Assembly: GCA_945607605.1 (NCBI GenBank)
Contig: CALYZE010000016.1
Location: 1-43,841 of the forward strand
From: an uncultured Bacteroides sp.
GTDB taxonomy: Bacteria > Bacteroidota > Bacteroidia > Bacteroidales > Bacteroidaceae
DNA: 43,841 nt
Direction of reading: 5' to 3'
The notes under the pieces are model-generated. The model ran no database searches. It saw only the letters and a program-made list of their open reading frames with translations, and had not been told where the DNA came from. Shown here one piece after another: positions 1 to 43,841 of this stretch; within the stretch, counting starts at the first letter, position 1, and every line of letters begins with the position of its first letter. The position numbers and the translations under genes are program-made.

Positions 1-30
1 GATAAAATTGAAACGATTATAACCGCATGA
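1..30 (+). CDS. 3' end of an upstream gene (partial, unidentified)
   Basis: Frame 1 is open from the first base and ends in TGA at 28-30. The other two forward frames hit stops within the first 21 bases. The stop overlaps the next ATG (27-29) as ATGA, the same coupling seen between the next two genes at 773-776. This suggests the tail of another gene of the same surface-glycan operon. Only nine residues are visible, so no function can be given. Confidence 0.45.
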   Translation, partial: DKIETIITA

Positions 31-776
31 AGATTGTAGTTCATCCTAAATACCAATCTGCAAAAGCCTCCATAGTTCAACTACTTACTCTATTTGACAC
101 CCATGGCAAAACAGTTTACAAAGGTCGAAACTTAGTAAAGCGATTCCATACAGAACATGGAGATTGGATTGTCAAAAAATACAAAACGCCTAATATCTTT
201 CAAAAAATAGCTTATACCTTCTGGGAGAAAAGTAAAGCAGAAAAAGCTTATCTATTCGCAGCTAAACTTCTAGAGTTAGGAATAGATACTCCAGAAGAGA
301 TTGCATATATTGAAAAGAAAAAATACGGTTTATTAAATGACTGTTACTTTATATCGACCGTTTGTGACGATCCATCTATAAATACCGCATTAGCAGAAAA
401 CTCAAATTTCGATAAAGACTTCGCGACATCCCTAGCTGCTTTTTGCGTAGAAATGCATACTAGGGGTTTTCTACATGGAGACTTAAACAATAGCAATATC
501 CTTTACCGCAGAGACGAGCAAGGAGAATTGAAATTCACTGTTATCGACACAAATCGCTCTATCTTCAAATCCCATCCATCCTCTAATGAGTGTTTAGATA
601 ATCTAAAACGCTTAACTTTCCATCGGGAATTATTCCAATATATAATTGAGAAATATGCATATCTTCGTCAATGGAATATCTCCCAAAGTATCCATCAAGC
701 AGAAATCATCCTAAATAATTTTGAGAAACAAAGAAAAAGAAAACGTAAAATAAAATCGATTATAAAGCGTTCATGA
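27..776 (+). CDS. Lipopolysaccharide kinase (WaaP/InaA-like) family protein
   Basis: A 249-residue protein with an atypical protein-kinase fold signature. The catalytic loop HGDLNNSNIL lies at about residues 150-159 (candidate catalytic Asp152, metal-binding Asn157), and the metal-binding segment VIDTNR follows at 172-177 (Asp174). This pattern is typical of the Kdo/WaaP/InaA kinases that phosphorylate LPS core sugars on the cytoplasmic side of the inner membrane. The C-terminus is very basic (KQRKRKRKIKSII), which could help membrane association. The gene starts inside an ATGA overlap with the preceding gene and ends in an ATGA overlap with the next one, indicating translational coupling in a glycan-assembly operon. 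Family assignment is good; the sugar acceptor is unknown. Confidence 0.8.
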   Translation: MKIVVHPKYQSAKASIVQLLTLFDTHGKTVYKGRNLVKRFHTEHGDWIVKKYKTPNIFQKIAYTFWEKSKAEKAYLFAAKLLELGIDTPEEIAYIEKKKYGLLNDCYFISTVCDDPSINTALAENSNFDKDFATSLAAFCVEMHTRGFLHGDLNNSNILYRRDEQGELKFTVIDTNRSIFKSHPSSNECLDNLKRLTFHRELFQYIIEKYAYLRQWNISQSIHQAEIILNNFEKQRKRKRKIKSIIKRS

Positions 777-1624
777 AAACATTTCCTAAAATAAGACGTA
801 AACTCTGCTATCTATATGAAGTTATACGTAAAAAATCTAATTATTCTCCGCTTCATACGGATATAGACATCATAATACCTGTATGCGAAAAAGACCTTGC
901 GATTCTCCCACTCTGCCTTGAAGGAGTCAAGAATTGCATATGTCATCATATTGCTGCTATCTATATTATATCTCCTGATTCAGAAGAGACAAGAACTTTT
1001 TGCACAAAACATCAACTTCATTTCATCAATGAAAAAGAAGTTTTAGGCTATACTCCCAAAGAAAGAGAACCTTTTTATGCTGGAAACCCCAAACGGGATC
1101 GAACAGGATGGATCTTCCAACAACTACTTAAATTATCCGGGAAGATAGGTAAAAGTCCCTATTTTATAGTAATAGATGCAGATCATATCTTGCTACAGCC
1201 ACATACATTCATAACTCCAAACAGGAAACTTGTCTTTTATCAAAGCGTGCAATATCATGAGCCTTACTATACAAACATTGAAAGGTTGACAGGGAAATAT
1301 CCCCACACTCACCTATCATATATAGCCCACAAGATGGTTTTTGAACGTGAACTATTAGCTGATTTAAGAAAACAGATAGAACTTCATCACTTTCCATTAA
1401 AATGGGATGAGGCCATTTGGAAAAGCCTTGACTCAACAGATATATCTGCTTTTTCCGAGTTTGAGTTATTTGGGAATTTTGTTCCTATTCAGGAGAAAGT
1501 ACATTTACCTTGGTTGCAAAAATCCTTCAGTTACGGTGAATGCATGGATTATGAGTCACTACGGAAAAAACATGCTTCGAAATTCAGATCTATAACCTTT
1601 CCCTCATTTAAAAAAGATAAATAA
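773..1624 (+). CDS. DUF6492-like, glycosyltransferase-related protein; 3' end possibly frameshifted
   Basis: The 283-residue product begins with a glycosyltransferase-like beta strand (IDIIIPVCEKDL, about 31-42) and has a DADHILLQP motif near 137-145 that resembles the DxD metal/nucleotide-sugar site of GT-A folds. The best recognition is the DUF6492 group found in polysaccharide clusters; no reaction can be stated. The start overlaps the previous stop (ATGA at 773-776). The end is odd. Just before the stop lies an A6 run (1610-1615), and the +1 frame stays open from 1596 to 1760, where it ends in an ATGA overlap with the next start. Loss of one A would lengthen the protein by about 46 residues and restore the coupling seen at the other junctions. 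The current stop may therefore be a frameshift product or a sequence error. Confidence 0.7.
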   Translation: MKTFPKIRRKLCYLYEVIRKKSNYSPLHTDIDIIIPVCEKDLAILPLCLEGVKNCICHHIAAIYIISPDSEETRTFCTKHQLHFINEKEVLGYTPKEREPFYAGNPKRDRTGWIFQQLLKLSGKIGKSPYFIVIDADHILLQPHTFITPNRKLVFYQSVQYHEPYYTNIERLTGKYPHTHLSYIAHKMVFERELLADLRKQIELHHFPLKWDEAIWKSLDSTDISAFSEFELFGNFVPIQEKVHLPWLQKSFSYGECMDYESLRKKHASKFRSITFPSFKKDK

Positions 1625-1760
1625 CTCCAGAGATGAAGCCCTTAAAGTCTATAAAATTATAAAAACAGAAAAAGTAGACTGCCGACACATTTTAGAGAGA
1701 AAGAATCTCATTTCTCTATTAGTCATTCACAAGTCTTTCAAAAAAGCAGCTCCATTATGA
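1596..1760 (+). pseudogene. Out-of-frame coding-like continuation of the preceding DUF6492-like gene
   Basis: This stretch is open in frame 3 with no ATG, GTG or TTG start of its own in a sensible place. It would encode about 54 residues including RDEALKVYKIIKTEK and CRHILERKN, a mix of charged and hydrophobic residues that looks like real protein. It ends with TGA at 1758-1760, overlapping the ATG of the next gene (1757), as at the two upstream junctions. It is best read as the missing C-terminus of the preceding gene after a one-base change in the A6 run at 1610-1615. It could instead be a chance open frame in AT-rich DNA. Confidence 0.4.
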
Positions 1761-2626
1761 TTGTAATAAGCAAACACTCTAACCAACTGTGCAATCGCCT
1801 CTTTACGTATCTTCCAGCATTGTCTTATGCCTTAGAAGCGAATGAATCCGTATGTTTTTTGTTTCAATATAAAGGCTACAATTCTCTTTTTCCAAATCTG
1901 GAAAAAGAAGGAATACATTCCTATTGGATAGATAGCCAAATAAGACCAAGTATCCAAAGCAAGATCTTTAATGCGGTGATTAGATGCATAAATAAATTCA
2001 CTCATCTCGTAATTAGACCCAATGAGAAGGTACCTCTACACCAACCACTAAGATATCTTTTTAATTCAAAATGGAAGGAAGCTCGTCAAGATCAAGCTTA
2101 TATCAACAAGCATGCTCCACATCTTCGTTTTCTCTTTTCTCCTTCTGAAAGCGTTTGGGAACAAATAAATCATCTGCTTCACAACACAGACGCTGATATG
2201 TTGACCATTGGAGTACACATTCGACGCGGAGATTATCGAACCTATAGAAATGGAATTTATTTTTATGAATTAGACGTTTACCACCAATACATGCTTCATT
2301 TAAAAAAAATATTTGAAGAACAAAATAAGCGGGTTCGCTTTCTCATCTGTTCAAACGAACCGATTGACCTACATTTCTTTAGCCAATGCAATACCCTAAT
2401 GCAAAAAGGAAAGGATATGTTAGTTGACTTATATGCACTTTCTAAATGTGACTATATCATTGGTCCGCCGAGCACTTATTCCCAATGGGCTTCTTTTTAC
2501 GGAGAAGTTCCCTTACAAGTATTAAACAGTGCACATTCCACCCTTTCATTAGACAAATTCTCCATCACTAAATCTTTAGATAATTACCTTTCATTGTTGT
2601 CAGATGAAAACGCTAAAGAAAAATAG
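1757..2626 (+). CDS. Alpha-1,2-fucosyltransferase-like glycosyltransferase (GT11 type)
   Basis: The 289-residue protein carries HIRRGDY at residues 154-160, the conserved HxRRGDY donor-binding motif of GT11 alpha-1,2-fucosyltransferases. Its N-terminus (SKHSNQLCNRLFTYLPALSYA) resembles the 'GGLGNQ.FQ' start of that family but is degenerate. Toward the C-terminus a DLYALSKCDYIIGPPSTYSQWA segment (about 228-249) matches the family's second conserved block. It would transfer fucose, or a related sugar from a GDP-linked donor, to a surface oligosaccharide in the cytoplasm. No membrane segment is evident. The start overlaps the TGA of the out-of-frame stretch upstream. The degenerate N-terminal motif leaves the sugar donor open. 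Confidence 0.75.
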   Translation: MIVISKHSNQLCNRLFTYLPALSYALEANESVCFLFQYKGYNSLFPNLEKEGIHSYWIDSQIRPSIQSKIFNAVIRCINKFTHLVIRPNEKVPLHQPLRYLFNSKWKEARQDQAYINKHAPHLRFLFSPSESVWEQINHLLHNTDADMLTIGVHIRRGDYRTYRNGIYFYELDVYHQYMLHLKKIFEEQNKRVRFLICSNEPIDLHFFSQCNTLMQKGKDMLVDLYALSKCDYIIGPPSTYSQWASFYGEVPLQVLNSAHSTLSLDKFSITKSLDNYLSLLSDENAKEK

Positions 2627-2686
2627 ACAGATACCCCTCGTTTTACGCAAGATAATGAAACAGAAAGAGAAAATTAATGAATATCG

Positions 2687-2718
2687 TTGGCTACATGGAC
2701 TGAAATAATCTATCTTTG
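2687..2718 (+). promoter_or_regulatory. Bacteroides-type promoter (-33 TTGG, -7 TATCTTTG)
   Basis: TTGG at 2687-2690 is followed after 20 bases by TATCTTTG at 2711-2718, matching the Bacteroides TTTG-N19-21-TAnnTTTG promoter. Transcription would begin near 2725, about 16 bases before the ATG at 2741. This gives the GT2 gene (and perhaps pdxB) its own promoter and excludes the upstream TTG at 2687 as its start codon. Confidence 0.6.
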
Positions 2719-2740
2719 TCCAATAATTGCAGTGAAAAGT

Positions 2741-3565
2741 ATGAAATCAACCAATTTCAGTGTAGGCGTCATTATTTCGACATACAATAACCCTGCATGG
2801 CTTGAAAAAGTTCTTTGGGGATATATTTACCAAACACACCCGGCAGACGAAATAGTTATCGCAGATGACGGTTCCAGAGATGACACCCGACTTTTGATTG
2901 AAAGTTTCAAAGACAAACTTCCAATTAAACACGTGTGGCATGAAGACAATGGCTTTCAAAAATCGCGTATATTAAACAGTGCTCTTATAGCTTCTCAATC
3001 AGATTATCTCATCTTTACAGACCAAGACTGCATTCCCCGAAAAGACTTCATTGCTACGCATCTGGAATATGCAGAGAAAGGCCATTTTCTTTCTGGAGGC
3101 TATTTTAAGCTACCAATGGATATTAGTCTGGCACTTAGACAAGAGGACGTAGAAAACGGTAACGCTTTTTCCATTTCATGGCTGAGAGAAAAACAGATGA
3201 AATGCAATTTCAAATGTACCAAACTCGTAAAAAGCACCTCTTTTGCTCGCCTCATGAATGCCATTACTACTACAAAGGCCACCTGGAATGGGTGTAATGC
3301 TTCCGGATGGAGAAAAGATTTATTAGAAATAAATGGTTTCAATGAAGAAATGCAATACGGGGGACAAGACCGTGAATTTGGTGAACGCCTATTCAATTTA
3401 GGGATAAAGTCAAAACAAATTCGTTATTCAGCGATTGTTATACATTTAGACCACAAGCGCCCATATAAGACAAAAGAATCAATAAAAAAGAACATAAATA
3501 TCAGGCGCAATACTTGTAAGAGTGGCATTATAGAAACGCCTAATGGCATCAAACAATTGCATTAA
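2741..3565 (+). CDS. Family 2 glycosyltransferase with GT7/GT27-like C-terminus
   Basis: The 274-residue GT-A enzyme opens with VGVIISTYNNPAWLEKVL, has the nucleotide-sugar motif ADDGSRDD at about 41-48, a DxD-type TDQDC near residue 90, and a C-terminal block with GWRKDLLEINGFNEEM and GGQDREFGERL. The last block is typical of the galactosyltransferase/chondroitin-polymerase-like (Glyco_transf_7C) module. It should add a sugar from an activated donor to a surface glycan at the cytoplasmic face; the sugar is not predictable. The ATG at 2741 was chosen because a promoter match lies at 2687-2718. A GTG at 2732 is possible. The stop lies 4 bases before the pdxB start, so the two are probably cotranscribed. 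Confidence 0.85.
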   Translation: MKSTNFSVGVIISTYNNPAWLEKVLWGYIYQTHPADEIVIADDGSRDDTRLLIESFKDKLPIKHVWHEDNGFQKSRILNSALIASQSDYLIFTDQDCIPRKDFIATHLEYAEKGHFLSGGYFKLPMDISLALRQEDVENGNAFSISWLREKQMKCNFKCTKLVKSTSFARLMNAITTTKATWNGCNASGWRKDLLEINGFNEEMQYGGQDREFGERLFNLGIKSKQIRYSAIVIHLDHKRPYKTKESIKKNINIRRNTCKSGIIETPNGIKQLH

Positions 3566-3569
3566 AATG

Positions 3570-4634
3570 ATGAAAGTCATTGTTGACAACCAAATACCTT
3601 TTATCAAAGAAGCTATCGAAGAGATAGCTGATCAAGTAGTATTTGTTCCCGGTAAAGACTTCACCCCTGCATTGGTCAAAGAGGCAGATGCCTTGATTAT
3701 TCGCACACGTACACACTGCAACCGTCAATTATTGGAAGGTAGCAATGTCCGCTTCATCGCCACTGCCACCATTGGATTTGATCATATCGATACTGAATAT
3801 TGCCACGAAGCGGGCATCACCTGGACGAATGCTCCCGGATGTAACTCTGCCTCAGTAGCTCAATACCTGCAATCCTCCCTTTTGCTATTACAACTATCCA
3901 AAGGTAAAAAGTTATCAGAGATGACGATTGGCATCATCGGAGTTGGAAACGTGGGTCGTAAAGTAGCACAAGTAGCCCATGAATTAGGAATGCAAGTATT
4001 ATTGAACGACCTTCCCCGACAAGACAAAGAGGGCAATGCCGCTTTCACTTCTTTGCAAACTCTGGCAGAAAAATGTGACGTACTGACCTTCCATGTACCT
4101 TTATATAAGGAAGGCAGGTATAAAACATTCCATTTGGCAGACGATGCCTTCTTCCACCACCTAAAACGCTGCCCGGTCATCATCAATACTTCCCGTGGAG
4201 AAGTAATCCAGACAACGTCTCTTCTCAATGCACTGGAATGTGGAGCTATCTCAGATGCCATTATTGATGTTTGGGAAAATGAGCCCGACATCCATCCTAC
4301 CTTATTAAATAAGGTGTTTGTTGGAACACCCCATATTGCCGGTTATTCAGCTGATGGAAAAGCAAATGCTACACGTATGTCATTGGACGCACTCTGTCAC
4401 TATTTCAACCTAACAGCCAATTACCAGATCATCCCTCCCCAACCTGAGAACTCTACCCTCATGGCCACTAGCATAGAAGAGGCGTATTTACAAATGTATG
4501 ACCCACGAAAAGACAGCCGAGCTTTGAAAAGTCATCCGGAGCAATTCGAAAAGCTGCGTGGAGATTATCCCTTACGAAGAGAGAAGGAAGCTTATACAAT
4601 CAAGCTATGCCCTCTTCCAAATCAAAGAGACTGA
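3570..4634 (+). CDS. pdxB: 4-phosphoerythronate dehydrogenase
   Basis: This 354-residue NAD-dependent D-2-hydroxyacid dehydrogenase oxidises 4-phospho-D-erythronate in the DXP-dependent branch of pyridoxal phosphate synthesis. The Rossmann motif GVGNVG is at 124-129. The catalytic set is visible as Arg209 (NTSRGEV), Glu238 (ENEPD) and His255 (GTPHIAGYS). The GFDHID block and the extra C-terminal region after the catalytic domain fit PdxB rather than SerA. The start is ATG at 3570 or 3567, because MKVIVDNQIPF is the expected N-terminus; an earlier in-frame ATG at 3543 lies inside the preceding gene. The 3' end overlaps purN, on the other strand, by 13 bases. Confidence 0.92.
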   Translation: MKVIVDNQIPFIKEAIEEIADQVVFVPGKDFTPALVKEADALIIRTRTHCNRQLLEGSNVRFIATATIGFDHIDTEYCHEAGITWTNAPGCNSASVAQYLQSSLLLLQLSKGKKLSEMTIGIIGVGNVGRKVAQVAHELGMQVLLNDLPRQDKEGNAAFTSLQTLAEKCDVLTFHVPLYKEGRYKTFHLADDAFFHHLKRCPVIINTSRGEVIQTTSLLNALECGAISDAIIDVWENEPDIHPTLLNKVFVGTPHIAGYSADGKANATRMSLDALCHYFNLTANYQIIPPQPENSTLMATSIEEAYLQMYDPRKDSRALKSHPEQFEKLRGDYPLRREKEAYTIKLCPLPNQRD

Positions 4635-5194
4635 ACCAGCTCTTCTATTATCTTTGGATAACTGTCATATTCCAGTTTATGGATGCGTTGTGCCAACTCC
4701 TCCGGAGTATCTCCCGGTAGTACCGGACACTTCTTCTGACAAATAACAGCCCCTTCATCGTAGTTCTCATTCGTATAATGAATCGTAATGCCACTCTCCT
4801 TTTCTCCGGCTGCAATAACTGCTTCGTGCACACGATCGCCATACATCCCCTTTCCACCAAACTTCGGGAGTAGTGAAGGATGTATATTTATCATTTTATG
4901 GGGATAAGCATGCAAAATATCATCCGGCACACGTGCCAGAAAACCGGCCAATACTACAAAGTCGATATGATACTCCTGCAGCATTGACAAAATAGTCCTT
5001 CCACTCTCCCAATCACTTTTAGAATAGTAAAAACCAGGCACTTCCAAGGCTTTCGCACGTTCTAAAACAAACGCATTCTGTCGATTAGTCAAAACCAAAC
5101 GTACATCAGCAGAACCTTTTTCCCGAAAATAACGAATAATGTTCTCTGCATTCGTTCCACTTCCTGAAGCTAAAATTGCAATCTTTTTCTTCAT
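4622..5194 (-). CDS. purN: Phosphoribosylglycinamide formyltransferase
   Basis: The 190-residue cytosolic enzyme transfers a formyl group from 10-formyl-tetrahydrofolate to GAR, the third step of purine synthesis. The phosphate-binding start KIAILASGSGTNAENI is at 4-19. The catalytic residues are Asn103 and His105 in INIHPSLLPKF, and Asp146 in NYDEGAVI. An upstream in-frame ATG at 5245 would add 17 residues (MHYFAQFSRF...) unlike the family, so 5194 was chosen. The gene converges on pdxB with a short overlap and diverges from acpP. A perfect 14-bp palindrome lies 10 bases upstream of the start. Confidence 0.93.
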   Translation of the reverse strand: MKKKIAILASGSGTNAENIIRYFREKGSADVRLVLTNRQNAFVLERAKALEVPGFYYSKSDWESGRTILSMLQEYHIDFVVLAGFLARVPDDILHAYPHKMINIHPSLLPKFGGKGMYGDRVHEAVIAAGEKESGITIHYTNENYDEGAVICQKKCPVLPGDTPEELAQRIHKLEYDSYPKIIEELVQSL

Positions 5195-5204
5195 AACCCC
5201 TTTG

Positions 5205-5218
5205 TTTTGTGCACAAAA
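5205..5218. promoter_or_regulatory. Perfect 14-bp palindrome upstream of purN (possible operator)
   Basis: TTTTGTGCACAAAA reads the same on both strands and sits between the divergent purN and acpP genes. Related half-sites (TTGTGCAAAAT at 5229-5238 and AGTGCA at 5239-5244) follow, so this could be a repressor-binding region. No regulator is adjacent. Confidence 0.35.
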
Positions 5219-5260
5219 TCGTGAAAATTGTGCAAAATAGTGCATTTAATTCATTAAATA

Positions 5261-5292
5261 TTTGCGAAGAACAATAAATATTTATTCCTTTG
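5261..5292 (+). promoter_or_regulatory. Promoter of acpP-fabF-rnc (-33 TTTG, -7 TTCCTTTG)
   Basis: TTTG at 5261-5264 and TTCCTTTG at 5285-5292 are separated by 20 bases. The -7 box departs from TAnnTTTG only at the second base. The predicted start near 5298 gives a leader of about 45 bases ahead of acpP. Confidence 0.55.
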
Positions 5293-5343
5293 CACCGCAA
5301 ATTTAAAGAAATAAAACTAATTATTAATTAAAAACTTAAAGTT

Positions 5344-5580
5344 ATGTCTGAAATTGCATCAAGAGTGAAAGCGATTATCGTCGACAAATTAGGCGTCGAA
5401 GAATCAGAAGTTACAATCGAAGCTAGCTTCACTAACGATTTAGGAGCAGATTCTCTTGACACTGTAGAACTTATCATGGAATTTGAAAAAGAATTCGGTA
5501 TCTCTATACCTGATGACCAAGCTGAAAAGATTGGCACTGTAGGTGATGCTGTATCTTACATCGAAGAACACGCTAAGTAA
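5344..5580 (+). CDS. acpP: Acyl carrier protein
   Basis: A 78-residue acidic helical protein with the phosphopantetheine-attachment motif GADSLDTVE; the modified residue is Ser37. It carries growing acyl chains in type II fatty acid synthesis and supplies acyl groups for lipid A and phospholipids. Length and the helix II sequence ([22 protein letters not shown]) are typical. It is followed after 21 bases by fabF, then rnc, the common acpP-fabF-rnc order in bacteria. A recognisable Bacteroides promoter lies upstream. Confidence 0.97.
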
Positions 5581-5601
5581 TTTTATCCATTAGCTTATAA
5601 C

Positions 5602-6867
5602 ATGGAATTAAAAAGAGTTGTAGTAACAGGTCTCGGCGCCATTACTCCTATTGGCAATAGTATTCCCGAGTTTTGGGAAAACCTAGTGAATGGGGTTAGT
5701 GGAGCGGGACCTATTACTCATTTCGACGCATCCCTTTTCAAGACTCAATTTGCATGCGAAGTGAAAGACTTCGATGCCACCAAATATATAGACCGTAAAG
5801 AGGCCCGCAAGATGGATTTATACACACAATATGCCATTGCAGTAGCCAAAGAAGCGGTGGGTGATTCCGGTCTTGATATCGAAAATGAGGATTTAAACAG
5901 AATCGGTGTCATCTTTGGTGCTGGTATCGGTGGTATCCGTACATTCGAAGAAGAAGCAGGTAACTATGCTTTGACAGGTAAAGAAAATGGTCCTAGGTTC
6001 AATCCGTTCTTCATCCCTAAGATGATTTCGGACATTGCAGCCGGACAAATTTCTATCATGTATGGTTTTCACGGTCCTAACTACGCAACTTGCTCTGCAT
6101 GTGCGACTTCAACGAACGCTATTGCGGATGCATTCAATCTGATCCGTTTGGGTAAGGTTAATGCCATCGTAACGGGCGGTTCGGAAGCTGCTATTGCCGC
6201 TTGTGGTGTAGGTGGTTTCAACGCCATGCATGCATTGTCAACCCGCAATGATTCTCCTGAAACAGCCTCTCGTCCGTTCAGTGCAAGCCGTGACGGTTTC
6301 GTGATGGGTGAAGGTGGCGGATGTCTGATTCTGGAAGAATTGGAACATGCCAAAGCACGGGGTGCTAAGATTTACGCGGAAGTGGCAGGCGTAGGCATGT
6401 CAGCCGACGCTCATCACCTCACAGCTTCTCATCCGGAAGGTTTAGGAGCCAAGTTAGTGATGCAAAATGCATTGGAAGATGCAGAAATGAACCCCAACGA
6501 AGTAGATTATATCAATGTTCACGGTACATCTACTCCCGTAGGTGATATATCAGAAGTCAAAGCCATCAAAGAGGTATTTGGCCAACATGCTTATGAGTTG
6601 AGCATCAGTTCAACTAAATCCATGACTGGTCACTTGCTCGGCGCTGCCGGTGCGGTAGAAGCCATTGCAAGTATCCTTGCGATTAAGAACGGCATTGTAC
6701 CTCCGACCATCAACCACGAAGAGGGTGATAATGACGAAAACATCGACTATGACTTGAACCTCACGTTCAACCAAGCTCAAAAGCGCGAAGTAAACGTAGC
6801 CTTGTCCAATACATTTGGATTTGGCGGTCATAATGCCTGTGTTATTTTTAAGAAGTACGCAGAATAA
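5602..6867 (+). CDS. fabF: Beta-ketoacyl-ACP synthase II
   Basis: The 421-residue condensing enzyme elongates acyl-ACP with malonyl-ACP. The Cys-His-His triad is present in order: the Cys in ATCSACATST, the first His in NVHGTSTPVGD, and the second in TGHLLGAAGAVEA. The N-terminus (RVVVTGLGAITPIGNS) and the glycine-rich C-terminal NTFGFGGHNACVIF are standard for FabF. It lies 21 bases after acpP and 9 bases before rnc, in one apparent operon. Length is normal and no residue change was noted. Confidence 0.96.
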   Translation: MELKRVVVTGLGAITPIGNSIPEFWENLVNGVSGAGPITHFDASLFKTQFACEVKDFDATKYIDRKEARKMDLYTQYAIAVAKEAVGDSGLDIENEDLNRIGVIFGAGIGGIRTFEEEAGNYALTGKENGPRFNPFFIPKMISDIAAGQISIMYGFHGPNYATCSACATSTNAIADAFNLIRLGKVNAIVTGGSEAAIAACGVGGFNAMHALSTRNDSPETASRPFSASRDGFVMGEGGGCLILEELEHAKARGAKIYAEVAGVGMSADAHHLTASHPEGLGAKLVMQNALEDAEMNPNEVDYINVHGTSTPVGDISEVKAIKEVFGQHAYELSISSTKSMTGHLLGAAGAVEAIASILAIKNGIVPPTINHEEGDNDENIDYDLNLTFNQAQKREVNVALSNTFGFGGHNACVIFKKYAE

Positions 6868-6876
6868 TAATAGGTC

Positions 6877-7737
6877 GTGTTACGTAATCAAATAGACAAG
6901 ATAAGGCTTTTGTTCCGCAAGGATAGAAGGTCTTATCTTTGTTTTTATAAGATACTGGGCTTTTTCCCGCACAACATTCAGATTTATCAGCAGGCATTAC
7001 TGCATAAATCCACTTCCATACGTTCTGAAAAAGGGCGTCCATTGAACAATGAACGGCTGGAATTCTTAGGAGATGCCATACTTGATGCCATCGTAGGAGA
7101 TATTGTCTATAAACATTTCGAAGGTCGTCGTGAAGGCTTCCTCACAAATACACGCTCCAAGATTGTGCAACGAGAAACACTCAACAAACTGGCAGTTGAA
7201 ATAGGACTGGACAAGCTGGTAAAATACTCCACGCGCTCTTCATCACACAACAGCTATATGTATGGCAACGCATTCGAGGCATTTATAGGTGCCATATACC
7301 TCGACCAAGGCTACGATCGCTGCAAACTCTTCATGGAAGAGAAGATATTCAAGAACTACATCGACCTCGACAAGATGTCACGTAAAGAGGTCAACTTCAA
7401 ATCTAAATTGATTGAATGGAGTCAGAAGAATAAGATGGAAGTATCTTTTGAGCTGATCGAGCAACTTCTTGATGAAGACTACAACCCGATGTTCCACACA
7501 GAAATCCGCATAGAAAGCATCTCAGCAGGCACAGGCACCGGCTATTCCAAGAAGGAATCACAGCAGAATGCCGCAAAAATGGCCTTGAAGAAACTTAAAG
7601 TAGATGATGCCTTCAAGGAAGAAATTCAGGCAGCCAAGGAGCAGAATCAAGCTACAGAAGAAATGCCAAAGGAAGAAGTTTCTGCAGTAGAAGTCTCAAC
7701 CGAAGCAGATTCCCATTCTACGCCCTTGGACAACTAA
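6877..7737 (+). CDS. rnc: Ribonuclease III
   Basis: The 286-residue endonuclease cleaves double-stranded RNA, for example in rRNA processing. The RNase III signature NNERLEFLGDAILD is at 57-70 (acidic residues Glu59, Glu62, Asp66). A second metal-site block, GNAFEAFIGAIYLD, follows at 130-143; it keeps Glu134 but has Asn131 where E. coli has Asp114. A double-stranded-RNA-binding domain occupies roughly 170-236 (KSKLIEWSQKN ... GYSKKESQQNAAKMALKKL), then an acidic, low-complexity tail. GTG at 6877 is used because an in-frame stop (6871-6873) precedes it and no ATG occurs before residue 128. The 3' end overlaps convergent pfkA by 42 bases. Confidence 0.94.
   Translation: MLRNQIDKIRLLFRKDRRSYLCFYKILGFFPHNIQIYQQALLHKSTSIRSEKGRPLNNERLEFLGDAILDAIVGDIVYKHFEGRREGFLTNTRSKIVQRETLNKLAVEIGLDKLVKYSTRSSSHNSYMYGNAFEAFIGAIYLDQGYDRCKLFMEEKIFKNYIDLDKMSRKEVNFKSKLIEWSQKNKMEVSFELIEQLLDEDYNPMFHTEIRIESISAGTGTGYSKKESQQNAAKMALKKLKVDDAFKEEIQAAKEQNQATEEMPKEEVSAVEVSTEADSHSTPLDN
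6909..6941 (+). promoter_or_regulatory. Promoter-like match inside the 5' end of rnc
   Basis: TTTG at 6909-6912 and TATCTTTG at 6934-6941 are 21 bases apart, a full Bacteroides promoter match. A start near 6948 would lie inside the rnc coding region, downstream of its only plausible start codon. It may be a chance match within codons for LLFRK...YLCF or a secondary promoter. Confidence 0.25.
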
Positions 7738-8706
7738 GTCATGATCTTCCGTCACCAGCTTCAGCTTACCAGCTATCTCCTCTAACGGTGCCGAGTCTAT
7801 CTCATTCCCTTTCAAAGTAATCATGCGCCCGAACTCTCCATTCGCTATCAACTCTGTAGCATGTCCTCCCATACGAGTAGATAAATTGCGATCAAAAGGA
7901 GTAGGTGAACCTCCGCGTTGAATATAGCCTAACACTGTTTCACGCGTCTCAATGCCTGTTTCATATTCTATTTCCTGTGCAATATACTCCGCTGCACGCT
8001 TGTGTCCATCCGTTCGGATGCCCTCGGCAACCACCACAATGGAATAAGGTTTCCCTTTCTTCAATCGATTCAGAATCGTCTCGCCAATGTTGCGAATATG
8101 GTAAGGGATTTCCGGAATCAGAATCACATCACCACCGCCTGCCATGCCCGAATAGAGAGCAATCCAACCAGCTTTATGCCCCATCACCTCAATCACCATC
8201 ACACGCTTGTGGGAGCTGGCAGTAGAATGCAATCTGTCAATGGCATCCGTGGCAATATTCACCGCAGAGTCGAATCCAAAAGAGAAATCAGTTCCCCAGA
8301 TATCGTTATCAATTGTTTTGGGTACAGAAACAACATTCAGCCCCATGGCAGCCAGCTTTGCAGCAGTCTTCTGCGTACCGTTTCCACCGATGCAAACCAC
8401 ACAATCCAGACCCAGTTCTTTTATATTCTGCTCTATCAAAGCAGGTTTGTTAACGTCAGACATCACCCCGGTCTTCTTAAATGGCTTCTCACGTGAAGTA
8501 CCCAACATCGTTCCGCCAAGATTCAACAAGCCCGATAACGATTTTTCGGTAAACAATTCCACATCTTTAGTCAGTAATCCTTGAAAACCGCTGTGAATAC
8601 CTATTACTTCCATTCCGTAATGATTGATGGCTGTTTTGCATACACCCCGTATGGTAGCATTGATGCCGGGGCAGTCACCTCCTGAAGTCAAAATACCGAT
8701 TCTCAT
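7696..8706 (-). CDS. pfkA: 6-phosphofructokinase
   Basis: This 336-residue glycolytic enzyme phosphorylates fructose 6-phosphate. It starts with MRIGILTSGGDCPGINATIRG. The phosphoryl-donor motif is GGNGT at 107-111 and the catalytic loop PKTIDND is at 129-135, followed by the MGHKAGWIAL block. Gly110 (E. coli Gly104) favours ATP as donor. Lys130 (E. coli Gly124) is a feature of the pyrophosphate-using lineage, and Asn109 replaces the usual Mg-binding Asp. ATP use is more likely, but donor specificity should be treated as unproven. The ATG at 8706 is preferred over 8883, which would add 59 residues of unrelated hydrophobic sequence. A weak TATCTTTA box on this strand (8803-8810) may be its promoter. 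The gene is convergent with rnc and divergent from the GH3 gene. Confidence 0.93.
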   Translation of the reverse strand: MRIGILTSGGDCPGINATIRGVCKTAINHYGMEVIGIHSGFQGLLTKDVELFTEKSLSGLLNLGGTMLGTSREKPFKKTGVMSDVNKPALIEQNIKELGLDCVVCIGGNGTQKTAAKLAAMGLNVVSVPKTIDNDIWGTDFSFGFDSAVNIATDAIDRLHSTASSHKRVMVIEVMGHKAGWIALYSGMAGGGDVILIPEIPYHIRNIGETILNRLKKGKPYSIVVVAEGIRTDGHKRAAEYIAQEIEYETGIETRETVLGYIQRGGSPTPFDRNLSTRMGGHATELIANGEFGRMITLKGNEIDSAPLEEIAGKLKLVTEDHDLVVQGRRMGICFG

Positions 8707-8852
8707 AAGCGAAGAGTTATAAAGTGGTAATTGGGATAAGATGATAATGTACAGTAGTATATTCTCTCGCAACCACGCTATCAGCCGATCCAAATGCGGA
8801 CGTAAAGATAGAAAAAAAACAGAAAAAAGATAGAGATGACGATAAATAAGAT

Positions 8853-8860
8853 TAATTTTG
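8853..8860 (+). promoter_or_regulatory. -7 box TAATTTTG for the GH3-family gene
   Basis: TAATTTTG matches TAnnTTTG, followed by C, and would place transcription start about 22 bases before the ATG at 8889. No clear TTG-type -33 element is visible at the expected distance. Confidence 0.4.
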
Positions 8861-8888
8861 CATTTTAAATTAGATTTCAACAAGAACG

Positions 8889-10418
8889 ATGAATATTACA
8901 AAGTTTCTGAATAGAGTATATTTTGCTCCCCGTCTGAAAGAAATCGAACAATACACCGAACATGCCGGTGCGTTGCAGCAACGTGTGTTAGAACGCCTCG
9001 TCAGCATGGCGACACATACCGAATGGGGAAAAAAGTACGATTATGCTTCTATCCGTACTTATGAAGATTTCAAACAACGCCTTCCTATACAAACTTACGA
9101 AGAGGTAAAGCCCTATGTAACCCGCCTGCGCGCAGGCGAGCAGAACCTACTCTGGCCTTCGGAAATACGCTGGTTTGCTAAGTCATCGGGCACTACCAAT
9201 GACAAAAGTAAGTTCTTACCCGTCAGCAAAGAGTCCTTGCACGACACGCATTACAAAGGAGGCAGAGATGCTGTTGCCCTCTATTTGGGGCAAAACCCGG
9301 ACAGTCGCTTCTTCTCCGGTAAAGGTCTTATTTTAGGAGGGAGCCATGCCCCCAACCTGAACACGAACCACAGCCTTGTGGGCGACCTTTCCGCCATCTT
9401 GATTGAAAACATCAATCCGCTGGTCAACTTTGTCCGCGTGCCCAGTAAGCAAACGGCCCTGATGGAGCATTTTGAACCCAAGATGGAAGCCATTGCCAAC
9501 GAAACCATCCACGCGAATGTCAGCAACCTCTCCGGAGTACCTTCCTGGATGCTTGTGCTCATCAAACACCTCCTTGAGAAGACCGGCAAACAAAGTCTGG
9601 AAGAGTTATGGCCGAACCTGGAAGTCTTCTTCCACGGTGGGGTAGCTTTTACGCCTTATCGCGAGCAATACAAAGAGGTAATCCGCAGCAGTAAGATGCA
9701 CTATGTAGAAACCTACAATGCATCTGAAGGCTATTTTGCAACTCAGAACGATCTGAACGATCCTTCCATGCTATTGATGATAGACTACGGTGTGTTCTAT
9801 GAATTCATCCCCTTTGAGGAGGTTGGAAAAGAGAACCCACGCGCCTATTGTTTGGAAGAGATAGAGCTGAACAAGAATTATGCGATGGTGATTTCTACTT
9901 CTGCCGGACTATGGCGCTACATGATTGGAGACACCGTTAAGTTTACATCCAAGAATCCCTATAAATTTGTCATTACCGGACGTACCAAACATTTCATCAA
10001 TGCTTTTGGTGAAGAGTTGATTGTGGACAATGCCGAAAAAGGACTTGCCAGAGCATGTACGCAGACCGGTGCTCAGATTATAGACTACTCAGCGGCTCCC
10101 GTCTTCATGGACAAGCATGCCAAATGCCGTCATCAATGGATGATAGAATTTGCGCAAATGCCCAATGATCTGGAAAAGTTTGCCAGCATACTGGATGAAA
10201 CATTGAAGGAAGTCAACTCCGACTACGAAGCCAAACGGCAAAACAATCTTGCTTTACAGCCGTTGGAAATCATCATTGCCCGACCTAATCTTTTCCATGA
10301 TTGGCTGGATAGCAAAGGAAAACTCGGTGGGCAGCATAAAATACCCCGCCTCAGCAATACCAGAGAATACATAGAAGAGATGTTGAAACTAAACAGTCGT
10401 GAAGCAGCCGTATGGTGA
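8889..10418 (+). CDS. GH3-family acyl-adenylating/amido synthetase-like protein
   Basis: The 509-residue protein belongs to the GH3 branch of the ANL adenylating superfamily, named after plant auxin-conjugating enzymes. The ATP phosphate-binding motif FAKSSGTTNDKSKFLPVS is at about 98-115. A family motif YNASEGYFATQ lies near 279-289, and the C-terminal hinge reads GDTVKFTSKNPYKFVITGRTKHFINAFGEEL. The family activates a carboxylic acid with ATP and joins it to an amine, often an amino acid; the bacterial substrates are largely unknown. No signal peptide is present. It stands alone, divergent from pfkA. The plant hormone name should not be carried over as a function. Confidence 0.88.
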   Translation: MNITKFLNRVYFAPRLKEIEQYTEHAGALQQRVLERLVSMATHTEWGKKYDYASIRTYEDFKQRLPIQTYEEVKPYVTRLRAGEQNLLWPSEIRWFAKSSGTTNDKSKFLPVSKESLHDTHYKGGRDAVALYLGQNPDSRFFSGKGLILGGSHAPNLNTNHSLVGDLSAILIENINPLVNFVRVPSKQTALMEHFEPKMEAIANETIHANVSNLSGVPSWMLVLIKHLLEKTGKQSLEELWPNLEVFFHGGVAFTPYREQYKEVIRSSKMHYVETYNASEGYFATQNDLNDPSMLLMIDYGVFYEFIPFEEVGKENPRAYCLEEIELNKNYAMVISTSAGLWRYMIGDTVKFTSKNPYKFVITGRTKHFINAFGEELIVDNAEKGLARACTQTGAQIIDYSAAPVFMDKHAKCRHQWMIEFAQMPNDLEKFASILDETLKEVNSDYEAKRQNNLALQPLEIIIARPNLFHDWLDSKGKLGGQHKIPRLSNTREYIEEMLKLNSREAAVW

Positions 10419-10462
10419 TGCCTTCATTCAACAGCCCTCCGTCTTCTGCGTAAAAAGCAACT

Positions 10463-10503
10463 GCATGCGCTGCCCTACTCTATCAAAAGGGCATCCCGCA
10501 TGC
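10463..10503 (+). terminator. Strong stem-loop downstream of the GH3-family gene
   Basis: GCATGCG (10463-10469) pairs with CGCATGC (10497-10503), and inside this TGCCCT (10471-10476) pairs with AGGGCA (10488-10493) around an 11-base loop. It starts 45 bases after the stop codon. There is no T-run on the plus strand, so it may be a non-canonical terminator or an mRNA 3'-end stabiliser. Confidence 0.4.
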
Positions 10504-10564
10504 CCAGCAAGAGCCGCTTATTTGACTTCATAGGCAAAAAGTAATAAAGGGAATATTCATTGAT

Positions 10565-10572
10565 TACTTTTG
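10565..10572 (+). promoter_or_regulatory. -7 box TACTTTTG for the DUF6078-like gene
   Basis: TACTTTTG matches TAnnTTTG, followed by C. The implied transcription start (about 10579) is only a few bases before the ATG at 10583 but about 20 bases before the ATG at 10601. It therefore favours 10601 as the true start. Confidence 0.45.
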
Positions 10573-10600
10573 CCTCTATAAAATGATTGAACAGATTAAC

Positions 10601-11071
10601 ATGGAAGACGATTTTAATTATCAAGCCGTACCTTTTCACTTCATCCATTGCCTTCATCCGGCTTGCCCTCGAAGCGAAAATTGCCTGCGCCACCTCACAG
10701 CACTACATGTCCCCCAAGACGTTTCAGCCATCCTGACGGTAAGCCCGTCCAACTACCCCAAGGAATCCGAACAGTGTCCTTATTTCAGAAGTACTGAGAA
10801 GCTCCGTTATGCTTGGGGAATTACCACCTTTTTCGATCACATTCCCTACAAGAAAGCACTCGAAATGAAAAGACGGTTCAATGAGTTATACCCCAAAACA
10901 ACTTATTACCGCATCCTGCACAAAGAACGTTCTCTTTCGCCGGCAGAGCAAACTGCCATTGCCGATCTCTTTACAAAAAGCGGCATCACAGAAGCGCCCG
11001 TATACGATTATTACACCCAAGAATATAACTGGGAAGATCACCCTGTCCTTCCAACAAACATCACAGATTAA
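10601..11071 (+). CDS. DUF6078-like small Cys-containing protein
   Basis: A 156-residue, probably cytosolic protein of unknown function, recognised as resembling the Bacteroidales DUF6078 group. The N-terminal part holds a Cys cluster, HCLHPACPRSENCLRH (C-x4-C-x5-C at about 17-28), and another Cys in QCPYF near 60. This arrangement could bind zinc or an iron-sulfur cluster. The C-terminal half is helical, with KALEMKRRFNELYPKTTYYRILHKE and an acidic, aromatic end (YDYYTQEYNWED). It starts at 10601 or 10583; the promoter box position favours 10601. It stands alone, followed by a tandem-repeat array. Confidence 0.65.
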   Translation: MEDDFNYQAVPFHFIHCLHPACPRSENCLRHLTALHVPQDVSAILTVSPSNYPKESEQCPYFRSTEKLRYAWGITTFFDHIPYKKALEMKRRFNELYPKTTYYRILHKERSLSPAEQTAIADLFTKSGITEAPVYDYYTQEYNWEDHPVLPTNITD

Positions 11072-11106
11072 CCTCCTCATTCTCAATCACCTTATAGTCC
11101 CACCTA

Positions 11107-11216
11107 TTTTCATCGTAGTGGGAAGGTCTTTCAGTCGTCATGGGAAAGGGCTTCAGTCGTAATGGGAAACCCTTTCAGTCGTCATGGGAAGAACCTCGAG
11201 TCGTAATGAGAAAGAG
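11107..11216. repeat. Five-copy 22-bp tandem repeat upstream of cysS
   Basis: Five consecutive units start at 11107, 11129, 11151, 11173 and 11195, with an exact 22-base period. The shared core is CAGTCGT(C/A)ATGGGAA; the first and last units are degenerate (TCATCGTAGTGGGAA, GAGTCGTAATGAGAA). Units 2 and 4 carry GTCATG, units 3 and 5 carry GTAATG, so the variant alternates. The array is intergenic, ends about 65 bases before the cysS -7 box, and has no spacers, so it is not a CRISPR. Confidence 0.85.
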
Positions 11217-11280
11217 GCAGATAAAAGGACCTTATTGACTATTTCCCATAGAAAAGGCAGAAATTATCACAGATTTATTA

Positions 11281-11288
11281 TAACTTTG
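11281..11288 (+). promoter_or_regulatory. -7 box TAACTTTG for cysS
   Basis: TAACTTTG matches the Bacteroides TAnnTTTG box and would start transcription near 11295, about 24 bases before the cysS ATG. No clear -33 element is seen at the standard spacing. Confidence 0.45.
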
Positions 11289-11318
11289 TATTTTAAAAAG
11301 AATTAATAATCAAACGTT

Positions 11319-12794
11319 ATGGAACAACAACTGACCATTTACAACACCCTAAATAGAAAAAAGGAATTATTCACGCCCCTTCATGCTCCCCATGTAGGTA
11401 TGTATGTTTGCGGTCCCACCGTTTACGGTGATCCACACTTGGGACACGCACGTCCTGCCATCACTTTTGACTTGTTATTCCGCTACCTCACCCATATGGG
11501 CTACAAGGTACGCTATGTACGCAACATCACCGACGTAGGCCATCTGGAGCACGATGCCGACGAAGGCGAAGACAAGATTGCCAAGAAAGCCCGTCTGGAG
11601 TCACTCGAACCCATGGAAGTGGCGCAATATTACATCAACCGCTACCACAAAGCAATGGAAACACTGAACGTGTTGCCACCCAGCATCGAACCCCATGCCA
11701 GCGGACATATCATCGAGCAAATAGAACTTGTAAAAGAAATTATAAAGAACGGATATGCTTACGAAAGTGAAGGCTCCGTTTATTTTGATGTAGTTAAATA
11801 CAACAAAGATCATCATTACGGCAAACTCTCCGGACGCAACCTCGACGATGTGCTTAATGCGACTCGCAGCTTGGACGGACAAAGCGAGAAACACAATCCC
11901 GCCGACTTCGCCTTGTGGAAATGTGCACAACCGGAGCACATCATGCGCTGGCCCAGTCCATGGAGTGAGGGATTCCCCGGCTGGCATGCCGAATGTACGG
12001 CTATGGGCAAAAAGTACTTAGGTGAACACTTCGACATTCACGGAGGCGGCATGGATCTCGTATTCCCTCATCACGAATGCGAAATAGCCCAATCCGTCGC
12101 TTCTCAAGGTGACGATATGGTGCACTACTGGATGCACAACAATATGCTGACCATCAACGGACAGAAGATGGGTAAATCTTACGGCAACTTCATCACGCTT
12201 GAAGAACTTTTCAAGGGCACGCATCCATTGTTGGAGCAAGCCTACACTCCGATGACCATCCGTTTCTTTACGTTACAGGCGCATTACCGCAGTACGGTGG
12301 ACTTCAGCAACGAAGCCCTGCAAGCTGCAGAGAAAGGCTTGTCAAGGCTCATGGATGCCATTCATGGACTCGATAGAATTACCCCTGCAGCTGTCTCTAC
12401 AGTAGCGGCAAAGGCTCTGCGTGAGAAGTGCTACGAAGCCATGAACGATGACCTGAACTCTCCGATCGTCATTGCTCACCTCTTTGATGGCGCCCGCATG
12501 GTGAACAACATCCTCGCCGGCAACGATACCGTTACAGCGGATGACCTGAAAGAGTTGAAGGAAACGTTCCACCTTTTCTGTTTCGACGTTCTGGGTTTAA
12601 CAGAAGACAATGCTTCCAACGAAGAACGCGAAGCTGCCTTCGGCAAGGTAGTAGATATGTTGTTGGAAGAGCGTATGAAGGCAAAAGCCAACAAAGACTG
12701 GGCAACCAGCGACAAGATTCGCAACGAACTTACTGCTCTCGGATTCGAGATTAAGGATGGTAAGGAAGGATGTGAATGGAAATTGAATAAATAA
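11319..12794 (+). CDS. cysS: Cysteinyl-tRNA synthetase
   Basis: This 491-residue class I aminoacyl-tRNA synthetase charges tRNA-Cys in the cytosol. The HIGH-type motif is HLGH at 40-43 within [16 protein letters not shown], whose Cys31 is one zinc ligand. Further zinc-site residues appear in [10 protein letters not shown] and [10 protein letters not shown]. The KMSKS-type loop is KMGKSYGNF near residue 283. The C-terminal helical domain ends in [16 protein letters not shown], typical of the family. Length is normal. It has its own promoter box and lies downstream of the 22-bp tandem array. The 3' end faces a stem-loop terminator shared with the convergent DUF3108 gene. Confidence 0.96.
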
Positions 12795-12854
12795 AAACGG
12801 TACTCGCCTCTCTACTTCTCAACGGAACAAGGGAGGCGAGTGGCGGTTAACCGC
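12792..12854 (-). terminator. Intrinsic terminator for the minus-strand DUF3108 gene, with adjacent palindrome
   Basis: ACTCGCCTC (12802-12810) pairs with GAGGCGAGT (12833-12841). On the minus strand the stem is followed, after ACCG, by a T-rich run (TTTTTATTTATT). A perfect 12-bp palindrome GCGGTTAACCGC (12843-12854) lies next to it. The region separates convergent cysS and DUF3108 and may stop transcription in both directions, though only the minus side has the T-run. Confidence 0.6.
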
Positions 12855-12858
12855 TCAC

Positions 12859-13713
12859 TCATTTCTTTTCCACCACCGAGGTCATGGGATAGCGATTTCC
12901 TCGTACACTTTTAAAGAAAGCCTTTGCCGACCCAAAGTTGAGATACATATCCAGACGGATAGGCAGGTGGTTTTTGTCATCGGATACAAAGAAGGTAATG
13001 ACTTCCTTCTCTTTTCCTTTCTTATATTCTACAAAAGAAAACACCAGGCAACGATAAGTTGTATCATTATTCGCTTTCACATTTTCCTTGCCACGGTAAA
13101 TCAGCGTTTGCTCCTCTACCTTACGGCCCGTTGCCATAGGAAAAAGTATCTTCTCGCCAACCTTATAATCCTTTGGATCGTAAGAACGCGCTTGCGCCAA
13201 GATGCTCAACATATCGAAGATACAACGACTGTCACTGTATTCCATCTCCTGCGTAGGACGAACAGGCTTATGCCAAGTGCGCTTCTGCTTTACACTCGAT
13301 AGACCGCCATCGTAGGAAAACCATGCTTCATCCACCGTATAGCGGTCGCCCTCCTCAGCAGCCTTCCGAAAGTAAAGAGGCTCCAACTTTTCAGTGACGT
13401 AACAAGTCAGTGTATCACGCATCTTAAAGAAGAAGTCAGTCTTCTTACTCCCTACAGAAAGCAGGTTGAAACGGAAAGCAGGTTGCGAACGATAGGTAGT
13501 GCTATTCGTCGTAAGACTCGCCATGCCCACTTTCTTCCAGATGAACTTCCAGTTGAAATACAAGTCGTACATAACGTGCTCACCCGATTTGAATGCTTCA
13601 TTCTTGGCTGCACACTGAGCCTGGGCAAACCCGGTAGTCATCAGACAGAGAACTCCTGTTAGGAGTCCCAAAGCAAACAACCGTCGCTGTTTAATAACTA
13701 CGCCCCTGCCCAC
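12859..13713 (-). CDS. DUF3108 domain-containing exported protein
   Basis: The mature protein follows a signal peptide (about LFALGLLTGVLCLMTTGFAQAQ) and has the DUF3108 pattern: FKSGEHVMYDLYFNWKFIWKKVGMASL, central beta strands with WFSYDGGLSSVKQKRTW, and a C-terminal HLPIRLDMYLNFGSAKAFFKSVRG. The function of DUF3108 is unknown; it is a predicted periplasmic beta-rich domain. The start is uncertain. The ATG at 13791 lies 101 bases inside the upstream gene and would give a 30-residue n-region that only mirrors that gene's Asn/Arg-rich tail. GTG at 13713 gives a normal signal peptide. An ATT at 13695, overlapping the upstream TAA, is possible. It is very likely cotranscribed with the lipoprotein gene upstream. 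Confidence 0.8.
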   Translation of the reverse strand: MGRGVVIKQRRLFALGLLTGVLCLMTTGFAQAQCAAKNEAFKSGEHVMYDLYFNWKFIWKKVGMASLTTNSTTYRSQPAFRFNLLSVGSKKTDFFFKMRDTLTCYVTEKLEPLYFRKAAEEGDRYTVDEAWFSYDGGLSSVKQKRTWHKPVRPTQEMEYSDSRCIFDMLSILAQARSYDPKDYKVGEKILFPMATGRKVEEQTLIYRGKENVKANNDTTYRCLVFSFVEYKKGKEKEVITFFVSDDKNHLPIRLDMYLNFGSAKAFFKSVRGNRYPMTSVVEKK

Positions 13714-15655
13714 TGTTACGACCGCTGTTGCGGCTATTGTTGTTAGTGCGGCTATTCTGGTTATTTCTGTTTTTATTCTTTTTGTCTTCATCAGGCTTTT
13801 GTTTTTTTAATTCCTCCGGTTTTTGTTTATCCAAGGTCTTTTCAAAGATATTCCATTCTTGGGTTAAATCAAAGTTTGCTTTCAGCTCGAGTACCATCGG
13901 ATAATAGTAAACCATTTCCGGTTGACGCTTTTCGGCATAACTACCTGTATCCCAAACACCATTTCCGTTTGTATCCTCTACTAATCGCGCTCCGTATTTG
14001 CCCGGATTCAAGTAGTAGAAATCGGCTTTTCCTTCCACCACCGGCACCACACGCAACACCTTATCTTGTCCGTCCAGCAATTCAACGAAAGCAGACGTGT
14101 CCACACCGTGTACGTTAAAGAATATCTGTCCGTATTCTTCCAGCTTCTTCACCTTAAATTCTTTCCTGACCTTATCCGTCCATAATCCGTACAGACCTTG
14201 TGCGGCAGTAGAATCCACCTCCAACGCATAGCTTTCATCCGGTTCCCACTCGGCAGCCACATGGTAGCGTTTCAAGTCTATTGAATCATGAACAAAGTCA
14301 AACTCCACATCCTTCCACAAAGTATCTATTTTCTGCTTCAAGTGAATAGCATCCTTGTTTATACTCGCCAATGGCTCCGTAAAGGAAAAAGTGATGTAAT
14401 CATACACATCCATGGCAGAAGGAGCATATACATCCACCGGCAAAAATTCGGTTTCCGGTTTCTCCACTTCATCACCGTTCTTCTTCTGTCTCTTTTCCCG
14501 TTCTTTCTGCAATTTTTCCTTTGCTTCCTGCTTTTGCTTCTGCAACTTTCCATAAGTAAGCTTGGAAAGCAGCTTCAGTGTATCCGTACGCGGAACCAAT
14601 TGCTTCAGACTATCCGTATAAAGATACGTCAGACTCATCTTTAAAGTATCCTGTTGATAGATCAAAGAATCTTTTATCCAATAATGGAGCGTATCATTGC
14701 GCCCGGTAGTCTGTTCTATAACAAACGCATTACGCTCGTCAAAGTTCAATCCTTTCATCAAAGGCAAGCTATCTGCCGGTGCTGTGAAGTATAGAGAGAA
14801 CTTCTCCGGAGTGAGGCGTTCACTCTTAGCCAGACGCTGAGAGAAGTGAATTTCCTTAAAGCTACGTAATAGAATATCATCAGGCAGGAAGTGTGTATAT
14901 TGATGGTCCAAAATAGTATCTACCGTCAACGAATCTATCCAAACCGTATCTTGATGCATCCGTTCTTCCATCGTAGGAATGATAATGGAATCATTGAAGG
15001 CAATGATTTCAGTCGGCTGGGTAAAAGCAAAATTCTGGTCGGCATCCTGCAAGGCAAAGATGTGATAATTGCCCGGCCCTACTCCACGAATGGAAAAGTA
15101 ACCGCGGCTGTCGGTGCGCCCTACCCGTTCGAGAGGAAGTGTGGTAAAAGCCGAGTCGGCAAGATTAGAATGCAACCCCACTAACAATCCTTTCACCGGT
15201 TCCAGGTTCGTTGCATTCAGCAAAATGCCGGCTACTGCCATAGAATCCAGCCGGTCACCCGTAGAGAATGAGAAAGAGAAATTCTCTAATGCATTTCCCT
15301 CATTGTTATCTTGAATGGCATCTCCAAAATCCACCGTATAGGTGGTATTAGCCTTCAAAGTATCTTGCAAGGTAATGACTACCTTCTTTCCACTCCCCTT
15401 TATTTCAGGCTGCTGCACCTGTGGAGGAGAGATTACAATCTTCTCATTGGGCTTATCAAGCTTGATGAATTCATCAAATTCAATTACAAACTTTTTCTTT
15501 TGAATATGGAGTTCGCCCGGCGCCGGAGTACTGCCCAGAAAACGGGGAGGAGTCTCGTCCAACGGACCTCCTTCAATACGGCCTACACTTGCACACGAGT
15601 ACAGTATGGCAATAATACCAGCCCCCCCCAACAGTCGACGCAAAAGCGGTTTCAT
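13691..15655 (-). CDS. Ig-like (Big_5/SbsA type) domain lipoprotein
   Basis: The 654-residue protein starts with a lipoprotein signal ending in IAILYSC, so it should be lipidated at the Cys and anchored in the outer membrane or exported. An N-terminal bacterial Ig-like domain follows (about 30-130: TPPRFLGSTPAPGELHIQ ... TYTVDFGDAIQDNNEGNAL ... FSFSTG). A carboxypeptidase-regulatory-like stretch comes next (GYFSIRGVGPGNYHIFALQDADQN). A Lys/Glu-rich coiled segment (KQKQEAKEKLQKEREKRQKK) lies in the middle, and the C-terminus is a low-complexity Asn/Arg/Ser/Gly tail. The promoter box at 15687-15694 supports ATG 15655 over ATG 15682. Its role is unknown; a structural or surface-assembly function is a guess. 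Confidence 0.82.
   Translation of the reverse strand: MKPLLRRLLGGAGIIAILYSCASVGRIEGGPLDETPPRFLGSTPAPGELHIQKKKFVIEFDEFIKLDKPNEKIVISPPQVQQPEIKGSGKKVVITLQDTLKANTTYTVDFGDAIQDNNEGNALENFSFSFSTGDRLDSMAVAGILLNATNLEPVKGLLVGLHSNLADSAFTTLPLERVGRTDSRGYFSIRGVGPGNYHIFALQDADQNFAFTQPTEIIAFNDSIIIPTMEERMHQDTVWIDSLTVDTILDHQYTHFLPDDILLRSFKEIHFSQRLAKSERLTPEKFSLYFTAPADSLPLMKGLNFDERNAFVIEQTTGRNDTLHYWIKDSLIYQQDTLKMSLTYLYTDSLKQLVPRTDTLKLLSKLTYGKLQKQKQEAKEKLQKEREKRQKKNGDEVEKPETEFLPVDVYAPSAMDVYDYITFSFTEPLASINKDAIHLKQKIDTLWKDVEFDFVHDSIDLKRYHVAAEWEPDESYALEVDSTAAQGLYGLWTDKVRKEFKVKKLEEYGQIFFNVHGVDTSAFVELLDGQDKVLRVVPVVEGKADFYYLNPGKYGARLVEDTNGNGVWDTGSYAEKRQPEMVYYYPMVLELKANFDLTQEWNIFEKTLDKQKPEELKKQKPDEDKKNKNRNNQNSRTNNNSRNSGRNSGQGRSY
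15622..15629 (-). repeat. G8 homopolymer inside the lipoprotein signal peptide
   Basis: Eight consecutive C on the plus strand (G on the coding strand) encode part of LLGGAG in the signal peptide, about codons 9-11. Homopolymeric G tracts of this length near a start codon are classic sites of slipped-strand frameshifting in other bacteria. In this sequence the frame is intact. Confidence 0.6.
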
Positions 15656-15686
15656 TTTTTTATGATATTTACAATCTAACATGGTG

Positions 15687-15694
15687 CAAAAATA
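15687..15694 (-). promoter_or_regulatory. -7 box TATTTTTG for the Ig-like lipoprotein operon
   Basis: On the minus strand TATTTTTGC matches TAnnTTTG. Transcription would begin near 15681, about 25 bases before ATG 15655, so ATG 15682 would fall outside the transcript or at its very first base. No -33 element was recognised. Confidence 0.45.
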
Positions 15695-15734
15695 AAGGTT
15701 ATCCGGAAATTAGCAGTATGCTTTACAGTATTTT

Positions 15735-15778
15735 AATCAAAAAACAAGCTTTTGATTCTGCCTATGTATAAAACATAG
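15735..15778. promoter_or_regulatory. Two inverted repeats upstream of the RND efflux operon
   Basis: AATCAAAA (15735-15742) pairs with TTTTGATT (15750-15757) around 7 bases. CTATGT (15762-15767) pairs with ACATAG (15773-15778) around 5 bases. Both lie in the divergent intergenic region, 45-90 bases upstream of the efflux promoter box, where no terminator is expected. They could be binding sites for an efflux regulator encoded elsewhere. Confidence 0.35.
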
Positions 15779-15821
15779 TTAAAAATGAAGGTTTTTCACC
15801 CCTTATGTAGGGAGAAAAGAA

Positions 15822-15829
15822 TATTTTTG
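15822..15829 (+). promoter_or_regulatory. -7 box TATTTTTG for the RND efflux operon
   Basis: TATTTTTG matches TAnnTTTG. A start near 15836 would give a leader of about 72 bases before the adaptor gene. No TTG-type -33 element is clear at the usual spacing, so activation may be needed. Confidence 0.4.
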
Positions 15830-15907
15830 TAGACAAAAAACTAGATAAAGGCATTTAGTTTCCTTCCAAAATCAAAGCGTAAATTATACACAGAGAATAA
15901 CAAAAGT

Positions 15908-17083
15908 ATGAAGAGTAGATTAGGATTATTAGTAGGTTGCCTGATACTGTTAAGCAGTTGTGGACAAGGTGACAAAAACACAGGGAAGACTCCCGAATTT
16001 GCAGTAATTGAGGTAAAGACTACCACTGCCAACTTAACCAATAGCTACCCTGCTACCATAAAGGGTAAACAAGATGTAGAAATTCGTCCGATGGTGAGTG
16101 GTTTCATCATCAAACTGCACGTAGATGAGGGTGCGGTAGTACATAAAGGGCAGGTGTTGTTCAGCATCGACCCTATTCAATATCAAGCGGCTGTAAATTC
16201 AGCGATAGCGGCTGTTGAAACAGCCAAAGCTGCCGTGAACACACAGGAACTCACTGTTAGCAATAAACGTGAGTTGAATCGGAAGGACATTATCAGCGAC
16301 TATGACCTGAAGATGGGTGAAAATCAATTGGCACAGGCAAGAGCGCAACTGGCACAAGCACAGGCGCAATTGGTTAATGCCAAAAACAACTTGTCATACA
16401 CGCGGGTAACCAGTCCCAGTGATGGTGTAGTAGGTAGTATTCCTTATCGTGTAGGTAGCTTGGTAAGTCCTTCGGTCGAAAACCCGCTAACTACCGTGGC
16501 TGACATATCTAAAATGTATGCCTACTTCTCTATGACTGAAAGACAATTATTGTCGCAGATTCGTGAAGGAGGCAGTACCCAGCAAATTCTGGAAAAGATG
16601 CCGGATGTACAGCTACAACTCATCGACGGAACCATCTATGCCGACAGTGGTCGTGTGGAAACAATCAGCGGAGTCATAGAACAGACTACCGGTTCTGTAA
16701 CCATGCGTGCCTTATTTCCTAACAAACACAATATCTTGCGCAGCGGAAGTACGGGTAACGTAATATTCCCCAATCCGCTACAAAATGTAATCATGATTGC
16801 TCAATCGGCTACCACCGAAATCCAGGACAAGAAATTTGTATTTGTTCTACAACCGGATCATACGCTAAGAAGCACTGAAATTAAAGTGTTCAGCCTGAAT
16901 GACGGTAAGTATTACTACGTGACCGAGGGTCTGAAAGCCGGTGACAAAATCGTCGTTGAAGGTGTACAAAGCTTGAGAGACGGACAGAGCATTGCTCCCA
17001 TCACTCCTGCTGATAAAGAAGCAGAATATCAGAAAGCTTTGCAAGATCAGAAAGCTGGTAACATTCAAACAGCCTTTCAATAA
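15908..17083 (+). CDS. RND efflux periplasmic adaptor (AcrA/MexA-like) lipoprotein
   Basis: The 391-residue membrane-fusion protein links the inner-membrane pump to the outer-membrane channel. A lipoprotein signal ends in LILLSSC (lipidated at about Cys19). The family layout follows: a lipoyl half-motif (RPMVSGFIIKLHVDEGAVVHKGQVLFSID, about 59-87), an alpha-hairpin rich in Ala/Gln (LAQARAQLAQAQAQLVNAKNNL, about 143-164), the second lipoyl half (TRVTSPSDGVVGS), a beta-barrel domain and a membrane-proximal domain (YYVTEGLKAGDKIVVEGVQSLRDGQ). It is the first gene of a three-gene efflux operon, 19 bases before the pump gene. Substrates cannot be predicted. Confidence 0.93.
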   Translation: MKSRLGLLVGCLILLSSCGQGDKNTGKTPEFAVIEVKTTTANLTNSYPATIKGKQDVEIRPMVSGFIIKLHVDEGAVVHKGQVLFSIDPIQYQAAVNSAIAAVETAKAAVNTQELTVSNKRELNRKDIISDYDLKMGENQLAQARAQLAQAQAQLVNAKNNLSYTRVTSPSDGVVGSIPYRVGSLVSPSVENPLTTVADISKMYAYFSMTERQLLSQIREGGSTQQILEKMPDVQLQLIDGTIYADSGRVETISGVIEQTTGSVTMRALFPNKHNILRSGSTGNVIFPNPLQNVIMIAQSATTEIQDKKFVFVLQPDHTLRSTEIKVFSLNDGKYYYVTEGLKAGDKIVVEGVQSLRDGQSIAPITPADKEAEYQKALQDQKAGNIQTAFQ

Positions 17084-17102
17084 CTCCTAAATTGTTCATA
17101 AG

Positions 17103-20100
17103 ATGAAATTAGATAGATTTATTAACCGTCCGGTACTATCAACGGTAATCTCCGTCTTGATGGTAATCTTGGGTATTATTGGTTTGGCAACACTGCCCAT
17201 CACCCAATACCCGGACATCGCACCACCTACCGTTTCGGTAGACGCCACTTATCAGGGTGCCAATGCCCAAACGGTATTGAACTCTGTTATTGCCCCGCTG
17301 GAAGACCAGATTAATGGTGTGGAGAACATGATGTACATGACTTCCAATGCCTCTAACAATGGTTCTGCCGAGATTTCCGTTTACTTCAAGCAAGGAACCG
17401 ATCCCGACATGGCTGCGGTCAATGTACAGAACCGTGTATCTATGGCACAAGGTCTGCTACCGGCGGAAGTAACCAAGGTGGGGGTAACCACACAAAAGCG
17501 GCAGACTTCTATGCTGATGGTTTTCTCCATTTATGATGAAAAAGACCAATATAACATTGAATTCCTAGAGAACTACGCCAACATCAACCTGATTCCGGAA
17601 GTAAAACGTATAAACGGGGTGGGTGACGCCATGGTAATGGGTCTGGACTACTCTATGCGTATCTGGTTAAAGCCCGACGTGATGGCTCAGTACAAGTTGA
17701 TTCCCAACGATGTGGCAGCCTCATTGGCCGAGCAGAACATTGAAGCTGCTCCGGGGCAGTTTGGGGAGCGGGGTAATCAAAGTTTTCAGTACACCATCCG
17801 CTACAAAGGACGCCTGCAACAACCCGAAGAATTTGAGAATATCGTGATCAAAGCTTTGGAAAACGGTGAGGTACTCCGTTTGAAAGACATTGCCGACATT
17901 GAGTTGGGACGCTTGATGTACACCTTCAACAACTCCGTAAACGGTCATAAAGCTGTAACTTGTATCGTGTTCCAGATGGCTGGTAGTAATGCTACCCAAA
18001 CCATCAGCGACATTGAGAATTTGCTGGACGATTATTCTGAAACCTTACCTGCCGGCTTGAAGATCAACATAGCCCAGAGTGCGAACGACTTCTTATTTGC
18101 TTCCATTCATGAAGTAATCAAGACCTTGATTGAAGCGTTTATCCTGGTATTTATTGTAGTATATATCTTCTTGCAAGACATGCGTTCTACGTTAATTCCG
18201 GCAATTGCTATTCCGGTGGCTTTGATTGCAACCTTCTTTGTATTGAAGTTGATTGGTTTCAGTATCAACTTGCTGACTCTTTCGGCGATGGTGCTCGCCA
18301 TTGCGATTGTTGTCGATGATGCCATCGTCGTCGTCGAGGGCGTCCATGCGAAGCTGGACCAGGGCTACAAGTCTGCCCGTACAGCTTCTATCGACGCCAT
18401 GAGTGAATTGGGAGGTGCTATCGTTTCCATTACGTTGGTTATGATGTCTGTATTTATTCCCGTAAGTTTCATGGGTGGTACGGCAGGTACATTCTACCGT
18501 CAGTTCGGTTTGACGATGGCCATCGCTATCGGCTTCTCCGCGGTAAACGCATTGACACTGAGTCCGGCATTGTGTGCCATCTTCTTGAAGCCTCATGACG
18601 AACACGGTGAAAAGAAATCCACTTTTGTCAGTCGGTTCCATACAGCTTTCAATGTTGGTTACGACAAAATGCTGAAGAAGTACAAGAAGAGTACCCTCTT
18701 CTTTATTCAGAAGAAATGGTTGTCTTTGGGACTTGTAGTAGGCTCTATCGTATTACTGATGTTCTTCATGAAAATAACTCCTACCGGCATGGTACCGAAT
18801 GAAGATACAGGTACCATCATGGGTGTGGTGACCTTGCCTCCGGGTACTTCGCAAGAACGTGCCATGGAGGTACTCAACCGAGTTGACAGTCTGGTAGCCG
18901 CCGAACCTGCCGTAGAATCACGCACCTTGATTTCCGGCTATAGCTTCATTGGCGGTCAAGGACCTTCCTACGGTTCCATCATCATCAAATTGAAGGACTG
19001 GGAAGATCGATCTACCATGCAGAACTCCAACATTGTGTACATCACACTCTTTATGCGGGCACAGAAGATCATCAAGGAAGCACAGGTCTTGTTCTTTGCT
19101 CCTCCTATGATTCCTGGTTATTCGGCCTCTAGTGATATTGAACTGAACATGCAGGATAAAACCGGGGGTGACTTAAATCACTTCTTTGACGTAGTTAACA
19201 ACTATAGTGCAGCTTTGGAATTACGTCCGGAAATTAACTCTGCCAAGACCAGCTTTAATCCGAACTTCCCACAATACATGATGGACATCGATGCGGCTGC
19301 TTGTAAGAAAGCCGGACTCAGTCCGAGCGATATTCTCAGCACTATGCAGGGATACTTCGGAGGTCTTTATGCTTCTAACTTCAACAGTTTCGGTAAGATG
19401 TATCGTGTAATGATTCAGGCTGAACCCAATGCAACCAAGAACTTGGAATCTCTATCAAGCATCAAGGTACGCAATGGCGATGAAATGGCTCCTATCTCCC
19501 AGTTTGTATCGATCAAAAAGATCTATGGACCGGACATCATCAGTCGTTTCAACCTTTATACATCCATGAAAGTGATGGTAGCTCCTGCCACAGGTTATAC
19601 TTCCGGACAGGCACTGGCTGCTCTCTCCGAAGTAGCGAAAGAGAACCTGCCTGCAGGCTTTGCCTATGAACTTGGAGGTATGGCACGTGAAGAAGCCGAA
19701 ACGAGCGGTAGTACCACAGGTTTGATTTTTGTGCTTTGTTTCGTATTCGTTTACTTATTACTGAGTGCACAGTACGAAAGTTATATTCTGCCACTTTCCG
19801 TTTTATTATCCATTCCGTTTGGTTTGCTGGGTAGCTTCTTGTTCGTCAACGGTATGAGTGCCATCGGCAACACCCCTGCATTGAAGATGATTATGGGATC
19901 TATGTCCAATGATATCTATATGCAGATTGCCTTAATCATGCTGATGGGTCTGTTGGCAAAGAATGCCATTCTGATTGTAGAGTTTGCACTTGAACGTCGT
20001 AAAATGGGTATGAGTATCACTTGGGCAGCAGTATTGGGAGCAGCAGCCCGTCTGCGTCCTATCTTGATGACTTCCTTGGCAATGATAGTCGGTTTGATTC

Positions 20101-20315
20101 CGCTGATGATGGCTTCGGGTGCAGGAGCCAACGGTAACCGTACCTTAGGTACATCCGCTATCGGGGGTATGTTAATCGGTATGATTCTGCAGATTTTCAT
20201 AGTACCTGCCTTGTTTGTGGTCTTCCAGTATTTACAGGAAAAAGTCACACCGATGCAATGGACCGATGTAGATAACTCGGATGCAGAACCGGAAATTGAA
20301 CAATATACAAAATAG
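17103..20315 (+). CDS. RND efflux pump inner-membrane permease (HAE1/AcrB-like)
   Basis: This 1070-residue proton-driven exporter has the standard 12-helix HAE1 layout: a first helix at 10-29, a large periplasmic loop, helices 2-6, a second loop, and the last five helices. The proton-relay residues are present: Asp405 and Asp406 in AIVVDDAIVVVEG, and Lys953 in GLLAKNAILIVEFA. The N-terminus (FINRPVLSTVISVLMVILG) and the GxTTGLIFVLCFVFVYLLLSAQYES segment are typical. It works with the adaptor before it and the channel after it to expel hydrophobic or amphiphilic compounds from the periplasm and inner membrane. The substrate range is not deducible. Confidence 0.96.
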   Translation: MKLDRFINRPVLSTVISVLMVILGIIGLATLPITQYPDIAPPTVSVDATYQGANAQTVLNSVIAPLEDQINGVENMMYMTSNASNNGSAEISVYFKQGTDPDMAAVNVQNRVSMAQGLLPAEVTKVGVTTQKRQTSMLMVFSIYDEKDQYNIEFLENYANINLIPEVKRINGVGDAMVMGLDYSMRIWLKPDVMAQYKLIPNDVAASLAEQNIEAAPGQFGERGNQSFQYTIRYKGRLQQPEEFENIVIKALENGEVLRLKDIADIELGRLMYTFNNSVNGHKAVTCIVFQMAGSNATQTISDIENLLDDYSETLPAGLKINIAQSANDFLFASIHEVIKTLIEAFILVFIVVYIFLQDMRSTLIPAIAIPVALIATFFVLKLIGFSINLLTLSAMVLAIAIVVDDAIVVVEGVHAKLDQGYKSARTASIDAMSELGGAIVSITLVMMSVFIPVSFMGGTAGTFYRQFGLTMAIAIGFSAVNALTLSPALCAIFLKPHDEHGEKKSTFVSRFHTAFNVGYDKMLKKYKKSTLFFIQKKWLSLGLVVGSIVLLMFFMKITPTGMVPNEDTGTIMGVVTLPPGTSQERAMEVLNRVDSLVAAEPAVESRTLISGYSFIGGQGPSYGSIIIKLKDWEDRSTMQNSNIVYITLFMRAQKIIKEAQVLFFAPPMIPGYSASSDIELNMQDKTGGDLNHFFDVVNNYSAALELRPEINSAKTSFNPNFPQYMMDIDAAACKKAGLSPSDILSTMQGYFGGLYASNFNSFGKMYRVMIQAEPNATKNLESLSSIKVRNGDEMAPISQFVSIKKIYGPDIISRFNLYTSMKVMVAPATGYTSGQALAALSEVAKENLPAGFAYELGGMAREEAETSGSTTGLIFVLCFVFVYLLLSAQYESYILPLSVLLSIPFGLLGSFLFVNGMSAIGNTPALKMIMGSMSNDIYMQIALIMLMGLLAKNAILIVEFALERRKMGMSITWAAVLGAAARLRPILMTSLAMIVGLIPLMMASGAGANGNRTLGTSAIGGMLIGMILQIFIVPALFVVFQYLQEKVTPMQWTDVDNSDAEPEIEQYTK

Positions 20316-20403
20316 AGAGTAATTATTAAATGTTGATATGCATTCGTTTGCCCTATGACACTTCAATCCATATCCGACATTTGCAATCTAAGAATTAGAT
20401 AAT

Positions 20404-21795
20404 ATGAAGAAAGTACTATTCTTGATGTGTGCAACTGCTCTACTAAGCAGTTGCCATATCTACAAATCATACGACAGACCCGATGACATCCATGCCGACG
20501 GCTTGTATCGTGATACAGCTACGGTAAACGATATCCTCGTTTCAGATACGGCCAACTTCGGGAATCTGCCTTGGCGGGAGGTCTTTACAGATCCGCAATT
20601 GCAGACACTCATCGAACAAGCGCTGATCGACAACGCCGATCTGCGTAACGCCGCACTGAATGTGAAGCAGGCACAAGCAGCACTAATGTCTGCACGTCTG
20701 GCTTATGCTCCTATGTTGGGGCTCTCTCCACAAGGGATTGTCAGCAGCTGGGACAAAGGTAAAGCGACGCAGACTTACTCATTACCTGTAACCGCCAGTT
20801 GGCAAATAGACCTCTTCGGTCAGTTGCTGAACCCGAAACGTAATGCGCAAGTTTCGCTGAAGCAGACACAGTTCTACGAACAAGCTGTACAAACTCAAGT
20901 CATTGCCCATGTAGCCAATATGTACTACACTTTGTTGATGCTCGATTGTCAGCTACAAATAACTGAAGGTACGGTTGATATCCTGAAGCGCAATATGGAA
21001 ACCGTGGAAGCCATGAAAGATGCAGGTATATACGGTACGACCTCTGCGGCTGTAGAGCAAAGCCGCACCGCCTATGCGCAAGTCATGACATCGCTACCCG
21101 ATATTCGTCAAAGCATTCGCGAAACAGAAAACGCACTCTGCCTTATGCTAAACCAACCGGCACAAAGAATCGCTCGCGGAGTATTGGCATCACAACAATT
21201 GCCGGTAGAGTTCTCCGTTGGTATTCCCTTGCAGTTACTCTCCAACCGTCCGGATGTGAAAGCTGCCGAGATGTCATTGGCATCCAGCTACTATAATACC
21301 AACAGTGCACGCGCAGCCTTCTACCCACAGATTACACTGAGTGGGTCGGCAGGTTGGACCAACAGTGCCGGTTCGGCAATTGTCAATCCGGGTAAGTTGT
21401 TGGCTTCTGCTATTGGCTCATTGACACAACCCTTATTCTACCGTGGCACCAACATAGCTCGTTTGAAACAGGCAAAGGCACAAGAGGAACAAGCCAAGAT
21501 TCAATTTCAAACCTCCCTGCTTTATGCCGGAAATGAAGTAAGCAATGCCTTGTATCAATATCAGATGACTGCAGAAAAAGCCACTTCACGCAAGGTTCAA
21601 GTAAATTCTGCCCGTAAAGCTGCAGAAGATACCAAAGAATTGTTTAAATTAGGCACGTCAACTTATCTCGAAATTCTGTCGGCCGAGCAATCTTATCTCA
21701 GCGCACAACTTTCAGAGGTATCTGATACCTTTGCCAGCATGCAGGCTGTGGTCAGCTTGTATCAGGCACTTGGAGGAGGAAGAGAAGAATTGTGA
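20404..21795 (+). CDS. RND efflux outer-membrane channel lipoprotein (OprM/NodT-like)
   Basis: The 463-residue protein starts with a lipoprotein signal (MKKVLFLMCATALLSSC), so it should be acylated at Cys17. It then shows two repeated outer-membrane-efflux-protein halves: LPWREVFTDPQLQTLIEQAL and NADLRNAALNVKQAQAALM in the first, and LLSNRPDVKAAEMSLASSYYNTNSARAAFYPQITLSG in the second. These build the trimeric TolC-type barrel and periplasmic alpha-tunnel. It lies 88 bases after the pump gene with no obvious promoter or terminator between, and completes the tripartite pump. Confidence 0.93.
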   Translation: MKKVLFLMCATALLSSCHIYKSYDRPDDIHADGLYRDTATVNDILVSDTANFGNLPWREVFTDPQLQTLIEQALIDNADLRNAALNVKQAQAALMSARLAYAPMLGLSPQGIVSSWDKGKATQTYSLPVTASWQIDLFGQLLNPKRNAQVSLKQTQFYEQAVQTQVIAHVANMYYTLLMLDCQLQITEGTVDILKRNMETVEAMKDAGIYGTTSAAVEQSRTAYAQVMTSLPDIRQSIRETENALCLMLNQPAQRIARGVLASQQLPVEFSVGIPLQLLSNRPDVKAAEMSLASSYYNTNSARAAFYPQITLSGSAGWTNSAGSAIVNPGKLLASAIGSLTQPLFYRGTNIARLKQAKAQEEQAKIQFQTSLLYAGNEVSNALYQYQMTAEKATSRKVQVNSARKAAEDTKELFKLGTSTYLEILSAEQSYLSAQLSEVSDTFASMQAVVSLYQALGGGREEL

Positions 21796-21853
21796 TTAAT
21801 CACCAGACACTCTGCATTAATCATTCAACATAAATCATCAAATATTGAAAAAC

Positions 21854-22621
21854 ATGATTAGTCCATTAGCTTACGTAGATCCTACCGCAAAAATCGGACA
21901 AAATGTAACGATTCAGCCTTTCGCCTATGTTGAGGAAGACGTGGAAATCGGTGACAATTGCATCATCATGTCCGGTGCAAGAATTCTCAAAGGTACCCGC
22001 ATGGGGAAGAGTAACAAAGTGCACCACGGCGCAGTGCTGAGCAGCGAGCCGCAAGATTTCCATTATACCGGTGATGAGAGTCAATTGATCATTGGTGACA
22101 ACAATGACATTCGTGAAAATGTAGTTGTCAGTCGTGCTACTTATGCGGGTCAAAGTACCCGCATCGGCAATGATAACTATCTGATGGACGGTGTACACCT
22201 CTGTCACGATGTACAGATAGGTAATCATTGCGTGCTAGGTATTAAAACTACCGTAGCAGGTGAATCCCAAGTAGACGATTATACCATCTTAAGTAGTAAT
22301 GTTATCGTCCATCAATCTTGCCACATTGGAAGTTGGGTGCTGATTCAAGCGGGTTGCCGTATTTCAAAGGATGTTCCGCCTTATGTCATCATGAAAGGTA
22401 ATCCTACTAAATACCACGGAGTCAATGCGGCGGTGTTGCAACATAAGAATCAAACGTCTGAACGCATCTTAAGGCATATTGTGAATGCTTATCGCCTGAT
22501 TTATCAGGGTAATTTCAGTTTGCAAGATGCCTTGCAGAAGATTGAGGATCAAGTACCGATGAGTGATGAAATACGCAACATCATTCACTTTATCAATGAT
22601 TCTAAAGGGATTGTGAAGTAG
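21854..22621 (+). CDS. LpxA-like UDP-N-acetylglucosamine acyltransferase
   Basis: The 255-residue protein has the hexapeptide-repeat left-handed beta-helix and helical C-terminus of LpxA, which attaches a hydroxyacyl chain to UDP-GlcNAc in the first step of lipid A synthesis. The catalytic His118 is in GVHLCHD. The IRENVVVSRAT and KDVPPYVIMKGNPTKYHGVN blocks and the C-terminal EIRNIIHFINDSKGIV follow the family. Differences occur around the acyl-chain pocket: the segment aligned with E. coli GGCSG reads QAGCR. It follows the efflux genes rather than an lpxD-lpxC/fabZ cluster, so it is probably a paralog with a possibly different acyl or sugar substrate. ATG 21854 is preferred over TTG 21845. 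Confidence 0.8.
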   Translation: MISPLAYVDPTAKIGQNVTIQPFAYVEEDVEIGDNCIIMSGARILKGTRMGKSNKVHHGAVLSSEPQDFHYTGDESQLIIGDNNDIRENVVVSRATYAGQSTRIGNDNYLMDGVHLCHDVQIGNHCVLGIKTTVAGESQVDDYTILSSNVIVHQSCHIGSWVLIQAGCRISKDVPPYVIMKGNPTKYHGVNAAVLQHKNQTSERILRHIVNAYRLIYQGNFSLQDALQKIEDQVPMSDEIRNIIHFINDSKGIVK

Positions 22622-22706
22622 TGAGTCTTTTCAGGCATAAACCGCGTAAGCAAGCACGGACAACCTGCCTTTACGGGTGAAGAATGAGCTTCCTCCCCTC
22701 AATGAG

Positions 22707-22768
22707 TAACGTCATAGAAAGTGACCATCCTGCAAAGGGCGGTGAAGCACAATCTATGACGTTATTTT
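22707..22768 (+). terminator. Long-armed stem-loop terminator after the LpxA-like gene
   Basis: A perfect 12-base arm TAACGTCATAGA (22707-22718) pairs with TCTATGACGTTA (22753-22764) around a 34-base loop and is followed by TTTT. It lies in the 183-base gap between convergent genes. The loop is unusually long and GC-richer than its surroundings. Apart from this structure, no gene was seen in the gap. Confidence 0.6.
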
Positions 22769-22804
22769 AGATATAATAAGGGTGAGTCTTATAGAAGCTT
22801 TTAG

Positions 22805-23542
22805 TTATTCCATATTCAACAACCCGAAGAACTCCGGACAGTGAAAGTTGGGCTTCTCCAATTCGATGGGATTCCAAGATAGAAAATGGGGAGTCTGAAG
22901 CTTGTCGCCACACTTATAAAAGTTGGCACGGATGGATTTACCATCCAATGAAGTAATGGTATGCAAGAAGAAGGCAGAGTAAGGAATCACCAAAGCTACT
23001 TCCCAGCTACATTCACCGACTCTTTCCGCAAAAGCTTCACGGCCTAAAGAAGCCCAACGTTGAACCTGGTCGAGCACCTCTTGTGAAGCATGTTGGCGAT
23101 TTGCGCGTCCGGCACCTGCACCGATAAGCAATGTTCCTATACAATTGCACTCCACATTATAATATACTCCGTCGTTAGCAGGAACAGAGAAGAACTCCAC
23201 ACAAGCATCTTCCCACACCGGACCGTTGTCTCGCCCTGCAACCGCAGCCACACTGGCTTCTTTCACTTTATAGTGCAATAAGATAGCATCGTCTGTATGC
23301 GCAATGCGAAACTCCACATCGGGACGATAAGGATATTCGGAAGCCCAGTTCACTGACTTTATAGGCTGGAAATCCACTTTTTCTTTATCCAGAAGAGCAG
23401 GAACCGATTCTACCGGTATGTTTGCCGCACTTACTTTTTTTACATTCAGTTCTTTCATTTTACTATTTTGAGGATTGATTGCAAACAACGGCAGAACATA
23501 AAGAGCAGCCGCTATCATCATTAAATACTTTTTCAGAGACAT
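22805..23542 (-). CDS. Carbohydrate-binding family 9-like (CBM9-like) secreted protein
   Basis: The 245-residue protein begins with a likely signal peptide (KKYLMMIAAALYVLPLFA). A beta-sandwich resembling the CBM9-type domain follows: YRPDVEFRIAHTDDAILLHYKVKE, then VWEDACVEFFSVPANDGVYYNVECNCIGTLL, then WEVALVIPYSAFF. Such domains bind sugar chain ends in glycosidases, but stand-alone Bacteroides members have no proven role. The start overlaps the upstream kinase-like gene by 10 bases, so the two are translationally coupled, which hints at a role in amino-sugar or glycan handling. A start at ATG 23458 (MKELNVKKV) would remove the signal peptide, so the export call depends on the longer start. 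Confidence 0.78.
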   Translation of the reverse strand: MSLKKYLMMIAAALYVLPLFAINPQNSKMKELNVKKVSAANIPVESVPALLDKEKVDFQPIKSVNWASEYPYRPDVEFRIAHTDDAILLHYKVKEASVAAVAGRDNGPVWEDACVEFFSVPANDGVYYNVECNCIGTLLIGAGAGRANRQHASQEVLDQVQRWASLGREAFAERVGECSWEVALVIPYSAFFLHTITSLDGKSIRANFYKCGDKLQTPHFLSWNPIELEKPNFHCPEFFGLLNME

Positions 23543-24615
23543 GAGACTATGAATTTTTGCATGTCCGGAGTATGTGCCTCTACGCTCTGCAGCAGCTTAA
23601 ACTGAGCTTTGGTACGTACAAGGTTATGTTCCGGATATTGTGTTTTATAATAAGTATCTCCATTGATATAATCAGCCAGGAAGCGTACACACTGCATATA
23701 AGGAAAAAGAGCTGCTGCATAAGGCAGATTCTCAATCTCTATCGGCAACAGAAATGATTTACCCGACTCCAGATAACCTTTTGTGAAAGCTTTAAATATT
23801 TCCATATTGAAATTCACATTATCCAGATTTTTGTCGTCTTCCAAACCGGTATTAGCTCCTGAACGGAGGAAATCACCAAAGTCGGAAAAGATGTAGCTGG
23901 GCATTACAGTATCCAAGTCAATAACGCAGAGCACAGTTCCATCTTCATCGAACATCATATTATTCACCTTAGTGTCGCAATGGCAAACACGTTTGGGAAG
24001 CTTGCCTTCACGGTGCAAACGTTCTGCCTTGCACATCTCTTCAGCACGCTTCTCTATCTCGTCTACGAAATATTGCACCTCCTTGACACGCCCGGCAGCA
24101 TCGGCAGTTATGGCATCCCGAAGTTGCTTCAAACGGAATTCCATGTTATGGAAATCAGGAATAGTCTCGCCCAACGTATCGGGAATGTCAGCAAGCATAG
24201 CTTGGAAGTTGCCGAAAGCAGCCCCTGCATAGTAAGAGTATTCCGGATTCACCGTTTCGTAGGTCTTGGCACGAGGAATAAAGGTCATGATACGCCAGTA
24301 GTTCTCACCGTCGTACCAGTAAGTCTTTCCACCAGTAGCCTGAATGAAATGAAGAACTTTACGGTCGATATCCGTTTCTCCCTTTTCTTCCAGTTTCTTG
24401 CGGATATGACCGGTTACAGCATCAATGTTTGCCTGCAACCTTTCCACATTCTGAAAAATAGTATGATTGATACGTTGTAGTACATAATCCGGTTCTTCTG
24501 TCTCAACGGTAGTTACTTTATACGTATCGTTAATCAACCCCGATCCTAAAGGTTTAATTTCCTGAACCGTACCCTTAATTTGAAAATGAGATACAATAGA
24601 TAAAAGGTCTTTCAT
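23533..24615 (-). CDS. APH-fold sugar kinase resembling N-acetylhexosamine 1-kinase (NahK-like)
   Basis: The 360-residue protein has the choline/aminoglycoside-kinase fold. The catalytic loop is VCHCDTKVNNMMF (candidate catalytic Asp214), followed by CVIDLDTVMPSYIFSDFGDFLRSGANTG. That block closely resembles NahK of bifidobacteria, which phosphorylates GlcNAc or GalNAc at C1 in the mucin/milk-glycan salvage route; the length (about 360) also fits. The N-terminal PLGSGLINDTYKV is the ATP-binding strand-loop region. It is not expected to be an antibiotic-resistance enzyme. ATG 24615 is preferred over 24645. It is coupled to a CBM9-like gene by a 10-base overlap. Sugar specificity is inferred only. 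Confidence 0.8.
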   Translation of the reverse strand: MKDLLSIVSHFQIKGTVQEIKPLGSGLINDTYKVTTVETEEPDYVLQRINHTIFQNVERLQANIDAVTGHIRKKLEEKGETDIDRKVLHFIQATGGKTYWYDGENYWRIMTFIPRAKTYETVNPEYSYYAGAAFGNFQAMLADIPDTLGETIPDFHNMEFRLKQLRDAITADAAGRVKEVQYFVDEIEKRAEEMCKAERLHREGKLPKRVCHCDTKVNNMMFDEDGTVLCVIDLDTVMPSYIFSDFGDFLRSGANTGLEDDKNLDNVNFNMEIFKAFTKGYLESGKSFLLPIEIENLPYAAALFPYMQCVRFLADYINGDTYYKTQYPEHNLVRTKAQFKLLQSVEAHTPDMQKFIVSCL

Positions 24616-24666
24616 GATCGTTAATAAATTAATTTTAATGTACATAGAGATGCTCTTTATTATATA

Positions 24667-24687
24667 CTAAAAGGTATATACCGTTAG
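24667..24687. promoter_or_regulatory. Palindrome GGTATATACC at the kinase-like gene start site
   Basis: CTAA-AA-GGTATATACC-G-TTAG: a perfect 10-bp core (24673-24682) with outer matching CTAA/TTAG arms. It lies just downstream of the predicted minus-strand transcription start (about 24690), a usual place for a repressor operator. It could also fold in the leader RNA. Confidence 0.4.
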
Positions 24688-24696
24688 ATGAGCCTT

Positions 24697-24704
24697 CAAA
24701 ATTA
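24697..24704 (-). promoter_or_regulatory. -7 box TAATTTTG for the NahK-like/CBM9 operon
   Basis: On the minus strand TAATTTTG fits TAnnTTTG and gives a leader of about 75 bases before ATG 24615. No convincing -33 element. Confidence 0.4.
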
Positions 24705-24808
24705 GATATTATAATAGACATAACCTCAGAAACGTCTAAAGAAATGAGAATCCTTGCACAAAATATACCTAAATTTGTCACTGAAACTCTAATAAGACTT
24801 CAGAAGTA

Positions 24809-24835
24809 TAGAAATAGTTCATCTGTCTATTTCTA
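24809..24835. repeat. Inverted repeat with 9-bp perfect arms
   Basis: TAGAAATAG (24809-24817) and CTATTTCTA (24827-24835) are separated by nine bases and followed by ATTTTAAC on the plus strand. It lies between divergent genes, so it terminates neither of them. It may be an operator or mark the end of a short unannotated RNA. Confidence 0.4.
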
Positions 24836-24971
24836 ATTTTAACATGTCTACCTCCTACAATCTTACAAGGACCAAACAGGACGTTTAGTCATCTGACAAT
24901 CGATGTCGGAAGAGACAACATATCTACTAAATGAAACCCATGTTTATATACAAGTCAAGAAATTAAATACG

Positions 24972-24979
24972 TATCTTTG
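24972..24979 (+). promoter_or_regulatory. -7 box TATCTTTG directly before the dus start codon
   Basis: TATCTTTGC ends 5 bases before the ATG at 24985. Transcription starting about seven bases after the box would begin at or next to the start codon, implying a leaderless or near-leaderless mRNA. Confidence 0.5.
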
Positions 24980-24984
24980 CGCCC

Positions 24985-25938
24985 ATGAACGAAAACTTAT
25001 TGCCCATTCATTTTTCTCCGCTGCAAGGCTACACCGATGCTGCTTACAGACAGGCACATGCCCGCATCTTTAGCGGTATAGAGACTTATTATTCTCCTTT
25101 CGCACGCATTGAGCACGGTGAACTACGCCGAAAAGATGTTCGGGATGTAATGCCCGAAAATAATCCAGGACTACACCTCATACCTCAGCTCATAGCTCCG
25201 GAAGTCAATAAGGCGGAGCAGATAATCTCCCTTTTCATCGAAAAAGGATACCAAGAAGTGAATATCAATCTGGGTTGTCCTTTTCCGATATTGGCCAAAC
25301 GTCACAATGGAGCGGGAATGCTCCCTTATCCGGAAGAGGTAAAGGCGTTACTGTCCACAGTGACCGAACAACATCCCGATATCCGCTTTTCCGTAAAACT
25401 AAGATTAGGGTGGGATCATCCGGAAGAATGTCTGACACTGCTGTCTTTGTTCAATGAACTTCCTTTGTCTCACCTCATCTTGCATCCTCGCTTAGGCAAG
25501 CAGCAATACAAAGGTGATACTGATTTAGAGGGATTCAAGGCTTTCTACGAAGGGTGCAACAAACCTTTGCTTTACAACGGTGATCTGCACACCGTAGAAG
25601 ATATTCATTCCATTTCCGAACGTTTCCCTCGCTTGGCGGGTATCGTCATAGGTCGCGGATTACTTGCCAATCCTGCTTTGGGATTGGAATACCGACAAGG
25701 CAAGTCTTTTTCTCCTGATGAACTAGCAAAAAGAGTAGGCAAATTTCATACTGAAATATTCAACAGCTATCAAGAACAGCTGCAAGGCGGAGAAACACAA
25801 CTCCTTATGAAGATGAAGAGTTTTTGGGAATATCTGTTACCGGACGGAGACCGGAAAGCTAAGAAGACCATACATAAAACCAGCAAGATTGCTAACTATC
25901 AAGCAGCTGTTAGCAATCTGCTCGGTTCATACAGATAA
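24985..25938 (+). CDS. tRNA-dihydrouridine synthase family protein
   Basis: This 317-residue FMN enzyme reduces uridine in the D-loop of tRNA. It has the family start FSPLQGYTDAAYRQ (10-23), the active-site Cys98 in VNINLGCPFPILAKRHNGAGML, the flavin-binding VKLRLGWD and HLILHPRLGKQQYKG blocks, the ..LYNGDLHTVED strand, and a GIVIGRGLLANPAL phosphate-binding segment. The C-terminal helical tRNA-binding part is present but short. Bacteria usually have DusA, DusB or DusC; the subtype cannot be set by eye. The start is fixed by the protein's N-terminus, although the promoter box lies only five bases away. Confidence 0.92.
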   Translation: MNENLLPIHFSPLQGYTDAAYRQAHARIFSGIETYYSPFARIEHGELRRKDVRDVMPENNPGLHLIPQLIAPEVNKAEQIISLFIEKGYQEVNINLGCPFPILAKRHNGAGMLPYPEEVKALLSTVTEQHPDIRFSVKLRLGWDHPEECLTLLSLFNELPLSHLILHPRLGKQQYKGDTDLEGFKAFYEGCNKPLLYNGDLHTVEDIHSISERFPRLAGIVIGRGLLANPALGLEYRQGKSFSPDELAKRVGKFHTEIFNSYQEQLQGGETQLLMKMKSFWEYLLPDGDRKAKKTIHKTSKIANYQAAVSNLLGSYR

Positions 25939-25988
25939 TTTGGTTTTTTATTGCTGAACCGATGAAGGCGTATAGGAGAAGAAAGTTA

Positions 25989-26498
25989 TTAAGGATATTG
26001 TTCCTCAAAAGCCTTGTTTTCTTCCTCTACGGTCTGAATCGTTTCCTTCAGTTCACTGATAGGTAAATCAAAGTTGTACCAGTCGTTATAACAATCGGTA
26101 ACGTACCATTTATCACCTATCAATTCGAAAACAACGCGCAAAGAAGCTTCAGATTCATCATAACCTGCTTCAAACTCTTTATGAGCGGCTTCATTAACGG
26201 TGAAACGAGAAGCATAGACGCCTCCTTCTTCCTCGGTCATACTGCCTTCTTTCAAGGTTTCTTCATCCAATAATGCCCACTTTTCACGAGTAAAGGGAAA
26301 AGTTTGTTCCGTCTCGCCATCGTCTTTTAACAAAGTGATAGGAGTCTTTAATGGAAACTTGACACGGGAATACTGGAATGAAGCACTGGTAGTAAATTTA
26401 TGGAGGAATGTATTGAAATCCTCCTCGGCAGCCTGACTACTAAAAGTAGTAAGCAAAAGCGCCGTAAACAGACAAAAAACGAAGTGAATTGCCTTCAT
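25989..26498 (-). CDS. DUF4348 domain-containing exported protein
   Basis: A 169-residue protein with a signal peptide (MKAIHFVFCLFTALLLTTFSSQAA). The mature part has the DUF4348 pattern: DFNTFLHKFTTSASFQYSRVKFPL near the start, PFTREKWALLDEETLKEG in the middle, and a C-terminal VVFELIGDKWYVTDCYNDWYNFDLP. It folds probably as a small NTF2-like or cystatin-like alpha/beta domain in the periplasm; its function is unknown. ATG 26498 gives a standard signal peptide; ATG 26504 adds only two residues. It has its own well-formed promoter at 26523-26556 and is transcribed alone. Confidence 0.82.
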   Translation of the reverse strand: MKAIHFVFCLFTALLLTTFSSQAAEEDFNTFLHKFTTSASFQYSRVKFPLKTPITLLKDDGETEQTFPFTREKWALLDEETLKEGSMTEEEGGVYASRFTVNEAAHKEFEAGYDESEASLRVVFELIGDKWYVTDCYNDWYNFDLPISELKETIQTVEEENKAFEEQYP

Positions 26499-26522
26499 AT
26501 ACATGCATTATTTTTCAAGGCA

Positions 26523-26556
26523 CAAATATACGATATCTCATTGATATGGAATCAAA
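26523..26556 (-). promoter_or_regulatory. Bacteroides-type promoter of the DUF4348 gene
   Basis: On the minus strand TTTG (26553-26556) is followed after 22 bases by TATATTTG (26523-26530). The start near 26516 leaves a leader of about 18 bases. The spacer is slightly longer than the usual 19-21. Confidence 0.5.
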
Positions 26557-26589
26557 AACAGCACAAAAAAATTACTAATACATAAGCCA

Positions 26590-27864
26590 TCACTGATGCC
26601 TCAGATATTCAAAACCAAACCGGCATCGCAGGCAATCCTTTTTCTCACAATACTCCTTCTGAAGTTGAAGTAAAGCTTGCGAATCAGCGGCAGTATATAC
26701 AGGTAATCCGGCACCACTCCATAAACGAGTCACATAGTTGTTCTCAGCTTTCAAAGCCTCCAAGAAACAAGTCGCACGTTCACAAAGCATTTCATCCGCT
26801 TTATGTAGTCCATAGGCATATAAAAATGGAATAACGGTGTTGATAACAATCAAATTCAATGCGTTCTCTCCCACCCTTTTTGTTCTGCGGGAAGAGGTCT
26901 TTCTGAAATTAAAATGCTCCTCCCAATAAAGCGAAGTTCCTCCAGCTAATATCTTTTTTACCGCATCTAGAGTTTCCGCTTCCATGATACGAGAGAACAA
27001 TGCTTGTTCTTTGTGATATAAATACGCAAGTTGAGCCAAACGAACATGCGGAAAGTTGCCGGGGCGAAGACGCAGAAACCGCCACTGGTCAACAGACATT
27101 GGTGTAGGTAAATCGAATTTATGTTGCAAATAGCGGAACTCTTTCTGAAGTTTTTGATGATACATATCCCGATCGTCCGTTTCTTCTTCCAACAATCCGG
27201 CCTGCCCCAGAAAGAAAGCCTCTACCTGAAAAAGATTGTCTCGATGTTTGTCCACGGAACGGAACGGAATATGATTCGCCCAAGATTCAAAGGCATCCCC
27301 ATTCAGTCCGAAACCGAAGTTGCGGGCAAGGGTAATAAAAAAAACATCTTCCCAATGCTGATTGAATTGTTCCAGCCTTTTGGAGATAATGCGTGCTTTT
27401 TGCTCAAAACGTTCTACCTGCAAAGCTGATAACCACGAATGAACCGTCAGTTGGGGAAGAATGCCGAAGATGGAATAGCATGGCGGATAAATATCCGTTT
27501 GCTTCAATTCATTATAACGTTGTCTAATCGTATCGGGACAAGGAAGTAATAATTGAGGTATTAACTCCCCATTGGTACGATAAACTTCACAATCAGAGAC
27601 ACCCACTACATGGAGAATAACAGTATCATAAGACTTATCACGATCATGCCCATGACGAAACCAATCTGACGCCTGCCTGTGTATTTCAACATTTCCCACC
27701 CATAGCGTACCCTCTATTTTTAATTTAGCATTGAAGAAGTCGGGGCCTGCATTCATATTAGGCAAACCGGGATCAATTACTTCGACCGGTTGTCCGGAGG
27801 TTGTTCGGAGCATCTCTAAAGGAAATATTTTGTGCTTCCAAACATAATGCAGTAGTTTTTCCAT
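26590..27864 (-). CDS. DUF2851 family protein
   Basis: This 424-residue protein is found widely in Bacteroidota and has no known function. It begins MEKLLHYVWKHKIFPLE, the usual DUF2851 start. A conserved PGLPNMNAGPDFFNAKLKIEG / WVGNVEIHRQASDWFRHGHD / YDTVILHVVG block in the first third resembles a nuclease-like core, with several Asp, Glu and His residues. It ends with a Cys-containing motif, CEKKDCLRCRFGFEYL. The earlier ATG at 27954 would place the divergent promoter region inside the gene, so 27864 was chosen. A nuclease role is only a suggestion from the pattern of acidic and His residues. Confidence 0.85.
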   Translation of the reverse strand: MEKLLHYVWKHKIFPLEMLRTTSGQPVEVIDPGLPNMNAGPDFFNAKLKIEGTLWVGNVEIHRQASDWFRHGHDRDKSYDTVILHVVGVSDCEVYRTNGELIPQLLLPCPDTIRQRYNELKQTDIYPPCYSIFGILPQLTVHSWLSALQVERFEQKARIISKRLEQFNQHWEDVFFITLARNFGFGLNGDAFESWANHIPFRSVDKHRDNLFQVEAFFLGQAGLLEEETDDRDMYHQKLQKEFRYLQHKFDLPTPMSVDQWRFLRLRPGNFPHVRLAQLAYLYHKEQALFSRIMEAETLDAVKKILAGGTSLYWEEHFNFRKTSSRRTKRVGENALNLIVINTVIPFLYAYGLHKADEMLCERATCFLEALKAENNYVTRLWSGAGLPVYTAADSQALLQLQKEYCEKKDCLRCRFGFEYLRHQ

Positions 27865-27890
27865 TGTTAACAAGACGTTAATATAGAGTG

Positions 27891-27898
27891 CAAATGTA
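27891..27898 (-). promoter_or_regulatory. -7 box TACATTTG for the DUF2851 gene
   Basis: On the minus strand TACATTTGC fits TAnnTTTG and puts the transcription start about 20 bases before ATG 27864. It lies 10 bases from the oppositely oriented dapB box, so the two promoters overlap. Confidence 0.45.
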
Positions 27899-27908
27899 AG
27901 AAAAAGAT

Positions 27909-27916
27909 TATCTTTG
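27909..27916 (+). promoter_or_regulatory. -7 box TATCTTTG for the dapB-lepB operon
   Basis: TATCTTTGC fits the consensus and would start transcription near 27923, giving a leader of about 38 bases to dapB at 27961. It overlaps the divergent DUF2851 promoter region. Confidence 0.5.
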
Positions 27917-27960
27917 CGACCTATAGTTTGTTGATAAACTGAATAAATACACAAGAAACA

Positions 27961-28725
27961 ATGAAAATTGCATTAATTGGTTACGGTAAAATGGGCAAGG
28001 AGATTGAAAAGATAGCCCTTAGCCGTGGACATGAAATCGTCAGCATCATCGACGTAAATAATCAAGAAGGATTTGAATCGGCAGCTTTCAAAAGTGCCGA
28101 CATTGCCATAGAATTTACCAACCCCATGGTAGCATACAATAACTACATGAAGGCTTTCAAGGCTGGGGTAAAACTTGTTTCAGGCAGCACTGGTTGGATG
28201 GCCGAGCACGGTGAAGAAGTAAAGAAACTGTGTACTGAAGGCGGTCAGACTTTGTTCTGGTCTTCCAACTTCAGCTTAGGAGTAACCCTCTTCTCAGCTG
28301 TCAACAAGTATCTTGCAAAGATCATGAATCAGTTTCCTGCTTATGACGTATCCATGAGTGAAACACATCATATCCATAAGTTGGATGCTCCCAGTGGCAC
28401 TGCCATCACCCTTGCCGAAGGTATTTTGGAAAATATAGACCGTAAAGACAGATGGGTGGAAGGCACTTTCCAAGCTCCCGACGGAGTGGTTTCAGGCACT
28501 ACCCTATGCGCCGCTAACGAATTATCGGTTAGTTCTATCCGTGAAGGTGAAGTTCCCGGTATCCATAGTATCCGTTATGACTCCGAAGCGGACAGTATTA
28601 CTATCACTCACGATGCCAAAAACCGTAAAGGTTTTGCATTGGGTGCCGTTCTTGCTGCCGAATACACTGCCCAGCACGAAGGTTTCTTGGGAATGGCCGA
28701 CTTATTTCCGTTTTTAAATGACTAA
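27961..28725 (+). CDS. dapB: 4-hydroxy-tetrahydrodipicolinate reductase
   Basis: The 254-residue cytosolic enzyme reduces the tetrahydrodipicolinate precursor with NAD(P)H in lysine and diaminopimelate synthesis, needed for peptidoglycan. The Rossmann start is IALIGYGKMGKEIEKIA (GxGxMG). The substrate and catalytic region reads SETHHIHKLDAPSGTAITLAEGI, with the conserved His pair and the KxDxPSGTA motif. SGSTGW and FWSSNFSLGVTLF also match the family. It begins an operon with two signal-peptidase-type genes and a WbqC-family gene, six bases before lepB. Confidence 0.95.
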   Translation: MKIALIGYGKMGKEIEKIALSRGHEIVSIIDVNNQEGFESAAFKSADIAIEFTNPMVAYNNYMKAFKAGVKLVSGSTGWMAEHGEEVKKLCTEGGQTLFWSSNFSLGVTLFSAVNKYLAKIMNQFPAYDVSMSETHHIHKLDAPSGTAITLAEGILENIDRKDRWVEGTFQAPDGVVSGTTLCAANELSVSSIREGEVPGIHSIRYDSEADSITITHDAKNRKGFALGAVLAAEYTAQHEGFLGMADLFPFLND

Positions 28726-28731
28726 TATAAT

Positions 28732-30225
28732 ATGAGAAAAGCAACACGTACCCAATGGATTAAGTTTGGTATCATTACCCTTCTTTACCTCGCATTCCTT
28801 ATCTGGGTCAAAAGCTGGTGGGGATTGATCGTAGTACCTTTCATTTTTGACATCTATATCAGTAAAAAGATACCCTGGGGATTCTGGAAAGAATCTAAAA
28901 ACACAGCTGTACGAAGCATCATGAGCTGGGTAGACGCCATCGTATTTGCACTGATAGCCGTCTATTTTGTGAATATCTATATTTTCCAGAATTATCAGAT
29001 ACCTTCTTCTTCTTTGGAGAAGTCGTTGCTGGTAGGCGATTATCTGTATGTAAGTAAAATGAGTTACGGACCACGTGTACCGAATACCCCCCTGTCTATG
29101 CCACTGGCACAGCATACTCTGCCTATACTGAACAGTAAATCATACTTTGAATGGCCGCAATGGAAATACAAACGTGTATCAGGCTTCGGAAAAGTGAAGC
29201 TGAACGATATTGTTGTGTTCAACTTCCCTGCCGGTGATACGGTAGCAATCAATAACCAACAAACTGATTTTTATACGCTTGCTTATGAAGCCGGACAACG
29301 TATATATCCCAATAAGGTTGACATGGATAGCCTAACACGCGATCAGCAACGGACGGTTTACGATTTGTACTATAATGCGGGGCGTAATCAACTCCGTTCT
29401 AATCCTCAGATGTACGGAGAGATAGTGGTACGTCCTGTCGACCGTCGTGAAAATTACGTGAAACGTTGTGTCGGTTTACCGGGTGATACTTTGCAAATCA
29501 AGGATGGTCAAGTCTATATCGACAGCAAAATCATCCAGAATCCGGAAGAAATGCAATTCAACTATTTCGTACAGACCACCGGCCCTTATATTCCGGAAGA
29601 TATGTTCCGCGAATTGAATATCAGTAAAGACGATCAAGCATTGATGACCGACAATCTTGGATGGGAAGAAGGATTTATGGAGATGGGACTAAACCATCGT
29701 GATGTACAAGGCAGATTAACTCCGATTTACCATCTTCCGCTCACCCAAAAGATGCATGACACACTTCTTGGGAATAAAAAATTGATCAGTCGCATTGTAA
29801 AAGAGTCTGACTTGTTCTCCGGACAAATGTATCCATTGAATCTTTATAGTGGATGGACGCGTGACAACTATGGTCCGATATGGATTCCTGCCAAAGATGC
29901 CACCATCCGATTAACTCCGGATAATTTGCCTATCTATGAACGTTGCATCGTTGCATACGAGGGCAATAAACTGGAACAAAAGTCAGACGGCATCTACATC
30001 AATGATCAAAAGACTGATAGCTACACCTTCACGATGGATTATTACTGGATGATGGGGGATAACCGTCACAATTCTGCTGACTCTCGTTATTGGGGCTTTG
30101 TTCCCGAAGATCACGTAGTGGGTAAACCCATCGTTGTCTGGTTGTCACTGGATAAAGATCGAGGATGGTTTGACGGTAAAGTTCGTTGGAGCCGCATCTT
30201 TACGTGGGTGGATAAGATAAAGTAA
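28732..30225 (+). CDS. lepB: Signal peptidase I
   Basis: This 497-residue inner-membrane protease removes signal peptides from exported proteins. Two hydrophobic segments lie near the N-terminus (about 9-40 and 63-83). The catalytic Ser94 is in IPSSSLEKSL and the general base Lys244 in NYVKRCVGLPGD. Box E is intact (MMGDNRHNSADSRYWGFVPEDHVVG). About 190 residues separate the Lys box from box E, far more than in E. coli LepB; long inserts of this kind are known in Bacteroidota enzymes. It lies in an operon between dapB and a divergent, apparently inactive paralog. Confidence 0.93.
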   Translation: MRKATRTQWIKFGIITLLYLAFLIWVKSWWGLIVVPFIFDIYISKKIPWGFWKESKNTAVRSIMSWVDAIVFALIAVYFVNIYIFQNYQIPSSSLEKSLLVGDYLYVSKMSYGPRVPNTPLSMPLAQHTLPILNSKSYFEWPQWKYKRVSGFGKVKLNDIVVFNFPAGDTVAINNQQTDFYTLAYEAGQRIYPNKVDMDSLTRDQQRTVYDLYYNAGRNQLRSNPQMYGEIVVRPVDRRENYVKRCVGLPGDTLQIKDGQVYIDSKIIQNPEEMQFNYFVQTTGPYIPEDMFRELNISKDDQALMTDNLGWEEGFMEMGLNHRDVQGRLTPIYHLPLTQKMHDTLLGNKKLISRIVKESDLFSGQMYPLNLYSGWTRDNYGPIWIPAKDATIRLTPDNLPIYERCIVAYEGNKLEQKSDGIYINDQKTDSYTFTMDYYWMMGDNRHNSADSRYWGFVPEDHVVGKPIVVWLSLDKDRGWFDGKVRWSRIFTWVDKIK

Positions 30226-30229
30226 AAGA

Positions 30230-31165
30230 ATGACTAACGGCTGGAAGATAGCAAGTGCAGCAATCGGAGTGATACTCATCGTAGTATTGCTTAGGGGCTG
30301 TGTTGCAACATCCTACCTGATTCCATCTTCAGGAATGGAGAATTCTTTGTACTGTGGCGAGCGTATTCTCGTCAACAAGTGGAGTTACGGTTTACGTTTA
30401 CCTTTCATGAAACTAGTGGGTTATCACCGGTGGGCAGACCGCCCGGTTCAAAAGGAAGACATTCTGGTTTTCAACAACCCCGCTAATCTTTCGGAACCAG
30501 TCATCGATCGGAGAGAAGCCTTTATCAGTCGTTGCATCGGAACACCCGGAGATACTTTATTGATAGACTCTCTTTTCTCCGTAATTTCCTCGGAGAAGAA
30601 TGCACCCGATCAAAAATTTCTCTATGCCTATCCTCGAAAGAAAGAGCAACAACTGGATTCACTCCTGGCCATTCTTTCTATCAAACCCAATGATCTGTTA
30701 GGGCAAGATTCTATAAAAAACATACGCAGTTTTAGCCGATATGAATTCTATCTATTGGAGCAAGCCCTAAACGGTTACTGTTGGATAGAGCCTATTAACA
30801 AGGAAGACTCCATGGAAACCTTGAAGCCTTTGATTGTTCCGGGAAAAGGAAAAGTAATACGCGTCTATCCCTGGAACATGACTTTACTACGTAACACGTT
30901 GGTTCTTCATGAAAAGAAGCATGCAGAAATCAAAAATGACACACTCTATATAGAAGGTAAACCTGCCCAACATTGCTACTTCACAAAGGATTACTATTGG
31001 GTAGGGGCAAATAACTCAATCAATCTCTCCGACTCTCGCCTATTTGGTTTTGTACCGAAAGATCACATCATCGGCAAAGCTGCTGTCATTTGGTTCTCCA
31101 AAGATAAAGAGAAAGGTCTTTTCAGTGGATATCGATGGAACAGGATATGGGGAAAAGTGAAATAA
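30230..31165 (+). CDS. Signal-peptidase-I-like paralog lacking the catalytic dyad
   Basis: The 311-residue S26-family protein starts 4 bases after lepB. It has one N-terminal membrane helix (WKIASAAIGVILIVVLLRGCV) and the family layout, but the key residues are changed. In IPSSGMENSL the catalytic Ser position is Gly35 (the neighbour has IPSSSLEKSL). In AFISRCIGTPGD the general-base Lys position is Ser100 (the neighbour has NYVKRCVGLPGD). The GDNR box reads GANN, although DSRLFGFVPKDHIIG is kept. The fold is therefore conserved while the known chemistry is not. It may be a pseudoprotease acting as a partner, chaperone or regulator of LepB, or use relocated nucleophiles such as Ser33/Ser34. 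No frameshift or decay is visible. Confidence 0.85.
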   Translation: MTNGWKIASAAIGVILIVVLLRGCVATSYLIPSSGMENSLYCGERILVNKWSYGLRLPFMKLVGYHRWADRPVQKEDILVFNNPANLSEPVIDRREAFISRCIGTPGDTLLIDSLFSVISSEKNAPDQKFLYAYPRKKEQQLDSLLAILSIKPNDLLGQDSIKNIRSFSRYEFYLLEQALNGYCWIEPINKEDSMETLKPLIVPGKGKVIRVYPWNMTLLRNTLVLHEKKHAEIKNDTLYIEGKPAQHCYFTKDYYWVGANNSINLSDSRLFGFVPKDHIIGKAAVIWFSKDKEKGLFSGYRWNRIWGKVK

Positions 31166-31196
31166 AAGTGAGAAAAATCTAATCGTACATATATTA

Positions 31197-31832
31197 ATGA
31201 AATCCGTATTCCTCTCTTCCGCTTACCTGGCACCTGTAGAATATTATACCAAATTGCTAGCATACGATAAAGTATTCATTGAGCAACACGACCATTATAC
31301 AAAACAAACTTATCGCAACCGTTGTACCATCGCTGCACCGGACGGTGAACTGGCACTTTCCATTCCAACTGTCAAGCCGAACACTCTAAAATGTCCCATG
31401 CGAGATATTCGTATCTCTGACCACGGCAACTGGCGACATCTGCACTGGAATGCTATCGAATCGGCCTACAATCACACCCCTTTCTTTGAGTATTATAAGG
31501 ATGACTTTCGCCCTTTCTACGAAAAGAAATACGAATTCTTGATAGATTTCAATGAAGAACTTTGTCGTTTAGTTTGTTCGCTCATCGATATGCAGCCCAA
31601 TATGGCACGTACCACTGAATACCACACTGAATTTGCCACAGACGAAGAGGACTTCCGTGAACGTATTCATCCAAAGAAAGATTTTATTTTTGAAGATGCA
31701 GCATTTTCCCCACAACCTTATTATCAAGTATTTCAAGAGCGCCTTGGCTTCCTCCCCAATCTGAGTATTATCGACTTGTTGTTCAACATGGGGCCTGAGA
31801 GTCTATTGGTATTGCAGCAGAGTCATCAATAA
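31197..31832 (+). CDS. WbqC family protein
   Basis: A 211-residue protein matching the WbqC-like family: SSAYLAPVEYYTKLLAYDKVFIEQHDHYTKQTYRNRC at the start, LSIPTVKPN, then ISDHGNWRHLHWNAIESAYNHTPFFEYY. Family members often sit in O-antigen or sugar-modification clusters and are thought to be enzymes acting on nucleotide-linked amino sugars or fatty acyl groups; no reaction is established. It is probably cytosolic. It is the last gene of the dapB-lepB operon, 31 bases after the signal-peptidase paralog. Its stop (31830-31832) directly abuts the stop of the convergent regulator gene. Confidence 0.82.
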   Translation: MKSVFLSSAYLAPVEYYTKLLAYDKVFIEQHDHYTKQTYRNRCTIAAPDGELALSIPTVKPNTLKCPMRDIRISDHGNWRHLHWNAIESAYNHTPFFEYYKDDFRPFYEKKYEFLIDFNEELCRLVCSLIDMQPNMARTTEYHTEFATDEEDFRERIHPKKDFIFEDAAFSPQPYYQVFQERLGFLPNLSIIDLLFNMGPESLLVLQQSHQ

Positions 31833-34703
31833 TCATTGGCTAAATTTCTGTAAGAAACCAGTCAGGTTCTCCCCTTCTTCCAATCCCAACTTCTTCCGCA
31901 AGCGATAACGACTAATTTCCACTCCTCGAACGGATATATTTAGTAATGGAGCAATTTCTTTGGTGAGCAAATTCATTTTGATATAGGCACAGAGCAGTTT
32001 CTCTTTATTGTTCAGGTCGGGGTAAGACTCCTCCAGATGTTTGAAAAAATTGTGATGTACAAAATCAAAAGTGGTTTGAAATGCTTGTAAATCATCATCG
32101 TGCTCAATGTTTGTCGAGATTTGTCCCTGCAAACGTACAATTCGGCGACGGAGCGAAGCTTGATCATTCTCGCTAAGAGAATGGGATATACTGTCCACAC
32201 CTTTCTTAAGCTCCAGGAGCATCTCGTTCTTCCGCACTATGTTCAGTGAGGTGCGTACCAATTCTTCCGATTTATACTTCAGCTCAGACTGTAGGTTTTC
32301 TGCTTCCAGAAGGCCAATTCTTTGATCTTTCAGTTCGCTCTCTTTCTTAAATTCCTGTTGTTGGTGATAAATCTCCAGCTCTTTCTGCATCAGCAGAAGT
32401 TTTCTGCCACGCACAACACGCCGACGGATATAGTAAAGCAGAAGAGCTACTACCCAGATATATCCCAGATAACTCCACCAAGTACGGTACCAAGGTGGAA
32501 GAATTTCAAAAGAGAAAGAAGTCATAGGAAAATCATCGGCTTTAGCTGTCATCAGCCTTACACTGAAAGTATATTTCCCTTCACGCAAACCCGTAAACTC
32601 TTTCGTGTATTTTTCGCTATATTCACTCCAATCCCCTTCCTTGCCATTCATACTCAAACGATAAGAAAAAAGAGTCGGCTGAGACAAAGCGTAATCATTG
32701 ACACTATACTCTATACGAAGCGAATTGGAGGCATAAGGAATAACCAAGGTTTCATGCCCGTAATGATAACTACGACCATATATCAGTGAATCCCGCCGTC
32801 CGGTGAGATATACATGACGAATTTGCAAGGATAAGAAATTCTTTTGGGAGGACACTGAAGACAAATCCATTTGAGAGTACCCGTCTTCCGTACTGATAAT
32901 AGCATTATCATCTATTACCGACACACTCTCAAAATTTTCGATTAAAGCTCCTTTCAAAAAACACTCAGGTTGAGAAACATACTTCTTCTTCTCTTTGCTA
33001 TAACGCATTAATTTCAGAATTCCTCCGGACGCATACCAAATGTTGTGTCCAATATCTTCCGATATATAGGTATAGGCTGTTTCTCCATCAAGCAACCGTT
33101 CCATTTCATCATACTTCACCAGACTGTCTTTTGCCTGATCAAATCTCCACAGACCATACCGGGAAGCCACGACTATCTCCTTTCCTATCCATGACAATTG
33201 TGCATCATAATCCATAGGGAAATGATTGTATCTCTTTTCCTGTCTCACTTTGCGCAAATCATCTGAAAGCAATAGTCGGTTCACTCCCCTTCCTTTGTTT
33301 GTTACCCACAGAAAAGTAGAACTCTCTGCCAAAAGACTCTTACAAGAGATATCACAGTTCTCTATTTTCGTGATGACCTTCCAACGTCCTTGCTGTTTCA
33401 TCAGCAAATAAAGTCCCCGGTTCACACCATACGTTCCGGCTATCAACACATCCTCATGATTGGGTAGAGCAACGAGGCTACGTACCCCTTTAATATCTCC
33501 CACACGTTCCATGACCCCCTCATCGATAAGAAAGACACCTTCATCCGAAGCACAGAAAAGCTTGTCGTCGTAAGGCAAAAATGACCATGTTTGTCCCTCT
33601 GTACCTTTTATAAATTCCATTGGTGCATTTTCTTCTGGAGTATTAGGAAATACCGTGCGGTAAACACCTTGATTGGTTCCTAGATAAAGAGCATTTTGGT
33701 AGTAACAAGAAGCATAGCCGGAACCAATCAACGAACTCCCCCCATGAAGAGAGAAAAGTTGAGAATTGAGCTGTATATAGTCGATACCATTGTCTAATGC
33801 AAGCCAGAGATTTCCTTCGATATCGAACAGAAGTCCGTACACTGTTTTATTTTGTAAACCACCGTCTGTAGAAATGTGTTTGGAGGCACCAGACTCTAAA
33901 TCCAATAAGTATACCCCATCTTGAATCGAACCCAAAGCCAGCAGAGAACCTTTTATATCAGCACAAAAAATCTGCTTTTGCAAAAGAAAACTTTCATCAG
34001 CCACGGCCTGTTTTCGTAAATGAAGTCCATCATACATAAAAATGCCATGATTACGGGTTATCAGCAAGAGGTTGCCTTTATAAGGCAACATGGTTACAAT
34101 CTTAAAAGTATTGATCCATTCTGTTCCAGGTACCGGAGTCATAGTTGCCCCGTCTAGAACAGATAAACCTGTATCTGAAGAAACGTATAATTTATGATTG
34201 AATAAGGCAGCACACGAAATTTGATTCTTATAATCTACGTATTCCATTTGCCCGTTTTTCAGATAAAAGATGTAACGATCGGCCTGAAAATAGATTTGCG
34301 GACCATCTACCAAAATATTTCTGATCACTCCGATATTAAGGAAGGATAGCAAACTGTCAGATAACTGTTGATAACTCAATCCTCCCAAATTGTCTGGTTC
34401 AAAATAACCAAGCTGGCCGATTCCACCGACATAAATTTTGCCGTCATCCCCTTTCTTTACTGCTCGTAGCTTGGCATTTCTAACAGAATAAGTGTTCCAA
34501 TTCATGCCATCAAATTCTACCAACCCTTTATTATTGGCTATATACATCCACCCATTATCATGTTGCGCTAGCATCCAGTTCTGAGTTCCTGCCTGATAAG
34601 TATGTCGAGTATAGTTTGTAACAGGATATTGCCAACCGGCATTTGACGGGACACTCACCATTAAAATTAAGAAAAAAGAAAGATAAAAGTGCTTTGGTTT
34701 CAT
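31833..34703 (-). CDS. Membrane-spanning propeller/Y_Y_Y/HTH transcriptional regulator of the PUL
   Basis: The 956-residue protein has, in order: a signal peptide (1-22); a long periplasmic propeller-like region with repeats such as GMNWNTYSVRNAKLRAVKKGDDGKIYVGG and GLLFDIEGNLWLALDNGIDYI; a Y_Y_Y-type beta domain ending in EGKYTFSVRLMTA; one membrane helix (about 742-760, WWSYLGYIWVVALLLYYI); a cytoplasmic coiled coil (about 767-830); and a C-terminal LuxR-like helix-turn-helix (about 901-939, LLTKEIAPLLNISVRGVEISRYRLRKKL). No histidine-kinase or receiver domain is present, unlike hybrid two-component PUL regulators. It should sense a glycan fragment in the periplasm and act on DNA directly. 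It is divergent from susC, so it probably controls that operon. Confidence 0.85.
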   Translation of the reverse strand: MKPKHFYLSFFLILMVSVPSNAGWQYPVTNYTRHTYQAGTQNWMLAQHDNGWMYIANNKGLVEFDGMNWNTYSVRNAKLRAVKKGDDGKIYVGGIGQLGYFEPDNLGGLSYQQLSDSLLSFLNIGVIRNILVDGPQIYFQADRYIFYLKNGQMEYVDYKNQISCAALFNHKLYVSSDTGLSVLDGATMTPVPGTEWINTFKIVTMLPYKGNLLLITRNHGIFMYDGLHLRKQAVADESFLLQKQIFCADIKGSLLALGSIQDGVYLLDLESGASKHISTDGGLQNKTVYGLLFDIEGNLWLALDNGIDYIQLNSQLFSLHGGSSLIGSGYASCYYQNALYLGTNQGVYRTVFPNTPEENAPMEFIKGTEGQTWSFLPYDDKLFCASDEGVFLIDEGVMERVGDIKGVRSLVALPNHEDVLIAGTYGVNRGLYLLMKQQGRWKVITKIENCDISCKSLLAESSTFLWVTNKGRGVNRLLLSDDLRKVRQEKRYNHFPMDYDAQLSWIGKEIVVASRYGLWRFDQAKDSLVKYDEMERLLDGETAYTYISEDIGHNIWYASGGILKLMRYSKEKKKYVSQPECFLKGALIENFESVSVIDDNAIISTEDGYSQMDLSSVSSQKNFLSLQIRHVYLTGRRDSLIYGRSYHYGHETLVIPYASNSLRIEYSVNDYALSQPTLFSYRLSMNGKEGDWSEYSEKYTKEFTGLREGKYTFSVRLMTAKADDFPMTSFSFEILPPWYRTWWSYLGYIWVVALLLYYIRRRVVRGRKLLLMQKELEIYHQQQEFKKESELKDQRIGLLEAENLQSELKYKSEELVRTSLNIVRKNEMLLELKKGVDSISHSLSENDQASLRRRIVRLQGQISTNIEHDDDLQAFQTTFDFVHHNFFKHLEESYPDLNNKEKLLCAYIKMNLLTKEIAPLLNISVRGVEISRYRLRKKLGLEEGENLTGFLQKFSQ

Positions 34704-34730
34704 AGTAACAACATTTAAGGCTTACGGCAA

Positions 34731-34738
34731 CAAAGATA
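34731..34738 (-). promoter_or_regulatory. -7 box TATCTTTG for the regulator gene
   Basis: On the minus strand TATCTTTG fits the consensus exactly and would start transcription near 34725, about 22 bases before the regulator ATG. No -33 element is clear at the standard distance. Confidence 0.5.
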
Positions 34739-34760
34739 ATGACTTTCTGAAATAACACAC

Positions 34761-34835
34761 TCTGATGTACCTGTTTTTTACATAAATCATCTCATTATCA
34801 GATAAATAAAAAACACATATTCTCTTTCTGATGTA
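34761..34835. promoter_or_regulatory. Candidate regulator-binding region: direct repeats flanking a palindrome
   Basis: TCTGATGTA occurs at 34761-34769 and again at 34827-34835, 66 bases apart. TTATCAGATAA, an odd-centred palindrome, lies almost exactly midway (34795-34805). The region sits between the divergent regulator and susC promoters, where the regulator would be expected to bind. Confidence 0.4.
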
Positions 34836-34900
34836 ATTAAAACAAAGGGTTGAGAAATTTTTGAAGTAATGATTCTTATATATTCAAACATGAACATGCT

Positions 34901-34908
34901 TAGCTTTG
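34901..34908 (+). promoter_or_regulatory. -7 box TAGCTTTG for the susC-susD operon
   Basis: TAGCTTTGC fits the consensus and would begin transcription near 34915, about 38 bases before susC. A -33 element is missing, as expected for an activator-dependent PUL promoter. Confidence 0.45.
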
Positions 34909-34952
34909 CCCCTGTCTAAAAGCACAATTATTAATAATTAAATCTATGTATT

Positions 34953-37900
34953 ATGAGAAAAAAGATTTTTTCTTGGAAACTGATGCAACTGCTATTACCA
35001 GTATATTGCATACTTTTTCTCTCTAATTTAGGGGCATTTGCTCAGAACAACATCTCCATTACAGGACAAGTGGTAGATGCTGAAAACCAAGAACAGCTTA
35101 TTGGTGTATCCATTCAAGAAAAAGGTACCACCAACGGCGTTATTACAGATATTGATGGAAACTTTACACTACAAGTCACTTCAGGTTCCACCGTTGTATT
35201 CTCTTATATAGGATATAAATCATTAGAAATGAAAGCATCCGACGTAAAAGGTATCATCAAAATGGCGGAAGATTCTGAAACTTTGCAGGAAGTAGTAGTC
35301 GTAGGATACGGTGTACAGAAAAAGGTAAATCTTTCAGGATCTGTATCGGCTATAGAAGGGGATAAAATTGCCGCCAAGCCATCGAGTAATGCTCTCGCTG
35401 CCCTTCAAGGTGAATTACCAGGTGTCACCATTACACGTAACAGCGGACAGCCGGGTAGTGAGACATCAGGCATGCAGATCCGAGGTGCCTCATCAGTCAA
35501 CAAAACTTCTACTCTGATATTGATTGACGGCATAGAAGGCGACTTGGCATTAGTCAACCCCAACGACATCGAATCTATCTCTGTATTGAAAGATGCTGCT
35601 TCTTGTGCCATTTACGGAGCTCGTGCCGCAGCCGGCGTAGTGCTTGTGACTACAAAAAACGGAACAGAAGGCAAACCTCGTATTACCTACAACGGCTACT
35701 ATGGCTTTAACACACCCGGAAACATGCCCGAACGTCTTACAGCCTGGGAAGAACAGTATTTTATTGACCAAAGTCGTGTTCCGACTACAGGTAAGACGGA
35801 ATGGACGGCCGAGAAAGCTTCTTGGGTAGGCAACCCGAACTTCAATTCACGTCCTTTATCCAACGGTCGCTGGGACCTCTTTGAAGCAACCAACTGGGTA
35901 GCTGAAGGTACCAAGAAAAGCACGGCACAGCAAAATCATGCCGTCTCTGTTAGCGGAGGTAGCAAAAACATGAATTACATCTTATCTGCCAACTATTACA
36001 CCAAAAACGGATTACTAAAGTATGGTACGGACAACAACGACCGCTACAACCTATTAGCCAAAATAAATACTACCATCAACAAGTTTGTAGATTTAGGTTT
36101 GAACGTACAATACCAATCCTCTGAAGTCGAACAACCCTCCTATGGTTCTACAGGTTTATTCTACCTACTCTATTCCAGCCGTGGACGCCAATCTATCTAT
36201 AATCCCGAAGGCGACCAGAGTGGCAGTATCTATAATGGCGACTTACAGGCCAATGCCATTGATATAATGAAAAATGGAGGTTCCCAAAACACGAAGTATG
36301 AAGCTTTTACTGGTAAGGCAAACTTAACCATAAAAGACGTTATTAAAGGTTTGCGCCTCAATCTGAGTGCTTCACGCAAAGCAGGCTACTACATGGCAAA
36401 CAGTGTTACTCGTACCCTCTATTGGAAAGATCGCTTTGGAACCAGTGTCCGCAACAGCTATGGAACTCCGAACTCACTTTATAAGAAGAAAAATTCCAGC
36501 TATCATGATCTAGTAGAAGCTACTGCCAACTATACATTCAGTTTACAGGATAACTCTCATAACTTTAATGTTCTGGCCGGTACTTCTTACGAAAGATATC
36601 GTAAAGATGAAATGGATGCGACAGCCAGCAACATGAACTCCAATGACTTCTTTTCATTCAACTATTATGATTCTTCCATAAACACCAACACTCAAATTGG
36701 TGACAACATTGAACCATGGAAAATGATGTCCTACTTTGGACGTATCAACTACAACTTCAAAGAACGTTATTTGCTGGAAGCCAACGTACGTTACGATGGA
36801 AGCTCTCGCTTAACTCCCGATAAGCGTTGGAAAGCATTTCCCTCTGTATCCGCTGCTTGGCGTATCAGCGAAGAAAGTTGGTTTAAAGTGGATTGGATAA
36901 GCCAGTTGAAGCTGCGTGCTTCTTGGGGACAGTTAGGTAATGGAGCCATCTTAGGACTCTATGATTACATCCCATTAATCAATAATCAACAAAGCAATAT
37001 GCCTCCCACTTATATGGGTGAAAAATGGTTCTATCAAGCCAACTTAGCTTCTAAAGAAAAAACGTGGGAAACCATTGAAACGACCAATATCGGCATTGAT
37101 TTCGGTTTTCTCAATAACCGTTTGAATGGTAGCTTTGAATATTACTGGAAATACAATAATGACATGCTTTCTTCTCTTCAATTACCCCATCAGATAGGTA
37201 TTAATGTTCCTAAGATGAATATCGGGCAATTGAAAACCTGGGGATGGGATTTCAACATCGGTTGGAAAGATCAAATCAAGGAAGTGAGCTATCAAGTCAA
37301 TGTCAACATCTCCGACAGTGACAATAAACTGATGGAGTATGACGGTGCCAGCAACCTTTATGCCGGTTCGATAGGCTTATTGGAAGGTCATGCCCTCAAT
37401 ACCATTTGGGGTTACAAGACCGATGGATTCTGGAAAAGTCGCGATGAGTACTTGAAATACAAAGAAGAAAACCCCGGTTACAAATCATTTAATGACGGAA
37501 AAATAGACGGTGGCGACGTAAAATATGTAGCACAAGGCAAACCTGACCATGAAATTGGGGTGGGTGGTGCCACACTTGAAGATTCAGGTGACCTGATATA
37601 CCTTGGCAACTCTAATCCACGCTATCTCTATGGTATTAACTTGGCTGCCCAATGGAAAGGTTTCGACATCTCCATCATGTTTCAAGGTGTAGGCAAACGC
37701 AAAGTAGTCATTGATCCTTCTGCATTCGCACCTCTCTATCAAGACTATATGATGCCGTGGACTATCCACCGTGACTATTGGACAGAAGAGAATCCAAATG
37801 CTTTCTGGCCGCGAATTTACCAGTACAAAGGCAATGATTTCAACTTCATGACTTCAGATAAATGGGTGCAGAACGGCGCTTATATCCGCCTGAAGAACGT

Positions 37901-38090
37901 AACCTTGGGTTATACACTTCCTGTTCTGAAGAAGCATGTAGAACGGATCAGAATCTATGCTACCGGAGAAGACATCTGGGAACACAGCAATATGCTCTCC
38001 GTATTTGACCCGGAAATCGGCAACAAAGCCAACAGAAACATTTATCCGTTCTTCCGTACCTGGACAATCGGTTTAAACCTAACATTCTAA
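34953..38090 (+). CDS. SusC/RagA-family TonB-dependent outer-membrane transporter
   Basis: The 1045-residue protein imports glycan oligosaccharides across the outer membrane using TonB energy. The order is: signal peptide (1-30, ending GAFAQ); a carboxypeptidase-regulatory-like domain (about 34-105, ITGQVVDAENQEQLIGVSIQEKG ... SYIGYKSLEM); the SusC signature LQEVVVVGYGVQKKVNLSGSV; a plug domain (about 120-230, with GVTITRNSGQPGSETSGMQIRGASS); and a long beta-barrel ending in the aromatic terminus TWTIGLNLTF. It is followed after 15 bases by susD. It is the first structural gene of the PUL. The transported glycan is not evident from the sequence. Confidence 0.95.
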   Translation: MRKKIFSWKLMQLLLPVYCILFLSNLGAFAQNNISITGQVVDAENQEQLIGVSIQEKGTTNGVITDIDGNFTLQVTSGSTVVFSYIGYKSLEMKASDVKGIIKMAEDSETLQEVVVVGYGVQKKVNLSGSVSAIEGDKIAAKPSSNALAALQGELPGVTITRNSGQPGSETSGMQIRGASSVNKTSTLILIDGIEGDLALVNPNDIESISVLKDAASCAIYGARAAAGVVLVTTKNGTEGKPRITYNGYYGFNTPGNMPERLTAWEEQYFIDQSRVPTTGKTEWTAEKASWVGNPNFNSRPLSNGRWDLFEATNWVAEGTKKSTAQQNHAVSVSGGSKNMNYILSANYYTKNGLLKYGTDNNDRYNLLAKINTTINKFVDLGLNVQYQSSEVEQPSYGSTGLFYLLYSSRGRQSIYNPEGDQSGSIYNGDLQANAIDIMKNGGSQNTKYEAFTGKANLTIKDVIKGLRLNLSASRKAGYYMANSVTRTLYWKDRFGTSVRNSYGTPNSLYKKKNSSYHDLVEATANYTFSLQDNSHNFNVLAGTSYERYRKDEMDATASNMNSNDFFSFNYYDSSINTNTQIGDNIEPWKMMSYFGRINYNFKERYLLEANVRYDGSSRLTPDKRWKAFPSVSAAWRISEESWFKVDWISQLKLRASWGQLGNGAILGLYDYIPLINNQQSNMPPTYMGEKWFYQANLASKEKTWETIETTNIGIDFGFLNNRLNGSFEYYWKYNNDMLSSLQLPHQIGINVPKMNIGQLKTWGWDFNIGWKDQIKEVSYQVNVNISDSDNKLMEYDGASNLYAGSIGLLEGHALNTIWGYKTDGFWKSRDEYLKYKEENPGYKSFNDGKIDGGDVKYVAQGKPDHEIGVGGATLEDSGDLIYLGNSNPRYLYGINLAAQWKGFDISIMFQGVGKRKVVIDPSAFAPLYQDYMMPWTIHRDYWTEENPNAFWPRIYQYKGNDFNFMTSDKWVQNGAYIRLKNVTLGYTLPVLKKHVERIRIYATGEDIWEHSNMLSVFDPEIGNKANRNIYPFFRTWTIGLNLTF

Positions 38091-38105
38091 ATCCTATAGA
38101 TGATC

Positions 38106-39782
38106 ATGAAAAAGATATATGCATTATTCGCAGTTGCTCTATGCTTTGCCGGTTGCTCGCTGGATATAGAGCCTGAAACAACATTGGCAGACACCAACTT
38201 CTGGAAATCAGAAACCGACTTGCGCGGTGCCTGTAACAGATTGTATATTGATCTACCCGGTTTCTCACATGACAAACGCTCGGACGAACTTGTCGGTCCC
38301 AATCAGAACGGAATATCCAGTGGCAACCGCAGTGTACCCGGCACCTCTAACGACTGGACCTATCCTTACGACCGTATCGGAGTGTGTAATAATATCATCG
38401 TTAAAGGTGAAACCGCTCCCATATCTCAAAATATTAAAAATCGCTGGACAGCCGAAGCTCGTTTCTTCCGTGCTTATCATTACTTCGATTTAGTAAGTAA
38501 GTATGGTAATGTACCCCTGATTCTGAAAGTATTCGATTCTACCAGTGATCCTGACATCAAACGTGCCCGTGATCCTCGGGAAGAGATCATCCAACAATGT
38601 TATGAAGACCTTGCATTCGCTTTGGAGCATTTACCGAAAATAGACAAACTAACAGGTTCCGATTGGGGACGTGTTTCAAAGTCTGCTGCTCTTGGCCTGC
38701 TCGTTCGTATCGGATTGTATGAAGGTACACACAAAAAATACCATCAAACACCTGGTGGTGACTATAAGGCTCACTTGAAGAAAGCTATCGATGCTGCCGA
38801 AACCATGATTTATACTGAGAAAAAACACTCTCTCTATCCTAACTTTACAGATTTATTCCTTTTTGCCGGTGAAGGAGAGAGCAATAAAGAAAGTGTATTC
38901 GTTAAGATTTACGGACCCAATGATGCAGGCATCATCATACACGGCAATTCTCGTGGATTGGAAAACACTGCCGCCGTAACTCGTAGCATGGTAGATAATT
39001 TCCTCTATTCAGACGGACTTCCTCGTGAAAAATCGCCGCTGGTAGTACGCCCGGAAGTAAAATACAGCGACGTCCTTGATAATCGCGACCCCCGTCTCGC
39101 CATGACCCTCTATTCTGTGGGTGAGCAAGCATACAAAGGAGCCTATACTCCTTTCAAGACAGATGATCAGGCACACGGTTACGGCTATCCCATCAAAAAA
39201 GGCTTTATTATGAGCGAATGGTCTACCAACAGTAAAGAAGTGCTGGACAAGATTATCATCCGTTACGCCGAAGTTCTAATTTCTTATGCCGAAGCTCTCT
39301 ATGAATACAATGGAAATATTAGTGATGAGAAATTAGATGAAACAATCAATACGGTACGTCGTCGTTCAGGTTTCACCCAAGCGTTAACCAATGCTTTTGT
39401 ACAAACCAACGCACTGAACATGCTCAATGAGATCCGTCGGGAACGTATGGTTGAATTCATTGACGAAGGATTGCATTACGACGACATCATTCGTTGGAAG
39501 ACCGCCGAAAAAGTATTGCCGAATGCTGTTCTCGGATTACTCTACAATGCGGATGAAACACCCGTCAAAGAAAAAGAGTTAGGTGGACGTCTGACAGATG
39601 CCGAAGGCAATTACAAGGGAGAAAAGCTATACGATCAAGGTAATATCTTCGTTATTGAAGAGAGCCACTCACGCAACTTTGATCCGAAAAGAGATTATCT
39701 CTACCCTGTACCTACCTATGAAATCAGTACTTCCGGAGGACAAATCGAACAAAATCCTAATTGGGGAAATGCAAAGAATTAA
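38106..39782 (+). CDS. SusD/RagB-family glycan-binding lipoprotein
   Basis: A 558-residue surface lipoprotein with signal MKKIYALFAVALCFAGC (lipidated Cys near 17), then SLDIEPETTLADTNFWKSETDLRGACNRLY, the usual SusD start. TPR-like helices follow (WTAEARFFRAYHYFDLVSKYGNVPLI, SKSAALGLLVRIGLYEGTH), and the C-terminal block has INTVRRRSGF, LNEIRRERMVEFIDEGLHYDDIIRWKTAEKVLPN and YLYPVPTYEI. SusD caps the SusC barrel and delivers the glycan. ATG 38106 gives a clean signal peptide; an ATG at 38100 adds two residues. It lies 15 bases after susC and 25 bases before the next lipoprotein gene. Confidence 0.95.
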   Translation: MKKIYALFAVALCFAGCSLDIEPETTLADTNFWKSETDLRGACNRLYIDLPGFSHDKRSDELVGPNQNGISSGNRSVPGTSNDWTYPYDRIGVCNNIIVKGETAPISQNIKNRWTAEARFFRAYHYFDLVSKYGNVPLILKVFDSTSDPDIKRARDPREEIIQQCYEDLAFALEHLPKIDKLTGSDWGRVSKSAALGLLVRIGLYEGTHKKYHQTPGGDYKAHLKKAIDAAETMIYTEKKHSLYPNFTDLFLFAGEGESNKESVFVKIYGPNDAGIIIHGNSRGLENTAAVTRSMVDNFLYSDGLPREKSPLVVRPEVKYSDVLDNRDPRLAMTLYSVGEQAYKGAYTPFKTDDQAHGYGYPIKKGFIMSEWSTNSKEVLDKIIIRYAEVLISYAEALYEYNGNISDEKLDETINTVRRRSGFTQALTNAFVQTNALNMLNEIRRERMVEFIDEGLHYDDIIRWKTAEKVLPNAVLGLLYNADETPVKEKELGGRLTDAEGNYKGEKLYDQGNIFVIEESHSRNFDPKRDYLYPVPTYEISTSGGQIEQNPNWGNAKN

Positions 39783-39807
39783 TCAGTATACTATACAAAA
39801 AAAGATT

Positions 39808-40377
39808 ATGAAAAAGTTAATGATATTTTTAATAATAATAGCCACTTGTGGCTTATTTGCCGGATGTGGTGATGACTGGAGCAACAATAATCCGGAAATG
39901 GAACATGTTTATTACTATGGATTGGGGAACATGAAGTTTCCCGGTGGGAATGAACTTCAATACAACGTCAAACAAGAGGAAACGGTAGAAATACCGACGT
40001 ACTTCTTTAGCGTGTACAAGCGTTCATACAGTCCGGCTGTTACTTATTACACGTCCGCCGTTCCACAGAACAAAGAGAATACAGAACCGCAGTTGGTTGC
40101 CGGAACCGATTATCAAGTGGTAGATAGCAAAGGTACCGTACTCACTCCAGATGCGACCAATGGTTACACTATGACCTGGCCAAACGCATTGCAAGGCAGT
40201 CAAAATGTATATATCAAGGCATTGAACGACAAAAAAGGAAAAGTACGTGTACTGACTTTTGATCCGACTAAGACCATTGACCCTACAGATGTAAGCACGA
40301 CTGTTATTACAAAAACAAAGGAATACGAAGTACGTGCTTTCAGTGAGAACTATTATGTTACAGTCATTATAAAATAG
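39808..40377 (+). CDS. Small PUL surface lipoprotein (SusE-position, unknown family)
   Basis: A 189-residue lipoprotein with signal MKKLMIFLIIIATCGLFAGC; a longer open frame back to 39598 only shadows susD. The mature part is beta-rich: YYYGLGNMKFPGGNELQYNV, VEIPTYFFSVYKRSYSPAVTYYTSAV, TYQVV-like strands and KGKVRVLTFDPTKTIDPTD. This resembles a single Ig-like or DUF1735-type domain, but no family is claimed. Its position directly after susD is where PULs often encode a surface glycan-binding protein (SGBP), so glycan binding at the cell surface is the likely role. Confidence 0.72.
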   Translation: MKKLMIFLIIIATCGLFAGCGDDWSNNNPEMEHVYYYGLGNMKFPGGNELQYNVKQEETVEIPTYFFSVYKRSYSPAVTYYTSAVPQNKENTEPQLVAGTDYQVVDSKGTVLTPDATNGYTMTWPNALQGSQNVYIKALNDKKGKVRVLTFDPTKTIDPTDVSTTVITKTKEYEVRAFSENYYVTVIIK

Positions 40378-40407
40378 TTTGACCTCCTTGTAAACCAGGT
40401 TCAAACT
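40376..40407 (+). other. Stem-loop across the stop codon region of the small lipoprotein gene
   Basis: AGTTTGACCT (40376-40385) pairs with AGGTTCAAACT (40397-40407), with one bulged base and an 11-base loop. The left arm begins inside the stop codon. No T-run follows, so it may be an mRNA processing or stabilising element separating the susCD message from the enzyme genes rather than a terminator. Confidence 0.35.
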
Positions 40408-40464
40408 TGGTATTCAGAAATAGAGCGGCGGACTCTCATTACATCAGTAACTCCCCTTAATCAG

Positions 40465-40472
40465 TTACTTTG
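40465..40472 (+). promoter_or_regulatory. Weak -7 box TTACTTTG before the GH2 gene
   Basis: TTACTTTG departs from TAnnTTTG at the second base. A start near 40479 would leave a leader of about 67 bases before ATG 40546 and exclude ATG 40477 as the start. It may give the enzyme genes an internal promoter. Confidence 0.25.
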
Positions 40473-40545
40473 TGCAATGAACGTATCCGCCGCCATTTCA
40501 GTCTTATTTCGGCCTTGTAATAACCCATATATCCCCCTCATTAGC

Positions 40546-43206
40546 ATGAAAGGAAAAGAACAAACCAACAGTCACAGAATGGTAACGCCGTTCATCCTTG
40601 CGACACTCTTTCTCTTTTTCTCACTATCTGCTGCGGCACAACGTGAGACTCAGACTCTGAACGACGGTTGGAAATTTTTAAAAGGTGAATGCCCCACAGC
40701 TTCAGAGAGTACCTTTAATGACAGTGACTGGGCAGACATCCATTTGCCTCATACGTGGAACACAGATGCCTATACCGAAAAGGACTACTACCGTGGAGTC
40801 GGTTGGTATCGACGTTCACTCACCCTGCCCAAGAATTGGCAAGGAAAACAAATCTTCTTAAAACTGGAGGCTGCAAGCAAAGCAGCTACCCTTTTTGTCA
40901 ACGGCAGAAACATAGGAGAACATGCAGGAGGATATACCGCCTGTACATTCAATATTACTCCGTTCCTCTCTTTCCATTCGCCTAACAATCTTGCCATCCG
41001 TGTGGACAATGCCCGCATGGATATCCCTCCTATTTCCGCTGATTTCACTTTCTTCGGCGGTATTTACCGGGATGTATGGCTCACCGCTGTACCCAACCAA
41101 CATTTCAATTTGACTAATTATGGTTCGGATGGCATCTTCATCAGCACTCCACAAATATCGGAAAAGCAAGCCACCCTTTCTGTCCGAGGCGAACTACAAA
41201 ACGACGCACCTGAAAAAGCAAATCTGGAGTTGATACACTCTATCTACCAACCGGACGGCACCCTTTTACAAACACAAAAGAAATTCATACAACTGAAACC
41301 CGGAGAAACTTATGCATTCCAGCATCTAAGTTCTCCTATTTTCAACCCACAATTATGGACACCCGAGACCCCTACCCTCTATCGGGTAGAGACAACTCTG
41401 CGCGACCGTAAAACAAAAGTTATTTTAGACCAGAGCAACCATCACACCGGTTTCCGTTGGTTTCACTTCGATGCGAGCAAGGGTTTCTTTCTCAATGGAA
41501 AGCCCTATAAACTGCGTGGTATCTGTCGTCATCAAGACCAGAAACCCATCGGCGTGGCCCTAACTGACGAGATGCACCGTCGTGACATGAAATTGATGAA
41601 AGAGATGGGAGCCAATTTTATCCGTATTTCCCATTATCCGCAAGATGACGCTATCTTGGAAATGTGCGACAAACTCGGCATGCTGGCATGGGAAGAAATT
41701 CCGGTCATCGACATCGTACCCGATACTCCCGGATACGGGGACCATTGCGAACGCAACCTCCGTGAAATGATTCGCCAACACTATAATCACCCGTCCATTA
41801 TTACCTGGGGATATATGAATGAGATCCTTCTCGTCACTCAGCGAACATATAAAACCGAAGACGAACTAAAACCTGCCATAGAGCGTGCATTGTCACTCGC
41901 CCAAAGATTGGAGAAAGTGCTGAAAGAAGAAGACTCTACCCGCATCAGTACCATGGCATTTCACGGCAGTAACAGTTACAATGAAACAGGCATGAGCCAA
42001 GTGACCGATATTGTAGGTTGGAATCTGTATCAGGGATGGTACGGAGGTAATCTCACCGGATTTGAGAAATTCCTGGCGAAGCAACATCGGGACTACCCCA
42101 CTCACCCGATGATTGTCAGTGAATATGGTGCAGGCTCAGATAAGCGACTGCATTCTCTTTCGCCCCGTGCCTTTGACTTCAGCATTGAATACCAACAGAA
42201 ATACCTGGAGCACTACCTTCCGATACTGGAAGAGACGCCTTATATTTGCGGCGGTACACATTGGAATTTCATAGACTTCTCTTCTGCCCTACGTGACGAG
42301 TCTATGCCTCGCATCAACAACAAAGGATTGGTATATGCCGATCGTACCCCTAAAGACGTATATTACTACTATCAGGCTGTTTGGCGTAAAGACATTCCTG
42401 TTCTGCACCTTGCCAGCCGCGACTGGACGCACCGTGCCGGGATACAACAAGGAGATGCTCCCGTTTGCTTGCCGGTAAAAGTATATTCTAACCTTCCCGA
42501 AGTAGAACTCTTCATAGATGGTAAATCAGTAGGCAAGCAAAAAACGGTGAATTACGCCGCTACCTTTGAGGTTCCATTCAGCAGCAAAGAGCCTTTTCTT
42601 CGGGTACAAGGAGATTACCAAGGAACAAAGATACAAGACGCTTTGAAAGTAACCTTCCAGCCGATTCCTGCCCAACTCCATGCAACCAACCTAAAGCATT
42701 TGGAACTAGCCATAAACGTAGGAAGTCAATGCTTCTTTACTTCCGATGAAAGTCAACTGACTTGGCTTCCTGATCAGCCTTATACAGCGGGCAGTTGGGG
42801 ATACATCGGTGGCAAAGAGCAAGAAACCAAGACCGAAATCCATCATACGGCCGACGGGCCTCTGTTTCAAGCGCTCCGAAACGACCTCGAAGGCTATCGC
42901 TTCGATCTTCCTAAAGGTGTCTACGAAGTAGAGCTTCTCTTTACCGATATTTTCAGTCAGAACTCCTCGGCAGCCTATTTACTGGAACAAGACGGTAAGC
43001 AGGAAAGCCGCGAGAACTCATTTAACATCTCTATCAATGGAAACATGGTGGAAGAAAAGTTCTCTCCCTGCAAGGAAAGCAATTATTTTCATGCCTTGCG
43101 AAAGAAATACATAATCAACAACGAAACAGATCATCTCGAAATACGTTTCCAGGCTGTCAGTGGTCATTCTTTCCTGAACGGCATCAAACTTCGTACTATT
43201 TACTAA
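40546..43206 (+). CDS. Glycoside hydrolase family 2 enzyme with DUF4982 and malectin-like domains
   Basis: The 886-residue secreted enzyme begins with a signal peptide ending SLSAAAQ. Domain order: GH2 sugar-binding jelly roll (about 45-200, LNDGWKFLKGECPTASES ... LPHTWNTDAYTEKDYYRGVGWYRR), Ig-like domain, TIM barrel (about 310-600), DUF4982 (about 625-700, YSNLPEVELFIDGKSVGKQ), and a C-terminal malectin-like domain (from about 720). The catalytic acid/base is Glu426 in WGYMNEI and the nucleophile Glu526 in IVSEYGAGS. GH2 members act on beta-galactosides, beta-glucuronides or beta-mannosides; beside a lyase, a uronide is plausible. ATG 40546 gives the signal peptide; ATG 40477 would add 23 residues ahead of it. 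Confidence 0.92.
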   Translation: MKGKEQTNSHRMVTPFILATLFLFFSLSAAAQRETQTLNDGWKFLKGECPTASESTFNDSDWADIHLPHTWNTDAYTEKDYYRGVGWYRRSLTLPKNWQGKQIFLKLEAASKAATLFVNGRNIGEHAGGYTACTFNITPFLSFHSPNNLAIRVDNARMDIPPISADFTFFGGIYRDVWLTAVPNQHFNLTNYGSDGIFISTPQISEKQATLSVRGELQNDAPEKANLELIHSIYQPDGTLLQTQKKFIQLKPGETYAFQHLSSPIFNPQLWTPETPTLYRVETTLRDRKTKVILDQSNHHTGFRWFHFDASKGFFLNGKPYKLRGICRHQDQKPIGVALTDEMHRRDMKLMKEMGANFIRISHYPQDDAILEMCDKLGMLAWEEIPVIDIVPDTPGYGDHCERNLREMIRQHYNHPSIITWGYMNEILLVTQRTYKTEDELKPAIERALSLAQRLEKVLKEEDSTRISTMAFHGSNSYNETGMSQVTDIVGWNLYQGWYGGNLTGFEKFLAKQHRDYPTHPMIVSEYGAGSDKRLHSLSPRAFDFSIEYQQKYLEHYLPILEETPYICGGTHWNFIDFSSALRDESMPRINNKGLVYADRTPKDVYYYYQAVWRKDIPVLHLASRDWTHRAGIQQGDAPVCLPVKVYSNLPEVELFIDGKSVGKQKTVNYAATFEVPFSSKEPFLRVQGDYQGTKIQDALKVTFQPIPAQLHATNLKHLELAINVGSQCFFTSDESQLTWLPDQPYTAGSWGYIGGKEQETKTEIHHTADGPLFQALRNDLEGYRFDLPKGVYEVELLFTDIFSQNSSAAYLLEQDGKQESRENSFNISINGNMVEEKFSPCKESNYFHALRKKYIINNETDHLEIRFQAVSGHSFLNGIKLRTIY

Positions 43207-43226
43207 CTCACATAAAAAACGAAATC

Positions 43227-43841
43227 ATGAAATTAAAAGTAACACAATGGACGCTTGCTTTATTGCTTCTGGCACCTTGCATGCATGCACAATCCATTTG
43301 GGACCCAACACATCTTCAAAAGGTAAAACAGTCTATTGATGAACCGTTTTACGCGACTTCCTATCAAACACTGAAAGAGGAAGCAGATCAGTTACTGAAT
43401 GCACAACCGCTTTCCGTTATGATGAAAGACAAAGTGCCTGCCAGCGGTGACAAACACGATTACATGAGTCAGGCACGCTATACATGGCCCGACCCGACCA
43501 AGTCGGGTGGACTCCCCTATATCACACGTGACGGCCAGACAAACCCGGAAATAAATAAGCTGGACCGCAACCGTCTTGGAGCCACTGCCAACCACATCAC
43601 TACCTTGGCACTTGCCTGGTACTTCAGTGGAGAAGAATCCTACGCACAAAAGGCTACAGAACTCATTCGCGTATGGTTTCTGAATAAAGACACCCGCATG
43701 AATCCCAACTTGGAGTATGCGCAAATAATGCCGGGACATAATAACAACAAAGGCCGTTGCTACGGACTCATAGACACTTATTCGTTTGTAGAAATGCTAG
43801 ATGCCATCGCTCTACTGGAATCATCCAAAGCATTCACGCCT
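43227..43841 (+). CDS. Alginate-lyase-family polysaccharide lyase (5' part, cut by window end)
   Basis: The first 205 codons are open to the end of the window. A signal peptide (MKLKVTQWTLALLLLAPCMHAQ) is followed by an alpha/alpha-toroid-type sequence of the alginate_lyase family: PASGDKHDYMSQARYTWPDP, NRLGATANHITTLALAWYFSGEESYAQKATELIRVWFLN, MNPNLEYAQIMPGHNNNKGRCYGLIDTYSF. The HNNNKGRCYGLID block resembles lyases placed in PL38 and related families, which cleave alginate or glucuronan by beta-elimination; the exact family is a guess. It follows the GH2 gene by 20 bases in the same operon. The C-terminal half lies outside the window. Confidence 0.82.
   Translation, partial: MKLKVTQWTLALLLLAPCMHAQSIWDPTHLQKVKQSIDEPFYATSYQTLKEEADQLLNAQPLSVMMKDKVPASGDKHDYMSQARYTWPDPTKSGGLPYITRDGQTNPEINKLDRNRLGATANHITTLALAWYFSGEESYAQKATELIRVWFLNKDTRMNPNLEYAQIMPGHNNNKGRCYGLIDTYSFVEMLDAIALLESSKAFTP

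Follow-up and report, generated by a model that had tools for sequence, protein, structure and literature searches.

The window, a 43,841-nucleotide stretch of DNA from an uncultured Bacteroides sp., carries on its forward strand two adjacent genes of the signal peptidase family S26. The first is lepB, whose stop codon ends at 30225, and 4 nt later begins a degenerate paralogue in which residues of the catalytic site are replaced. The order dapB-lepB-[degenerate S26]-wbqC is repeated in other loci, and in the window its parts are:

27961..28725, + strand: open reading frame that we take, from its sequence, to be dapB, the upstream neighbour
28732..30225, + strand: lepB, intact type I signal peptidase of 497 aa (PF10502, E 1e-40; TIGR02227 above cut-off)
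29011..29013, + strand: codon of the LepB nucleophile Ser94 (Ser in 79/79 LepBs)
29461..29463, + strand: codon of the LepB general base Lys244 (Lys in 79/79 LepBs)
30230..31165, + strand: degenerate S26 paralogue (pseudo-LepB) of 311 aa, with an ATG start and without an internal stop
30233..30301, + strand: N-terminal helix, residues 2-24 (helix in the predicted model), a probable membrane anchor by inferred topology
30332..30334, + strand: Gly35, replacing the nucleophile Ser (Gly in 79/79 paralogues; all four GGN codons occur)
30527..30529, + strand: Ser100, replacing the general-base Lys (S 46, G 29, N 3, T 1, K 0; n=79)
31007..31009, + strand: Ala260, replacing an invariant Gly (E. coli Gly272; Gly in 0/79, LepB Gly in 79/79)
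31025..31027, + strand: Leu266, replacing the Lys-stabilising Ser (E. coli Ser278; Ser in 0/79, LepB Ser in 79/79)
31197..31832, + strand: wbqC, the downstream neighbour (PF08889, E 5.9e-37)

No plus-strand terminator-like site was found between lepB and the paralogue in the window, by a scan whose site count was no higher than that of shuffled sequences. For comparison, 80 named loci, the best 80 of 470 confirmed stretches, were combined with the window to give 81 rows, and the gap between the two genes is at most 100 nt in 73 of the 80. One of these loci, L207, has a 703-aa reading frame (10945-13056) between the dead paralogue and wbqC, presumably a C10-type peptidase with leucine-rich repeats as judged by eye; gaps equal in size occur in L203, L211 and L213. 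No S26 genes other than lepB and the degenerate paralogue are seen in the source genome (98.5% complete, 116 contigs), which leaves LepB as the one apparent signal peptidase I there. Larger genomes of the genus have additional intact S26 paralogues, about 300 aa long, at other places (L300-L304), and all five of these extra copies keep both Ser and Lys, with a box B of PSDSMEP or PSNSMEP.

Membership of the paralogue in the family is clear from profile searches. It matches Peptidase_S26 (PF10502) with an E of 2.2e-24 and 86.8 bits against a Pfam cut-off of 22.9, and among NCBIfam models it exceeds the cut-off of TIGR02227 (signal peptidase I) while falling below that of PRK10861.1; automatic annotation would therefore label it a signal peptidase. 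Aligned with the LepB beside it, the paralogue shows 30% identity across 267 columns (E 1e-30). Its predicted model has the signal peptidase I fold in structural alignments, although the model is of low confidence in box E (residues 262-271, pLDDT below 50) and averages 63 over residues 31-40. The fold, boxes B to E and the hydrophobic segment that immediately precedes box B in the sequence are thus all recognisable by comparison with LepB and the E. coli type I signal peptidase (PDB 9nlo, 1b12, 1t7d). Unlike LepB, the paralogue is modelled with one N-terminal helix, lacks the Ser-Lys dyad and the equivalents of Gly272 and Ser278, and has 65 residues between the dyad sites where the neighbouring LepB has 150, about 85 fewer.

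The preliminary description, made from the DNA letters, had reported an uninterrupted frame in which the nucleophile Ser was changed to Gly35 and the general-base Lys to Ser100. The frame at 30230-31165 was confirmed, and alignment with PDB chains of the E. coli enzyme places Gly35 at the nucleophile and Ser100 at the general base, so both substitutions stand. It had also read GDNR as changed to GANN, which is one residue out of register: the alignment is gapless from YYW to DSR and sets LepB G-D-N-R against A260-N261-N262-S263, so that the true counterpart is ANNS. With box E in the correct register two further losses become visible, Gly272 to Ala260 and Ser278 to Leu266. In E. coli, Gly272 is described as invariant and Ser278 as stabilising the Lys (PMC4049620). 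Judged by these residues, the paralogue should almost certainly be dead for cutting by the Ser-Lys mechanism.

These losses are not peculiar to one strain. A filter on length and stops kept 79 of the 81 paralogues (L191 and L245 were removed) and 79 of the 81 LepBs (L196 and L235 were removed). The nucleophile site is Gly in every retained paralogue and Ser in every LepB, and the base site, Lys in all 79 LepBs, is Ser in 46 paralogues, Gly in 29, Asn in 3, Thr in 1 and Lys in none. The same holds for box E, where the Gly272 equivalent (Gly in 79/79 LepBs) is Ser in 39, Ala in 31, Thr in 7 and Val and Pro in 1 each, and the Ser278 equivalent (Ser in 79/79 LepBs) is Leu in 57, Val in 11, Ile in 6, Phe in 3 and Asn and Thr in 1 each. 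An earlier family-wide set (L001-L118) had Gly at the nucleophile site in 113 of 114 rows and Lys at the base site in none; the sole exception at the former, L023, belongs to the same genus as the window and has Asn. Fixation of Gly with no Lys among 79 paralogues is residue loss far beyond chance, and a strain-specific mutation or sequencing error is ruled out by the occurrence of Gly across genus and family. The codon for Gly35 has nevertheless turned over (GGC 46, GGT 13, GGA 11 and GGG 10 in 80 of 81 rows, with the box-B motif absent in frame in the remaining row, L191), and the surroundings of boxes B and D rank among the best-kept residues of the paralogue.

An active peptidase using another nucleophile or a divergent dyad was considered, as the preliminary description had named Ser33, Ser34 and Ser100 as candidates. 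These serines and Cys102 are indeed present in the window's copy, and an unknown enzymatic activity has likewise been considered for the dead S26 protein SipA of Streptococcus. The candidates fare poorly among homologues, however, since serine occupies position 34 in 43 of 79 and position 100 in 46 of 79, so that neither is conserved, whereas the better kept Ser33 (74/79) is the ordinary S26 box-B serine common to LepB (76/79) and Cys102 (74/79) is also common to LepB (77/79) and so is not new. The residue lists contain no paralogue-specific Lys or His beside the site, and in other families the site residues vary freely (Q, A, C, H, R, E, N, T). We regard such an activity as very improbable.

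The distribution of the paralogue was surveyed in 298 genomes of the family with completeness of at least 90%, counting by hand as strong any match with an E of 1.9e-47 or better. Strong matches were found in 119 of the 298, comprising 69 of 72 genomes of the window's genus and all genomes of g35 (38), g30 (6), g31 (3), g42 (2) and g44 (1); five of the 119 matched stretches contain stops. The three genomes of the window's genus without a strong match (G005, G243 and G280, 3/72) hint that the paralogue is dispensable for growth.

At the level of the order, 49 neighbourhoods were fetched, 40 picked from well-matching lepB rows and 9 from another search, 8 of the latter chosen because additional copies or a match over the full length had been indicated. 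All but one of the 49 lie outside the window's family. In this chosen sample a degenerate S26 frame adjoins an intact lepB in 18 of 49 loci (13 of the 40 picked by lepB), a second intact S26 copy is present in 5, and an intact S26 gene stands alone in 26, some of these loci being cut by contig ends, so that the paralogue is dispensable in many lineages. Where a degenerate copy is present, wbqC directly follows it in 11 of 18 loci, and no wbqC was recognised within the fetched stretch in the other 7. In these copies any of ten residues (Q, A, C, H, R, E, N, T, G, S) occurs at the nucleophile site and any of six (S, G, A, T, M, K) at the base site, including half-lost dyads that retain Ser only (L137, L150) or Lys only (L151, L152). 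Six degenerate copies from several families (L140, L159, L164, L130, L168 and L174) have Gln at the nucleophile site, so different lineages have fixed different residues. Among 20 class-level loci from other orders, no degenerate copy was found and tandem intact S26 copies occur in 2. The degenerate partner thus looks like a feature of the Bacteroidales, gained early and frequently lost.

In 16 of 17 loci of the sister genus g28, probably Prevotella, the interval from lepB to wbqC contains a shortened S26 frame, 136-266 aa in length (L121, L122 and L281-L295, of which L287 alone has none). Frames of 258 and 275 aa occur in g41 (L297 and L296) and one of 168 aa in g37 (L123), and no S26 frame was found at the locus in L124 and L299 (g41) or in L134 and L298 (g39). 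Eight of the 19 shrunken forms were scanned and all eight exceed the Pfam cut-off. The 12 shortest retain R, T, a DR..VN stretch, PGDT and two Gly, and a C..C.C cysteine cluster is present in 11 of the 19; the short g28 forms are without box E, and most of them bear the cluster. Should the shrunken forms be functional, their role would depend on neither the dyad nor box E, and it is the part from box B to box D that has been preserved.

Selection was estimated from pairwise Nei-Gojobori dN/dS, with saturated pairs dropped and the remaining pairs not independent of one another. For 27 pairs with a paralogue dS of 0.05-0.5, the median dN/dS is 0.138 for the paralogue, 0.065 for lepB and 0.119 for wbqC, with 0.078 for dapB in the same bin (20 pairs). 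The medians for the paralogue and lepB are 0.328 and 0.237 at a dS of 0.5-1.0 (145 pairs) and 0.270 and 0.183 at 1.0-1.6 (185 pairs), so that over the three bins the paralogue's median is 1.4 to 2.1 times that of lepB. The paralogue is therefore constrained, though less than lepB. The three least diverged pairs of shrunken forms, unsaturated or nearly so, give 0.24, 0.10 and 0.25, and the other pairs printed give 0.36 to 0.90 at dS above 1.2, near saturation.

These values bear on whether the gene is a relic left by duplication of lepB, slowly eroding, almost or entirely without function and heading for loss. Its dN/dS above that of lepB, the same-genus genomes without a strong match, the 26 order-level loci without a partner, the strong shrinkage in g28 and the stops in a few family matches would all fit such a fate. 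Against it, Gly35 is fixed despite synonymous turnover of its codon and dN/dS is well under 1, which also disfavours a simple pseudogene; moreover a strong match persists in 119 family genomes, and the small forms share a common core with low dN/dS in their least diverged pairs. We therefore consider a relic improbable and the paralogue very probably functional rather than decaying. Comparison of homologues, proposed in the preliminary description as the check on a functional pseudoenzyme, found Gly fixed at the nucleophile site, Lys never at the base site and the gene under purifying selection, and with the loss of the dyad conserved across the genus and beyond, the pseudoprotease reading is strongly supported.

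Trees were used to examine the origin of the family. In a quick tree of 106 rows, the 32 degenerate rows, none of which has both dyad residues together, separate from the other 74 with an SH-aLRT of 91. In a thinned tree of 63 of these rows (the degenerate L004, L025, L115, L116, L152 and L176 being omitted), 26 degenerate rows lie on one side of a branch with support of 97/87, recovered in 98% of 200 bootstrap trees, although the bootstrap had not settled. Removal of the box B, D and E columns together with a different alignment lowers the support to 85/17 and 84%, and long branches are present in the S26 trees. On this evidence a single origin of the degenerate family is likely. Locus L126 contains a second, upstream dead S26 copy (2948-4066, minus strand) with Ala and Ser at the dyad sites; it was counted on the intact side in the tree and groups with the intact copies, apparently a separate loss in the same locus.

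Dead S26 proteins are already known. SipA of Streptococcus pyogenes (PDB 4n31) is a dead S26 protein of a pilus locus that is essential for pilus polymerisation, and polymerisation was minimally affected when its cleft was blocked (V99R) or its dead nucleophile site altered (PMC4049620). Like the paralogue it has the S26 fold without the dyad, but its replacement residues differ from the Gly and Ser/Gly/Asn/Thr of the paralogue, and it belongs to a sortase pilus locus whereas the paralogue is flanked by lepB and wbqC in the Gram-negative Bacteroidales. SpsA of Staphylococcus aureus is said (PMC12445088) to be a type I signal peptidase homologue without two catalytic residues, to be dispensable, and to occur alongside an active SpsB. 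By that description it resembles the paralogue in lacking two catalytic residues while the cell has an active enzyme, in a different phylum from the paralogue's host. No account of this Bacteroidales family was found in the titles and abstract openings of the open-licence PMC papers listed.

The example of SipA raises the alternative that the paralogue is a client-specific assembly chaperone, which would bind a small class of exported proteins rather than LepB and merely adjoin lepB. The recurrent neighbours are dapB, lepB and wbqC rather than a surface-structure operon, however, and no link to pili was found. In structural alignments the paralogue is closer to active signal peptidases (31% identity) than to SipA (18%), and the SipA chain is absent from the 10 PDB sequences with an E up to 1. 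A chaperone of this kind seems unlikely to us, though less so than a relic.

The best explanation overall, to which we give about even credence, is that of a selected, non-cleaving, membrane-anchored paralogue, most likely with an accessory role towards LepB or its substrates. The protein would be anchored in the membrane with a signal peptidase I fold unable to cut by the Ser-Lys mechanism and held so by selection. It may retain part of the signal-peptide cleft, as conservation is among the highest around boxes B and D, although the minimal effect of the cleft-blocking mutation in SipA cautions against assuming that the cleft matters. It would then act beside LepB, either as a subunit tuning the enzyme or as a holder presenting signal peptides or precursors to it. 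The roles suggested in the preliminary description, as a partner or regulator of LepB or as a handler of a special class of exported proteins, are plausible. The accessory reading draws on its position, on the well-kept surroundings of boxes B and D and on the absence of another recurrent partner; from such genomic evidence, the case for LepB or its substrates over an unrelated client chaperone is evenly poised. Rates in the 62 of 81 rows having all five genes (114 branches) covary with the paralogue at 0.51 for lepB, 0.07 for dapB and 0.04 for wbqC, but the control DUF2851, a neighbour with no known link, reaches 0.57, so that the covariation with lepB is not specific. Also weighing against the explanation are the frequent loss of the gene, its dN/dS above that of lepB, the Asn in L023 and the low model confidence in box E and at residues 31-40, which leaves the geometry of the cleft uncertain.

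A more ambitious joint reading, which we put forward as speculative and rather doubtful, is that the dead signal peptidases of Bacteroidales are an ancient family of single origin whose members pair with LepB as the two subunits of one enzyme, and so correspond in bacteria to the accessory subunits found in the signal peptidase complex of eukaryotes. In a large sister genus this subunit would have been reduced to a mini-protein of about 135 residues, still anchored in the membrane and bearing a cysteine cluster. If this were true, the mini-protein would reveal the portion of the S26 fold that an accessory subunit requires. Bacterial signal peptidase I is often regarded as a stand-alone enzyme. 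A conserved dead partner behind lepB in a major gut order, reduced in one genus yet still in position, would suggest an accessory or regulatory part in export processing, and the forms from 311 aa down to about 135 aa would be a compact natural series for testing what a pseudoenzyme does.
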